In this document: positions 1 to 47,827 of the stretch, one piece after another
Layout: each line of letters starts with the position of its first letter
Numbering within the stretch: the stretch's first letter is position 1
Assembly (NCBI GenBank): GCA_018971945.1
Contig: JAGWZH010000013.1
Coordinates: 1 to 47,827, forward strand
Reading direction: 5' to 3'
Source of the DNA: Alphaproteobacteria bacterium
Lineage (GTDB): Bacteria; Pseudomonadota; Alphaproteobacteria; Caulobacterales; Aquidulcibacteraceae
DNA length: 47,827 nucleotides
Translations under genes and position numbers: made by a program
The notes under the pieces: model-generated
What the model saw: the letters and a program-made list of their open reading frames with translations, nothing else
Database searches by the model: none
What the model was told of the DNA's origin: nothing

Positions 1-2
1 CG

Positions 3-869
3 TTTGGTCGTTTCCTTCAGGCGCGGATCGCACGGCTTTATCCGCTGCATCTTTTGGCTCTGACGCTGCTGGCGACGGCTGTTGGGACGGCGCTATTGCT
101 GGGCAGGAGCGAGCAGGCCGAGGCTTACACGCTCCTTGGTTTCGCCGCCAATCTCTTGATGCTGCAAGGATTAAATGTTCCCGGCGCGGGCGCTTGGAAC
201 TTTCCAGCCTGGACCCTCAGCGCGGAGTTTTTCGCCTATCTCTGTTTTCCGCTTTTTCTCTTCCTTGCAAAGCCGTTTGCCAAGCGGGGATTGCTTTTCC
301 TCCTGATCGCTTTGGTTTTCGTGGCCGCTGTGGAGATGGCTTGGGCCTTGGTCGCCGACGAGCGCCTTGGCGCCCTGACCCAGAATTGGGGCGTGCTGCG
401 GGGGGCGTGCGGGGTTCTGGTCGGCGTCGCGCTCCGCTACGCCTTCGACAAGCTGCGCTGGAGCGCGCTGCAGTCTCTTGGCGCGGCGCTATCGGGCGGG
501 CTGTTGGCGGGGATGGCAGCGGCGCAGGAGGCCCCGCTTGCGGCCCTTCATGCCGCCGCGGGGCTGATGATCCTTGGTCTTGCGGCCCTCGATCGCAGCG
601 GCCGAAGGACCCCGATGGCCGCCCCCATGATGCAGCAGCTCGGCGAAATCTCGTTCGCCCTCTTCATTTTACATGTGCCGATCATGGTAATCGCGACGCA
701 GGCGTTGGCGATCATGGGCTGGGACGGTGAGCTGAACTGGTGGGTTGCGATGGCCCTGATGGCGGCGTCGTTGGGGGGGGCGTTTCTTGCTAACCGCCTG
801 GTGGAGCAGCCGGCGCGGGAGACGATCCGAAGCTGGCGTGCTTCTGGCCGGGTCCCTGCCGCAGCCTGA
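3..869 (+). CDS. acyltransferase family 3 (OafA/YrhL-like), 5' end cut off
   Basis: C-terminal part of an integral-membrane acyltransferase of the acyltransferase-3 family, which transfers acyl groups to sugars or lipids at the inner membrane. The reading frame is open from base 3 and the true start lies outside the window. The N-terminal visible stretch contains R-x-A-R-L-Y-P-L-H, the family's arginine-rich/YPLH motif. It is followed by roughly seven hydrophobic segments and by WTLSAEFFAYLCFPL, the usual W-x-L-x-x-E-x-x-F-Y block. The end has the family's V-E-x-P-A-R-E close. The substrate cannot be told: no glycan cluster is visible here. It converges on the nitroreductase with a 5-bp gap. 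Family assignment is firm; function beyond O-acylation is unknown. Confidence 0.85.
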   Translation, partial: FGRFLQARIARLYPLHLLALTLLATAVGTALLLGRSEQAEAYTLLGFAANLLMLQGLNVPGAGAWNFPAWTLSAEFFAYLCFPLFLFLAKPFAKRGLLFLLIALVFVAAVEMAWALVADERLGALTQNWGVLRGACGVLVGVALRYAFDKLRWSALQSLGAALSGGLLAGMAAAQEAPLAALHAAAGLMILGLAALDRSGRRTPMAAPMMQQLGEISFALFILHVPIMVIATQALAIMGWDGELNWWVAMALMAASLGGAFLANRLVEQPARETIRSWRASGRVPAAA

Positions 870-874
870 AGATC

Positions 875-1546
875 TCAGAAGCCTCTGAAGACCGCAAAGG
901 CGTCGACCGCTGCGCGGTCTGTGCGCAGCGTATTCACTGGTGCGTCAGGATCGGCGTACCCGAGGGCCATGCCACAATAAACCATCTCTTGCGCTGTCAG
1001 GGCGAAATGGGCGTGGAGCGTATCCCGCAGCCGCGCCCAACATTCCTGCATGCAGCTGGCCACGCCGCGCTCATGGGCGACCAAAGCGATCGACTGCATG
1101 AACATGCCCATGTGCGCCCATTGGCCGTGGCCCATCCGGCGGTCGATGATAAAGAACAGGGCCGCCGGGGCGCCAAAGAATTCATAGTTTTTGGCAAGCC
1201 AAGCGAGGCGCGCGCCTTTGTCCTCTCTGGGGATGGAGAGCTTGGCGTAAAGATCCTCGCCCACCTTGTAGCGATAGGATCGATGGGGCTCCCAAAGCGC
1301 TTCAGGGTAGATCGGCCGGTCGCCTTCTTCACCGGCCGGATTGGACATGAGGGCGGTCTTGGCGAGGTCTATGATGGCGCGCTGCGCCGCTCCCGCTGTT
1401 GCGATCACTGTCCACGGTTGCACATTACCCCCAGACGGCGACCAGCGCGCGACGTCAAGAATGTCTCGGACGAGGCTCTCCGGGAGCGGATCGGGTTTGA
1501 AAGCGCGGGTGGAGATGCGAGTTTTCAGCGCCGTCGTGACGTCCAT
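875..1546 (-). CDS. nitroreductase family protein (FMN-dependent)
   Basis: 223-residue cytoplasmic flavoprotein of the nitroreductase fold, which reduces nitro compounds or quinones with NAD(P)H. The N-terminus has TRISTRAFKPDPLP and VARWSPSGGNVQPW, the usual R-S-x-R-x-F and P-S-x-x-N-x-Q-P-W FMN-binding blocks. The C-terminal half has MQECWARLRDTL and a Y-C-G-M-A-L-G-Y-A-D-P end typical of the family. The start ATG at 1546 is chosen because AAGGAG lies just upstream on the minus strand; the open frame continues much further but without family similarity. The physiological substrate is unknown. It is a single gene, convergent with the acyltransferase and divergent from the following lipoprotein. 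Confidence 0.88.
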   Translation of the reverse strand: MDVTTALKTRISTRAFKPDPLPESLVRDILDVARWSPSGGNVQPWTVIATAGAAQRAIIDLAKTALMSNPAGEEGDRPIYPEALWEPHRSYRYKVGEDLYAKLSIPREDKGARLAWLAKNYEFFGAPAALFFIIDRRMGHGQWAHMGMFMQSIALVAHERGVASCMQECWARLRDTLHAHFALTAQEMVYCGMALGYADPDAPVNTLRTDRAAVDAFAVFRGF

Positions 1547-1727
1547 CCAAAATCTCCTTAAGCGTCGTGTTGCGTTCCTAGGCCAGTCGGGGCCGTCCTG
1601 CGACCTTTTTCCGACATTTTTAGCCCGGCGCGCGGACAAACCACAAAGGTCATGACGGTCTGGGCCGGAAGTTTGCCTTCGAAGGCGTCCGCTCCACCTC
1701 AGGAGCCTTGAGATCAAGGAGCGCGCG

Positions 1728-2570
1728 GTGCGGAGGATCATAGGACTGGCTGGGGCCTTGGTGCTGGGCGGGTGCGTCGCCGCGCAGCCGACCCAAAGCG
1801 GTTTTCTGGGCGACGCCGCCCTCCTGTCGCCGCCTCGGCAGGAAGGCGCTGCGCGCCTGCAGAGTTTCCGCGACGAACCGGCCCTTCTCGCCCTGAGCCG
1901 CGTCGCGATCGCGCCCAGCCGAGCGACCCAGCAAGCCCAAGAAGGCTGGACGCCCGCCGAATTGGCCCCGCTTCTGGCGGAGATCGACGCGGAGCTTTGC
2001 CGCGAGCTTTCGGAGCGGTTTGAGATTACCGATGATCCCGCCGCCATCCGGGTTCGAGCGGCGGTAACTGCGGTCGCCCGCACTGGTCAGGCCTCCTCTC
2101 TTGTCGCGGCCGCCGCGAGCCAGGCGATCCCTGGTCCTGGATCGGTCCGTCTGCCGTTCGGTCTTGGCGGCCTCTCTGCGGAGGCGGTGGCCGAGGACCC
2201 TGTCACCGGCGCGATTGTGGCCCAATTGACATGGGCGCGCCGGGCGCAGCTGGCTCTCGACGCAGGCAGTCTTTCACCGATTGGCGACGCCCACCGAATG
2301 GCGGAGCCTTTCGCCGATGCTTTCGGCCGCGTGCTGGCGGTGGAGGGGGCCTCGCCCGCGGCGGCGCGCAACCCTGAGCGCTGCCCGGGCTTTGCTGCGG
2401 CCGACGCCGGCCGCTTTATCGCCGCCCGATTGACAGGCTTGCACATGGTTCCGGCAGCGGAGTCCCCAGATATGGACAATTCTCGCGACGATCCTGCTCC
2501 GTCAGAGGCGGGGTCTGTGCGGGAACCTGGGCGGAGTTCCGACGCGGCCGCCGAGCGGCCGGAGACATGA
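1728..2570 (+). CDS. DUF3313-like lipoprotein
   Basis: 280-residue probable lipoprotein. The N-terminal hydrophobic segment ends in the lipobox L-G-G-C (Cys16), so the mature protein should be anchored in a membrane facing the periplasm. The mature part begins SGFLGDAALLSP, which resembles the start of DUF3313 domains. It continues with a predicted alpha/beta region in which FEITDDPAAIRVRAAVTAV looks like the DUF3313 core. The C-terminal 40 residues are acidic, serine/proline-rich and probably disordered. The start is GTG at 1728, with AAGGAG about seven bases upstream. Function is unknown in the family. It stands alone; the next gene is convergent, 8 bp away. Confidence 0.7.
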   Translation: MRRIIGLAGALVLGGCVAAQPTQSGFLGDAALLSPPRQEGAARLQSFRDEPALLALSRVAIAPSRATQQAQEGWTPAELAPLLAEIDAELCRELSERFEITDDPAAIRVRAAVTAVARTGQASSLVAAAASQAIPGPGSVRLPFGLGGLSAEAVAEDPVTGAIVAQLTWARRAQLALDAGSLSPIGDAHRMAEPFADAFGRVLAVEGASPAAARNPERCPGFAAADAGRFIAARLTGLHMVPAAESPDMDNSRDDPAPSEAGSVREPGRSSDAAAERPET

Positions 2571-2578
2571 TCGCCCGA

Positions 2579-3274
2579 TCAGACGGCGGCTTCCGTCGGC
2601 GCGTGGGGCAGGCAGGCGTTGGCCTGGGCCGCCCAGGCCAGCTTTCGCGCCAAGGCCCGACCTTTGCGATGGGCTTCGGAGATGTCCTTGGCGCGCATGC
2701 GGGCGGCTAGGAATTGCGCGTCTTTAAGGGCGGTTTCATCGGCGGCCACGCTTGCGGCGGCGTAGAGCCAGGCCAGAGCCTCGACCGGGTAGCGGTCTGC
2801 GAGCAAAGCCGCGTAGGCACGCATGGAGGGGCCATAGCCTTGTTCCGCCGCCTTACGAAAAAGGTCCTGCGCCTTGTCTTGATCAACCGGCTCACCCCGT
2901 CCTGCGGCGGCCAGGCGTCCCAAATGATGCAGAGCCGGGGGAAAATTCTGGGCCCTGGCCTTGTCGAGCCAGTCCCGCGCTAGGGTCTCGTCTCGTGCGG
3001 TCCCTACGCCAGCCAGGTGCGCCAGAGCGAGATTAACTTGAGCCAAAGGATCGCCCGCGTGGGCGGCGCGCCGAAAATGCGGCGTCGCCTCTTCGGGGCG
3101 GGCGTGAAAGCCGCCCTTTCCCAGCCAGTGCAAGATCCCGAGATAGCCGTCCGCGAAGGGGTCTCCCCGGGCGGCGGCCTCTTCAAAGAGACGCCGCGCT
3201 AATGGGAAGCGACCACGTTCGAAAGCGTCGATCGCCTCCAAAAGGCTCGGGGGCGGCGCTGCGGGCGCGATCAT
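2579..3274 (-). CDS. Sel1-like repeat (TPR-type) protein
   Basis: 231-residue protein made almost entirely of Sel1-like helical repeats. At least three are visible, with the G-x-x-x-A-x-x-x-L-G-x-x-x-x-x-G-x-G spacing (for example the GDPFADGYLGILH, GDPLAQVNLALAH and FPPALHHLGRLAAAGRG segments). Such proteins act as adaptors for protein-protein contacts. There is no signal peptide, so it is probably cytoplasmic. The start ATG at 3274 overlaps the stop of erpA in an ATGA arrangement, so the two are probably translationally coupled on the minus strand. The longer open frame to 3361 lies inside erpA and is rejected. The partner is unknown; coupling to erpA suggests co-expression only. Confidence 0.8.
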   Translation of the reverse strand: MIAPAAPPPSLLEAIDAFERGRFPLARRLFEEAAARGDPFADGYLGILHWLGKGGFHARPEEATPHFRRAAHAGDPLAQVNLALAHLAGVGTARDETLARDWLDKARAQNFPPALHHLGRLAAAGRGEPVDQDKAQDLFRKAAEQGYGPSMRAYAALLADRYPVEALAWLYAAASVAADETALKDAQFLAARMRAKDISEAHRKGRALARKLAWAAQANACLPHAPTEAAV

Positions 3275-3597
3275 ACAGCGAAGCTGACGCCGCAGCCGCA
3301 GCTCGAGACAGCGTTCGGATTGCGCACCTGGAATCGGGCTCCGATCAATTCGTCCACCCACTCGATCACGGCGCCTTCAAGCAGGGGAACGGACACCGCG
3401 TCCACATAGAGCTTCGCGCCGTGGTTCTCGATCTCGACATCGTCCGGTTCTGGGCCTGCGACGAGCGCGAGATCATACTGAAAGCCTGAACAACCGCCGC
3501 CTTGCACCGCCACGCGCAAGCCGCGCGTGCCCCCATCCTGGACGCTCAGCGTCAGGAGGCGCTTTGCGGCGCTTTCGCTTAAATGAATATTCGTCAT
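3271..3597 (-). CDS. erpA: A-type iron-sulfur cluster carrier
   Basis: 108-residue A-type Fe-S carrier that receives clusters from the assembly machinery and delivers them to apo-enzymes in the cytoplasm. The three conserved cysteines are present: Cys36 in GGGCSGFQY, and Cys100 and Cys102 in the C-terminal SSCGCGVSF. The N-P-N-A-V-S-S-C-G-C-G ending favours ErpA over SufA. ATG at 3597 is preferred to the ATG 15 bases upstream (MGCLT...), because the family begins at this point. It is divergent from dgt, a pairing common in Alphaproteobacteria, and its stop overlaps the Sel1 gene. In the 78-bp divergent gap, GCTATA on the minus strand resembles an alphaproteobacterial -10, but I see no clear -35. 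Confidence 0.92.
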   Translation of the reverse strand: MTNIHLSESAAKRLLTLSVQDGGTRGLRVAVQGGGCSGFQYDLALVAGPEPDDVEIENHGAKLYVDAVSVPLLEGAVIEWVDELIGARFQVRNPNAVSSCGCGVSFAV

Positions 3598-3675
3598 GGT
3601 AAGACAACCCATATCAGAAAAACGCGCCGACCGCCTATAGCGGCGGAAAGTCCGAGTGTGGAGCTGAACCCGCCA

Positions 3676-4884
3676 ATGCCGACGTCTCGAACAAAATCCG
3701 CCATCGCTGGCGAAGCGGGTCTTGCCCCTTATGCGACCGACTGGCGGCGGTCTCGTGGGCGGTTGCATGAGGAGCCTGAGAGCGCCTCGCGCACCCCTTT
3801 CGAACGCGACCGCGACCGGGTGATCCATTCCAGCGCTTTTCGATATTTGAAGGGCAAGACCCAGGTCTTCGTTGCCCATGAGGGGGACTATTTCCGCACC
3901 CGCCTGACCCACTCCCTCGAAGTGGCGCAGATCGCCCGGTCTTTGGCGCGACGTTTGCGATTGGATCCGGATCTGGCTGAAACCTGCGGCCTGGCCCATG
4001 ATCTGGGGCATCCTCCTTTCGGCCACACGGGCGAGGATGTTCTCAAGGCCTGCATGGCTGATCTGGGCGGTTTCGACCACAACGCGCAAACCCTGAGGGT
4101 GCTGACCGATCTTGAGCACGCCTATCCTCTTTTTGACGGTCTGAACCTGACATGGGAAACGCTTGAGGGCGTCGTCAAGCACAACGGGCCCCTGTTGCGG
4201 CATGGCGTCGACGAAGACGATCTTCCTGAAGCGATCCGCCGCTACAACGCCCGGCACGATCTGGAGCTTGCGACATTTCCAGGCGTGGAGGCCCAAGTCG
4301 CCGCCCTCGCCGACGACATCGCCTATAACAACCATGATATCGACGATGGGTTGCATTCGGGTCTGTTCAGCCTCGATGAGCTGCGGTCGGCCTCCCCGCT
4401 TGTGGACGAGTATATCCAGGGCGTCTGGCAGGACTATCCGGGCCTTGACGACAACCGGCAGCGCAAGGAGCTTGTGCGCAGGCTGATCGGCGCTTGGGTG
4501 GATGATCTCGTGGAAGAAACCCAAGCCCGCGTCGCCAGCTATCGCCCGGCTGACGCAGAGGCAGTGCGCGGCTTGAACGAGCCGTTAGTCAGTTTTTCCG
4601 AGGCGATGTTTGAAGAGGCCGCCCGTCTGCGCCGCTTCCTGATGGCCAATATGTATCGGCATTGGAAGGTGAACCGCCGCCGCGCGATGGCCAAGCGCAT
4701 CGTCAAAGAGCTCTTCGAGCAGTTCCTTGATGACCCCGCTACGCTGCCCGGGCGTTGGCAAAAAGGTCTCGCTGATCAGCCCCCCACGGTCGTGGCCAGA
4801 CGCGTCTGTGACTATATCGGCGGCATGACGGATGATTCCGCCATCGAAGAGCATGGCCGTTTGTTCAGCTTCGATCGCGCTTGA
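3676..4884 (+). CDS. dgt: deoxyguanosinetriphosphate triphosphohydrolase-like protein
   Basis: 402-residue HD-domain phosphohydrolase that cleaves dNTPs (dGTP in the best-studied members) to the nucleoside plus triphosphate and so affects dNTP pools. RDRDRVIHSSAFRYLKGKTQ at the N-terminus is the family's signature. Metal-binding residues are seen in THSLEVAQIAR (His about 78) and in AHDLGHPPFGHTGE (His-Asp about 107), with a further Asp in LADDIAYNNHDIDDG. The length fits the type-2 dGTPase-like group. The ATG at 3676 precedes the conserved region by about 30 residues; an in-frame upstream ATG at 3583 would overlap erpA and is not favoured. In related genomes argS follows; here the next gene is the SPOR protein after 102 bp. 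Confidence 0.93.
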   Translation: MPTSRTKSAIAGEAGLAPYATDWRRSRGRLHEEPESASRTPFERDRDRVIHSSAFRYLKGKTQVFVAHEGDYFRTRLTHSLEVAQIARSLARRLRLDPDLAETCGLAHDLGHPPFGHTGEDVLKACMADLGGFDHNAQTLRVLTDLEHAYPLFDGLNLTWETLEGVVKHNGPLLRHGVDEDDLPEAIRRYNARHDLELATFPGVEAQVAALADDIAYNNHDIDDGLHSGLFSLDELRSASPLVDEYIQGVWQDYPGLDDNRQRKELVRRLIGAWVDDLVEETQARVASYRPADAEAVRGLNEPLVSFSEAMFEEAARLRRFLMANMYRHWKVNRRRAMAKRIVKELFEQFLDDPATLPGRWQKGLADQPPTVVARRVCDYIGGMTDDSAIEEHGRLFSFDRA

Positions 4885-4913
4885 GAGCGTTAAGCCGTTA
4901 TATACTGCGCTTT

Positions 4914-4930
4914 GCGACGATTCTCGTCGC
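4914..4930. other. 7-bp perfect hairpin downstream of dgt
   Basis: GCGACGA, loop TTC, TCGTCGC lies 29 bp after the dgt stop. There is no T-tract on either side, so it is not a classical intrinsic terminator. It could be an attenuating or mRNA-stabilising stem, or chance in GC-rich DNA. Confidence 0.3.
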
Positions 4931-4986
4931 GGCTTATGGCGTGGCGGTGGCGATGAGGGCCCGGCCGAGCGTGAGGATTGGGGCCG

Positions 4987-5646
4987 ATGGGCAAGCATGA
5001 TCGTCGGCGCATGGCCCCTCAGGCTTTCACCCCGCTTGGGGAGGCGCGGGCCCGAGGCGCAGGCGGGCGTCGCGATCTCGACGACGACGCCCCGCGCCGA
5101 CCGCTTTTGATCTATGTTCTTCTGTGCGGCTTGGTTCTGGGCGCTGGAGCCTTTTTGTGGCGCGCCTATGACGACGGCGCGGGGCAAGGCCCAATCCGCG
5201 TGCCCCCTGCGCAGGAGCGCTTTAAGGAGCGTGGCCCTGGCGCTGACGAGATCCCGACGCCGATAGAAGATCAGCTCCGCACGGCTTCGCCGCCCTCCAT
5301 CCAGGGCTTCGCTGAAGGACCGGAAGAGCCCTTGAGCCCCGAGGAAGAGGAGGCTTTGGCGGCGCCGATGGGTCCGCCGGTCTTCGTCAACGACGGCGCC
5401 TTTGTGGCTCAGATCGCGGCTCTTCAGTCCGAAGACGGGGTAGGCCCGTTGTGGCGACGGCTCGCCGACCGCGCCCCGGATTTGTTCGAACAAGCCCGGA
5501 TGGATGTCCAGAGGGCCGACTTGGGCGCCCGCGGCGTTTATCTGCGCGTGCGGGTCGGCTATTTTCCAGACCGTGAAAACGCCGCCCGCTTCTGCGCGCG
5601 GATGCGGGCCATGGGTCAGGATTGCATGGCGGTGGAACGGGAATGA
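4987..5646 (+). CDS. SPOR-domain membrane protein
   Basis: 219-residue bitopic inner-membrane protein. It has a cytoplasmic basic N-terminus of about 38 residues, one transmembrane helix (LLIYVLLCGLVLGAGAFLW) and a proline/glutamate-rich periplasmic linker. The C-terminal SPOR domain (from FVAQIAALQSEDG to the end) carries the usual R-V-R-V-G-Y-F-P-D-R-E-N-A core. SPOR domains bind glycan strands lacking stem peptides at division sites, so a role in septal wall metabolism is likely. It starts at ATG 4987 with GAGG upstream; a TTG nine bases earlier is possible. Its stop overlaps nagZ (ATGA), which supports a shared wall-remodelling context. Confidence 0.85.
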   Translation: MGKHDRRRMAPQAFTPLGEARARGAGGRRDLDDDAPRRPLLIYVLLCGLVLGAGAFLWRAYDDGAGQGPIRVPPAQERFKERGPGADEIPTPIEDQLRTASPPSIQGFAEGPEEPLSPEEEEALAAPMGPPVFVNDGAFVAQIAALQSEDGVGPLWRRLADRAPDLFEQARMDVQRADLGARGVYLRVRVGYFPDRENAARFCARMRAMGQDCMAVERE

Positions 5647-6668
5647 TACTGGCCTGCGCTTTGGGCGTTCGCGAACCCGTGCTCACGGCGGAGACCAGCG
5701 CCCTGCTCAAAGAGGCGCGGCCGTGGGGGCTGATCCTGTTCCGAGAGGCCTGCAAGACTCCGATGCAGGTGCGCGCCTTGACCGAGGACCTGCGCGAGGC
5801 TTGCGGACATGATGCGATTGTGTGGATTGATCAGGAGGGGGGGCGGGTCGCCCGGTTGAAGCCGCCGTCTTGGCCCTTGTGGCCGGCGGCCCTTCGCTAC
5901 GGCGCGCTCTACGAGAAGGACCCCGAGGCAGGTCTTGAGGCTGCATGGCTTGGCCATCGCCTGATCGCTCACGAACTCAAGGCGATTGGCGTCAATGGCG
6001 ATTTTGCGCCGGTTTTGGACGTGCCCGCGGACGGCTCCGATCCGATCATCGGCGATCGCGCGTTCGGCCTTGACGCCCACACCGCGGCTCTTTTGGGGGG
6101 CGCGGCGCTTCAGGGGCTGCGGGAGGGTGGGGTCGCTGGCTGCGTCAAACATATTCCTGGCCATGGCCGCGCTGACGTCGACAGCCATATTGGATTGCCG
6201 CGGGTGGGGGAGGGGATGAACGCCCTGGCGATCGATATAGCCCCTTTCCGGGCCTTGACGCCTCAGGCCGAGGCCGCCATGACCGCCCACATCGTGTACG
6301 CCGCTCTTGATCCCACCCGGCCAGCGACGCAATCGCCAATCGTGATCGATTTCATCCGCAACGACATCGGATTTCAGGGTCTTTTGATCAGCGACGATCT
6401 CGACATGAACGCGCTGTCGGGGACCTTGGCGAAGAGGGCCGCGGCTGCTTTCGACGCCGGTTGCGACCTTGTGATACAGTGCAGCGGGGTCGCCTCCGAC
6501 ATGGCGCTGACGGCTGAGGCTGCGCCGGCGTTGCAGGGCGAGGCCCTCGCCCGCGCGCAGCTGGTGGAGGCGGTGGCCCGACAAAGCGCTGGAGATTTCG
6601 ACGCGGCCGAGGCCTGGTGGCGTTTCCGCGCTTTGATGGGGGCGGACGTGGGTTTAAAACTCGCCTAG
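5643..6668 (+). CDS. nagZ: beta-N-acetylhexosaminidase, glycoside hydrolase family 3
   Basis: 341-residue cytoplasmic GH3 enzyme that removes N-acetylglucosamine from GlcNAc-anhydroMurNAc muropeptides during peptidoglycan recycling. Recognisable blocks are IDQEGGRVARL, GVNGDFAPVLDVP, the mobile catalytic loop KHIPGHGRADVDSH (His-Asp dyad near residues 168-181), and the nucleophile motif LISDDLDMNALSG (Asp near 250). Length and motifs match NagZ of Proteobacteria. The ATG overlaps the stop of the SPOR gene by ATGA, giving translational coupling. In related genomes scpA follows directly; here 472 bp without a recognisable gene separate it from tatA. Confidence 0.93.
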   Translation: MILACALGVREPVLTAETSALLKEARPWGLILFREACKTPMQVRALTEDLREACGHDAIVWIDQEGGRVARLKPPSWPLWPAALRYGALYEKDPEAGLEAAWLGHRLIAHELKAIGVNGDFAPVLDVPADGSDPIIGDRAFGLDAHTAALLGGAALQGLREGGVAGCVKHIPGHGRADVDSHIGLPRVGEGMNALAIDIAPFRALTPQAEAAMTAHIVYAALDPTRPATQSPIVIDFIRNDIGFQGLLISDDLDMNALSGTLAKRAAAAFDAGCDLVIQCSGVASDMALTAEAAPALQGEALARAQLVEAVARQSAGDFDAAEAWWRFRALMGADVGLKLA

Positions 6669-7140
6669 CGTGGTGCATCTGATCTGCGGCGGAGGATCAA
6701 GACGGCGTCAGCGGTGCGTTCGATATGAATTGGACGGCTAAAGCGGCGGAAGCCGCGAAAGGCTTGCGGCTTGGGATAACCTGTTTGAGAGGCGATCGAC
6801 GATTGTCCCGCGCTGGATCATCCCACCGAGCGCATGATCAAGGACCCTGTCAGATGCGCCTCGCCTTCAAGCCGCTGGGCGAGGCACGCTGGTCTTGATG
6901 GCGCGCGCCAGCCCTTGGCGGCTGGCGGAATGCAGGGGCGAAAGGCTTGGCGCGCGAGGGCGCTGGACGCCGTCGCTTCGGGGATCTGCAGGGATCGGAG
7001 CCGATCGCTTCTTTCAGCGTTTGGCGCGATGTGTGATGACGAAGCCCCGATAGGGGCCTATATGTAGAGCCAACGATGCGTGTGTATGGCGCGGCGAGCA
7101 CGGCGGCGGACCGCCGTGGACGCTGAATGGAAGGACGACG
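6669..7140. other. 472-bp gene-free interval between nagZ and tatA
   Basis: No frame in this stretch gives a protein I recognise, and the short open frames have no convincing ribosome site. In related genomes this is where scpA and scpB lie, but I find no fragment of either. Two stems are visible: GCCAGCC/GGCTGGC at 6907-6926 with a 6-base loop, and GCCCC-gata-GGGGC near 7043-7056. The tatA promoter is expected here. The last bases carry the tatA ribosome site (GGAAGGA at about 7127). Confidence 0.6.
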
Positions 7141-7392
7141 ATGCATTTCCCCGGTTGGATCCCTCTTCTTATTGTTTTGGGTCTTGCGTTTCTCTTGTTC
7201 GGCAAGCCGGGCCGTCTGTCCTCGATCATGGAGGACTTTGGCAAGGGCATCAGCGGATTCAAGAAAGGCATGGACGATGGACGGGCCCAAGCGTCAGAGA
7301 GCGCGACGTCAGAGACGCCTCGACAGCTGCCGAACGGGACCCCGCCCCAAGACAACGCCGGCGCCCGCACCGACGATCGCACTGGCGCTTGA
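7141..7392 (+). CDS. tatA: Sec-independent protein translocase subunit TatA
   Basis: 83-residue TatA, which multimerises to form the passage for folded, twin-arginine-signal proteins across the inner membrane. It has a short N-terminal transmembrane helix (FPGWIPLLIVLGLAFLLFG), then the hinge and amphipathic helix (K-P-G-R-L-S-S-I-M-E-D-F-G-K-G-I-S-G-F-K-K-G-M). A polar, disordered tail ends the protein. The F-G and F-K-K-G-M residues are hallmarks of TatA rather than TatB. A good ribosome site, AAGGA, precedes ATG 7141. It is first in the tatABC run, 35 bp before tatB. Confidence 0.93.
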   Translation: MHFPGWIPLLIVLGLAFLLFGKPGRLSSIMEDFGKGISGFKKGMDDGRAQASESATSETPRQLPNGTPPQDNAGARTDDRTGA

Positions 7393-7427
7393 TCGTCCGT
7401 CGCCGCATCCACGAAAGGCGTTAGGCC

Positions 7428-7871
7428 ATGCTGCCCGGTCTTGGCGTCACGGAAATCTTGGCGCTTGGGGTTCTGGCGCTTCTGGTGGTGGGTCCCAAAG
7501 ACCTGCCGCTGATGATGCGGAAGATTGGGCGTTGGACGTCGCGTCTGCGGGCCATGGCGCAGGAGTTTCGGACCGGCTTTGACGAACTCGCCCGACAGGC
7601 GGAACTTGATGAGCTGAAGCGCGAGGTGGATGCGTTGCGCCGCGCCAATCCGCTCAATGATTTGCGGCAGCCCTTAAAAGACTTGGACCGGGACCTTCGT
7701 CAGACCGTGACCTCCCCTCTGACCCCATCCTCCCTGACCGCGACGACCAAGCCCGCCGTTTCCGCTTTACCCCCCTTGCCCGCCGATCCTGGACCGGCAG
7801 CCGAGGCGACCTTCGACGCGGCGCCTCCCGAGGAGACGCCCCGCTCCGCTGCTGGAGGCGGCCCCTCATGA
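7428..7871 (+). CDS. tatB: Sec-independent protein translocase subunit TatB
   Basis: 147-residue TatB, which with TatC forms the receptor for twin-arginine signal peptides. The N-terminus M-L-P-G-L-G-V-T-E-I-L-A-L-G-V contains the membrane-embedded Glu at position 9 typical of TatB. It is followed by the helix and the VGPKDLP hinge, then a long amphipathic and probably coiled helix (LRAMAQEFRTGFDELARQAE). The tail is proline/alanine-rich. It is slightly short compared with enterobacterial TatB, but usual for this class. Its stop overlaps the tatC start (ATGA), so translation is coupled. Confidence 0.93.
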   Translation: MLPGLGVTEILALGVLALLVVGPKDLPLMMRKIGRWTSRLRAMAQEFRTGFDELARQAELDELKREVDALRRANPLNDLRQPLKDLDRDLRQTVTSPLTPSSLTATTKPAVSALPPLPADPGPAAEATFDAAPPEETPRSAAGGGPS

Positions 7872-8701
7872 GCCGCACCGCCGCGCCGGAGGAAGACGAG
7901 GTCGAGGCGAGCCGCGCTCCTCTGCTGGAGCATCTCTTCGAGCTCCGCACCCGCCTTTTATGGGCATGTGGCGCGGTGGTGGCGGGGACGGCCTTGTCTT
8001 ACGCCTTCGCGACGCGGATTTATCTGTTTTTGGTGAACCCTTATCTTGCAGCGGTCGCCCGCAAGGAGGGCAAGCCGATTGATGAGACGACGATCAGCCT
8101 TCAGGCCACAGGGCCCTTTGAGACCTTCATCACCAATCTCAAGCTGTCGCTGTTCGCCGGGATCATTCTGGCGTTCCCTGTGGTGGCCTATCATCTTTAC
8201 GCCTTTGTGGCGCCAGGCTTGTACAAGCGCGAGCGCAAGGCGGCGGCGCCGTTCCTCATTGCTGCCCCAATCATGTTCCTCGGCGGCGCAGCGTTCGTCT
8301 ATTACGTCGCCTTGCCGTTCGCGATGCAGTTCGCGCTCGGCCTTACCGTCAACCAAGGACCTGTGCTTATTGAGCTCAATGTGCGGGTGACGGAGTATCT
8401 GACGCTGGTCACCACCCTGATTTTGGCTTTCGGCTTCTGCTTCCAGATGCCGGTTGTGTTGGCGCTTTTGGGGCGCATGGGCGTGGTCAGCGCGTCCATG
8501 CTGCGAAAAGGGCGGCGTTTCGCCATTGTCGGTATCGCGGCCTTCGCCGCCTGCGTCACCCCGCCCGACGTGATCTCGATGGCGTTGATGGCGATCCCGG
8601 TTTACCTGCTCTACGAGGCGTCGATTTGGATTGTTCTTGTGATCCAGAAGAACAAGGCGGCGGCGGAGCAGGCGGCAGGACGGGCGGCCCCGGCGGAGTA
8701 G
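7868..8701 (+). CDS. tatC: Sec-independent protein translocase subunit TatC
   Basis: 277-residue polytopic core of the Tat translocase, with six transmembrane segments expected. The family motif is clear at the N-terminus: [17 protein letters not shown], including the conserved H-L-x-E-L-R-x-R. Downstream are [19 protein letters not shown] (the conserved P-x-E and F-x-x-x-x-K loop) and [12 protein letters not shown]-like C-terminal helices. ATG at 7868 overlaps tatB. The following gene, serS, starts 27 bp after the stop and may be co-transcribed, a common arrangement in Alphaproteobacteria. Confidence 0.95.
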
Positions 8702-8727
8702 CCCCCGCCCAGAAGGGGAATGGCTTC

Positions 8728-10032
8728 ATGCACGATATCAAGGCGATCCGCGACGATTTCTCCGCTTTCAAGGCCGCCGTCGGCCGACGCTCGCTGTCAG
8801 CGGAAGCGCGCGCCCATATCGAAGCCATTCCGGGTCTCGATGAGCTGCTGCGTGCGGCGAAAACCAAAAAGCAGGAGGCCGAAGCGGGCCGCAACGCCGC
8901 CTCTAAAGCGATCGGGGCGGCCAAAGCCAGGAAAGATGAGCCCGAAGCTGTCCGATTGATGGAGGAAGTGGCGCGGCTCAAGGCCGTCATAGAAGACGCT
9001 GGCGCCGCCGAGGCGCGCCTTGAAGACGAGCTGCACGCGATCCTCGCCGGTCTTCCCAACCTGCCGGCTGTGGATACGCCTGACGGACCGGACGAGAGCG
9101 CCAATATAGAACAACGTCGCTGGTATCGAGGGACAGGACGGGGACCTCCGGGCGTTGACCTATCCGCTGACCATGTGACCCTCGGCGAAGGCTTGGGGAT
9201 GATGGACTTCGAGGCGGCTGCGCGGATGAGCGGGGCGCGGTTCGTGGTTTTGAGGAAGGACCTCGCCCGTCTGGAACGCGCGTTGAGCGCCTTCATGCTG
9301 GACTTGCAGACGGGCGAGCACGGCTATGAGGAGACGAGCCCACCCTATCTTGTCCGGGATGAAGCGATGTTCGGCACAGGCCAGTTGCCGAAATTTTTCG
9401 ACGATCAGTTCCGCGTGGGGACCGAGCATTGGCTCATCCCGACAGCGGAGGTTTCTCTGACCAATACTGTCCGCCACACGATCCTTGAGGAGGCGGTGCT
9501 GCCATTGCGGCTCGCGGCCGACACGCCATGTTTTCGCGCTGAGGCGGGCGCCGCGGGCCGCGATGCGCGCGGCATGATCCGCATGCACCAGTTTCGCAAG
9601 GTGGAGCTCGTCTCGATCACGCGTCCGGAAGACAGCCGGTCAGAGCATGAGCGCATGACCCAATGCGCCGAAGAGGTTTTGAAGCGTCTTGAGCTGCCGT
9701 TTCGCACGATCCTGCTCTGCGCGGGCGACATGGGTTTCGGCGCGCAGAAGACCTATGATCTGGAGGTCTGGCTGCCGAGCCAGGGCGTGTATCGAGAGAT
9801 TAGTTCCTGCTCGAACTGTGGGGATTTTCAGGCCCGTCGCATGAACGCCCGTTTCCGGCGAGGCGAGGGGGGCAAACCAGAGTTCGTGCACACCTTAAAC
9901 GGATCAGGGCTAGCGGTGGGTCGCGCGCTGGTCGCGGTGCTTGAGAACGGCCAGAATCCTGACGGGTCAATCAGCCTGCCGGCGGCGCTAGCGCCCTATA
10001 TGGGTGGAAAGACCCGGATCGAACGCGGGTGA
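8728..10032 (+). CDS. serS: seryl-tRNA synthetase
   Basis: 434-residue class II aminoacyl-tRNA synthetase that charges tRNA-Ser (and tRNA-Sec where present). The N-terminal long antiparallel coiled coil spans about residues 30-100 (alanine/lysine/glutamate-rich). The catalytic core shows motif 2 in [20 protein letters not shown] and HQFRKVE. Motif 3 is in the C-terminal [18 protein letters not shown]. The [19 protein letters not shown] block forms part of the ATP/serine pocket. The start is ATG 8728 with AAGGGGA upstream; the open frame extends 34 codons further into tatC but lacks homology. It is the usual neighbour of tatABC. Confidence 0.96.
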
Positions 10033-10211
10033 ATGACGCCCAAGCCACGGAGACATTGCTCTGGAGAACAAGCCGCAGCGACGATGGCGACCGCCTGCTG
10101 AGGCCGGGAACATGCCTGTCGCCGCTGCGGGAGCGTCCCAGGCGGTTCTCCGCCCAAAGCGCGCGGGGGCCGCAGCCTTTGTGCTAGACGAGACAAATGT
10201 GGGGATCAGGC

Positions 10212-11003
10212 ATGCGCATTTTGTGCACCAACGATGACGGCATCCATGCCCCGGGTCTTACAGTCTTGGAGCACATCGCGCGCAGCATCGCCGACGATGT
10301 CTGGATCGTCGCCCCAGAAACCGAGCAATCGGGCGCCTCCCGCGCTTTGACGCTGACGGCGCCAATCCGCGTGCGGTCCGCAGGCGAAAAGAGGTTCGCC
10401 GTCATCGGCACGCCGACAGACTGTGTTCTTCTCGCGATGCAGGACCTGATGTCGGACGGCCTGCCTGATCTCGTCCTGTCCGGCGTCAACCGAGGCCAGA
10501 ACCTCGCCGAGGACGTGACTTTTTCCGGCACAATCGCCGGCGCCATGCAAGGCATGCAGTTGGGGGTCAAAGCGATCGCTCTCTCGCAGGCGAAAGGCCT
10601 GCGCGGCGACGCCCCCATCCCTTGGGAAACCGCGCGTGCTTATGGCCCTCTGGTCGTTCAAACTCTTCTCGACGCTGGATGGCCCGCCGGCGTGGTGATG
10701 AACGTCAATTTCCCCGATCGTTCGCCGCAGGACGTGGCAGGCGTGGAAGTGACCCGCCAGGGGCGCCGCGACCAGCACATTCTTTATGCCGACAAGCGGA
10801 CGGATTTGCGGGGGGAGGCCTATTATTGGTTGGGTTTCCATGGCCGCCTGTCGAGCCCGCCTGAAGGCACCGATCTTCGTGCTGTTTACGAGGGGCGGAT
10901 CGCAGTGACGCCTTTGCATATTGATCTGACCCATGAGCCCGCGCTTGCGCCTCTGAGCGACTGGATCTCCAAGAGCGCCTGGGGTCTGAGGGACGGCGAC
11001 TGA
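10212..11003 (+). CDS. surE: 5'/3'-nucleotidase SurE
   Basis: 263-residue metal-dependent nucleoside-monophosphate phosphatase, linked to stationary-phase survival. The N-terminus [15 protein letters not shown] carries the metal-binding Asp8-Asp9 pair. Next come the [15 protein letters not shown] and SGVNRGQN motifs, all of which line the active site. ATG 10212 is chosen because the family begins at M-R-I-L; an upstream in-frame ATG at 10197 would add five residues. The stop is fused to the pcm start (TGATG). The order surE-pcm-LysM/LytM gene matches the enterobacterial surE-pcm-nlpD order. Confidence 0.95.
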
Positions 11004-11674
11004 TGCGGGAGGGGGACCTTGATCAACGCCTGATGCGTTTTGTGCTGGAGATGCGGCAGGCTGGCGTCACCGAGCCCAAAGTGCTCGCCGCCATGGAACG
11101 AACCCCGCGCGCGGCCTTTGCGCCTGATCATATGGCGGCTTTGGCTCTGGACGACGTGTCCCTGCCGCTGCCCTGTGGACAGATCATGACCAAACCTTCG
11201 CTTGTGGGCCGAATGGTCACCGCCCTGGCCTTGTCGGGCGGCGAGCGGGTTTTAGAGATTGGCTGCGGCTCTGGCTACCAGACCGCCGTCATGGCCCAGA
11301 TCGCGGCGCGGGTGACGGGGTTGGATCGACATGTCCGGCTGGTCACCGCCGCGCGAGCGGCTTTGGGCAAGCTGCGTTTGGATCCCGCCCAGACCTATCT
11401 GGGCGACGGCAGACGCGGCTGGGTTCAAGCTGCCCCTTATGACAGGATTATCTTAAACGCGGCTGTGGCGTCCCTCCCCGAGCCGCTTGTGGAGCAGGCG
11501 GCCCAAGGCGGCATGATCCTCGCGCCGATGGTGGGACCGCTTGGTCCGCGGCTCACGCTTTGGAGGGTCGGTATGGACGGTGCGCTGGGATCTGGCCAGG
11601 ATTTGGGCGCTGTCGCGTTTCCGGCGCTGAGCGAAGGCCTGATCGCGGCGGCGGAGGAGTGCTCTGGACCTTGA
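11003..11674 (+). CDS. pcm: protein-L-isoaspartate O-methyltransferase
   Basis: 223-residue SAM-dependent enzyme that methylates isoaspartyl residues and so starts the repair of damaged proteins. The N-terminal helix region ends in FAPDHMAALALDDVSLPL and GQIMTKPS, which corresponds to the usual G-Q-T-I-S-x-P substrate loop with a conservative change. SAM-binding motif I is VLEIGCGSGYQTAVMA. A later YDRIILNAAV block matches the family post-II motif. It is coupled to surE by TGATG. The paralogous PIMT-like subgroups are close, but the surE neighbourhood supports Pcm. Confidence 0.92.
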   Translation: MREGDLDQRLMRFVLEMRQAGVTEPKVLAAMERTPRAAFAPDHMAALALDDVSLPLPCGQIMTKPSLVGRMVTALALSGGERVLEIGCGSGYQTAVMAQIAARVTGLDRHVRLVTAARAALGKLRLDPAQTYLGDGRRGWVQAAPYDRIILNAAVASLPEPLVEQAAQGGMILAPMVGPLGPRLTLWRVGMDGALGSGQDLGAVAFPALSEGLIAAAEECSGP

Positions 11675-11709
11675 GGCGCAGCCTAACGCGGGCTGAAAGA
11701 GAGCGGCAT

Positions 11710-12702
11710 ATGCACAAATCTTTGAGATTGATCATGTTGTCTGCGGGCGTTTCCGCCTGCGCGTCGGGTCAGGCGCCCGCGCCGGTGGACTATCGCGGGG
11801 CCGGCGGGCCGCCGCCACCCGTCAGCGGGTCGAGGCCGGCGCCGATCGAACGGCCGGTTTTGAACGAACGCCCTGTGGAGCCTCGCTCGTCCTCTGCCCC
11901 CGACAGCGTGTGGGAGGGGGAGGGAGCGCCGCTGTCGCTTTGGGCGCTGCAGCCGGAAGAAGCCCAACCTTATGACCCCCGCGAGCCCGAGCCTGCCCAT
12001 GTCGTGGCCCCTGGAGAGACCCTGTACACCATCGCTGCCCGACGCCAGGTGCCTTTGCGCGCCTTGATCGACGCCAATGGTCTGGCTGCGCCTTTCCGCG
12101 TCGAGGAGGGGCAGGTGCTGATCCTGCCGCCGCCGGCGACGCATACGGTGCGCCCCGGCGAGACGCTCGCCCTGATCGGCCGGCGCTACAATGTCGACTT
12201 GCGGTCGCTTGCTCTTCTGAATCGGCTTCCCGCTCCTTACGCTCTCGAGCCGGGGGATCGGCTGATCCTGCCAGCCGGCGCCAGGGCTGCGGCGGTCGCG
12301 TCTCAGACGCAGCCGCCCGCGCCCCGGTCCGCCCTCGCTTCTGGACGCCTCGCCTGGCCTTTGCGGGGCGCGGTGTTGTCCTCGTTTGGGGCCGAGAGGC
12401 CGGGCGGACCCGCCCAATCCATCGACATCGAGGCGTCCCCTGGAGCCCCTGTTTTCGCCGCAGCGGATGGGCGAGTCCTCTTCGCGGGCGAGGGGCCGGC
12501 GGCCCTGGGAGGCCTGGTGATTCTGGACCATGGCGACGGGCTTGTCAGCACCGTAGGCCTTGTCACGGGCTTCCAGGTGGATGATGGCGAGCGGGTGGAA
12601 CAAGGCCAGTTTTTGGCCTTCGCAGCAGGCTCCCGGGTCTTGTTGCAGGTGCGGGAGAATGGGGTTGCTTTAGATCCCCTCGGCCTCTTGGCGCAGCCCT
12701 GA
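11710..12702 (+). CDS. LysM/LytM (M23-fold) lipoprotein, NlpD-like, catalytic residues missing
   Basis: 330-residue lipoprotein with lipobox V-S-A-C (Cys17), a proline-rich linker, two LysM peptidoglycan-binding modules (about residues 97-140 and 144-190) and a C-terminal LytM fold (about 240-328). The LytM zinc ligands are not there. The H-x-G-x-D position reads A-Q-S-I-D, the H-x-H position is L-L-Q-V-R, and no Y-x-H-L is seen (T-V-G-L-V). By analogy with E. coli NlpD and EnvC, a degenerate LytM domain suggests an activator of cell-wall amidases in division rather than a hydrolase. The surE-pcm position fits NlpD. It starts at ATG 11710 and overlaps the convergent ATPase gene by 33 bp. Confidence 0.87.
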   Translation: MHKSLRLIMLSAGVSACASGQAPAPVDYRGAGGPPPPVSGSRPAPIERPVLNERPVEPRSSSAPDSVWEGEGAPLSLWALQPEEAQPYDPREPEPAHVVAPGETLYTIAARRQVPLRALIDANGLAAPFRVEEGQVLILPPPATHTVRPGETLALIGRRYNVDLRSLALLNRLPAPYALEPGDRLILPAGARAAAVASQTQPPAPRSALASGRLAWPLRGAVLSSFGAERPGGPAQSIDIEASPGAPVFAAADGRVLFAGEGPAALGGLVILDHGDGLVSTVGLVTGFQVDDGERVEQGQFLAFAAGSRVLLQVRENGVALDPLGLLAQP

Positions 12703-13548
12703 TCCCCCGCGGGCGTCGCGCACGCCGATTGACGCCTCCTCGGCCGCTCGCCGTGCGGCGATGAACTGCTGAGCTGTGCGTCCAGAGCGGGCGCCCCGGG
12801 CCATGGCCCATGTCAGGGCCTCGGCCCTCAATGTCTCCGGATCGGTCTTAAGGCCGAAATGCGTGGCGAAAGCAGCCACGATCTCGAGATAGGCGGCTTG
12901 ATCAAGCGGGTGAAATCCGAGCCAGAGGCCGAACCGATCAGACAGAGACAGTCGTTCTTGCTCGGCGTCGGCGGCCATCGGATCGCTGTGGGCGTCGCCT
13001 CGCGCGCCGCCCACGATATGGCGCCGATTGGCTGTCGCGTAGACGAGCACGCGGGCTCCAGCGGCGGCCAGCCCGCCGTCGAGGGCGGGCTTCAAGGCCC
13101 TTAGGGCGGCGTCGCCGGGCTCGAGGGCCAGATCATCCAAAAAAAGGATCGCCCGGTCTGACGAAGCGGCGAGCGCCTCAACGAGCGCTGGGGCGTCGCT
13201 GAGCGCTACGGCTGGAACCTCCACAAGCTTGACGCCGGCGGTGGCCCCCGCGACGGCTTTCACCAGCGCGCTTTTCCCCGTCCCCCGCGCGCCCCATAAC
13301 AGCGCATGATTGGCCGGCCGGCCCGCGGCGAAGGCCTGGGTATTGGCGAGCAGCGCAGCCTTTTGCGTCTCCATGCCTTTGAGGAGAGCCAGGGGCAGGG
13401 CGGTTTCCTGGTCCACCTCCTCCAGCCGGCGGCTTGCCGGCCGCCATACAAAACACTGTGCGCTTCCAAGCGCGATGGGAAGATGTGGCGGCGCAAGGCG
13501 CTCCAAAGCCGCCGCTATCCGTTCCAGAATCGCCCGATAGGTGTTCAT
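12670..13548 (-). CDS. DUF815-like P-loop ATPase
   Basis: 292-residue AAA-type ATPase resembling DUF815 proteins. The Walker A motif is LWGARGTGKSALV (about residue 86) and the Walker B motif is AILFLDDLAL (about 133). Later RHIVGG, SLSDRFGLWLGFHPLDQ and ALTWAMARGARSGRTAQQF match the typical C-terminal layout, including a sensor-like arginine region. The cellular role is not established; proteins of this family often sit beside yajC-secDF in Alphaproteobacteria. ATG 13548 follows a GGGAAAG-like site; an ATG 18 bases upstream is the alternative. It is convergent with, and overlaps, the LysM/LytM gene, and divergent from yajC. Confidence 0.85.
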   Translation of the reverse strand: MNTYRAILERIAAALERLAPPHLPIALGSAQCFVWRPASRRLEEVDQETALPLALLKGMETQKAALLANTQAFAAGRPANHALLWGARGTGKSALVKAVAGATAGVKLVEVPAVALSDAPALVEALAASSDRAILFLDDLALEPGDAALRALKPALDGGLAAAGARVLVYATANRRHIVGGARGDAHSDPMAADAEQERLSLSDRFGLWLGFHPLDQAAYLEIVAAFATHFGLKTDPETLRAEALTWAMARGARSGRTAQQFIAARRAAEEASIGVRDARGGSGLRQEAEGI

Positions 13549-13590
13549 GCATTTCTTTCCCGTCACGCCATTGACAGCCGCGCGGGCCGA

Positions 13591-13618
13591 TTGCGTCGCG
13601 CCGCAAAGCTTCTATATA
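13591..13618 (+). promoter_or_regulatory. possible promoter for yajC-secDF
   Basis: TTGCGT (13591-13596) and TATATA (13613-13618) are separated by 16 bp, about 110 bp before yajC, in the 180-bp divergent gap with the ATPase gene. The -35 match is only partial, so this is a suggestion from pattern alone. Confidence 0.3.
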
Positions 13619-13728
13619 CCGCGCATTCTTCGTTCTTGCGTGAGATCGGCAGGACGCCACCCGGCGCGTTGTTCGGATCGTTTGACCACGCGGGGGCTCC
13701 CGAATCTTCTGCTGAGGACACCGCTGCG

Positions 13729-14034
13729 ATGGACCAGAATATCGCCTTCCTGATCATGATGGGCGTGCTCTTCGTGATCTGGTATTTCTTGCTGATACGC
13801 CCACAATTGCGCCGTCAAAAAGCGATGCAAGAAATGCTCGCCGGGTTGAAGCGCGGCGACACGGTAGTCACTTCGGGTGGGTTGATCGGCAAGATTCGCT
13901 CTGTGACGGACGATGAGGTGCGGCTGGAGCTTGCGCAAAACGTGGAAGTCCGTGTGGTTCGCGGCATGATCGCAGACGTGCGGAACAAAACGGAGCCGAC
14001 CCCGGCGAATGACTCCAAAGCCGAAAAGAGCTGA
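13729..14034 (+). CDS. yajC: preprotein translocase accessory subunit YajC
   Basis: 101-residue single-span inner-membrane protein that associates with SecDF and supports Sec-dependent export. The N-terminal helix is followed by F-L-L-I-R-P-Q-L-R-R-Q-K, the diagnostic YajC motif, and by LKRGDTVVTSGGLIGKI and a small beta-rich cytoplasmic domain. ATG 13729 follows TGAGGA with a ten-base spacing; a long upstream open frame overlaps the ATPase gene on the opposite strand and is not used. It heads the yajC-secD-secF run. Confidence 0.94.
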   Translation: MDQNIAFLIMMGVLFVIWYFLLIRPQLRRQKAMQEMLAGLKRGDTVVTSGGLIGKIRSVTDDEVRLELAQNVEVRVVRGMIADVRNKTEPTPANDSKAEKS

Positions 14035-14126
14035 CCCCGAGGGCCGACGGAGCGCCTGCTCCGTTTGTGTCCCCGTCGCGGTTTTGCCAGTCGCGTTATT
14101 GCCTCCCGCGGATTGAAGGAGCGGCC

Positions 14127-15737
14127 ATGCTCGCAGTTGCCCGATGGCGCATAGTGTTGGTGGCCTTGGTCACCGTGCTTGGCGTGCTGTTCGCCGTTCC
14201 CAGCTTTTTGACCCCGGCCCAGCGGGAGGCGCTTCCGCCCTTCTTTCCGAAGGCGGGGGTGAATCTCGGCCTTGATCTGCAGGGCGGCTCTTATCTGCTC
14301 TTGGAGATCGACAGTCCTGCTTTGATCCAGAGCCGGCTTGAGAAGATCGTCAACGACATGGAGACCGCCTTGGTCGACGCGCCGGGCGATCCCATCGATT
14401 TCGAGATCATCGGCGCGGACGGCGAAACCGCGGCCATTCGTCTGTTGGAGCCGAGCGATCAGACCCGGGCGCTTGCGGCCTTGGAGACCATCGTCACCGA
14501 GGTGGCTGCGGGCGGTTTCGGGGCCGTTGTCGCCGACATTGCGTTCACCCCATCGCCCGATGGCGTGATCGAGGGCCGCATCACCGAACGGGCCCTTGAG
14601 CTCTTGCGTCGGCAGGCGGTTGGAGAAGCGATTGAAGTCATTCGCCGACGGATAGACCCCACAGGCACGAGCGAGGTCTCGATCACGCGTCAAGGCGAAG
14701 ACCGGATCAATGTCCAAGCGCCAGGCATGAACGATCCGGAGCTTTTAAAGCAACGGATCGGGCAGACCGCGGCGTTGACTTTCCATGAGGTGGACGCCCG
14801 TGTCAGTCCCCAGGATATTGCTGAGGGCCGGCCTTTGCCCATGGGAACGGTTGTTTTGCCGAGCCAGGATGGCGGGTTGGAGGCGGTCCGGGCCCGCCCC
14901 CGCATGGAGGGGGGCAATCTGACTTCCGCCCGGTCTGGCCAAGACCAGCAAAACGGCGGCTGGGTGGTGAATTTTCGCCTCGACAGCGAAGGCGCCCAGA
15001 TCTTCCGGCGCTACACGACCGAAAATGTTGGCCAACGATTCGCCATCGTTCTTGACGGTCTTGTCCTCAGCGCCCCGGTCATTCGAGAGCCGATTGTCGG
15101 AGGCTCGGGGCAAATTTCGGGCAGTTTCACCGCCGAGCAGGTGGCGGAACTATCGTTGTTGCTGCGCGCAGGGGCTTTGCCGGCGCCGTTGGAAGTCATC
15201 GAACAGCGGTCTGTGGGACCGGGATTGGGCGCCGACGCCATTGAAGATGGGGTGAAGGCTGGCGTGTTCGCCGCGGCCGGGGTCTTGTTGTTCATGGGTC
15301 TGGCTTACGGGCTGTTTGGCCTGTTCGGGTGCATCGCGCTGATCGTCAATATGGTTCTTCTGGTGGCGGGGATGTCTCTGGTGGGCGCGACGCTCACATT
15401 GCCAGGAATCGCAGGCCTGATCCTCACCATGGCCATGGCGGTCGACGCCAATGTGTTGATCTATGAGCGTATGCGGGAAGAGGCGCTCAATGGCCGGGGG
15501 CCAGCGATCGCCATCGACGCCGGTTTCTCAAGAGCGATGGTCACGATCGTCGACGCCAACCTCACGACGATCCTGGCGGCGATGATCCTGTTCCAGTTCG
15601 GCGCTGGCCCCGTGCGCGGCTTCGCTTGGACCTTGTCTTTGGGGGTCGTCACCTCGGTCTTCACCGCGGTTTTGGTGACCCAGATCTTGGTCGCCCTATG
15701 GTTCCGCGTTGCGCGGCCCAAGACCTTGCCGATCTAG
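14127..15737 (+). CDS. secD: protein translocase subunit SecD
   Basis: 536-residue membrane protein of the RND superfamily that, with SecF, uses the proton gradient to pull exported proteins across the membrane. It has an N-terminal transmembrane helix, then VNLGLDLQGGSYLLLEID (the family D-L-x-G-G motif). A large periplasmic domain includes EAIEVIRRRIDPTGTSE. Five C-terminal helices carry the conserved TLPGIAGLILTMAMAVDANV and I-Y-E-R-M-R-E-E motifs. ATG 14127 has GAAGGA upstream. It lies 92 bp after yajC and 13 bp before secF. Confidence 0.96.
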   Translation: MLAVARWRIVLVALVTVLGVLFAVPSFLTPAQREALPPFFPKAGVNLGLDLQGGSYLLLEIDSPALIQSRLEKIVNDMETALVDAPGDPIDFEIIGADGETAAIRLLEPSDQTRALAALETIVTEVAAGGFGAVVADIAFTPSPDGVIEGRITERALELLRRQAVGEAIEVIRRRIDPTGTSEVSITRQGEDRINVQAPGMNDPELLKQRIGQTAALTFHEVDARVSPQDIAEGRPLPMGTVVLPSQDGGLEAVRARPRMEGGNLTSARSGQDQQNGGWVVNFRLDSEGAQIFRRYTTENVGQRFAIVLDGLVLSAPVIREPIVGGSGQISGSFTAEQVAELSLLLRAGALPAPLEVIEQRSVGPGLGADAIEDGVKAGVFAAAGVLLFMGLAYGLFGLFGCIALIVNMVLLVAGMSLVGATLTLPGIAGLILTMAMAVDANVLIYERMREEALNGRGPAIAIDAGFSRAMVTIVDANLTTILAAMILFQFGAGPVRGFAWTLSLGVVTSVFTAVLVTQILVALWFRVARPKTLPI

Positions 15738-15750
15738 AGGAGCGCGTGCG

Positions 15751-16791
15751 ATGGGTTGGTGGCCGCTGATCAAGCTGATCCCCAAAAGGACAAACTTCAA
15801 ATTCGTGTCCCTAGCGATGCTGTTTGGCGTCTTGTCATTTGTCGGCTGCGGCCTTTCGGTCGCCGCGATTTTTTCTGCAGGGCTGCGAGAGAGCCCTGTT
15901 GCGCTTTACAGCGAGGGCACAGGCGGACCATTGGAACGGGTCGGCCATATCCTGTCGCAGGGTTTCAATCTTGGCATCGACTTCAAGGGCGGCACGCTGA
16001 TTGAACTGGAGGCCGGCGGCCCGGTGCCGATCGACGCTCTGCGCCAAACCGTAAGCGGCATGGGCTTAGGCGACGTTCAGGTGCAGAATTTTGGTGATCC
16101 GAGCCATGCTCTGGTGCGCTTTGAGAGCCCCGCTGGTTCAAGTCCTGCTGATGTGGCTGACGAAGTCAAGGCCGAGATCAGAGGGCTTCTGCAAGAGGTT
16201 GATTTCACCCGCACTGAAGTGGTAGGTCCCGTCGTTTCCGAAGAATTATTTGTCGGAGGATTGACCGCGCTCGGCCTCGCCATTGTAATGATGCTGATTT
16301 ATATTTGGTTTCGCTTCGAATGGCAGTTCGGACTTGGGGCGATTTTAGGCCTGTTCCATGATGTTCTGCTTGTGTTGGGCTTGTTCTCGATTTTTCGGAT
16401 CGAGTTCACGTTGACGATCATCGCAGCGCTTCTGACCATCATTGGTTATGGCATCAACGATACCGTCGTCGTTTTTGATCGCATCCGAGAAAATCTTCGA
16501 AAATACAAAAAGATGCCTCTTACAGATCTTATCGATCTGTCGATTAATGAGACCCTTTCGCGTACGATCATGACCGGCGTGACCGCGCTGATGGCGCTCG
16601 CAGGTCTGATTTGGTTGGGCGGGGAGGCGCTTTTTGGATTCGCCGTTGCGATGTTCTTCGGCATCGTCGTCGGCACCTATTCATCGATCTATGTCGCTGC
16701 GCCAGCGCTTTTGATTTGGGGCGTAAAGCGAGGCTGGGAGGACCCCAAGCAGAAAGCGTCTGCTGAAAACGCCGCCGCCGGCGCGCCCTAG
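15751..16791 (+). CDS. secF: protein translocase subunit SecF
   Basis: 346-residue partner of SecD with six expected transmembrane helices. The first part has K-L-I-P-K-R-T-N-F-K-F and FNLGIDFKGGTLIE (D-F-x-G-G). The C-terminal half shows GYGINDTVVVFDRIRENLRK, the SecF hallmark, and L-S-I-N-E-T-L-S-R-T-I-M-T-G. The start ATG 15751 follows AGAGGAG. It shares the operon with yajC and secD. The coding strand after about 16,200 is visibly richer in A/T and ATT/TTT codons than its neighbours, although the protein sequence is ordinary. Confidence 0.96.
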   Translation: MGWWPLIKLIPKRTNFKFVSLAMLFGVLSFVGCGLSVAAIFSAGLRESPVALYSEGTGGPLERVGHILSQGFNLGIDFKGGTLIELEAGGPVPIDALRQTVSGMGLGDVQVQNFGDPSHALVRFESPAGSSPADVADEVKAEIRGLLQEVDFTRTEVVGPVVSEELFVGGLTALGLAIVMMLIYIWFRFEWQFGLGAILGLFHDVLLVLGLFSIFRIEFTLTIIAALLTIIGYGINDTVVVFDRIRENLRKYKKMPLTDLIDLSINETLSRTIMTGVTALMALAGLIWLGGEALFGFAVAMFFGIVVGTYSSIYVAAPALLIWGVKRGWEDPKQKASAENAAAGAP

Positions 16792-17235
16792 GGCGTCAGC
16801 CGGTCTCGTGAAGCGGGCTTTGGAAGCCTGAAAAGCGCCCAAGATCAATCCTGGGCTTGCGACGTCTCGCTTTGGGTCGAGCCTCTCCGATCCCAAAGCG
16901 CCGCGGCGCGGCGATGCGATAAGGGGCCAGATCGGATCAGCGCGCGCTTAAGGCCCGCGGTGACGCGCTGACGGAGGACAGCGACGGAGCGTGGCTGGGC
17001 GAGGTCCCGGGTCAAAGGGGTTGTGCAGGCGGGACAGGGCGAACCCTTCCCCGGGGCAAGACCGAACGCCTTTCTTCAGCGAGCCTGCGACGGCTGGCTT
17101 TGGCCCTTGGGTGTGGCGAAGGCGGCCGGCCGGTGGCCCGCCCTGACCATGGGCGCTATGTCGGGAATGGACCGCGGGCGTCATACGCCCCGACCCTAAG
17201 GTCGGGGCGCTGAGCGAAGGCCGCAGGCGCGATCC
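16792..17235. other. 444-bp interval between secF and sodB
   Basis: The two genes converge here. No open frame with recognisable similarity or a ribosome site is seen. The interval carries a strong inverted repeat at 17186-17209 and is otherwise GC-rich and unstructured to the eye. It probably serves for transcription end in both directions. Confidence 0.55.
17186..17209. terminator. 10-bp perfect inverted repeat, possible terminator
   Basis: CGCCCCGACC, loop CTAA, GGTCGGGGCG forms a perfect ten-base-pair GC stem, 26 bp past the sodB stop. No T-run follows on either strand, so it would be an atypical terminator or an mRNA 3'-end protecting stem. Confidence 0.4.
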
Positions 17236-17838
17236 TCAAGCGGCCCGGAGATTGGCGTTGGCGAAGTCCCAATTGATCAAATGGTCAAGGAACGTCTTGA
17301 TGAAGTCCGGCCGACGGTTCTGGTAGTCGAGATAATAAGCGTGCTCCCACACATCCAGGGTCAGGAGCGGGGTGGCCCCGGCTTCGGTGAGAGGGGTTTC
17401 CGCGTTGGGGGTCTTTCGGATTTCGAGTTTGCCGCCTTTCGCCACGAGCCAAGCCCAGCCGGATCCGAACTGCGTGGTCGCTGCTTGGGAGAAGGCTTCC
17501 GAAAACCCCTGATAATCGCCGAAGGACGCTGTGATCAGCGCGCCGATCTCGCCGGTTGGCTGACCGCCGCCTTGTGGCTTCATCGAAGCCCAGAAGAAAT
17601 CGTGGTTCCAAACTTGGGCAGAATTATTGAATAAGCCTGCTTTGGCCGGATCCCCGACACTGTCTTGGATGATCTCTACCAGGCTCGCGTTCGCCTGTGG
17701 CGCGCCCTCGATCAACTTGTTGAGATTGTTCACATAGGCTTGATGATGCTTCCCATGATGGAACTCAAATGTGGTCGCCGAGATATGCGGCATGAGAGCG
17801 TCCTTCGGATACGGAAGGGGATTGAGGGTGAACGGCAT
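17236..17838 (-). CDS. sodB: superoxide dismutase, Fe/Mn family (iron type)
   Basis: 200-residue cytoplasmic enzyme that converts superoxide to oxygen and hydrogen peroxide. Metal ligands are seen: His27 in FEFHHGKHHQAYVNNLN, His in QVWNHDFFWASM, and Asp and His in LDVWEHAYYLDYQNRR. The Gln in N-S-A-Q-V-W-N-H and the F-F-W-A-S-M-K-P-Q-G-G-G block favour the iron form over the manganese form. There is no signal peptide. It is divergent from the NDUFAF6-like gene; an ATATAG-containing AT island at about 17,932-17,942 may hold the promoters. A second, extracytoplasmic Cu/Zn SOD is encoded at about 29 kb. Confidence 0.95.
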   Translation of the reverse strand: MPFTLNPLPYPKDALMPHISATTFEFHHGKHHQAYVNNLNKLIEGAPQANASLVEIIQDSVGDPAKAGLFNNSAQVWNHDFFWASMKPQGGGQPTGEIGALITASFGDYQGFSEAFSQAATTQFGSGWAWLVAKGGKLEIRKTPNAETPLTEAGATPLLTLDVWEHAYYLDYQNRRPDFIKTFLDHLINWDFANANLRAA

Positions 17839-17975
17839 CGACAGGCTCCGTGAAGGCTGGTGGAAGTTGACCGGAACGAGGCCTCAGCTTACGCCCGCGC
17901 TAAGACAGACGCTGGCGCGAGGCGCCCTCGCTCTATATAGCGACCGTTTCTTGATGCGGCGAGATGAGGCTAGGC

Positions 17976-18953
17976 ATGGCGGAACTTGAGGGTGCTGCTT
18001 GGCCTAAAACGGACGCCGTTGACGCCAAGGCGGATCCTGCGGCGGGCGCGATGTCCGCGCCGTCTCTGACGAAGGCTTTGGTGGCGGCGCCGACCCTGGC
18101 GGCCCGCGCTCCTCCTGCCGTGTCGACCGGAGACTCGCTCGCGTCAACCGATGGGATCGTCCGACGGGTTGACGAGGACCGGTGGCTTGCGAGCCGGTTT
18201 GCGCAGGCCCGCGTCCGTCAGTCGCTCGAAACGCTCTATGCGTTCAGCTATGAGGTCGCCCGGACCGCAGAGGTCGTCAGCGACCCTGGTTTGGGCCGCA
18301 TCCGCCTCGCCTGGTGGCGGGACGCGGTGACGGGCGGCCCCAGCGGCGCCCAGGGCCTCCCGGCGGCGATCAAAGCGCTGATGGAGGAGACGCCCCTCGA
18401 GGCTGGGCGTGTCGTGGCCATGATCGAAGCCCGCGCCCATGATCTCGAGGCGGAGCCTTTCGAGGGATGGGGGGATTTGGAGGCCTATGTGGATGCGACG
18501 GCTGGCGCCGTGGCCCATCTCGCTTTGCAGATCTGTCTTGCCGGTCAGGCGTGGCCGCTGCAGGCGACCAACTGCGCGCGGGCGGTCGGCCGCGCATGGG
18601 GCTTTACTGGACTGACGCGGGCGTCGAGCGTTTGGGCCGCGCGTCGGCGCATGTTTTTGCCGCAACGGCTGCTCGCGCACCTGAATCTTAAGCCTGAGGT
18701 GTTGTTTGCAGGCGGCGGGGCGCACGTGATCCAGCAGGCCCGCCTCGCGATGCTGGACCGGGCGCGGTTCGCGTTTCAGCAGGCCAGGGATTTGGCGAGG
18801 GTCATGCCGGCGGCGGCGTTCCCGGCCATTGGATATGTAGCCCTGGAGCCATTATACCGGGCGCAACTTTTGGCGGGTCAAGAAAAGGCCCCTATCAGCC
18901 TTTTGAGGCGGCAGATGAAGCTGCTGGCGGCTTCCGCGCTCGGTCGTTTCTAG
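17976..18953 (+). CDS. squalene/phytoene synthase-fold protein, NDUFAF6-like, Asp-rich motifs absent
   Basis: 325-residue protein with the trans-isoprenyl-diphosphate synthase fold. The core begins about residue 70, with [20 protein letters not shown] and [12 protein letters not shown], and continues to [14 protein letters not shown] and [11 protein letters not shown]. Both Asp-rich metal motifs of true squalene/phytoene synthases are missing: the second reads T-R-A-S-S-V-W-A-A where L-R-D-x-x-E-D is expected. This pattern fits the alphaproteobacterial relatives of human NDUFAF6, a complex I assembly factor, so a prenyl-synthase role is unlikely. The first 60 residues are alanine-rich with no homology, and the start (17976, or 17964) is uncertain. 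Its end overlaps the convergent trmFO by 4 bp. Confidence 0.8.
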
Positions 18954-20410
18954 AGCGCCGCGCGCCACCGGTCCAAGTCGGCCAGAGCGCGGTCCGAAAG
19001 GCCGGCTTTCCGTGCTCGGGCTTTGTCGGCGCCGCGAAGGCGTTTGCCGTTCGGCCCCCGAGGGGGCGTGTCGTCTTCGAGAGGCGGGAACAGCCCGAAA
19101 TTAATGTTCATCGGCTGGAATGTGCCCCCGCTTGTCGCACGCCGCCCGATGGGTGCGTCGCCCATGAGCTCCCCACCCATGAGCTCCCCACCCATGAGAT
19201 CGCCGCCTGTGAGATGTCCGCCCGTGACATGGGCCAAGAGGGCGCCAAGAGCTGTTGTCTGCGGCGGGAGGCTGATCGTCAGGCCCAGGCGCTCCCGCGC
19301 GGCGAACAGCCCCGCCAGAAGCCCGATAGCCGCGCTTTCGACATAGCCCTCGCAACCGGTGATTTGTCCGGCGAAGCGCAGCCGCGGCTGCGCCTTGAGT
19401 TGCAGGGTCGGGTTCAGAAGCTTGGGGGAGTTGAGGAAGGTGTTTCGGTGGATCCCGCCCAGCCGGGCGAACACCGCTTGTTCAAGTCCGGGGATCATGC
19501 GGAGCAGATCGGCCTGCGCGGAGTGTTTTAATTTGGTCTGGAAGCCGACCATGTTGAAAAGCGTGCCAAGCGCGTTGTCCTGGCGCAGCTGCGCTACCGC
19601 ATAAGGACCCTTGCCTGTGCGGGGGTCGGTGAGGCCGACTGGCTTCATGGGCCCAAACCGCAAGGTGTCCAGGCCGCGCGCCGCCATCACTTCGATCGGC
19701 AGACAGCCCTCGAAATAGGGCGTGTCTTTTTCCCAGTCCTTGAATTCGGTCTTCGGCGCCTCCAGCAGCGCTGCGACGAACGCTTCATATTGGGCCTTGT
19801 TCAAGGGGCAATTGACGTAGGCCGCCTTCTCGCCGGCTGGGCCTGGTTTGTCGTACCGCGATTGCATCCATGCTGTATCAAAATCGATCGAGTGGCGATG
19901 GACGATGGGCGCGATCGCGTCGAAAAAGGCGAGTTCGCCTTCGCCTGTGAGGTCCTGGATCGCCTGCGCGAGGTCAGGGCCTGTGAGAGGCCCGGTGGCG
20001 ACGATGACGCTGTCCCAGGATGCGGGCGGAAGGGCTGTGATTTCTTCTCTCGCCGTCGTGATCAGCGGGTGCGTGCTTACCGCGCGCGTGACCGCTGCGC
20101 TAAAATGGTCCCTGTCCACCGCCAAGGCGCCGCCCGCGGGCACCTGGTTATCATCGCCGCAGCGCATGATGATGGAGCCCATGCGTCGCAATTCCTCATG
20201 CAAAAGGCCAACCGCGTTGGCCCGCCAGTCATCGGACCGGAAAGAGTTGGAACAGACAAGTTCTGCAAAGCCGTCGGTTTTGTGGGCTGGGGTCAGACGA
20301 TGCGGGCGCATCTCGTGCAGCACGACAGGCACGCCAGCCTGCGCCACGGTCCAGGCTGCTTCAGAGCCTGCGAGGCCGGCGCCGATGATATGAACGGGGG
20401 AATGAATCAT
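18950..20410 (-). CDS. trmFO: methylenetetrahydrofolate-tRNA (uracil-54) methyltransferase TrmFO, with repeat insertion
   Basis: 486-residue flavoprotein that makes ribothymidine at position 54 of tRNA, using methylenetetrahydrofolate as carbon donor and FAD as cofactor. The N-terminal dinucleotide fold is [15 protein letters not shown]; next come [12 protein letters not shown] and [12 protein letters not shown] (conserved Cys). Later [14 protein letters not shown], the second family cysteine block, is intact. The conserved [17 protein letters not shown] segment near the end is separated from its usual partner H-V-T-G-G-H by a pentapeptide-repeat insertion (about residues 393-417). This makes the protein longer than the typical 440-470. 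ATG 20410 is a clean start. Confidence 0.95.
19161..19235. repeat. 15-bp tandem repeat inside trmFO (5 units)
   Basis: Five consecutive 15-bp units: two identical copies of CCCATGAGCTCCCCA (19161-19175, 19176-19190), then three diverged copies to 19235. On the minus strand they encode G-G-E-L-M-type pentapeptides ([15 protein letters not shown] twice). The unit is a multiple of three, so the frame is kept. The most diverged copy overlaps the conserved H-V-T-G-G-H codons of trmFO, which suggests growth outward from that site. Confidence 0.9.
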
Positions 20411-20458
20411 GGTGACGTCATGGCGTTGAGGGGGAGAGGTTCTGCAAGCGGAGGAACC

Positions 20459-21607
20459 ATGCGCGCGCGTCTTGCTGCAGTGACTCTTCTAGGTGTCTTA
20501 TTGTTCCTCTTTGTCGCCCCGGGTGTCCAGGCGCAGACGGATGGGCCTGTGAGCGCGCCTCCGTCCTATCTTGTCCATGATCGCGCCTATCGAGCCGCCT
20601 ACGAAGCCGGCGATCTCTCCACAGCGGTGGCCGAGGCGCAAGCGGCTCTTCGGGCCCATGTCGAGAGCAGGCCGCCTGATGGCGTGCGCGCGACCTTAAG
20701 CGTAAACGTCGCGGCGGCGCTTTTGGACGCAGGCCTGGGCGAGGAGGCGGCGCGGGCGGTCGCCGAGGCGGCGGCTCTTCCAGACCAAACCGCCAGGGTC
20801 GATCCGGCCTTGTTGGCCCTCTTTCTAGCCCATGCCGCCTTGCTTGCCGATCCCGAGGCCGGGCTTGGCTTGGCTCTTGAGGCCGCAGCGGCCGCGCCAG
20901 CGGACGATCCAATCCTGTCAGTAAGGGCCTTGCGATTGGCCCAAACCGCGGCCCGACTGGCGCTCGGCGTGGATCGTTTTCCCGAGGCGGCGGAAGGCTG
21001 GCGGCTCGTGGCCCGTCTGGCGGAGAGGGGAGATTTCCCGCCCGATTTCCTCCGTGGCCGGGCCTTGACCGGGCTCGGGATCGCCTTGCTGATGCAGGGT
21101 GAGGAGCGGGCGGCGCTGGAGACGCTGGGGCAAGCCCTGAGAGCGCTCGCCGCGTTTGCAGGCGAGACCGAGACGTCTGAAGCCACACTGGGCCAGGTTG
21201 CTTATGCCGAGGCGCTAGCCTGGCGCTCGGCGGTCTCGGCGTTGATCGACAGCCATGATTGGCGACGCCCGGACGGGTCCGACGCGCCGGAGCCCGCGCC
21301 CTTGGCAGGCCGCGCGCCGCGCTGTCCGCTTATGATTGACGCCCAGCCTCTGCCTGAATTCCCCAGGGGCGCTCTTGATCGCTTCTCTGTGGGCGCGGTG
21401 GTGCTCCGCTTGAGTTTGGACGAGGGGGGCGCTGTGACCGAGATTGGGGCCCTGGCGTTCGCCCCGGATGACAGCTTCGCCGAGGCGGTAGACGCAGTGG
21501 CGCCGCTTTGGCGCGTGGAGCGCGGCCCCAACGCGCCCGCAGGATGCCGCATGGCGCGGTGGGGCGAACTGAAAGAGGTGCGCTTTGTGTTCAGAGACCG
21601 GGATTGA
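20459..21607 (+). CDS. secreted TPR-like protein with TonB-C-like domain (paralog 1)
   Basis: 382-residue protein of unknown function. The N-terminal signal peptide is [21 protein letters not shown]. An alanine-rich alpha-helical part (about residues 35-260) has TPR-like pairs such as [20 protein letters not shown]. The C-terminus (about 300-382, [20 protein letters not shown] onward) resembles the TonB C-terminal/energy-transducer fold. Two conserved cysteines (R-C-P-L-M-I and A-G-C-R-M) flank it and could form a disulfide. ATG 20459 has GCGGAGGA upstream. It is divergent from trmFO and 147 bp before a full-length paralog of identical length. It is probably periplasmic; the partner is unknown. 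Confidence 0.8.
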
Positions 21608-21754
21608 CCGCCCTGCTTCTGCCGAGATGTGGGGGTCTGCTGCATTGTCGGGTCAGTTTGGAGCGCCGCCGGAAGGCAGTGCCTGTCGATGGCGACGACC
21701 GCTGGCGCCGCGTTTGCGAGCTGAGAGCAAGTGAGACGAGCAAGGGCTTCACTG

Positions 21755-22903
21755 ATGGCATGGCGGCGCAGCTTGGAGCTCTTTGTGGGCGTGGCGTTAG
21801 CGCTCGTGGCGTCCGCCCCCTGCTTCGCCCATGCGCAAACCGCCCCAGCCGAGGCTGCCCGGTTTCACTATGAGGCGTTCAGCGCCGCCTATCAGGCGGG
21901 CGATTTGGCTGCAGCGGAGGGCGCTTTGAGGTCTGCGTTGGACGCCCATGCTGAAGCGGACATGGACGACCCAAGCCGCGCGGTTTTGTTGCTCAATCTC
22001 GCTCTTGTTTTGGTGGAGGGTCGGCAGGGCGTGGCTGCGCAAGGGACGCTTGATCAGCTGAATGGTCTGCCTGCCGAGACCTATGCCGAAAGCGCCGCTC
22101 TCGCCGCGGTGCTTCGCGCTGGCGCCGACTACTGGTCCGACAACGCCTCGGGCGCGGCTCTGATGGCGGCGTTGGAGGCCGCGCCTCTGGGCCAGCCGAT
22201 GCTCTCACGGCAAGCCTTGGTCCTTGCGCAAGCCCTGGCGGAGCAGACCCAGAGCGCCCGCGATTTCGCCCTCGCCGGCCGCGCCTGGGCTGCAACGGCC
22301 CGCTTCAGCGAGGCGGGTGGGGCGCAAGGTCCTTTGATTCAGGGGCGCGCCCTGGTGGGAGAGGGGGTGGCCTTATTATTTTCTGGGCAGGACGCCGCCG
22401 CTCTTGCCGCATTCACGCAGGCGATGGAGACATTGGCCCCATTCGCCGCAGAGGGTCGCGGGGGGGCTGTGACGAGCGGCGAGGCCGCTTATGCCGAGGC
22501 TTTGGCCTGGCGCGGTGCGGCGAGAGCCAAGATGGTTAGCGCCGGGATGGATTTGGCAGGGTTTCCTGACCCGCGGGTCCAGCCTGCGCCCTTGCCGGAT
22601 GCGCCTGCGGTTTGCCCTCTGCGGATCAATGCCGATCCGTCGCCTGAAACCCCGCTGCTGCGCGGGGGGAGGGTCTCCGTAGGCGCAGTGGTGGTCGCGA
22701 TCTCGCTCGACACTTCAGGGCGTCCGACGGCGACGGAGGTGGCGGCCTTCGCGCCGGATCCAGCCTTGGCGGAAAGCGTCCGTCGCGTGCTCCCCCGATG
22801 GCGTTTTGAGACCAACGCCGCCGCCGCGCCTGGTTGCCGGGTCGAACGCTTCCGGGAGTTGCGCCTGATCGTTTTGCGGGGAGAGAACGGGAGCCGCAAC
22901 TGA
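21755..22903 (+). CDS. secreted TPR-like protein with TonB-C-like domain (paralog 2)
   Basis: 382 residues, the same length and layout as the preceding gene. It has a signal peptide ending C-F-A-H-A-Q, then FHYEAFSAAYQAGDLAAAEG matching paralog 1's [18 protein letters not shown] helical middle follows, with [19 protein letters not shown] matching [17 protein letters not shown]. The C-terminal TonB-C-like part is VSVGAVVVAISLDTSGRPTA, with the cysteines in V-C-P-L-R-I and P-G-C-R-V. Start 21755 is preferred over GTG 21731 because it gives the paralog's length and a normal signal peptide. The pair arose by tandem duplication, now strongly diverged. A membrane protein follows after 59 bp. Confidence 0.8.
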   Translation: MAWRRSLELFVGVALALVASAPCFAHAQTAPAEAARFHYEAFSAAYQAGDLAAAEGALRSALDAHAEADMDDPSRAVLLLNLALVLVEGRQGVAAQGTLDQLNGLPAETYAESAALAAVLRAGADYWSDNASGAALMAALEAAPLGQPMLSRQALVLAQALAEQTQSARDFALAGRAWAATARFSEAGGAQGPLIQGRALVGEGVALLFSGQDAAALAAFTQAMETLAPFAAEGRGGAVTSGEAAYAEALAWRGAARAKMVSAGMDLAGFPDPRVQPAPLPDAPAVCPLRINADPSPETPLLRGGRVSVGAVVVAISLDTSGRPTATEVAAFAPDPALAESVRRVLPRWRFETNAAAAPGCRVERFRELRLIVLRGENGSRN

Positions 22904-22962
22904 CTTCAGCCTCGACGCCGGGCCCGAGCGCAGCCATATCAGCTCCGGCAGTGAGGGACACC

Positions 22963-23817
22963 ATGAGCGTACCGCCGGGAAAAGCACCTATCCAGCAAAG
23001 CATGCGCGCGGCCTTTGAAGGCTGGCGGCAAGACCTGCCCGGGCTTGCCGTTTACGCTGCGGCCGTCGGGGCGTTGACCGCCTTGGTCACAGCGACGGCG
23101 GGAGGCGCAATGAGCGGGGATCCGGCGACGGCGTTGGTTCTGCAGGCTCTTCTCGGCGCCGGGGTTGCGGTCTTTTTCGCCCGCGCCTTGCGTCCGGCGG
23201 TTGGCCGCGGGAGCGGTCCGCCAGGCGCGGTTTTGGCCGATGCGCTTCGCGTTTATGGATCAATGGCGATCGTCGGCTTTTTTCTGGCGTTGGTGTTTGG
23301 GGTGGCGTTGATCCCGGCAGTGGCGGTGCTCGGCGTGGTGTTGGCGCCATACCAGGCGCGACTTGAGGCTGCTGGATCAGACATCGCCGCCCAGCTGCCG
23401 ATCATGCAGGAGGCCATGGCGGCCGAGCCCGGCGTTTTTCTGGGCTTGTTTGTGGTTTATGGGTTCTTGTGGATGGCTTTGACGTCACGCCTTTATCTCG
23501 CCGCCCCTGCGAGTGTGGGGCTTGGCCGGGTGATGAGTTTTGAGACTTGGCGTTGGACCCAGGACAACATGATGCGCATCATGGCGGCCCGGTTATTATT
23601 GCTCGTCCCAGCCTTTTTCGCCGCAGGTCTTATCGGCAATGTGCTGGCGGGTTTGGTTGGCGTGCGGACGACGGAGCTTGGTGCGATCCAGTCGCCCAAC
23701 CCTGCCTTATGGGCTCTCGCGCAAGGATTGACGACCTTCGTCGCCTTGTTGCTGCACAGCGGTTTGGAAGCCCGGCTTAGCGCGTATTTGTACCAGGGTC
23801 TGAAACCGCCGGCCTGA
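22963..23817 (+). CDS. polytopic membrane protein of unknown function
   Basis: 284-residue protein with about six hydrophobic segments (for example LAVYAAAVGALTALVTATAG, SMAIVGFFLALVFGVALIPA, LLLLVPAFFAAGLIGNVLAG). Between helices are short charged loops and an amphipathic GRVMSFETWRWTQDNMMRI segment. The cytoplasmic N-terminus contains M-R-A-A-F-E-G-W-R. I do not recognise a family; the layout recalls DUF-type membrane proteins with no assigned function. ATG 22963 follows GTGAGGGA. Its closeness to the two TPR/TonB-C paralogs suggests co-expression. It converges on uvrA with a 27-bp gap. Confidence 0.75.
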   Translation: MSVPPGKAPIQQSMRAAFEGWRQDLPGLAVYAAAVGALTALVTATAGGAMSGDPATALVLQALLGAGVAVFFARALRPAVGRGSGPPGAVLADALRVYGSMAIVGFFLALVFGVALIPAVAVLGVVLAPYQARLEAAGSDIAAQLPIMQEAMAAEPGVFLGLFVVYGFLWMALTSRLYLAAPASVGLGRVMSFETWRWTQDNMMRIMAARLLLLVPAFFAAGLIGNVLAGLVGVRTTELGAIQSPNPALWALAQGLTTFVALLLHSGLEARLSAYLYQGLKPPA

Positions 23818-23844
23818 GAGGGCGGCGGGGGCGCGTTAAACCGC

Positions 23845-26800
23845 TCAGGTCCCCATCTTTTTGCTCCCCATCTTTTTGCTCCCCATCTTTTTTGTCCCCA
23901 TTTGTTTCGTCCCCATCTTCCGGGAAGCCGTTTCGGGCGCCGTCTGCTTCGTCCCGATGGTCTTTGTCCCCGAAATCTCTGACCCCGAAGTCTTTGAGCC
24001 CGAAGTCGTTGTCCCCGAAGTCGTTGTCCCCGAGGTCTTTATCGCCGTCGTCTTCGTCCCTGTCTTTCTGGTCCCCGTATGCGTTTTGCGCGTCTCCGCC
24101 GCCGCAGGAGGGGAACGCCGCGCCATATGTTTCTCCAGGGTTTGGGCGAGGTAACGTCCCGTCCAGCTGCCGGCCACGGCGGCCACCTGTTCAGGCGTAC
24201 CTTCCGCCACAAGCCGCCCGCCGCCATCGCCTCCTTCGGGTCCCAGATCCACGATCCAGTCCGCCGTTTTTATCACGTCGAGATTATGCTCGATGACAAC
24301 GACCGTATTGCCGTTGTCGACAAGTTCGTGGAGCACTTCCAAAAGCTTGCGCGTGTCTTCGAAGTGCAGCCCGGTCGTTGGCTCGTCGAGAATATAGAGC
24401 GTCCGTCCTGTCGCCCGGCGGGAGAGTTCCTTTGACAGCTTCACCCGCTGCGCTTCCCCACCCGACAGCGTCGTCGCCTGTTGGCCGACCTTGATATAGC
24501 CCAAGCCAACCCGCGACAGGGTCTCCATCTTGTCCCTGATCGAGCCGACGGCCTGGAACAGAACGCCCGCTTCAGCGACTGTCATGTCAAGCACGTCTGC
24601 GATGGATTTGCCGCGATAGGCGATCTCCAAGGTTTCGCGGTTATAGCGTTTGCCTTTGCAGACATCGCACGTGACGTAGACATCGGGCAGAAAATGCATC
24701 TCGATCTTGATGACGCCGTCGCCCTGGCATGCCTCGCAGCGGCCGCCCTTGACGTTGAATGAGAACCGGCCGGGTCCGTATCCCCTCGCTTTGGCTTCCG
24801 GCAGGCCCGCGAACCAATCGCGAATGGGGGTGAACGCGCCGGTATAGGTCGCGGGGTTTGACCGGGGCGTCCGGCCAATAGGGCTTTGGTCAATGTCGAT
24901 GACCTTATCGAAATGCTCCAGGCCTTCAATGGCGTCGTGGGCGGCGGGCGGATCCATGGCGCCGTTGAGCTTCCGCGCGGCCGCCTTATAGAGCGTCTCC
25001 ACAGTGAAGGTCGATTTCCCGCCTCCGGAGACGCCGGTGATGCAGGTCAACGCTCCCACGGGGATCTGGGCGTCCACATTTTGCAGATTATTCCCCCGGG
25101 CGCCGCGCACGCCCAGGAACTGGCCTTGGCGGGCTTTGCGGCGGCGGATCGGCACTTCGATTTCACGCCTCCCGGTCAGGTATTGGCCGGTCAGGCTTTG
25201 CGCGTGGGCCATCACGACCGCGGGAGGGCCCTGGGCGATAATCTCTCCGCCATGGACGCCGGCGGCGGGTCCCATGTCGATGACATGATCGGCGCTGAGA
25301 ATGGCTTCTTCGTCGTGTTCCACCACCAGAACGCTGTTGCCGAGGTCCCGCAGGCGCTTCAGGGTGTCCAGAAGCCGGGTGTTATCGCGTTGGTGCAGCC
25401 CGATCGAGGGCTCGTCGAGGACATAGAGCACGCCAGTCAGGCCCGAGCCGATTTGGGAGGCCAGCCGGATGCGTTGGCTCTCCCCTCCAGACAATGTGCC
25501 CGAAGCCCTGTTCAGGGTAAGATATTCAAGGCCCACATCCACCAGGAAGCGAAGCCGATCATTGATCTCCTTCAAAACCCGAGCAGCGATCTCTTTGTCC
25601 TTTCGACCGAGGGCCGCTTCGAGAGCATGGAACCAGCGGCGGGCCTCGCGGATAGGGAGGCTGCTCGCGTCGGCAATGTCTGACCCGGCCACCCGCACCG
25701 CGAGCGCCTCTGGTTTCAAGCGCTTGCCGCTGCAGACAGGGCAGGGGGCGCTCGATTGGTATTCCTCCAATTGCTGGCGGGACCATTCACTGTCGGTCTC
25801 TTTATAGCGGCGTTCGAGATTGGGCAGCACGCCTTCAAAGGGCTTGGTTGTCTCAAACCGGCGGACCCCATCGTCATAGACGAAGTGGATCTTCTCCTTG
25901 GCGCCGAATAAGACCACATTTTGCACCGCCTCGGGCAGTTTGCGCCAGGGCGTGTGGGCGTCTACGCCCATGTGCCTTGCGATGGCCATAAGGGTCTGGG
26001 TGTAGAGGGGGGACTGCCCCTTGGCCCATGGCGCGATGACCCCGCCCATCAAAGACAGAGACTTGTCAGGGACGACGAGATCAGGATCGAAGCGCCGCTG
26101 GCTGCCGAGCCCGTCGCAGGTGGAGCAGGCGCCGGCGGGGTTGTTGAATGAAAAGAGCCGCGGTTCGATTTCGGAGATTGTAAAGCCTGAAACAGGGCAA
26201 GCGAAGCGTGATGAAAACAGGATCCGATCGCCCGCGGCTTTGTGGGCTCCATCGGCCAGGGTCACGGCGTCTGCGAACTCCAGGACCGCGATCCCGTCGG
26301 CCAGCCTGAGCGCCGCCTCGAGACTGTCGGCGAGGCGCGTTTCGAGCCCGTCGCGGACGGCGATCCGGTCGACTACCACATCGATATCGTGTTTCAATTT
26401 CTTGTCGAGCTTGGGAGGCTCCTCGAGCTCGTAATAGTCGCCGTCGATCTTGGCGCGCTGATAGCCCTTGCGCAGAAAATCCGCCAATTCCTTGCGGTAT
26501 TCGCCTTTCCGATCCCGAACCACAGGCGCCAGGATATAGGCGCGGGTCCCTTGGGGAAGCGCTGCGATCTGATCGACCATTTGGCTGACCTGCATCGCCT
26601 GGATCGGCAGCCCCGTCGCCGGGGAATAGGGGACGCCGATCCGCGCCCACAAAAGACGCATATAATCGTAGATTTCGGTGACTGTGCCGACGGTGGAGCG
26701 GGGATTGCGGCTGGTGGTTTTCTGCTCGATCGAAATCGCCGGAGACAGCCCCTCGATCGAGTCCATATCGGGCTTTTGCATGAGTTCAAGAAATTGCCGC

Positions 26801-26994
26801 GCATAGGCGGAAAGGCTCTCCACATAGCGCCGCTGCCCTTCGGCGTAGATCGTATCGAAGGCCAGGGATGATTTCCCCGACCCCGACAGACCAGTGATCA
26901 CCACCAATTGCCCCCGAGGGATGTCCACATTGATGTTCTTGAGATTATGTTCGCGGGCGCCGCGCACGCGGATATGGGAGAGACCGTCTGTCAT
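23845..26994 (-). CDS. uvrA: excinuclease ABC subunit A, with repetitive C-terminal tail
   Basis: 1049-residue damage-recognition ATPase of nucleotide excision repair. Both ABC modules are complete. Walker A motifs are [14 protein letters not shown] and [11 protein letters not shown]; signature motifs are [19 protein letters not shown] and [20 protein letters not shown]. Zinc-binding cysteines appear in the [16 protein letters not shown] and [16 protein letters not shown] blocks. The normal family end is near residue 955. The last about 90 residues are a lysine/threonine/glycine tail made of five-residue repeats (K-T-S-G-T, later K-K-M-G-S). It is divergent from ssb, and a LexA box between them indicates SOS control. 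Core function is certain; the tail is unusual. Confidence 0.96.
23848..24060. repeat. 15-bp degenerate tandem repeats encoding the UvrA tail
   Basis: On the plus strand the unit is about GTCCCCATCTTTTTG, nearly perfect in the first three to five copies (23848-23920) and more diverged to about 24,060. Read on the minus strand it gives K-M-G-T-K / K-M-G-S-K pentapeptides after a T-T-S-G-T type array. The frame is preserved because the unit is 15 bp. Copies nearest the stop codon are the most alike, which suggests recent expansion at the 3' end. Confidence 0.85.
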
Positions 26995-27091
26995 GGGCGT
27001 TAACTAGGGCTGGAGCGTCCGGGAAGAAAGCGTCGTGGCCACATTTCCTCTCCGCTGTGAGGCGCGCTAGGCTCGTCCGAATCGCGGAAGA

Positions 27092-27106
27092 GAACAAGGC
27101 GTGAAC
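27092..27106. promoter_or_regulatory. LexA (SOS) box between uvrA and ssb
   Basis: GAAC-AAGGCGT-GAAC is an exact match to the direct-repeat LexA operator of Alphaproteobacteria (GAAC-N7-GAAC, equal to GTTC-N7-GTTC on the other strand). It lies in the 180-bp divergent gap, 98 bp before uvrA and 69 bp before ssb. It could repress both genes until DNA damage. Confidence 0.85.
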
Positions 27107-27174
27107 ATAATCGCGCCGCAATTCCTCCCCAAGAGACGTCACATCGGCAGCCCCGGAAAGCTTAGGAGAGCGTC

Positions 27175-27654
27175 ATGGCCGGAAGCGTGAACAAGGTGAT
27201 CCTCGTTGGCAATCTTGGGAAAGATCCCGAAGTGCGCCGTTTGAACAACGGCGATCCGGTCGTGAACCTGTCGGTGGCCACGTCGGAGACATGGCGCGAC
27301 AAGATGAGCGGCGAGAGAAAAGAGAAGACCGAGTGGCACCGCGTGGTCATCTTCAACGACCAGCTCGCAAAAGTCGCCGAGCAGTATCTGCGCAAGGGAT
27401 CCAAAGTCTATTTAGAGGGCCAGCTGCAGACCAGGAAATATGAGCAAAACGGGGTGGAAAAATACTCCACGGAAGTGGTTTTGCAGAAATACCGCGGCGA
27501 ACTGACGATGCTTGACGGCAAGAGCGAGGGCGGCGGCGAGCGTGCGAGCTTCAGCGGCGATGACGGCGGGTATGGTGGCGGCGGACGTCGTCAGGTGGCG
27601 GAAGGTCCTCGCGAAAGTTTCAGCCAGGATATGGACGACGAGATCCCGTTCTAA
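27175..27654 (+). CDS. ssb: single-stranded DNA-binding protein
   Basis: 159-residue SSB that coats single-stranded DNA in replication, repair and recombination. The N-terminal OB fold starts [20 protein letters not shown] and includes [20 protein letters not shown] and [19 protein letters not shown] glycine-rich linker follows. The protein ends in the acidic D-M-D-D-E-I-P-F tip that binds partner proteins. ATG 27175 follows TTAGGAGAG. It is divergent from uvrA, as in many bacteria, with a shared LexA box in the gap. Confidence 0.97.
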
Positions 27655-27956
27655 AGCGCGTTGCGGCGCCTGTGATCGAGCCGGTGTGCGCGCGACGCGC
27701 TCCACTGAGCGGTCTTGGGCGTTGTCCGCGTTCTGCCGCCGGTTCCAGAGGGCCGTCAACGCCCTTGCGGGACCGGGAGGCGTTCTGCTCCGACGGAGAG
27801 CCCGGAGAGCGACCTTCCTGTCGCTCCAGCGCTGGCGATTGCGCTGGACCAGGGGGGCGTAAGGCCCGCCCTAACGCTCGGATCGAAGCCGTCGCGCGAA
27901 GCTGTAAAACAGCGGCCAGGCTTGTGGCGGCGGACGCTGCGGGCCTATGACACGCA
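27655..27956. other. 302-bp interval between ssb and the EamA gene
   Basis: No recognisable gene. Short open frames here have no ribosome site and no similarity I know. I see no strong hairpin or T-tract that would mark a terminator for ssb. Confidence 0.5.
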
Positions 27957-28841
27957 ATGGCTAAACCGATCGCGCCCTGGGACGCCGCCGCGCTGCTGGC
28001 GATCGCTTTGATCTGGGGCGTGAATAATGTGCTCACCATGGCCGCGCTGGAGTATTTTCCGCCCATGCTGTTTGCGGGGCTGCGGTTTCTGCTGACGGCT
28101 TTAGCGTTGTTGCCGTTCATCAGCGCCGCCAAGGGGCGGTGGCGCACGCTTCTGCTGATCGCGACGCTGTCGGGCCCTGTGCATTTCGCCTTTGTTTATG
28201 CGGGTTTCGCCGCCGCGGACGATGTGACGCCGGTGGTGATTGCTGCGCAACTCTGGATCCCGTTCAGCGTCGCTCTGGCGGCCTTTGTTCTGGGCGAGCG
28301 GGTGGGACCTGCGCGGGCGGCGGGCGTGGGACTGGCTTTTGCGGGGGTCGCCGCGATGGCCTTTGATCCACTTGTGCTGCGCCAGCTTTGGGCTTTGGTC
28401 CTGATTGCTTCGGCCGCGCTTGTGTGGGCGGCCGTTTCAATTCTCATCCGCCGCTCCCCCGGCGCCACGCCCTTGAGCATCCAGATTTGGACGGCCTGGG
28501 TGGCGTTCCCCGCGCTCCTTGGGGCGTCATTCCTGTCCGAAACAGGGCAAATGGCGGCGATATCGGCGGCCTCCTGGCCTGCCTGGGCGGCGCTCGCCTT
28601 CGCAGGATTGGTCTCGAGCGTGGGCGCGAACGCCTTATTGTTCAAGCTTGTCCAGACTTATGAGGTGGCGCGGACCACGCCTTATTTGCTGTCGACGCCC
28701 GTGTTTTCGGCGGCCCTTGGGGTCGTCTTTCTGGGCGATGCGCTCACCGTTCAGGTGGTGCTCGGGGGCGTCTTGGCCATGGGTGGCGTTGCGCTTTGTG
28801 CTTTCGCCGAGCGTCGCCCCCCGAAAAGCGCGGGGGTCTAG
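27957..28841 (+). CDS. DMT/EamA-family transporter
   Basis: 294-residue inner-membrane permease with ten expected helices in two EamA repeats. The first repeat includes ALIWGVNNVLTMAALEYFPP and FAGLRFLLTALALLPF. The second begins near LWALVLIASAALVWAAVSIL and ends YLLSTPVFSAALGVVFLGD, a typical EamA close. Members export amino acids, nucleosides or other small metabolites, and the substrate cannot be read here. No clear Shine-Dalgarno sequence precedes ATG 27957. The end overlaps the convergent sodC by 4 bp. Confidence 0.87.
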   Translation: MAKPIAPWDAAALLAIALIWGVNNVLTMAALEYFPPMLFAGLRFLLTALALLPFISAAKGRWRTLLLIATLSGPVHFAFVYAGFAAADDVTPVVIAAQLWIPFSVALAAFVLGERVGPARAAGVGLAFAGVAAMAFDPLVLRQLWALVLIASAALVWAAVSILIRRSPGATPLSIQIWTAWVAFPALLGASFLSETGQMAAISAASWPAWAALAFAGLVSSVGANALLFKLVQTYEVARTTPYLLSTPVFSAALGVVFLGDALTVQVVLGGVLAMGGVALCAFAERRPPKSAGV

Positions 28842-29449
28842 CCCCGCGCCAGGACCCCGCAGGCAGCCCTCGCCCCCGCCATGCCCACCGGCTGGGAAAT
28901 ATAGTCGTCGGGTCCGGCATGAATGACGAGCGCCGCGCCATCCGCATCAAGGAGCGGCATGCGCCCCCCGATGGCTTCCGAAGCGAGCGTGACGGTGGTC
29001 GAAAACATCTCGGCGCGGATGGGTCCTTGCTCGGGCGCGAAGAGATTGGTCAGGTCCCCCGCTTCTGGTCCGTTCGCGCTCAAGAACCCATGGCTAACGC
29101 CCTCGCCGCGGCCCAAATGGCCAGAGGACGCCATGAAGCCGGCGTGGTGGTCGTGACAATCCCCGACCGCATGGAAATGCGCGCCATGCCAGCCGGGCGT
29201 GACGCCGCCTGGCGCAATTTCAATTTGGATCAATACGCCCCTGGGGCCTTCCGTGAAGCTTGCGACGCCGATGTGTTCGCCGCGGGCGTCCAGAAGCGGC
29301 GCCTGTGTGTTCGCGCCTGCCGGTCGCAGAGAAGACACGACCATGCGCGATTCGGCCGTCTCTGAGATCTCTGCCTCGATGATGAGGCAGCCGGCCAAAG
29401 CTGGCGCTGCGAGCAAGGAGGCGAGACGCAACAAAGAAGAAAGGGGCAT
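28838..29449 (-). CDS. sodC: Cu/Zn superoxide dismutase, lipoprotein form
   Basis: 203-residue extracytoplasmic superoxide dismutase. The signal segment ends in L-A-G-C (Cys21), so it is a predicted lipoprotein. Copper/zinc ligands are seen in [12 protein letters not shown] and in the SSGHLGR...VSHGFL region. [17 protein letters not shown] and ARAACGV are the usual C-terminal blocks, including the structural disulfide cysteine. S-G-H-L replaces the more common G-G-H-F-N. ATG 29449 follows AGGAG. It is divergent from gyrA and convergent with the EamA gene, so probably monocistronic. It complements the cytoplasmic Fe-SOD encoded at about 17.5 kb. Confidence 0.93.
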
Positions 29450-29586
29450 TGGGCTGGCTCCTGTGTTTGCGGGGTCGTAGGCGGTCTGGTAGCCTTCTCC
29501 GACTCGACAATAGGGGGTTCGGGCGTCGGCGTCAGCGCCCTTCGCGATGGCCGTTCCGGTCCCTCCCGACGATTGGATGCCCCGCC

Positions 29587-32328
<2,742 letters not shown>

Positions 32329-32378
32329 GCGCATGCGCCCGTGCAGCGGGCCGGAGGACCGATGGAGGCTTTAGGAGC

Positions 32379-32879
32379 ATGAGCAAGGTCCATCGCGTCG
32401 GGCTTTATCCCGGCACCTTCGATCCGATCACGAACGGGCATCTCGATATTATTCAGCGCGCGGCGAAGCTCGTGGATAAGCTCGTCATCGGCATCGCCAT
32501 CAACAAAGACAAAGGGCCGCTCTTCAGTCTGGACGAGCGGGTTGCGATGGTGAAAGACATTACCGCGCCTCTGCAACAGCGCATCGCGGTGGAGGTTCGT
32601 CCTTTTGACACATTGCTGATGAAGTTCGCTGAGGACGTGAAGGCGGGCGTCATCATCCGCGGACTGCGGGCCGTTTCGGATTTCGAGTACGAATTCCAGA
32701 TGGTTGGCATGAATCAGAAACTGAACAGCGAGATCGAAACAGTCTTCTTAATGGCCGATCCGACCTGTCAGGCCATCGCCTCGCGCCTCGTCAAGGAAAT
32801 CGCTCGTTTGGGGGGCGATGTGTCTCAATTCGTGCCAGAGACGGTGAGGGACCGTCTTGCAGCCAAGTTCGGAGCCTAA
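32379..32879 (+). CDS. coaD: pantetheine-phosphate adenylyltransferase
   Basis: 166-residue nucleotidyltransferase that makes dephospho-CoA from phosphopantetheine and ATP, the penultimate step of coenzyme A synthesis. The N-terminus GLYPGTFDPITNGHLDII holds the T/H-x-G-H nucleotide motif. Further on are VIIRGLRAVSDFEYEFQM and SRLVKEIARLGGDVSQFVP, both diagnostic. ATG 32379 follows TTAGGAG. It lies 50 bp after gyrA and 2 bp before the first cyclophilin gene, an order common in Alphaproteobacteria. Confidence 0.96.
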   Translation: MSKVHRVGLYPGTFDPITNGHLDIIQRAAKLVDKLVIGIAINKDKGPLFSLDERVAMVKDITAPLQQRIAVEVRPFDTLLMKFAEDVKAGVIIRGLRAVSDFEYEFQMVGMNQKLNSEIETVFLMADPTCQAIASRLVKEIARLGGDVSQFVPETVRDRLAAKFGA

Positions 32880-32881
32880 AG

Positions 32882-33793
32882 ATGGTGCGCTTTGGCCTTT
32901 CTATGATTGCTGCGCTGGCCCTCAGTTGCGCAGCCGCCTTCGCCGACGACCCTGATCCGGCGCAATGGCGCGCCCTTGACCCTGAAAACACGCTTTATAT
33001 CGACACGACCCACGGCTTGATCGTCGTCGAGATGTATCCAGAGGTGGCGCCGCTGCACGTGGAGCGCATTCGAACGCTCGCCAATCAGGGTTTTTATGAT
33101 GGTCTCAGCTTTCATCGGGTGATTGACGGCTTCATGGCGCAAGGTGGCGATCCCTTGGGGACGGGCGAGGGAGGCTCGCCCTTGCCCGATCTGCCGGCGG
33201 AGTTTTTGTTCCGTCGCGGTCCTGACATGCCTTTCGTGGAAGCTGGCGTGATGCGCGACAACCAGGGACGGGTCGCCCAACGCAGCGGCTTCTACAAGCT
33301 CCTTCCGATCGAAACCCTGCCGGATGATGTGATGGCGCGATCCGCCGATGGCCGGGCCTCCGCCTGGGGCATGCACTGCCAGGGCGTCGCCTCGATGGCC
33401 CGCTTCGCCGAGCCGGACAGTGCGGACAGCCAGTTTTTCTTGATGCGCGCGCCTTACCCGGCGTTGGACAAGCGCTATTCCATCTGGGGGCGCATCGCAT
33501 GGGGATTGGATGTGCTGCAGGCATTTCCTGTGGGCGAGCCGCCCAATCAACCCCCGACCATGACGCGAGTGCGCGTGGCGGCTGCCGCGCCGGTTTCAGA
33601 GCGCCTCAGGCTTTTTGCCCTGCGCACCGATAGCCCAGCCTTCCGCGAACTCGTCGAGCAAACGCGGCGCGAAGTCCGTCGGGACCCGGAGCGTATTTTC
33701 AGTTTGTGCGACGTGCAAATACCTGTCGTCGCGCCCGACTTGCAGCCAGCAATTGAAGAGGAACGGCCATGGTGGCGACGAGTGATACCCTGA
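32882..33793 (+). CDS. ppiA: secreted cyclophilin-type peptidyl-prolyl isomerase
   Basis: 303-residue peptidyl-prolyl cis-trans isomerase with an N-terminal signal peptide (cleavage likely after A-A-A-F-A, about residue 21), so it folds proteins in the periplasm. The cyclophilin core shows GFYDGLSFHRVIDGFMAQGG and SMARFAEPDSADSQFFLM. Between them is a long insertion (about residues 100-160). After the domain an arginine-rich C-terminal extension of about 75 residues has no known similarity. It is followed by a cytoplasmic cyclophilin whose start lies inside this gene (25-bp overlap), so the two are probably co-translated. Confidence 0.9.
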   Translation: MVRFGLSMIAALALSCAAAFADDPDPAQWRALDPENTLYIDTTHGLIVVEMYPEVAPLHVERIRTLANQGFYDGLSFHRVIDGFMAQGGDPLGTGEGGSPLPDLPAEFLFRRGPDMPFVEAGVMRDNQGRVAQRSGFYKLLPIETLPDDVMARSADGRASAWGMHCQGVASMARFAEPDSADSQFFLMRAPYPALDKRYSIWGRIAWGLDVLQAFPVGEPPNQPPTMTRVRVAAAAPVSERLRLFALRTDSPAFRELVEQTRREVRRDPERIFSLCDVQIPVVAPDLQPAIEEERPWWRRVIP

Positions 33794-34230
33794 TCATGAC
33801 CCTGGACGATGGTCCTGTGACCATTCGCCTGCGGCCGGACCTGGCGCCGGACCATGTCGCGCGGATCAAGGAGTTGGCGCAGGAAGGCTTTTATGATGGC
33901 ATTGTGTTCCATCGCGTCATCTCTGGGTTCATGGCCCAGGCCGGTTGTCCGCGCGGTCAGGGCACAGGCGGCTCTGCAAAGCCCAACCTCAAGCAGGAGT
34001 TCAACGCCGAGCCGCATGTTCGCGGCGTGTGCTCCATGGCGCGCACCAATGATCCCAACAGCGCCAACAGCCAGTTCTTCATCTGCTTTGACGACGCGCG
34101 TTTTCTGGACCGGCAATACACGGTCTGGGGCCAGGTGATCGAGGGCATGGAGCACGTCGACGCCTTGCCGAAGGGCGAGCCGCCCCGGACGCCAGGGAGG
34201 ATTGTGTCGATGCGGTTGGCGGACGTCTAG
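33769..34230 (+). CDS. ppiB: cytoplasmic cyclophilin-type peptidyl-prolyl isomerase
   Basis: 153-residue compact cyclophilin without signal peptide, acting on proline bonds in cytoplasmic proteins. It shows EGFYDGIVFHRVISGFMAQA, SMARTNDPNSANSQFFICFD (with the substrate-binding F and Q) and YTVWGQVIEGMEHVD. The ATG follows GAGGA and lies within the end of the upstream secreted paralog. Short loops make it the PpiB type. Its stop overlaps the convergent EEP-family gene by 4 bp. Confidence 0.94.
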   Translation: MVATSDTLIMTLDDGPVTIRLRPDLAPDHVARIKELAQEGFYDGIVFHRVISGFMAQAGCPRGQGTGGSAKPNLKQEFNAEPHVRGVCSMARTNDPNSANSQFFICFDDARFLDRQYTVWGQVIEGMEHVDALPKGEPPRTPGRIVSMRLADV

Positions 34231-35264
34231 GGAGCCGCCACAGGCGCATAGGTGACGGCGACAGGATAATGATCTGAGCCCACATCAGGTCCCCGCCGCA
34301 CCGCGACCGGGCGCCACCGCGCGCCATAGAACTGATGATCGATCGCAAAGATGGCGAAGAACGGCCAGACGCCTGCGCCGCGCGCAGGAGCGGGAAAGGT
34401 AGCGATCTGACGCGTGGCGCGACGCGCTCGGGCGGTGTGTCCGAAGCGGTGGAGCGTGTGTGTCCAAGACGTCATGTTGAAGTCGCCCGCCACGATCAGC
34501 GTCGAGGGGTCTGCGCGCTCGGCCAGAAAGCGGCTGATCGCGTCGAGCTCCGCCGCGGTCGCCGCTGGGCCGCCGTCGCGTCGGGCGTGGAGCCCGACAA
34601 GGCGCAGCGGCGTTCCGTGCGCCACGAATGTGGCTTCCGTCCACCGAAGCCGACGGGACGGCTGATGCGCGGCGGCCAATGACCAGGCTGCGCCAGCAAG
34701 CATGTTCACGGTTTCCGGCGCGCGTCGGCTCAGAAGAGCGACCTGGGCGTAGGGCGCAGCGATCGACTCGATCACGAAGGGATAGGCCTGCCGCAGGCGC
34801 TGCAACCCCGGGCGATAGAGAAAACCTGTTTCCTGCAAGACGACGAAGTCGGCATCAGTGGCGATCAGGTAATCGACGGCGCGGGCTTCCCAGGGCCCTC
34901 CTTGCCAGAGATTGAGAGTGACCACTGTGATCGTGTCGGCCGTCGCCGCGGGCGCGATCCAGCGATTGAGGAGGCCGGCGATCGCCTCCTGCGCGAGCAT
35001 GAATTGAAACAGCAAGACAGCGAAGCCGGCCGCCGCCAGGCTTGCGGGATGCCGATCCAAGCGGCGTCGCCAGATGACAAGCGTTGTGGCGAGAACCCCA
35101 AGCGCCCCAAGAAACGCGAACGGCGCGATCTGGTTGATGGCGTCGAGGGCCGGACAGGCTGCGGCCACGATCCCCGCGGCCGCAGCCGTTATCGCGCTTG
35201 CCGCAGCGGCGCAGTTTAAGAGCCCATTCCCCAGGCTCGCGAAGGAAGAGGGAGGCTGCGGCAT
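34227..35264 (-). CDS. membrane-anchored endonuclease/exonuclease/phosphatase family protein
   Basis: 345-residue protein with about three N-terminal hydrophobic helices (residues about 15-105) followed by an EEP hydrolase domain. Catalytic motifs are V-V-T-L-N-L-W (Asn), DFVVLQE (metal-binding Glu), VAGDFNMTSWTHTL (Asp-x-Asn) and VGSDHYPVAV (Asp-His). Family members cleave phosphodiester bonds in nucleic acids or lipids; here the catalytic part should face the periplasm, so a phospholipid or extracellular DNA substrate is possible. It is convergent with ppiB and divergent from queA, with a 96-bp gap. Confidence 0.87.
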   Translation of the reverse strand: MPQPPSSFASLGNGLLNCAAAASAITAAAAGIVAAACPALDAINQIAPFAFLGALGVLATTLVIWRRRLDRHPASLAAAGFAVLLFQFMLAQEAIAGLLNRWIAPAATADTITVVTLNLWQGGPWEARAVDYLIATDADFVVLQETGFLYRPGLQRLRQAYPFVIESIAAPYAQVALLSRRAPETVNMLAGAAWSLAAAHQPSRRLRWTEATFVAHGTPLRLVGLHARRDGGPAATAAELDAISRFLAERADPSTLIVAGDFNMTSWTHTLHRFGHTARARRATRQIATFPAPARGAGVWPFFAIFAIDHQFYGARWRPVAVRRGPDVGSDHYPVAVTYAPVAAP

Positions 35265-35360
35265 CGGGGTCGGACGTAGCCGCTCGAATAGCGCGCGTCC
35301 AGCGGGACGGATGGGCTTGGCGCTGGCCTGGGCGCTTTGGCCCCTCTAAATGCTTGGCGT

Positions 35361-36431
35361 ATGCGGACCGACGAATTTGACTTCGATTTGCCCGAGAGCC
35401 TCGTCGCTCTTGAACCCGCTCGCCCGCGCGACGCGGCGCGGCTGCTGCATGCGCCGAAGGATGGTCCGTTTGAGGATCGGATATTCCGGGAGCTGCCCAC
35501 GCTTTTGCGACCTGGCGATGTGCTGGTGCGAAACGTGACCCATGTGATCCCCGCCGCCTTGACGGGCGTGCGCCCGAGCCGCCATCCGGGCGCGCCGCCG
35601 GTGACGGTGCAGGTCAATCTGATGGGGTCACGGGGCGACGCGCGCTGGGTCGGCTTCGCCCGTCCAGGCAAGCGGCTCAAACAGGGCGACAGGGTCGCAT
35701 TCGGCGAGGGGCTCGCGGCAATGATCGAGTCCAAGCACGAAGGCGGGCTTGTGACCTTGGCGTTCAATGTGGCGGGCGAAGACCTGGACGCCCGTATCGC
35801 CGCGGCCGGCGCCCCGCCTTTGCCTCCCTATATCGCTGACCGCAGGCCTCTTCGCGCAGAGGACGTGCAAGACTACCAGACCGTCTACGCCGACCCTTCA
35901 GCCGGCGATCAGTCCGTCGCCGCGCCGACGGCGGGCCTCCATTTTACGCCTGCGATTTTCGACGCGCTGAGAGGCCAAGGCGTTGGCGTGATCGATTTGT
36001 CGTTGGCTGTGGGTGCTGGCACGTTTCTGCCGGTGAAGTCTGAGAGCCTCGCCGATCATGTGATGCATGAGGAAGTCTACACCATTCCCTCCGCATCAGC
36101 CGAGGCCATCAACGCGGCGCGGGCGCGGGGCGGTCGGGTGATCGCGGTGGGCACCACCGCGCTTAGGGCCCTAGAGAGCGCGCCGCGGGATGTCTCTGGC
36201 GCAGTTCGGCCCGTACGCGAGGCGACCCGCCTGTTCATCACGCCAGGATTTCGGTTCGCCGTGACCGACGGCCTCATCACCAATTTTCACCTGCCGCGCT
36301 CAACCCTGTTCATGTTGGTTTGCGCGTTTGCGGGCCATGAACGCATGCGGGCAGCCTATGCCCACGCCGTCGCCCAGCGCTATCGTTTCTACTCCTATGG
36401 CGACGGCAGCCTCTTGTGGCGAAGCCCATGA
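35361..36431 (+). CDS. queA: S-adenosylmethionine:tRNA ribosyltransferase-isomerase
   Basis: 356-residue enzyme that moves the ribosyl part of SAM onto 7-aminomethyl-7-deazaguanine in tRNA, forming epoxyqueuosine. It opens with [20 protein letters not shown] and the R-D-x-x-R-L-L block. [20 protein letters not shown] and LHFTP are the catalytic signature. [19 protein letters not shown] and [10 protein letters not shown] close the protein. ATG 35361 is preferred; its ribosome site is weak. The stop overlaps the tgt start (ATGA), so both queuosine genes are coupled. Confidence 0.96.
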
Positions 36432-37543
36432 CGGCCTTCGCCTTCCACGTACGCGCCTTGGACGGCGCGGCCCGCACCGGCGTCTTGCACACCACGCGCG
36501 GGGTCATCCGCACCCCGGCTTTCATGCCTGTGGGCACCGCGGGGACGGTGAAAGGGCTCTTGCCTGAGCAGGTACGGGCGGCAGGCGCCGACATCATCCT
36601 GGGCAATGCCTATCATTTGATGTTGCGCCCCGGCGAGGCGCGTCTGAGAGCGCTTGGGGGACTTCACGGCTTCATGCGGTGGTACGGCCCGATCCTGACC
36701 GACAGCGGCGGCTTTCAGGTGATGAGCCTCGCCGCCCTGCGCACGATCTCGGAAGAGGGCGTGGTCTTCAAAAGCCACATCGACGGTTCGATGCACGCCC
36801 TGACGCCGGAGCGCGCGATGGCGCTGCAGGCCGACGCGATCGGCGCCGACATCGTGATGCAGCTGGATGAGTGCCCAGCGTTGCCGGCGCCGCGGGAGGT
36901 GGTTGCGAACGCCATGACATTGTCCCTGCGGTGGGCCAAACGCTGCAAGGCTGCTTTTGGCGAGCGGGAGAGCCAGAATCTCTTTTGCATCGTCCAAGGC
37001 GGCGTCGATCGCGCATTGCGGGCGGAGAGCGCGCAAGCGTTGGCGGAGCTTGGCTTCGACGGCTACGCCATCGGAGGTCTCGCCGTGGGCGAGAGCCGGG
37101 GCGCCATGCTCGAGGCGATTGAGACAGCGACGCTGCATCTTCCGGTTGATCGGCCGCGTTATCTGATGGGGGTCGGCAAGCCGATCGATCTTGTGGAGGC
37201 TGTGGCTCGGGGGGTGGATATGTTTGACTGCGTGCTGCCGACGCGTTCTGGTCGGCATGGGCAGGCGTGGACTGACAGAGGCCCGATCAATCTCAAGAAC
37301 GCGCGCTTCGCCGACGATCAAACCCCTCTGGACGAAACCCTTGATTGTCCGGCAAGTCGCGACTTCTCCAAAGCCTATCTCCACCATCTGGTGAAAGCCG
37401 AGGAGCTTTTGGCCCAGAGCCTGTTGTCGTGGCACAACCTGGCTTATTACCAAAACCTGATGGGACGGATGCGCGCGGCGATCGAAGAAGGCCGCATGGC
37501 GGCGTTCGCAGCAGGTTTCCGGGCGGGCCTATCCTCCGGTTAA
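36428..37543 (+). CDS. tgt: tRNA-guanine transglycosylase, zinc site incomplete
   Basis: 371-residue enzyme that exchanges guanine-34 of certain tRNAs for the queuosine precursor preQ1. Catalytic residues are present: Asp92 in [10 protein letters not shown], Asp267 in [14 protein letters not shown], and the [10 protein letters not shown] and IGGLAVGE substrate loops. The zinc-binding segment is unusual. Aligned to Zymomonas mobilis Tgt (Cys318, Cys320, Cys323, His349), the residues here are Leu305, Cys307, Ser310 and His336, so two of three cysteines are missing. Surrounding A-Y-L-H-H-L is intact and the frame is clean. It is coupled to queA. The end overlaps the convergent dehydratase gene by 15 bp. 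Confidence 0.94.
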
Positions 37544-38506
37544 GATCTCTGCGAAGAGCGCCTCATCAACATTGCCGCCGCTCGCGGTAACGGCGACGAC
37601 TTGACCTTTCACATCCATTTTGCCGGCAAGCAGGGCGGCCAACGCGGCTGCGCCTCCTGGTTCCAGCACAAGCCGCAGATGGCGGAAAGCGAAGCGCATC
37701 GCCTCGCGTACATCCTGATCGCGCACCGCGACGGCCATGATGCCCAGATCCTGGGCGACGGCGAAAGGCAAAACGCCGATCTTCTCCGCCATCAAGGCGT
37801 CGCAGATGGAGCGGACGCCGCTGGGATTGGCGACCCGTTCCCGTGCTTGGAGCGAACGGGCGAAATCGTCGTGCCCTTCTGGCTCCACGCCCCAGACCTG
37901 ACATCGGGGCGCTGCGGCCTTAAGCGCGAGAGCGATCCCTGCAACGAGCCCGCCTCCCGACGTGCAGACCAGGGCCGCGTCGGCCTTCAAGCCTCGCCGA
38001 CCGAGCTGTTCGGCGATCTCGAGGCCCGCTGTGCCTTGGCCGGCGATGACGTGCGGATGATCAAAAGGCGGCACCACCGACCGGCCGGCTTCCGCCGCGA
38101 GGTCCCGCGCGATCGCTTCTCTGTCCTCCCGCACCCGATCATAGAGCACGATCTCGGCGCCCATGGCTTGGGTATTGGCGATTTTCGCCTGCGGCGCGTC
38201 GGACGGCATGACGATAATGGCCGATACGCCCATCGCCTTGGCTTGGCCCGCGACGGCGGCGGCGTGATTGCCGGAAGAAAACGCCACGACGCCTTTGGCG
38301 CGTTCCTGGGGCGACAGAAGCGCCAAGGCGTTGGCCGCGCCTCGGGCCTTGAAGGCGCCGAAGCGCTGCAGGTTCTCGGCCTTGACGAAGACGCGGGCCC
38401 CTGTCGCAGCGTCGAGGGCGTCGCAGCGCAACAGGGGGGTCTCAGTCACAAAAGGCGCAATCCGTCTTTGTGCGGCGAGAAGATCGGAGAGGACGGGCGG
38501 GGTCAT
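37529..38506 (-). CDS. threonine/serine dehydratase-like PLP enzyme
   Basis: 325-residue fold-type II PLP enzyme without a regulatory ACT domain. Members deaminate threonine or serine, or racemise serine. The Schiff-base lysine is Lys53 in [14 protein letters not shown]. The substrate loop is [10 protein letters not shown], and the phosphate-binding glycine loop is [10 protein letters not shown]. The C-terminus [12 protein letters not shown] has the serine/cysteine-position residue that contacts the PLP ring nitrogen. Length suggests the catabolic threonine dehydratase/serine racemase group rather than biosynthetic IlvA. The start overlaps the stop of hrpB (ATGA), so they form one minus-strand operon. 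Substrate is unresolved. Confidence 0.88.
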
Positions 38507-40950
38507 GAGGAGCCTTTCGGGTTGGCGCGGCGGGTCGGCGACGCGCTCAAGGGGTCCGCCGGCCATGGGTGTTTGGGATACCGCCCCCTGAGATCGGCGC
38601 GAACGGCGGCGTAGGAGCCGCGCCAGAACCCCGGGAGGTCGCGGGTGGTCTGCACTGGGCGGTTCGCTGGAGAGAGGAGCAGAAGCAAGAGCGGCGCCCG
38701 TCCTCCCGCCACAGACGGATGCTGATCAAGGCCAAACAGCTCCTGCAGGCGGATCGCGAGGGCAGGTCCGTTTTCAGCAATGTAATCAATAGCATGATCG
38801 CCACCCGCCGGACTCTCAAACCTGAGGGGCGCTTCCTTCTGCAGCCGTCCGCGCTGTCGGTGATCGAGGAGCGCGGCGACCGCTTGCGCGAGGCGACCCT
38901 CAAGGGCGTTGAGCCGGGTAGAGCCGTTCAAGGCCGGCGCGAGCCATTCATCCGAGCGCGCCAGCAACGCCGCGTCGGAGAGGTCTGGCCAAGCGTCCTC
39001 ACCCTCAAGCCCCCGCAGCAAGGCGACCCGCGCCTGCAGGGTCTTGAGGGCAGGATCGTCTGGCAGAAGCGCCAGGCCATGGACGCGCACCGCCTCCAAA
39101 AGCGCGGCGGCCAATTGATCTTGCGGCGCCGCCTCCAGCGGCCCTTCCGTCAGAACAAGACGTCCGAACCGTGTCTGCCGGCGGGCCCGTACGGCGCGAT
39201 GTTCGGGATGGAAGCGGATATCGACCCGCTGCTCGATCCGGTCTGGGAAACGGGTTTGCAGATCAGCAAGCGTGAGGGGCGCGGCCAAGCGAACCAGGGC
39301 GCGATCCGCTGCTCCGGTGACCTCTCCCACCGCAAGATATGGCTCTACCGACAGCGCGCTTTCGGCCTCAACCCGCACGATCCGTCCATTGGCGAGTTGG
39401 AACAAGCCATCGCCCCGGGCTTTCGCCACCCGGTCGGGATAAGCCGACGCCAGGAGCGGGCCCAGCGCCTGAGGAGCGAGGTCTTGGCCTTTCCCGCCAG
39501 CGTCCAGCGCGATGCGTGCGGCGAGAGCCCTGGCGGCTCTGGCCCTTGGGCTTGGCTCTCGGCAGAGGCGTTCCACCCGGGACGCGGCGTCCAAGACGCC
39601 CCGCGCAAGCGTGTCTTCGGTAATGGCCAAAGCCAGGAGCGCCGCCGTCCAGCGCTCATGGTCAGGGGCGCTGAGCACCATGTGAGCGAGCCGCGGCGGC
39701 AAAGGCAAGGCGCTCAGCCGGGCGCCATGGTCGGTGATGCGGCCGTCTGCAGCAAGGGCGTGCATCGCTTGCAGGGCCGCCGCCGCCTGCGCCCAGGCGG
39801 CTTTTGGGGGGGGATCGAGCCAAGTGAGGCCCATGGGATCGATCACGCCCCACGCGGCGAGATCCAACACGAGGCCGGACAGGTCAGCGTTCAAAAGGTC
39901 TGGCGGGTCAAATTCAGGCCGCGACCGTGTTTCCCCCTCGCTCCAGAGGCGGTAACACACGCCCGGCTCCAGCCGGCCCGCCCGTCCCTTGCGCTGCTCC
40001 AGGCTTGATTGGCTGGCCCGGACGGTCACAAGGCGTGTCACCCCGACCTCAGATTCGTAGCGCGCGCGTCGCGACAGGCCGGCGTCGACGACCACCCGGA
40101 CGCCTTCGATCGTGAGGCTGGTTTCTGCAATAGCCGACGCGATCACGACTTTCCGCATTCCCGGGGAAGCGGGACGGATGGCGGCGTCTTGCGCCGCGGG
40201 GTCCATCGCGCCGTAGAGCGTGTGAAGCGCGACACCGGCGGGGAGCCCTTCCTGCAAGATTTGGGCGGCGCGAAGGATCTCCGCCGCTCCTGGGAGAAAG
40301 GCGAGAACGCTTCCCGGTTCAGAGCGCAGAGCCTCTTTGACCGCGCCGGCGACCTCGGCCGAGGGGTCGGCGTTCGGCGTCGCCGGAGGCCTGTGAACCA
40401 CCCTCACGGGGAACATCCGACCCTGGCTCTCGACCACCGGGCAATCTCCCAGCAAGCCGGAGATCCGCGCAGCGTCGAGCGTGGCTGACATCACCAGGAG
40501 CCTCAGATCGTCCCGCAGGCCCTGCTGGGCGTCTCGCGCCAACGCCAAGGCGAGATCGCCCTCGAGGCTGCGTTCGTGAAATTCGTCGAAAAGGACGGCG
40601 GCGATCCCGCCGAGGGCGGGATCCGCCAGGATGAGGCGGGTGAAGACGCCTTCGGTGAGAACCTCGATCTGTGTCTGCGGGCCGACTCTCGTTTCAAGCC
40701 TTACCCTGTAGCCGACGGTCGCCCCGATCGGTTCGCCGAGGGTCGAAGCCATCCGCGCCGCCGCCGCCCTGGCCGCGATCCTTCGCGGCGCCAGCACCAA
40801 AAGCTTCCTATCCTTGCGCCAAGGTTCATCCAAAAGCGCAAGGGGCGCGCGCGTCGTCTTGCCTGCCCCAGGCGGCGCCACCAGAACGGCCTCCGAACGC
40901 GCCCGAAGGGCGGCGCGCAGGGCAGGCAGGACCTCTTCGATAGGCAACAT
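38503..40950 (-). CDS. hrpB: ATP-dependent helicase HrpB
   Basis: 815-residue DEAH-like superfamily 2 helicase of unclear role in bacteria. Helicase motifs run in order: motif I VAPPGAGKTTRAPL (Lys31), motif II LFDEFHERSLEGDLAL, motif III VMSATLDAARI, motif V IASAIAETSLTIEGVRVVVD, and motif VI QRKGRAGRLEPGVCYRLW. The C-terminal HrpB-specific domain follows, with F-W-R-G-S-Y-A and R-Y-P-K-H-P-W-P near the end. Length matches the family. It starts at ATG 40950. It is the first gene of the two-gene unit with the PLP dehydratase. Confidence 0.95.
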   Translation of the reverse strand: MLPIEEVLPALRAALRARSEAVLVAPPGAGKTTRAPLALLDEPWRKDRKLLVLAPRRIAARAAAARMASTLGEPIGATVGYRVRLETRVGPQTQIEVLTEGVFTRLILADPALGGIAAVLFDEFHERSLEGDLALALARDAQQGLRDDLRLLVMSATLDAARISGLLGDCPVVESQGRMFPVRVVHRPPATPNADPSAEVAGAVKEALRSEPGSVLAFLPGAAEILRAAQILQEGLPAGVALHTLYGAMDPAAQDAAIRPASPGMRKVVIASAIAETSLTIEGVRVVVDAGLSRRARYESEVGVTRLVTVRASQSSLEQRKGRAGRLEPGVCYRLWSEGETRSRPEFDPPDLLNADLSGLVLDLAAWGVIDPMGLTWLDPPPKAAWAQAAAALQAMHALAADGRITDHGARLSALPLPPRLAHMVLSAPDHERWTAALLALAITEDTLARGVLDAASRVERLCREPSPRARAARALAARIALDAGGKGQDLAPQALGPLLASAYPDRVAKARGDGLFQLANGRIVRVEAESALSVEPYLAVGEVTGAADRALVRLAAPLTLADLQTRFPDRIEQRVDIRFHPEHRAVRARRQTRFGRLVLTEGPLEAAPQDQLAAALLEAVRVHGLALLPDDPALKTLQARVALLRGLEGEDAWPDLSDAALLARSDEWLAPALNGSTRLNALEGRLAQAVAALLDHRQRGRLQKEAPLRFESPAGGDHAIDYIAENGPALAIRLQELFGLDQHPSVAGGRAPLLLLLLSPANRPVQTTRDLPGFWRGSYAAVRADLRGRYPKHPWPADPLSASPTRRANPKGSS

Positions 40951-41018
40951 GCATGCTATGCTTTAAGAGAAGGGGAGAGCTCCGCCAAGCGGACTGAAGC
41001 GAAGGGAGGTGCGTCGAT

Positions 41019-41564
41019 ATGCTGTTCAAGCGACTGGGCGCGGTGCTGATGTTGATCGGAACCTTGGGCGTGGTCTCTTGCGCCTCTCGAGGCGAGGATC
41101 GTCGCAATCGGGCGGAGGAGCTTCGCGACAGCGTCGGCAGCGCGGCGACCACGCCGTTCCGCGACTTGAATCTCATTAGGGAGGAGATTCCGCCTGTTCT
41201 CGCCGCGATAAGATACCCTTATGACACGGCGTCCCTTGCGGCAGGCTGCACCGCGGTCGCTTATGAAATCGGACTCCTCGACGCGGTTCTGGGAACGGAA
41301 AGCTATCAGCCGGGACAAGACGATCGCAACTGGTCGGAGCGTGGGGCGGATCTCGCGACCGACGCCGCCAACGACGCGGTCCGCGGCACGGGTGAGATAT
41401 TGCCCTTCCGGGGTTGGGTCCGATCGGCCAGCGGCGCCAACCGCGCCGAGCGGGAAGCGATCAGGGCTTTTGAAATGGGTCAGATGCGCCGTTCTTTTCT
41501 GCGCGGTTACGGGTCGTCTCTGGGGTGCAGGGGCGTGGTGCCCCAGCCGCCCCCGCCCCGATAA
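41019..41564 (+). CDS. small lipoprotein of unknown function
   Basis: 181-residue predicted lipoprotein: the hydrophobic leader MLIGTLGVVSC ends in a V-V-S-C lipobox (Cys21). The mature part is mixed alpha, including a T-T-P-F-R-D-L-N-L-I-R-E-E-I-P segment. Two further cysteines (A-A-G-C-T-A and S-L-G-C-R-G) may pair. The middle RGADLATDAANDAVRGTGE looks like a glycine/alanine helical hairpin. The end is proline-rich. I know of no function. ATG 41019 follows GGGAGGTG. It is divergent from hrpB (68 bp) and convergent with the lytic transglycosylase gene (5 bp). Confidence 0.75.
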   Translation: MLFKRLGAVLMLIGTLGVVSCASRGEDRRNRAEELRDSVGSAATTPFRDLNLIREEIPPVLAAIRYPYDTASLAAGCTAVAYEIGLLDAVLGTESYQPGQDDRNWSERGADLATDAANDAVRGTGEILPFRGWVRSASGANRAEREAIRAFEMGQMRRSFLRGYGSSLGCRGVVPQPPPPR

Positions 41565-41569
41565 GAAGC

Positions 41570-43633
41570 TCAGCCGCCGCGCTGCAGATCTTGCTGGAGG
41601 CGGAGGGGGGCAGGCGCGCCTGACAAGCGATGCCGATAGACCTGCAGGTTCTCCATCACCCGCTGAACATAGTTGCGTGTCTCTGAGAACGGGATCGATT
41701 CAACCCAATCGATGGGATCGACGGCGCCGGCCCGTGGATCTCCAAGCTCTTGGATCCATTGGCGTCCCCGGCCGGAGCCTGCATTGTAAGACGCGATGAC
41801 GAGGATATAGCTTCCGTTCCATTCCTCGAGCAGGTCCTGAAGGTGGCGCGCCCCCAGCACGACATTATAGTCAGGGTCGTCCATCAGGGCGGAGAGGGAA
41901 TAGGGCACGCCTTCGCGGTTGGCCGTAATGCGGGCCGTGGCGGGCATCAATTGCATCAGCCCGCGGGCGCCAGCGCGGCTGAAAGCGCGGGGATCGAACT
42001 CGCTCTCTTGACGGATAATGGCATGGACGAGAGCCGCCTCCGGCCGGCCAGGTTGGCGTGCATTGGCCGGCAGGGTCATGATGGGGTAGGCCGCATTTGG
42101 AGCCAAGACGCCGCGGAAGACGCCCGCTTTGCCATGACGAACCGCGCTTAAGGGATAATTGTTCTCACGCGCGAGCGCGGCGAGGAGCTCCAGCTCCAGA
42201 GGATCGGTCAACTGGTCGTCGAGATGAAAAGCGATGCGTTGGAAATCTTGCTGGTCGCCAGCCTGCGCCACAAAGCGCAAAGCGCGGACAAGTTCGCGGC
42301 TTTCAAAGCGCTCCCGCGTCTCCGCCGGGATCACGCTGGTGTCTGAGAAGGCGATGACGGCGTCGGGGTCGAGCCTTTGGGCGGCAAGCTGTCCGTAATA
42401 AGTGTAGTTGTGCCGCCCCGCCATGCGATAAGCGGCTTGCGCCTCCTCGGCCTCGCTCTGCGCCTCGTGCGCGCGGCCTAGCCAATAGTAACCGCGGGCG
42501 ACGCTGATGGGCGAGGATACGCCCCGCGCCAAAGTTTGGAAGTGGCCCTCGGCGCGGCCGGCGGCGTTCAGAAAGCGCAGCGAGAGCCAGCCCGCCAAGA
42601 ACTCCGCGTCGGAGAACTGCTCTCCTGAGGTCATCCCATGGTTCTGGGTGAGGCGGAAAGCCCGCTCCGCTTGCCCCGCGCGAAGATGGCGCGTGACGAA
42701 GGCCCGCTTTTGCCGAAAGATTTCATCACGGGCCGCGAGAGGCGCGGCGAGGGAGTCGATGCGGGCGGTATAGGGGGCGGCGTCCTCCCAACGCCCCTGG
42801 TCGATGATGTAGTCGGCGCGATCATAAAGCAGGCCAGGATCGTCTTGGTGGGACGCGGGAACCGCGTCCACGGCGGCCTGCAGGCCTCGCCGGGGGCGGG
42901 TTTGCAGAGCGATGCGCGCTTGGGCGACCAGCCTGTCATGATAGCCGATTTCGGGCAGCAGCGCGCGGGCTTCGCCGTAGGCTTCTCGCCAAAGCAAACT
43001 ATCGACCCGCGCTTTATGGTCCTCCTGTCCGAGCAAAGAGCCAAAGCCGCCGCGCGCGACCGCTTGCGCCTGGGGCGACAACCGATCATGGCGCCAAGCG
43101 TCTCGCGCCAGAGCGGCGGCTTGGTCCGCTCGACCGAGGGTCAGATAGGCTTGCGCCAGCGCGATCTTGCCGTCGCCCGTCGAGGGGCCGCCGCCTTCTT
43201 CCAAGAGCTGGGCCAACGCCTCCGCGGACAGTCCCGCATTCAAGGCGTTCCGTTCCAGACGTTCGCGCATGGTGGCGCGGCCGGGCCAATCGGTCAGCTC
43301 GCGCCAGGCGTCGTAGGCGGCCGAAAAGCTTTGCGGGGCGTTTTCGTCTACGGCCAGACGCCACTGCAGGAACCGGCGCACCAAAGGATCATTGGCGGCT
43401 TGGCTCAAAGCGGCCACTTCCGTCCAGCGCCCGGCGTCCGCGGCCGCCACACCGTTTTGCAGCGTCGTCATGTCGCTGCTCGCCAGGGAGCTGGGGACGA
43501 CATATTCCGCCGCATCGGCGGACACTGCGGCGGCGACTTGCGGATCCCGCGACAAGGCCGCCGTTGTCAGGGCTGCGGCCGCCGCGACGACCACGGCCCC
43601 AACTGTTCGCCGCCAGGTCATTCTTGCAATCAT
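41570..43633 (-). CDS. soluble-type lytic murein transglycosylase (SLT)
   Basis: 687-residue periplasmic enzyme that cleaves the MurNAc-GlcNAc bond of peptidoglycan to form anhydro-muropeptides. It has a signal-type hydrophobic N-terminus (about residues 10-28) and a long alpha-helical superhelical part (about 60-520), with TPR/Slt70-like repeats such as YYWLGRAHEAQSEAEEAQAA. The catalytic domain at the end has Glu in AIIRQESEFDPRAFS, GARGLMQLMPATA, the NVVLGARHLQDLL block, and IASYNAG. The layout is like Slt70. ATG 43633 is used; 43621 is possible. Products would feed recycling by NagZ. Confidence 0.93.
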   Translation of the reverse strand: MIARMTWRRTVGAVVVAAAAALTTAALSRDPQVAAAVSADAAEYVVPSSLASSDMTTLQNGVAAADAGRWTEVAALSQAANDPLVRRFLQWRLAVDENAPQSFSAAYDAWRELTDWPGRATMRERLERNALNAGLSAEALAQLLEEGGGPSTGDGKIALAQAYLTLGRADQAAALARDAWRHDRLSPQAQAVARGGFGSLLGQEDHKARVDSLLWREAYGEARALLPEIGYHDRLVAQARIALQTRPRRGLQAAVDAVPASHQDDPGLLYDRADYIIDQGRWEDAAPYTARIDSLAAPLAARDEIFRQKRAFVTRHLRAGQAERAFRLTQNHGMTSGEQFSDAEFLAGWLSLRFLNAAGRAEGHFQTLARGVSSPISVARGYYWLGRAHEAQSEAEEAQAAYRMAGRHNYTYYGQLAAQRLDPDAVIAFSDTSVIPAETRERFESRELVRALRFVAQAGDQQDFQRIAFHLDDQLTDPLELELLAALARENNYPLSAVRHGKAGVFRGVLAPNAAYPIMTLPANARQPGRPEAALVHAIIRQESEFDPRAFSRAGARGLMQLMPATARITANREGVPYSLSALMDDPDYNVVLGARHLQDLLEEWNGSYILVIASYNAGSGRGRQWIQELGDPRAGAVDPIDWVESIPFSETRNYVQRVMENLQVYRHRLSGAPAPLRLQQDLQRGG

Positions 43634-43684
43634 GGCTTCGCCCCCATGCCGGCGCCGCTTGCGCCTGCGGCGACGTGGCGCTTA

Positions 43685-43843
43685 ATGCTTATCACCGATC
43701 CTGGCCCGGCGCGCGCCTCGCCGACCCTCTGGCTGCGCCAGCGCGACCTGCGCCACACCAATAATGCTGCCATTCTGTGCAGCGATTCTGGGGATTCTAG
43801 GGCGGATTGTGACGCGCCGCCGGGCGGCGCGCCGTACGAGTGA
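43685..43843 (+). pseudogene. possible photolyase N-terminal remnant
   Basis: A 52-codon frame (ATG 43685, stop 43841) in the gap before dapA encodes P-T-L-W-L-R-Q-R-D-L-R-H-T-N-N-A-A-I. This resembles, without gaps, the N-terminal block of the photolyase/cryptochrome family (T-x-x-W-F-R-x-D-L-R-L-x-D-N-x-A-L). It then loses similarity and stops. There is no clear ribosome site. It may be the decayed start of a photolyase gene, or a chance match in GC-rich DNA. Confidence 0.25.
43813..43831. other. 8-bp GC hairpin upstream of dapA
   Basis: CGCGCCGC, loop CGG, GCGGCGCG lies about 85 bp before the dapA start. No T-run follows. It may be a processing or attenuation stem in the dapA leader, or chance. 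Confidence 0.3.
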
Positions 43844-43915
43844 GGTGATGGCTTCGGACCGCTTCGATGCGAAGGAAACTGAGGCGGGCGAGCGTGGAGG
43901 AATGGGCCTATCGTG

Positions 43916-44785
43916 ATGATCAGGGGATCGCTTCCGGCGCTTGTGACGCCGTTCCGCGATGGGGGCGTTGACGAAGACGCTTTCGTGGCTCTGGTGGAAA
44001 GGCAGCTTGCTGCGGGGGCCCGCGGACTGGTTCCGTGCGGGACCACCGGGGAGGCGAGCGCGCTGCGACCCGATGAACACAAGCGCGTGATCACGCTCAC
44101 GATTGGGGCCGTGCGCGGGCGTGTTCCGGTTGTGGCTGGCGTCGGCGGCGGCGCTCTGGAGACTGTGATCGAGAAGATGGCTTTCGCCAAAGCCCAGGGC
44201 GCGGATGCAGCGCTGGTTGTAACCCCCTATTATGTTCGTCCGAGCCAGGAAGGGCTTGTCGCCTATTACGAGGCGCTTCAAAAAGCCGTGGCTTTGCCTT
44301 TTGTGGCTTACAATGTGCCGACGCGTACGGGCGTTGATTTGGCCGTCGAGACCCTGGGTCGCATCGCCCAGCTGCCGAACGCGATAGGGATCAAGGATGC
44401 GACTGGAGATCTGAGCCGCACCCCCCGGCACAAGGCGCTCGTGCCCGACGATTTTGCGCTTCTGTCTGGGGACGACGGCTCCGCGCTCGGCTTTAACGCC
44501 CAGGGAGGCGTGGGGTGTATTTCAGTGACTGCGAACGTGGCCCCGGGCGCTTTCGCGGCCATGCAGGAGGCGACCTTGACGGGCGATTACGCGGAAGCTG
44601 AGCGCCTTAATGCGACGATGGCGCGGCTGCATCGCGCATTGTTCCTGTATCCAAGCCCCGCTCCCGTCAAACGCTGCCTGAGACTTTTGGGGCTGTGCGA
44701 CGACGCGGTGCGTTTGCCCTTGACGGAAGCGCCTGAAAGCCTGGATGCGGAACTCCGGGCCGCCATGGCGGAGGCGGGATTATGA
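43916..44785 (+). CDS. dapA: 4-hydroxy-tetrahydrodipicolinate synthase
   Basis: 289-residue class I aldolase of lysine and diaminopimelate synthesis, which condenses pyruvate with aspartate semialdehyde. Schiff-base Lys is in [10 protein letters not shown] (about residue 160). The active-site Tyr is in AYNVPTRTG and the paired Thr in [10 protein letters not shown]. The fold opens with [10 protein letters not shown] and ends normally. The start is ATG 43916 (a GTG three bases earlier is possible), with GAGG upstream. The stop overlaps smpB (ATGA). dapA-smpB pairing is common in Alphaproteobacteria. Confidence 0.95.
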
Positions 44786-45234
44786 GCAAAGTGATCGCGG
44801 AAAACCGGCGCGCGCGCTTTGACTACATGATCGAGGACACGATGGAAGCGGGGATCGTTCTGACAGGGACAGAAGTGAAGGCGTGCCGGCTTGGCCGCGC
44901 CACGATCACGGAGAGCTATGCGAGCCCTGAGCGGGGGGAGCTGTTTTTAATCAACGCCAATATTTTGGAGTACGCTCCCGCCAATCAGTTCAACCATGAA
45001 CCGCGCCGCCCTCGAAAATTATTGGTACGCAAACGCCAGCTGAATCGTTTGGTGGGCGCTGTGGAGCGGGAGGGGCGTACGATCATCCCCTTGAAGCTTT
45101 ATTTTAATGATCGAGGCGTCGCCAAGCTCGAGATTGCTTTGGCGAAAGGCAAGAAGCTGCACGACAAGCGCGCCGCCAGCAAAGACCGGGATTGGAAGCG
45201 AGAGCAGGGCCGTCTCTTGCGCGACAAGAGCTGA
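44782..45234 (+). CDS. smpB: SsrA-binding protein
   Basis: 150-residue tmRNA partner that brings tmRNA to stalled ribosomes in trans-translation. It shows the OB-fold motifs [34 protein letters not shown] and [21 protein letters not shown] lysine/arginine-rich C-terminal tail ([20 protein letters not shown]) inserts in the ribosome. It is coupled to dapA by ATGA. No ssrA gene is seen in the 239-bp gap that follows. Confidence 0.97.
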
Positions 45235-45268
45235 AGCCTTCGGCTGATCGAAAAGCGGCCTCCGCCTT

Positions 45269-45284
45269 TGGCGCCATGGCGCCA
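45269..45284. repeat. 16-bp palindrome after smpB
   Basis: TGGCGCCATGGCGCCA is two copies of the palindromic octamer TGGCGCCA, 34 bp after the smpB stop, in the gap before the convergent glycosylase gene. It could form a small stem; no T-tract follows. A chance occurrence is possible. Confidence 0.35.
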
Positions 45285-45473
45285 GGTCCGGCCGAAGTCC
45301 GGCTATGACGCAGGTCGGGGACACCTCGATAGGCCAGGATCTTCGGCAAATCGCGCGTCGCTGGGGAGCTTTTGGGGGGCGTCCAGGCGCGACCCCGAAA
45401 CCCGGCCAAGGCGGGCGCCTTCAGCGCGCCCTGTGCGCGGATCCCACGAGGGCCGGGGCCGCGTCGCATGAAG

Positions 45474-46145
45474 CTAGAGCCCGGCCGCCGCCTTGGCCGC
45501 CGCGACGGCGCGTTCGAACATGAGCGTCGTCAATCGTCCTGTTTGGGTATTGTAGCGCGAGCAATGATAGCTGGCGACCAGGACCGCGCCTGGTCGAGGG
45601 GCGTCTGGAGAAAAGCCCCCTGAGGGAAGAGAGAAAACCGCCTCATGGGCGAAGGCCGCCGCCGTTGGTTTGAGATCATACGCGCGCAAGACGCTGTCGT
45701 GCGCGATTCTGCCCAGAGCGAGAATGGCCTTGAGGTGCGGAAGAGCGGCGATCCGGGCGGCGAGGAACGGCCGACATTCGGCGATCTCCGCCGGACTGGG
45801 TTTGTTTTCGGGCGGCGCGCAACGAACCGCATTCGTGATCATGCAGCCGGAGAGCCTCAAGCCGTCCTCTGGGTCAGCCCGATACTGTCCAGAAGCGAGG
45901 CCGAATTTGAGCAGGGTTCCGTAAAGCAGTTCGCCTGCGTAATCGCCGGTAAACGGGCGGCCTGTCCGGTTGGCGCCTGTGCGCCCTGGGGCGAGCCCCA
46001 CGATGAGGAGTGCGGCCTTAGGGTCCCCGAATGAAGGGGCGGCCCCATTGAACCAAAAAGGCTCCTCCGCAGCGTTGCGACGCCGATAGGCGACGAGCCG
46101 CGGGCATAAAGGGCAGTCCTTGGGCGCCTCCGCCTCTGGGCTCAT
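45474..46145 (-). CDS. uracil-DNA glycosylase, family 5 (UDGb)-like
   Basis: 223-residue DNA repair glycosylase of the iron-sulfur uracil-DNA glycosylase superfamily. Motif I is VGLAPGRTGANRTGRPFTGD, the family 5 form. Cysteines for a 4Fe-4S cluster are seen in C-P-L-C-P-R-L, in L-S-G-C and in NAVRCAPPENK. The C-terminal motif is ASYHCSRYNTQTGRLT, matching H-P-S/H-C-S-x-x-N. It removes uracil and some deaminated purines. Its start overlaps the stop of the NYN gene (ATGA), so they share a minus-strand unit. It could be annotated as family 4/5; the G-x-N-R-T-G-R block favours 5. Confidence 0.9.
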   Translation of the reverse strand: MSPEAEAPKDCPLCPRLVAYRRRNAAEEPFWFNGAAPSFGDPKAALLIVGLAPGRTGANRTGRPFTGDYAGELLYGTLLKFGLASGQYRADPEDGLRLSGCMITNAVRCAPPENKPSPAEIAECRPFLAARIAALPHLKAILALGRIAHDSVLRAYDLKPTAAAFAHEAVFSLPSGGFSPDAPRPGAVLVASYHCSRYNTQTGRLTTLMFERAVAAAKAAAGL

Positions 46146-46738
46146 AGATCCTCCGCCTCCTCCTCGTCATAGCGGCTCGGCGATCGTTCGCGCGGCGGTC
46201 GCCCCACGAGCGACGCAATTTCGGTCAGGTCCAGAAATGCGTCCGCCTGGCGCCGCAGATCGTCTGCCGCCATGGGGGGTTGCGAACGCATCGTCGACAC
46301 CACCGTCACCCGGACGCCCTTGCGCTGCAGGGCTTCCACCACTGCGACAAAGTCGCCGTCGCCGGAAAAGAGGAAGACATGCGTTAAGTGAACGGCGGCT
46401 TCCATGAGATCGACTGTGATCTCTACATCCATGTCGCCTTTGATCCGACGGCGGCCTGTGGCGTCGGTGAATTCCCGCGCCGCCTTCGTCACCACGCTGT
46501 AGCCGTTATAATCGAGCCAATCGACAAGCGGCCTGATTGGGGAGAAGTCCTGATCATCCAGAAGCGCTGTGTAATACTTGGCTCGCACGAACTGGCCATG
46601 CCGCCGGAACTCCTGCAGAAGCTTCTTGTAGTCCATATCGAAACCCAGCGCCTTGGCGGCCGAGTAAAGATTGGCCCCATCGATGAACAGGCCAGTCCTG
46701 TCGTGGGGATGGATCAAGGCGGCGAGGATCGACGTCAT
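46142..46738 (-). CDS. NYN domain protein (LabA/DUF88 family)
   Basis: 198-residue protein of the PIN-like NYN family, probable ribonucleases. Acidic metal-binding residues are in GLFIDGANLYSAAK (Asp), KGDMDVEITVDLME (Asp) and FLFSGDGDFVAVVEAL (Asp-Asp), the three positions of the family. The C-terminus is acidic (E-E-A-E-D-L). Substrate is unknown; such proteins in Alphaproteobacteria often lie near folK. ATG 46738 is 32 bp from folK on the opposite strand, so promoters overlap. It is coupled to the uracil-DNA glycosylase by ATGA. Confidence 0.9.
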   Translation of the reverse strand: MTSILAALIHPHDRTGLFIDGANLYSAAKALGFDMDYKKLLQEFRRHGQFVRAKYYTALLDDQDFSPIRPLVDWLDYNGYSVVTKAAREFTDATGRRRIKGDMDVEITVDLMEAAVHLTHVFLFSGDGDFVAVVEALQRKGVRVTVVSTMRSQPPMAADDLRRQADAFLDLTEIASLVGRPPRERSPSRYDEEEAEDL

Positions 46739-46770
46739 CGGGGGAGGGGGCCTTTCCGCTTAAGTCAGAT

Positions 46771-47295
46771 ATGGAGCCGATTGTGGCGCTGGGCACCAAC
46801 GTCGCCTTCGGCGGCGCGTCCGGCGGGACGCTCTTGGCGCGCGCTGCCGAAGCGCTCGGGCCACATGGGCTGATCGTACGCCGGCGATCAAGCTTCTGGC
46901 TCAGTCCCGCCTGGCCCGATCCATCCGATCCCCCTTTTGTGAACGCGTGCATGGCGGTCGCTGCGCCAGGGCTGGACCCTCCCGGCCTGCTGACTGTGCT
47001 GCATGAGGTCGAAGCCGCCTTTGGCCGGGTCCGCGGCCGCCGAAACGCGCCCAGGACTCTGGATCTTGATCTCATCGCCTGGGGGGACTTGATCATCGAA
47101 GACGGAGGCGGGCTGGAAATCCCCCACCCACGCCTTGCAGGGCGGGCTTTTGTCTTGGCGCCTTTGTCAGAGATCGTTCCCGGATGGCGTCATCCGCGGA
47201 CAGGAGAGAGCGTTGAGGCCCTTCTCCAAGCGGCCGCAGACCGTGATCAGGTGCGGCGATGGGGCGGCTGGGACGACCGCAGCGCCTGGCCTTAG
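46771..47295 (+). CDS. folK: 2-amino-4-hydroxy-6-hydroxymethyldihydropteridine pyrophosphokinase
   Basis: 174-residue HPPK, which transfers pyrophosphate from ATP to the pterin in folate synthesis. It opens with VALGTNVAFGG and has FVNACMAV. The catalytic loop GRVRGRRNAPRTLDLDLIAW holds the ATP and Mg2+ sites, and IPHPRLAGRAFVLAPLSEI is the diagnostic second block. No clear ribosome site precedes ATG 46771, so the start is by family length. It is divergent from the NYN gene. A 13-bp tandem repeat begins 22 bp after the stop. Confidence 0.95.
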   Translation: MEPIVALGTNVAFGGASGGTLLARAAEALGPHGLIVRRRSSFWLSPAWPDPSDPPFVNACMAVAAPGLDPPGLLTVLHEVEAAFGRVRGRRNAPRTLDLDLIAWGDLIIEDGGGLEIPHPRLAGRAFVLAPLSEIVPGWRHPRTGESVEALLQAAADRDQVRRWGGWDDRSAWP

Positions 47296-47693
47296 GCGCC
47301 TTACCTCCGAGAGGGACGCCAAGACGCCGGGCCAAGACGCCGGGCCAAGACGCCGGGGCGGAACCGCTGAAGGCGGCCGCCATCCCCCGCGTGCGAGGGC
47401 CTGAGGCGGCTCAAACAGGGCCGAACGGGAGGTTGAGGAGGAGGGGGGCACGGGCCACGCCGAGGTGCGGTCTTCAGGAGCGCGCGCCGATCGGCGGATC
47501 GCTGAGCCCAGAGACTGGCGCTTGTTGTAAAGTCCGCCCAAGGACGACTGCGCTGCAGCCATCGCCCTATTGGCCCAAGACCGCTCGTCCACGCCTTGGC
47601 GAGGGTCGCTTGACGCCTATGACCGTTCATCTTGCGCCCGCCCCACAGAGCCTTAAACTCCGAATACGGGATATGGAGCAGGGGCTCGATGCT
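47296..47693. other. 398-bp interval after folK with a minisatellite
   Basis: No gene is supported. It holds the 13-bp tandem repeat at 47318-47356 and otherwise irregular GC-rich sequence. The promoter of the following lipoprotein gene is expected near its end. Confidence 0.55.
47318..47356. repeat. 13-bp tandem repeat, three perfect copies
   Basis: GCCAAGACGCCGG occurs three times head to tail without mismatch (47318-47330, 47331-47343, 47344-47356), just after folK. The unit is not a multiple of three and lies in non-coding sequence. It could vary between strains. Confidence 0.9.
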
Positions 47694-47827
47694 ATGACCA
47701 TGCGGCTCAAGAGCCTGCGGGCGACGCTGATGCTGATCTTGGCGCTCGCGCCGTTACTCGCGGCCGGCTGCGCCTCTGGCGGCGGCGGCGGAGGAGGAGG
47801 GGATGGAGGGCCCATCGTCTCGCCGCC
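47694..47827 (+). CDS. glycine-rich lipoprotein, 3' end cut off
   Basis: The first 44 codons of a gene running off the window. The leader LRATLMLILALAPLLAAGC ends in an A-A-G-C lipobox, followed at once by C-A-S and a run of eight glycines. Poly-glycine after the lipid cysteine is common in large surface proteins of Alphaproteobacteria, such as S8 serine proteases or autotransporter-like proteins, but nothing in the visible part proves that. The start may be ATG 47694 (AGGGG upstream), or the in-frame ATGs at 47673 or 47700. Confidence 0.6.
   Translation, partial: MTMRLKSLRATLMLILALAPLLAAGCASGGGGGGGGDGGPIVSP

Follow-up and report, generated by a model that had tools for sequence, protein, structure and literature searches.

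The divergent uvrA-ssb promoter region

The window, meaning the whole 47,827-nucleotide stretch of contig JAGWZH010000013.1 that was analyzed (from an alphaproteobacterium of the family Aquidulcibacteraceae, order Caulobacterales), carries uvrA and ssb as divergent neighbors. The gap between them contains a predicted LexA box and, on its uvrA side, a CcrM methylation site:

23845-26994, minus strand: uvrA, excinuclease ABC subunit A, 1049 aa (NF001503, 1566 bits against a cut-off of 1147; TIGR00630, 1440 bits against a cut-off of 729.8)
26995-27174, no strand: divergent uvrA/ssb intergenic region, 180 bp (from the gene calls)
27079-27083, no strand: GAATC, CcrM methylation site (GANTC), the only GANTC in the gap, on the uvrA side of the box, which its start precedes by 13 bp, with 8 bp clear between them
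27092-27106, plus strand: predicted LexA box GAACAAGGCGTGAAC, GAAC-N7-GAAC, reading toward ssb (from the sequence, its conservation and the LexA of the genome)
27175-27654, plus strand: ssb, single-stranded DNA-binding protein, 159 aa (TIGR00621, 156.7 bits against a cut-off of 53.95)

The box had been proposed in a first-pass annotation of this DNA, and a sequence check confirmed both its position and its strand. As claimed there, it is the only exact GAAC-N7-GAAC in the gap, and the genes on either side are indeed two divergent DNA-repair genes, each scoring above the cut-offs of curated models. Situated in the promoter region of a DNA-damage gene, the box is separated by 97 bp from the start of uvrA and by 68 bp from that of ssb. 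A simple promoter scan of positions 26950-27220 returned no consensus sigma-70-like promoter, and we therefore claim -35 and -10 elements for neither gene in the window; in the relatives described below, such hexamers were judged by eye only. Separately, the C-terminal tail of UvrA (window positions 23845-24100) is long, repetitive and rich in Lys, Thr, Gly and Ser, the protein having 1049 aa against 943 in the model.

The annotation had also identified the direct repeat with the alphaproteobacterial LexA operator, and this identification holds, GAAC-N7-GAAC being GTTC-N7-GTTC on the other strand. The main papers on the alphaproteobacterial SOS regulon are reportedly Erill 2004 and da Rocha 2008. 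The operator of Caulobacter and others is the same repeat in the same class of bacteria, and the cognate LexA is present here. In the available excerpts, uvrA is a known LexA target in Caulobacter (PMC12700426, PMC3323433), where it is an SOS gene induced late and the LexA motif is given as GTTCN7GTTC (PMC12700426). Nothing essential sets our site apart from that operator; it is a new instance, with a GANTC alongside.

Consistent with the annotation's premise of a LexA of the alphaproteobacterial type, the genome that contains the window (3.4 Mb) encodes a single LexA above the TIGR00498 equivalog cut-off (168.6 bits against 110.95); it has both the LexA DNA-binding and the S24 peptidase domains. 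The promoters of recA and lexA had been suggested as places to look for the same motif, and it is present at both, as GAACGCCCATAGAAC upstream of lexA (C82:11866-11880) and GAACACAAGAGGAAC upstream of recA (C163:2692-2706). An exact box also immediately precedes ruvB (L009). Among the relatives fetched, 29/30 have a box at lexA and 21/30 at recA. The orientation of the box is fixed for each gene or promoter: at the relatives' loci (L349-L408), GAAC points toward lexA in 30/33 cases and GTTC toward recA in 20/23.

Two further places in this genome carry LexA-type matches. GAACAAAAAAAGAAC, a strong match at L065:1504-1518 (C226:29853-29867), lies between the gene for a WYL-domain protein and that for a divergent ARPP-1 protein, which makes this pair a candidate pair of SOS targets. 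A Fur-family gene is preceded, at a distance of about 190-220 bp, by two matches 31 bp apart (L041:1499-1544, contig C139).

Conservation of the box

The bare motif is weak evidence for an operator, as it is enriched neither in the window nor in the genome. The window contains two exact matches against 0.99 expected from shuffles (at least two occurred in 21 of 100 shuffles), and the genome contains 67, most of them within open frames, against 178 for the reversed control pattern. We therefore discarded motif counts as evidence. At the genome's density, the chance of one match in a 180-bp gap is about 0.3%. The second match in the window, GAACGGCCTCCGAAC at 40884-40898, lies within a long open frame, fits the spacer matrix badly and is probably a chance occurrence.

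The spacer of the uvrA/ssb box, AAGGCGT, is also a poor fit to a matrix built from the relatives' boxes, ranking 11th of the 66 matches of its own genome. The genome's own lexA box fits this matrix even worse and falls outside the top 25, which makes the matrix of little use as a score of box quality.

To locate the same promoter in relatives, we searched with SSB and then fetched the surrounding stretches. A locus was called linked when the fetched stretch included the start of uvrA, and the box was sought within 400 bp upstream of ssb. Leaving out L208 (a second ssb of G051) and G003 (a distant ssb match only) gives 60 genomes of the window's order, and the named contigs of relatives that had been inspected early were kept out of all counts. 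The sample from outside the order covers 107 of 382 genomes, comprising 27 loci from the class search and 80 picked by hand from its ranked list; near-duplicates and some contig-edge cases were skipped in the picking, and this sample therefore leans toward SSBs similar to the query.

Divergent uvrA and ssb were found in 42 of the 60 genomes of the order. Counting the window, 41 of the 42 carry an exact box and only G002 does not; first-order Markov resamples gave 0.39 on average and never more than 3. All 48 boxes in the linked gaps of the order read GAAC toward ssb. Outside the order, exact boxes occur in 22/82 linked genomes (Markov mean 0.45), of which 14 have the orientation seen in the order and 8 the opposite one; in another 31 linked genomes the best match is a box with one mismatch, where shuffles predict 9.7.

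It is this conservation, rather than the density of the motif, that constitutes the real evidence for the box, and it suggests that the gap almost certainly holds a LexA operator of the alphaproteobacterial direct-repeat type. That the box is a chance match, as the counts for genome and window taken on their own would allow, is refuted by its presence in 41 of the 42 linked genomes, which leaves this explanation highly improbable.

A probable common operator for two genes

The first-pass annotation had further suggested that the single site could co-regulate both genes. This suggestion is backed by the 18 genomes of the order in which uvrA does not lie close upstream of ssb. All 18 were checked by tblastn, an earlier motif-based pass having missed L321-L323; in some of them (G026, G037, G041, G057, G023, G030, G048, G056 and G060) the genes are merely further apart on one contig. 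An exact box lies within 400 bp of the separated uvrA in 16/18, always with GTTC toward uvrA, and at the separated ssb in 11/18, always with GAAC toward ssb, the remaining 7 lacking one. These are the orientations expected from the shared site, and they support one site serving both genes. In the six f3 genomes, where the two genes are on different contigs, the uvrA box is retained in 6/6 and the ssb box in 5/6. Both genes thus appear to be under selection to keep a box, more weakly in the case of ssb.

The g11 relatives have an additional gene between uvrA and ssb that reads with uvrA; it is of the LigB family (PF02900), as judged from L073 alone (2128-2904). The gaps of these relatives contain two boxes, both in the stretch adjoining ssb and each with a GANTC upstream.

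The annotation had likened the arrangement to the shared uvrA-ssb operator of E. coli with a different sequence, and the comparison stands up. According to excerpts of PMC3323433 and PMC9505508, uvrA and ssb of E. coli and Vibrio likewise form a divergent pair with one common LexA site; the operator there is the palindrome CTGT-N8-ACAG, whereas here it is the direct repeat GAAC-N7-GAAC. In Vibrio, an insertion parted the two genes and each kept a site, and the same argument as ours is made in the available text of PMC3323433.

A more restricted reading is that the operator is real and in effect regulates mainly uvrA, with ssb expressed constitutively from its own promoter and hardly responding, as has long been argued for E. 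coli. It would explain why separated genomes keep the box at uvrA more often than at ssb, and it agrees with the alpha- and betaproteobacterial SOS core in the excerpt of PMC3323433, which names uvrA and not ssb. Against it, the ssb box persists in five of the six f3 genomes mentioned above, the box in the window lies closer to ssb than to uvrA, and the induction of E. coli ssb is LexA-dependent in the available part of PMC9505508. We consider this reading unlikely and regard the operator as likely to regulate both uvrA and ssb.

The presence of LexA, the boxes at lexA and recA, the conservation at 41 of 42 linked loci and the boxes at separated genes together point to an ordinary alphaproteobacterial operator serving both genes. 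Our overall explanation, to which we assign a probability of roughly 0.9, is that the direct-repeat LexA operator at 27092-27106 represses both divergent promoters and releases them on DNA damage. LexA bound at this site would repress uvrA and ssb, and damage would act through RecA-stimulated self-cleavage of LexA to free both promoters; since they would be released together, excision repair and single-strand protection would rise jointly. We infer the binding, the repression, the induction and the response of both genes in this species from sequence comparison. Speaking against the explanation are the poor spacer fit, the empty promoter scan, the presence of the box in only 22/82 linked genomes outside the order, and the 7/18 separated ssb genes without one. 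In Brucella, as far as the excerpt of PMC6813329 goes, uvrA is further induced on lexA overexpression, the opposite of simple repression.

The site is a true and ordinary example of a known operator type, accompanied by one worthwhile additional observation, namely the adjoining GANTC.

A CcrM methylation site beside the box

The GANTC beside the box was not mentioned in the first-pass annotation and is an addition to it. In the window, the minus strand of CGAATCG matches YGAKTCK, the extended GcrA motif of PMC7987155. Among the 41 linked box loci of the order, a GANTC start precedes the box by 9-30 bp, toward uvrA, in 27 (13/15 genera), and the mirrored position on the ssb side has one in 1/41. 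This -30 to -9 interval was set after the first relatives had been inspected; the loci outside the order, examined after the lead had been noted, provide an independent check, with 13/22 loci and 6/14 genera positive and 2/22 in the mirror. The GANTC starts actually observed precede the box by 9 to 27 bp, in most cases by 13 to 19, which leaves 4 to 22 bp between the two elements and no overlap. The density of GANTC elsewhere in these gaps predicts a rate of 8%. When 16 palindromic control motifs were compared, GANTC alone stood out, with 40/63 against 12/63 for the next.

Other SOS genes served as controls. In the order, a GANTC adjoins 3/21 recA boxes and 3/29 lexA boxes, and in the window's own genome 3/67 matches, one of which is the window's. 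These figures rule out GANTC as a part of every alphaproteobacterial SOS box. By Fisher's test, 27/41 against 6/50 loci gives p = 9e-8 and 13/15 against 3/24 genera gives p = 6e-6; both values are too small, as related genomes are treated as independent, and the genus counts are more trustworthy. The GANTC keeps its side and distance in f35 although the box there is reversed, which speaks against its belonging to an extended LexA site.

Where the genes are separated, a GANTC adjoins the uvrA box in 8/16 cases against 2/11 for the ssb box, and on this basis the box-adjacent GANTC probably belongs to the uvrA promoter. The fit to YGAKTCK is found in 22/41 box-adjacent GANTCs, compared with 55/163 elsewhere upstream and 139/512 in the remainder of the loci. 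About 30-50 bp upstream of ssb, f2, f4, f5 and g6 relatives have a further class of GANTC, distinct from the box-adjacent one, which may be a CcrM site belonging to the ssb promoter itself.

The genome has the genes that such a site would call for. GcrA scores 180 bits with PF07750, above the cut-off, and a CcrM-like enzyme has N6_N4_Mtase and RAMA domains, both above their cut-offs; this enzyme reaches 603 bits with the CcrM model NF050803 over nearly the whole model length, below the cut-off of 830. Two of the 22 linked box loci outside the order (G161 and G163) are in genomes without a GcrA match, and neither has an adjacent GANTC; absence of GcrA was listed directly for 20 of the 113 genomes with no match and was otherwise deduced from a genome not being among the 276 listed. 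The window resembles CcrM/GcrA-controlled promoters of Caulobacterales in having a GANTC in a promoter region, with GcrA and a CcrM-like gene in the genome, and differs from them in that its GANTC has a LexA box as a partner, their spacing being fairly constant, and that no -35 and -10 elements are placed.

Excerpts of published work connect these genes with cell-cycle control. The promoter of Caulobacter ssb contains a GANTC, and the gene is down in delta-ccrM, though listed outside the GcrA regulon (Table 1 of PMC3973325); in Brucella, uvrA and lexA are among the targets identified by GcrA ChIP-seq (PMC6813329). Start sites that have a GANTC between -35 and -10 become active 40-60 min into the Caulobacter cycle (PMC4287350), and MucR and CtrA are able to shield GANTC from methylation (PMC5172544).

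The statistical association leaves an even chance, in our estimate, that the GANTC gives functional CcrM/GcrA input, which would act mainly on uvrA. The conserved GANTC may with similar probability be a by-product, of shared ancestry or of GANTC-rich promoters of replication genes, with no regulatory effect on uvrA or ssb. Such an origin fits the higher density of GANTC in these gaps generally (3.9 per kb against 1.8 per kb in the surrounding DNA), the kinship of the genomes, whose counts are not independent, and the groups that have no box-adjacent GANTC, namely f5 (0/3) and all genomes of genus g6 in f1, most of which have a GANTC near the ssb start instead. There is also a precedent, in that the conserved GANTC at the SOS genes ruvC and imuA is put down to overlap with the LexA motif, with no GcrA effect, in the available text of PMC7987155. 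At uvrA-ssb, by contrast, the GANTC and the box are separate, and the mostly GANTC-free recA and lexA boxes, the comparison with control motifs and the unmoved GANTC beside the reversed box of f35 all weigh against a by-product.

Joint control of the uvrA-ssb switch by SOS and the cell cycle is plausible from these comparisons. More tentatively, and with somewhat less than even odds, the uvrA/ssb gap of many Alphaproteobacteria may be one composite element of GANTC and LexA box that links the response to damage with control by the cell cycle. GcrA would read the CcrM methylation and thereby set the transcription of uvrA, and perhaps of ssb, through the replication cycle, and bound LexA would protect the adjacent GANTC from being methylated. 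If so, an SOS event would leave a methylation mark until the next replication fork passes. The idea of a composite is partly anticipated in print; a description of the GANTC/LexA pair at uvrA-ssb was not found in searches of the open PubMed Central literature.

These results put the shared uvrA-ssb SOS operator of this lineage of Alphaproteobacteria, whose binding code is a different one, on a firm footing, and they indicate that the genes, once separated, usually each have a box of their own, as reported for Vibrio. With the CcrM site adjoining the box, it can be tested directly and cheaply whether one promoter is the target of both DNA methylation and the SOS repressor.
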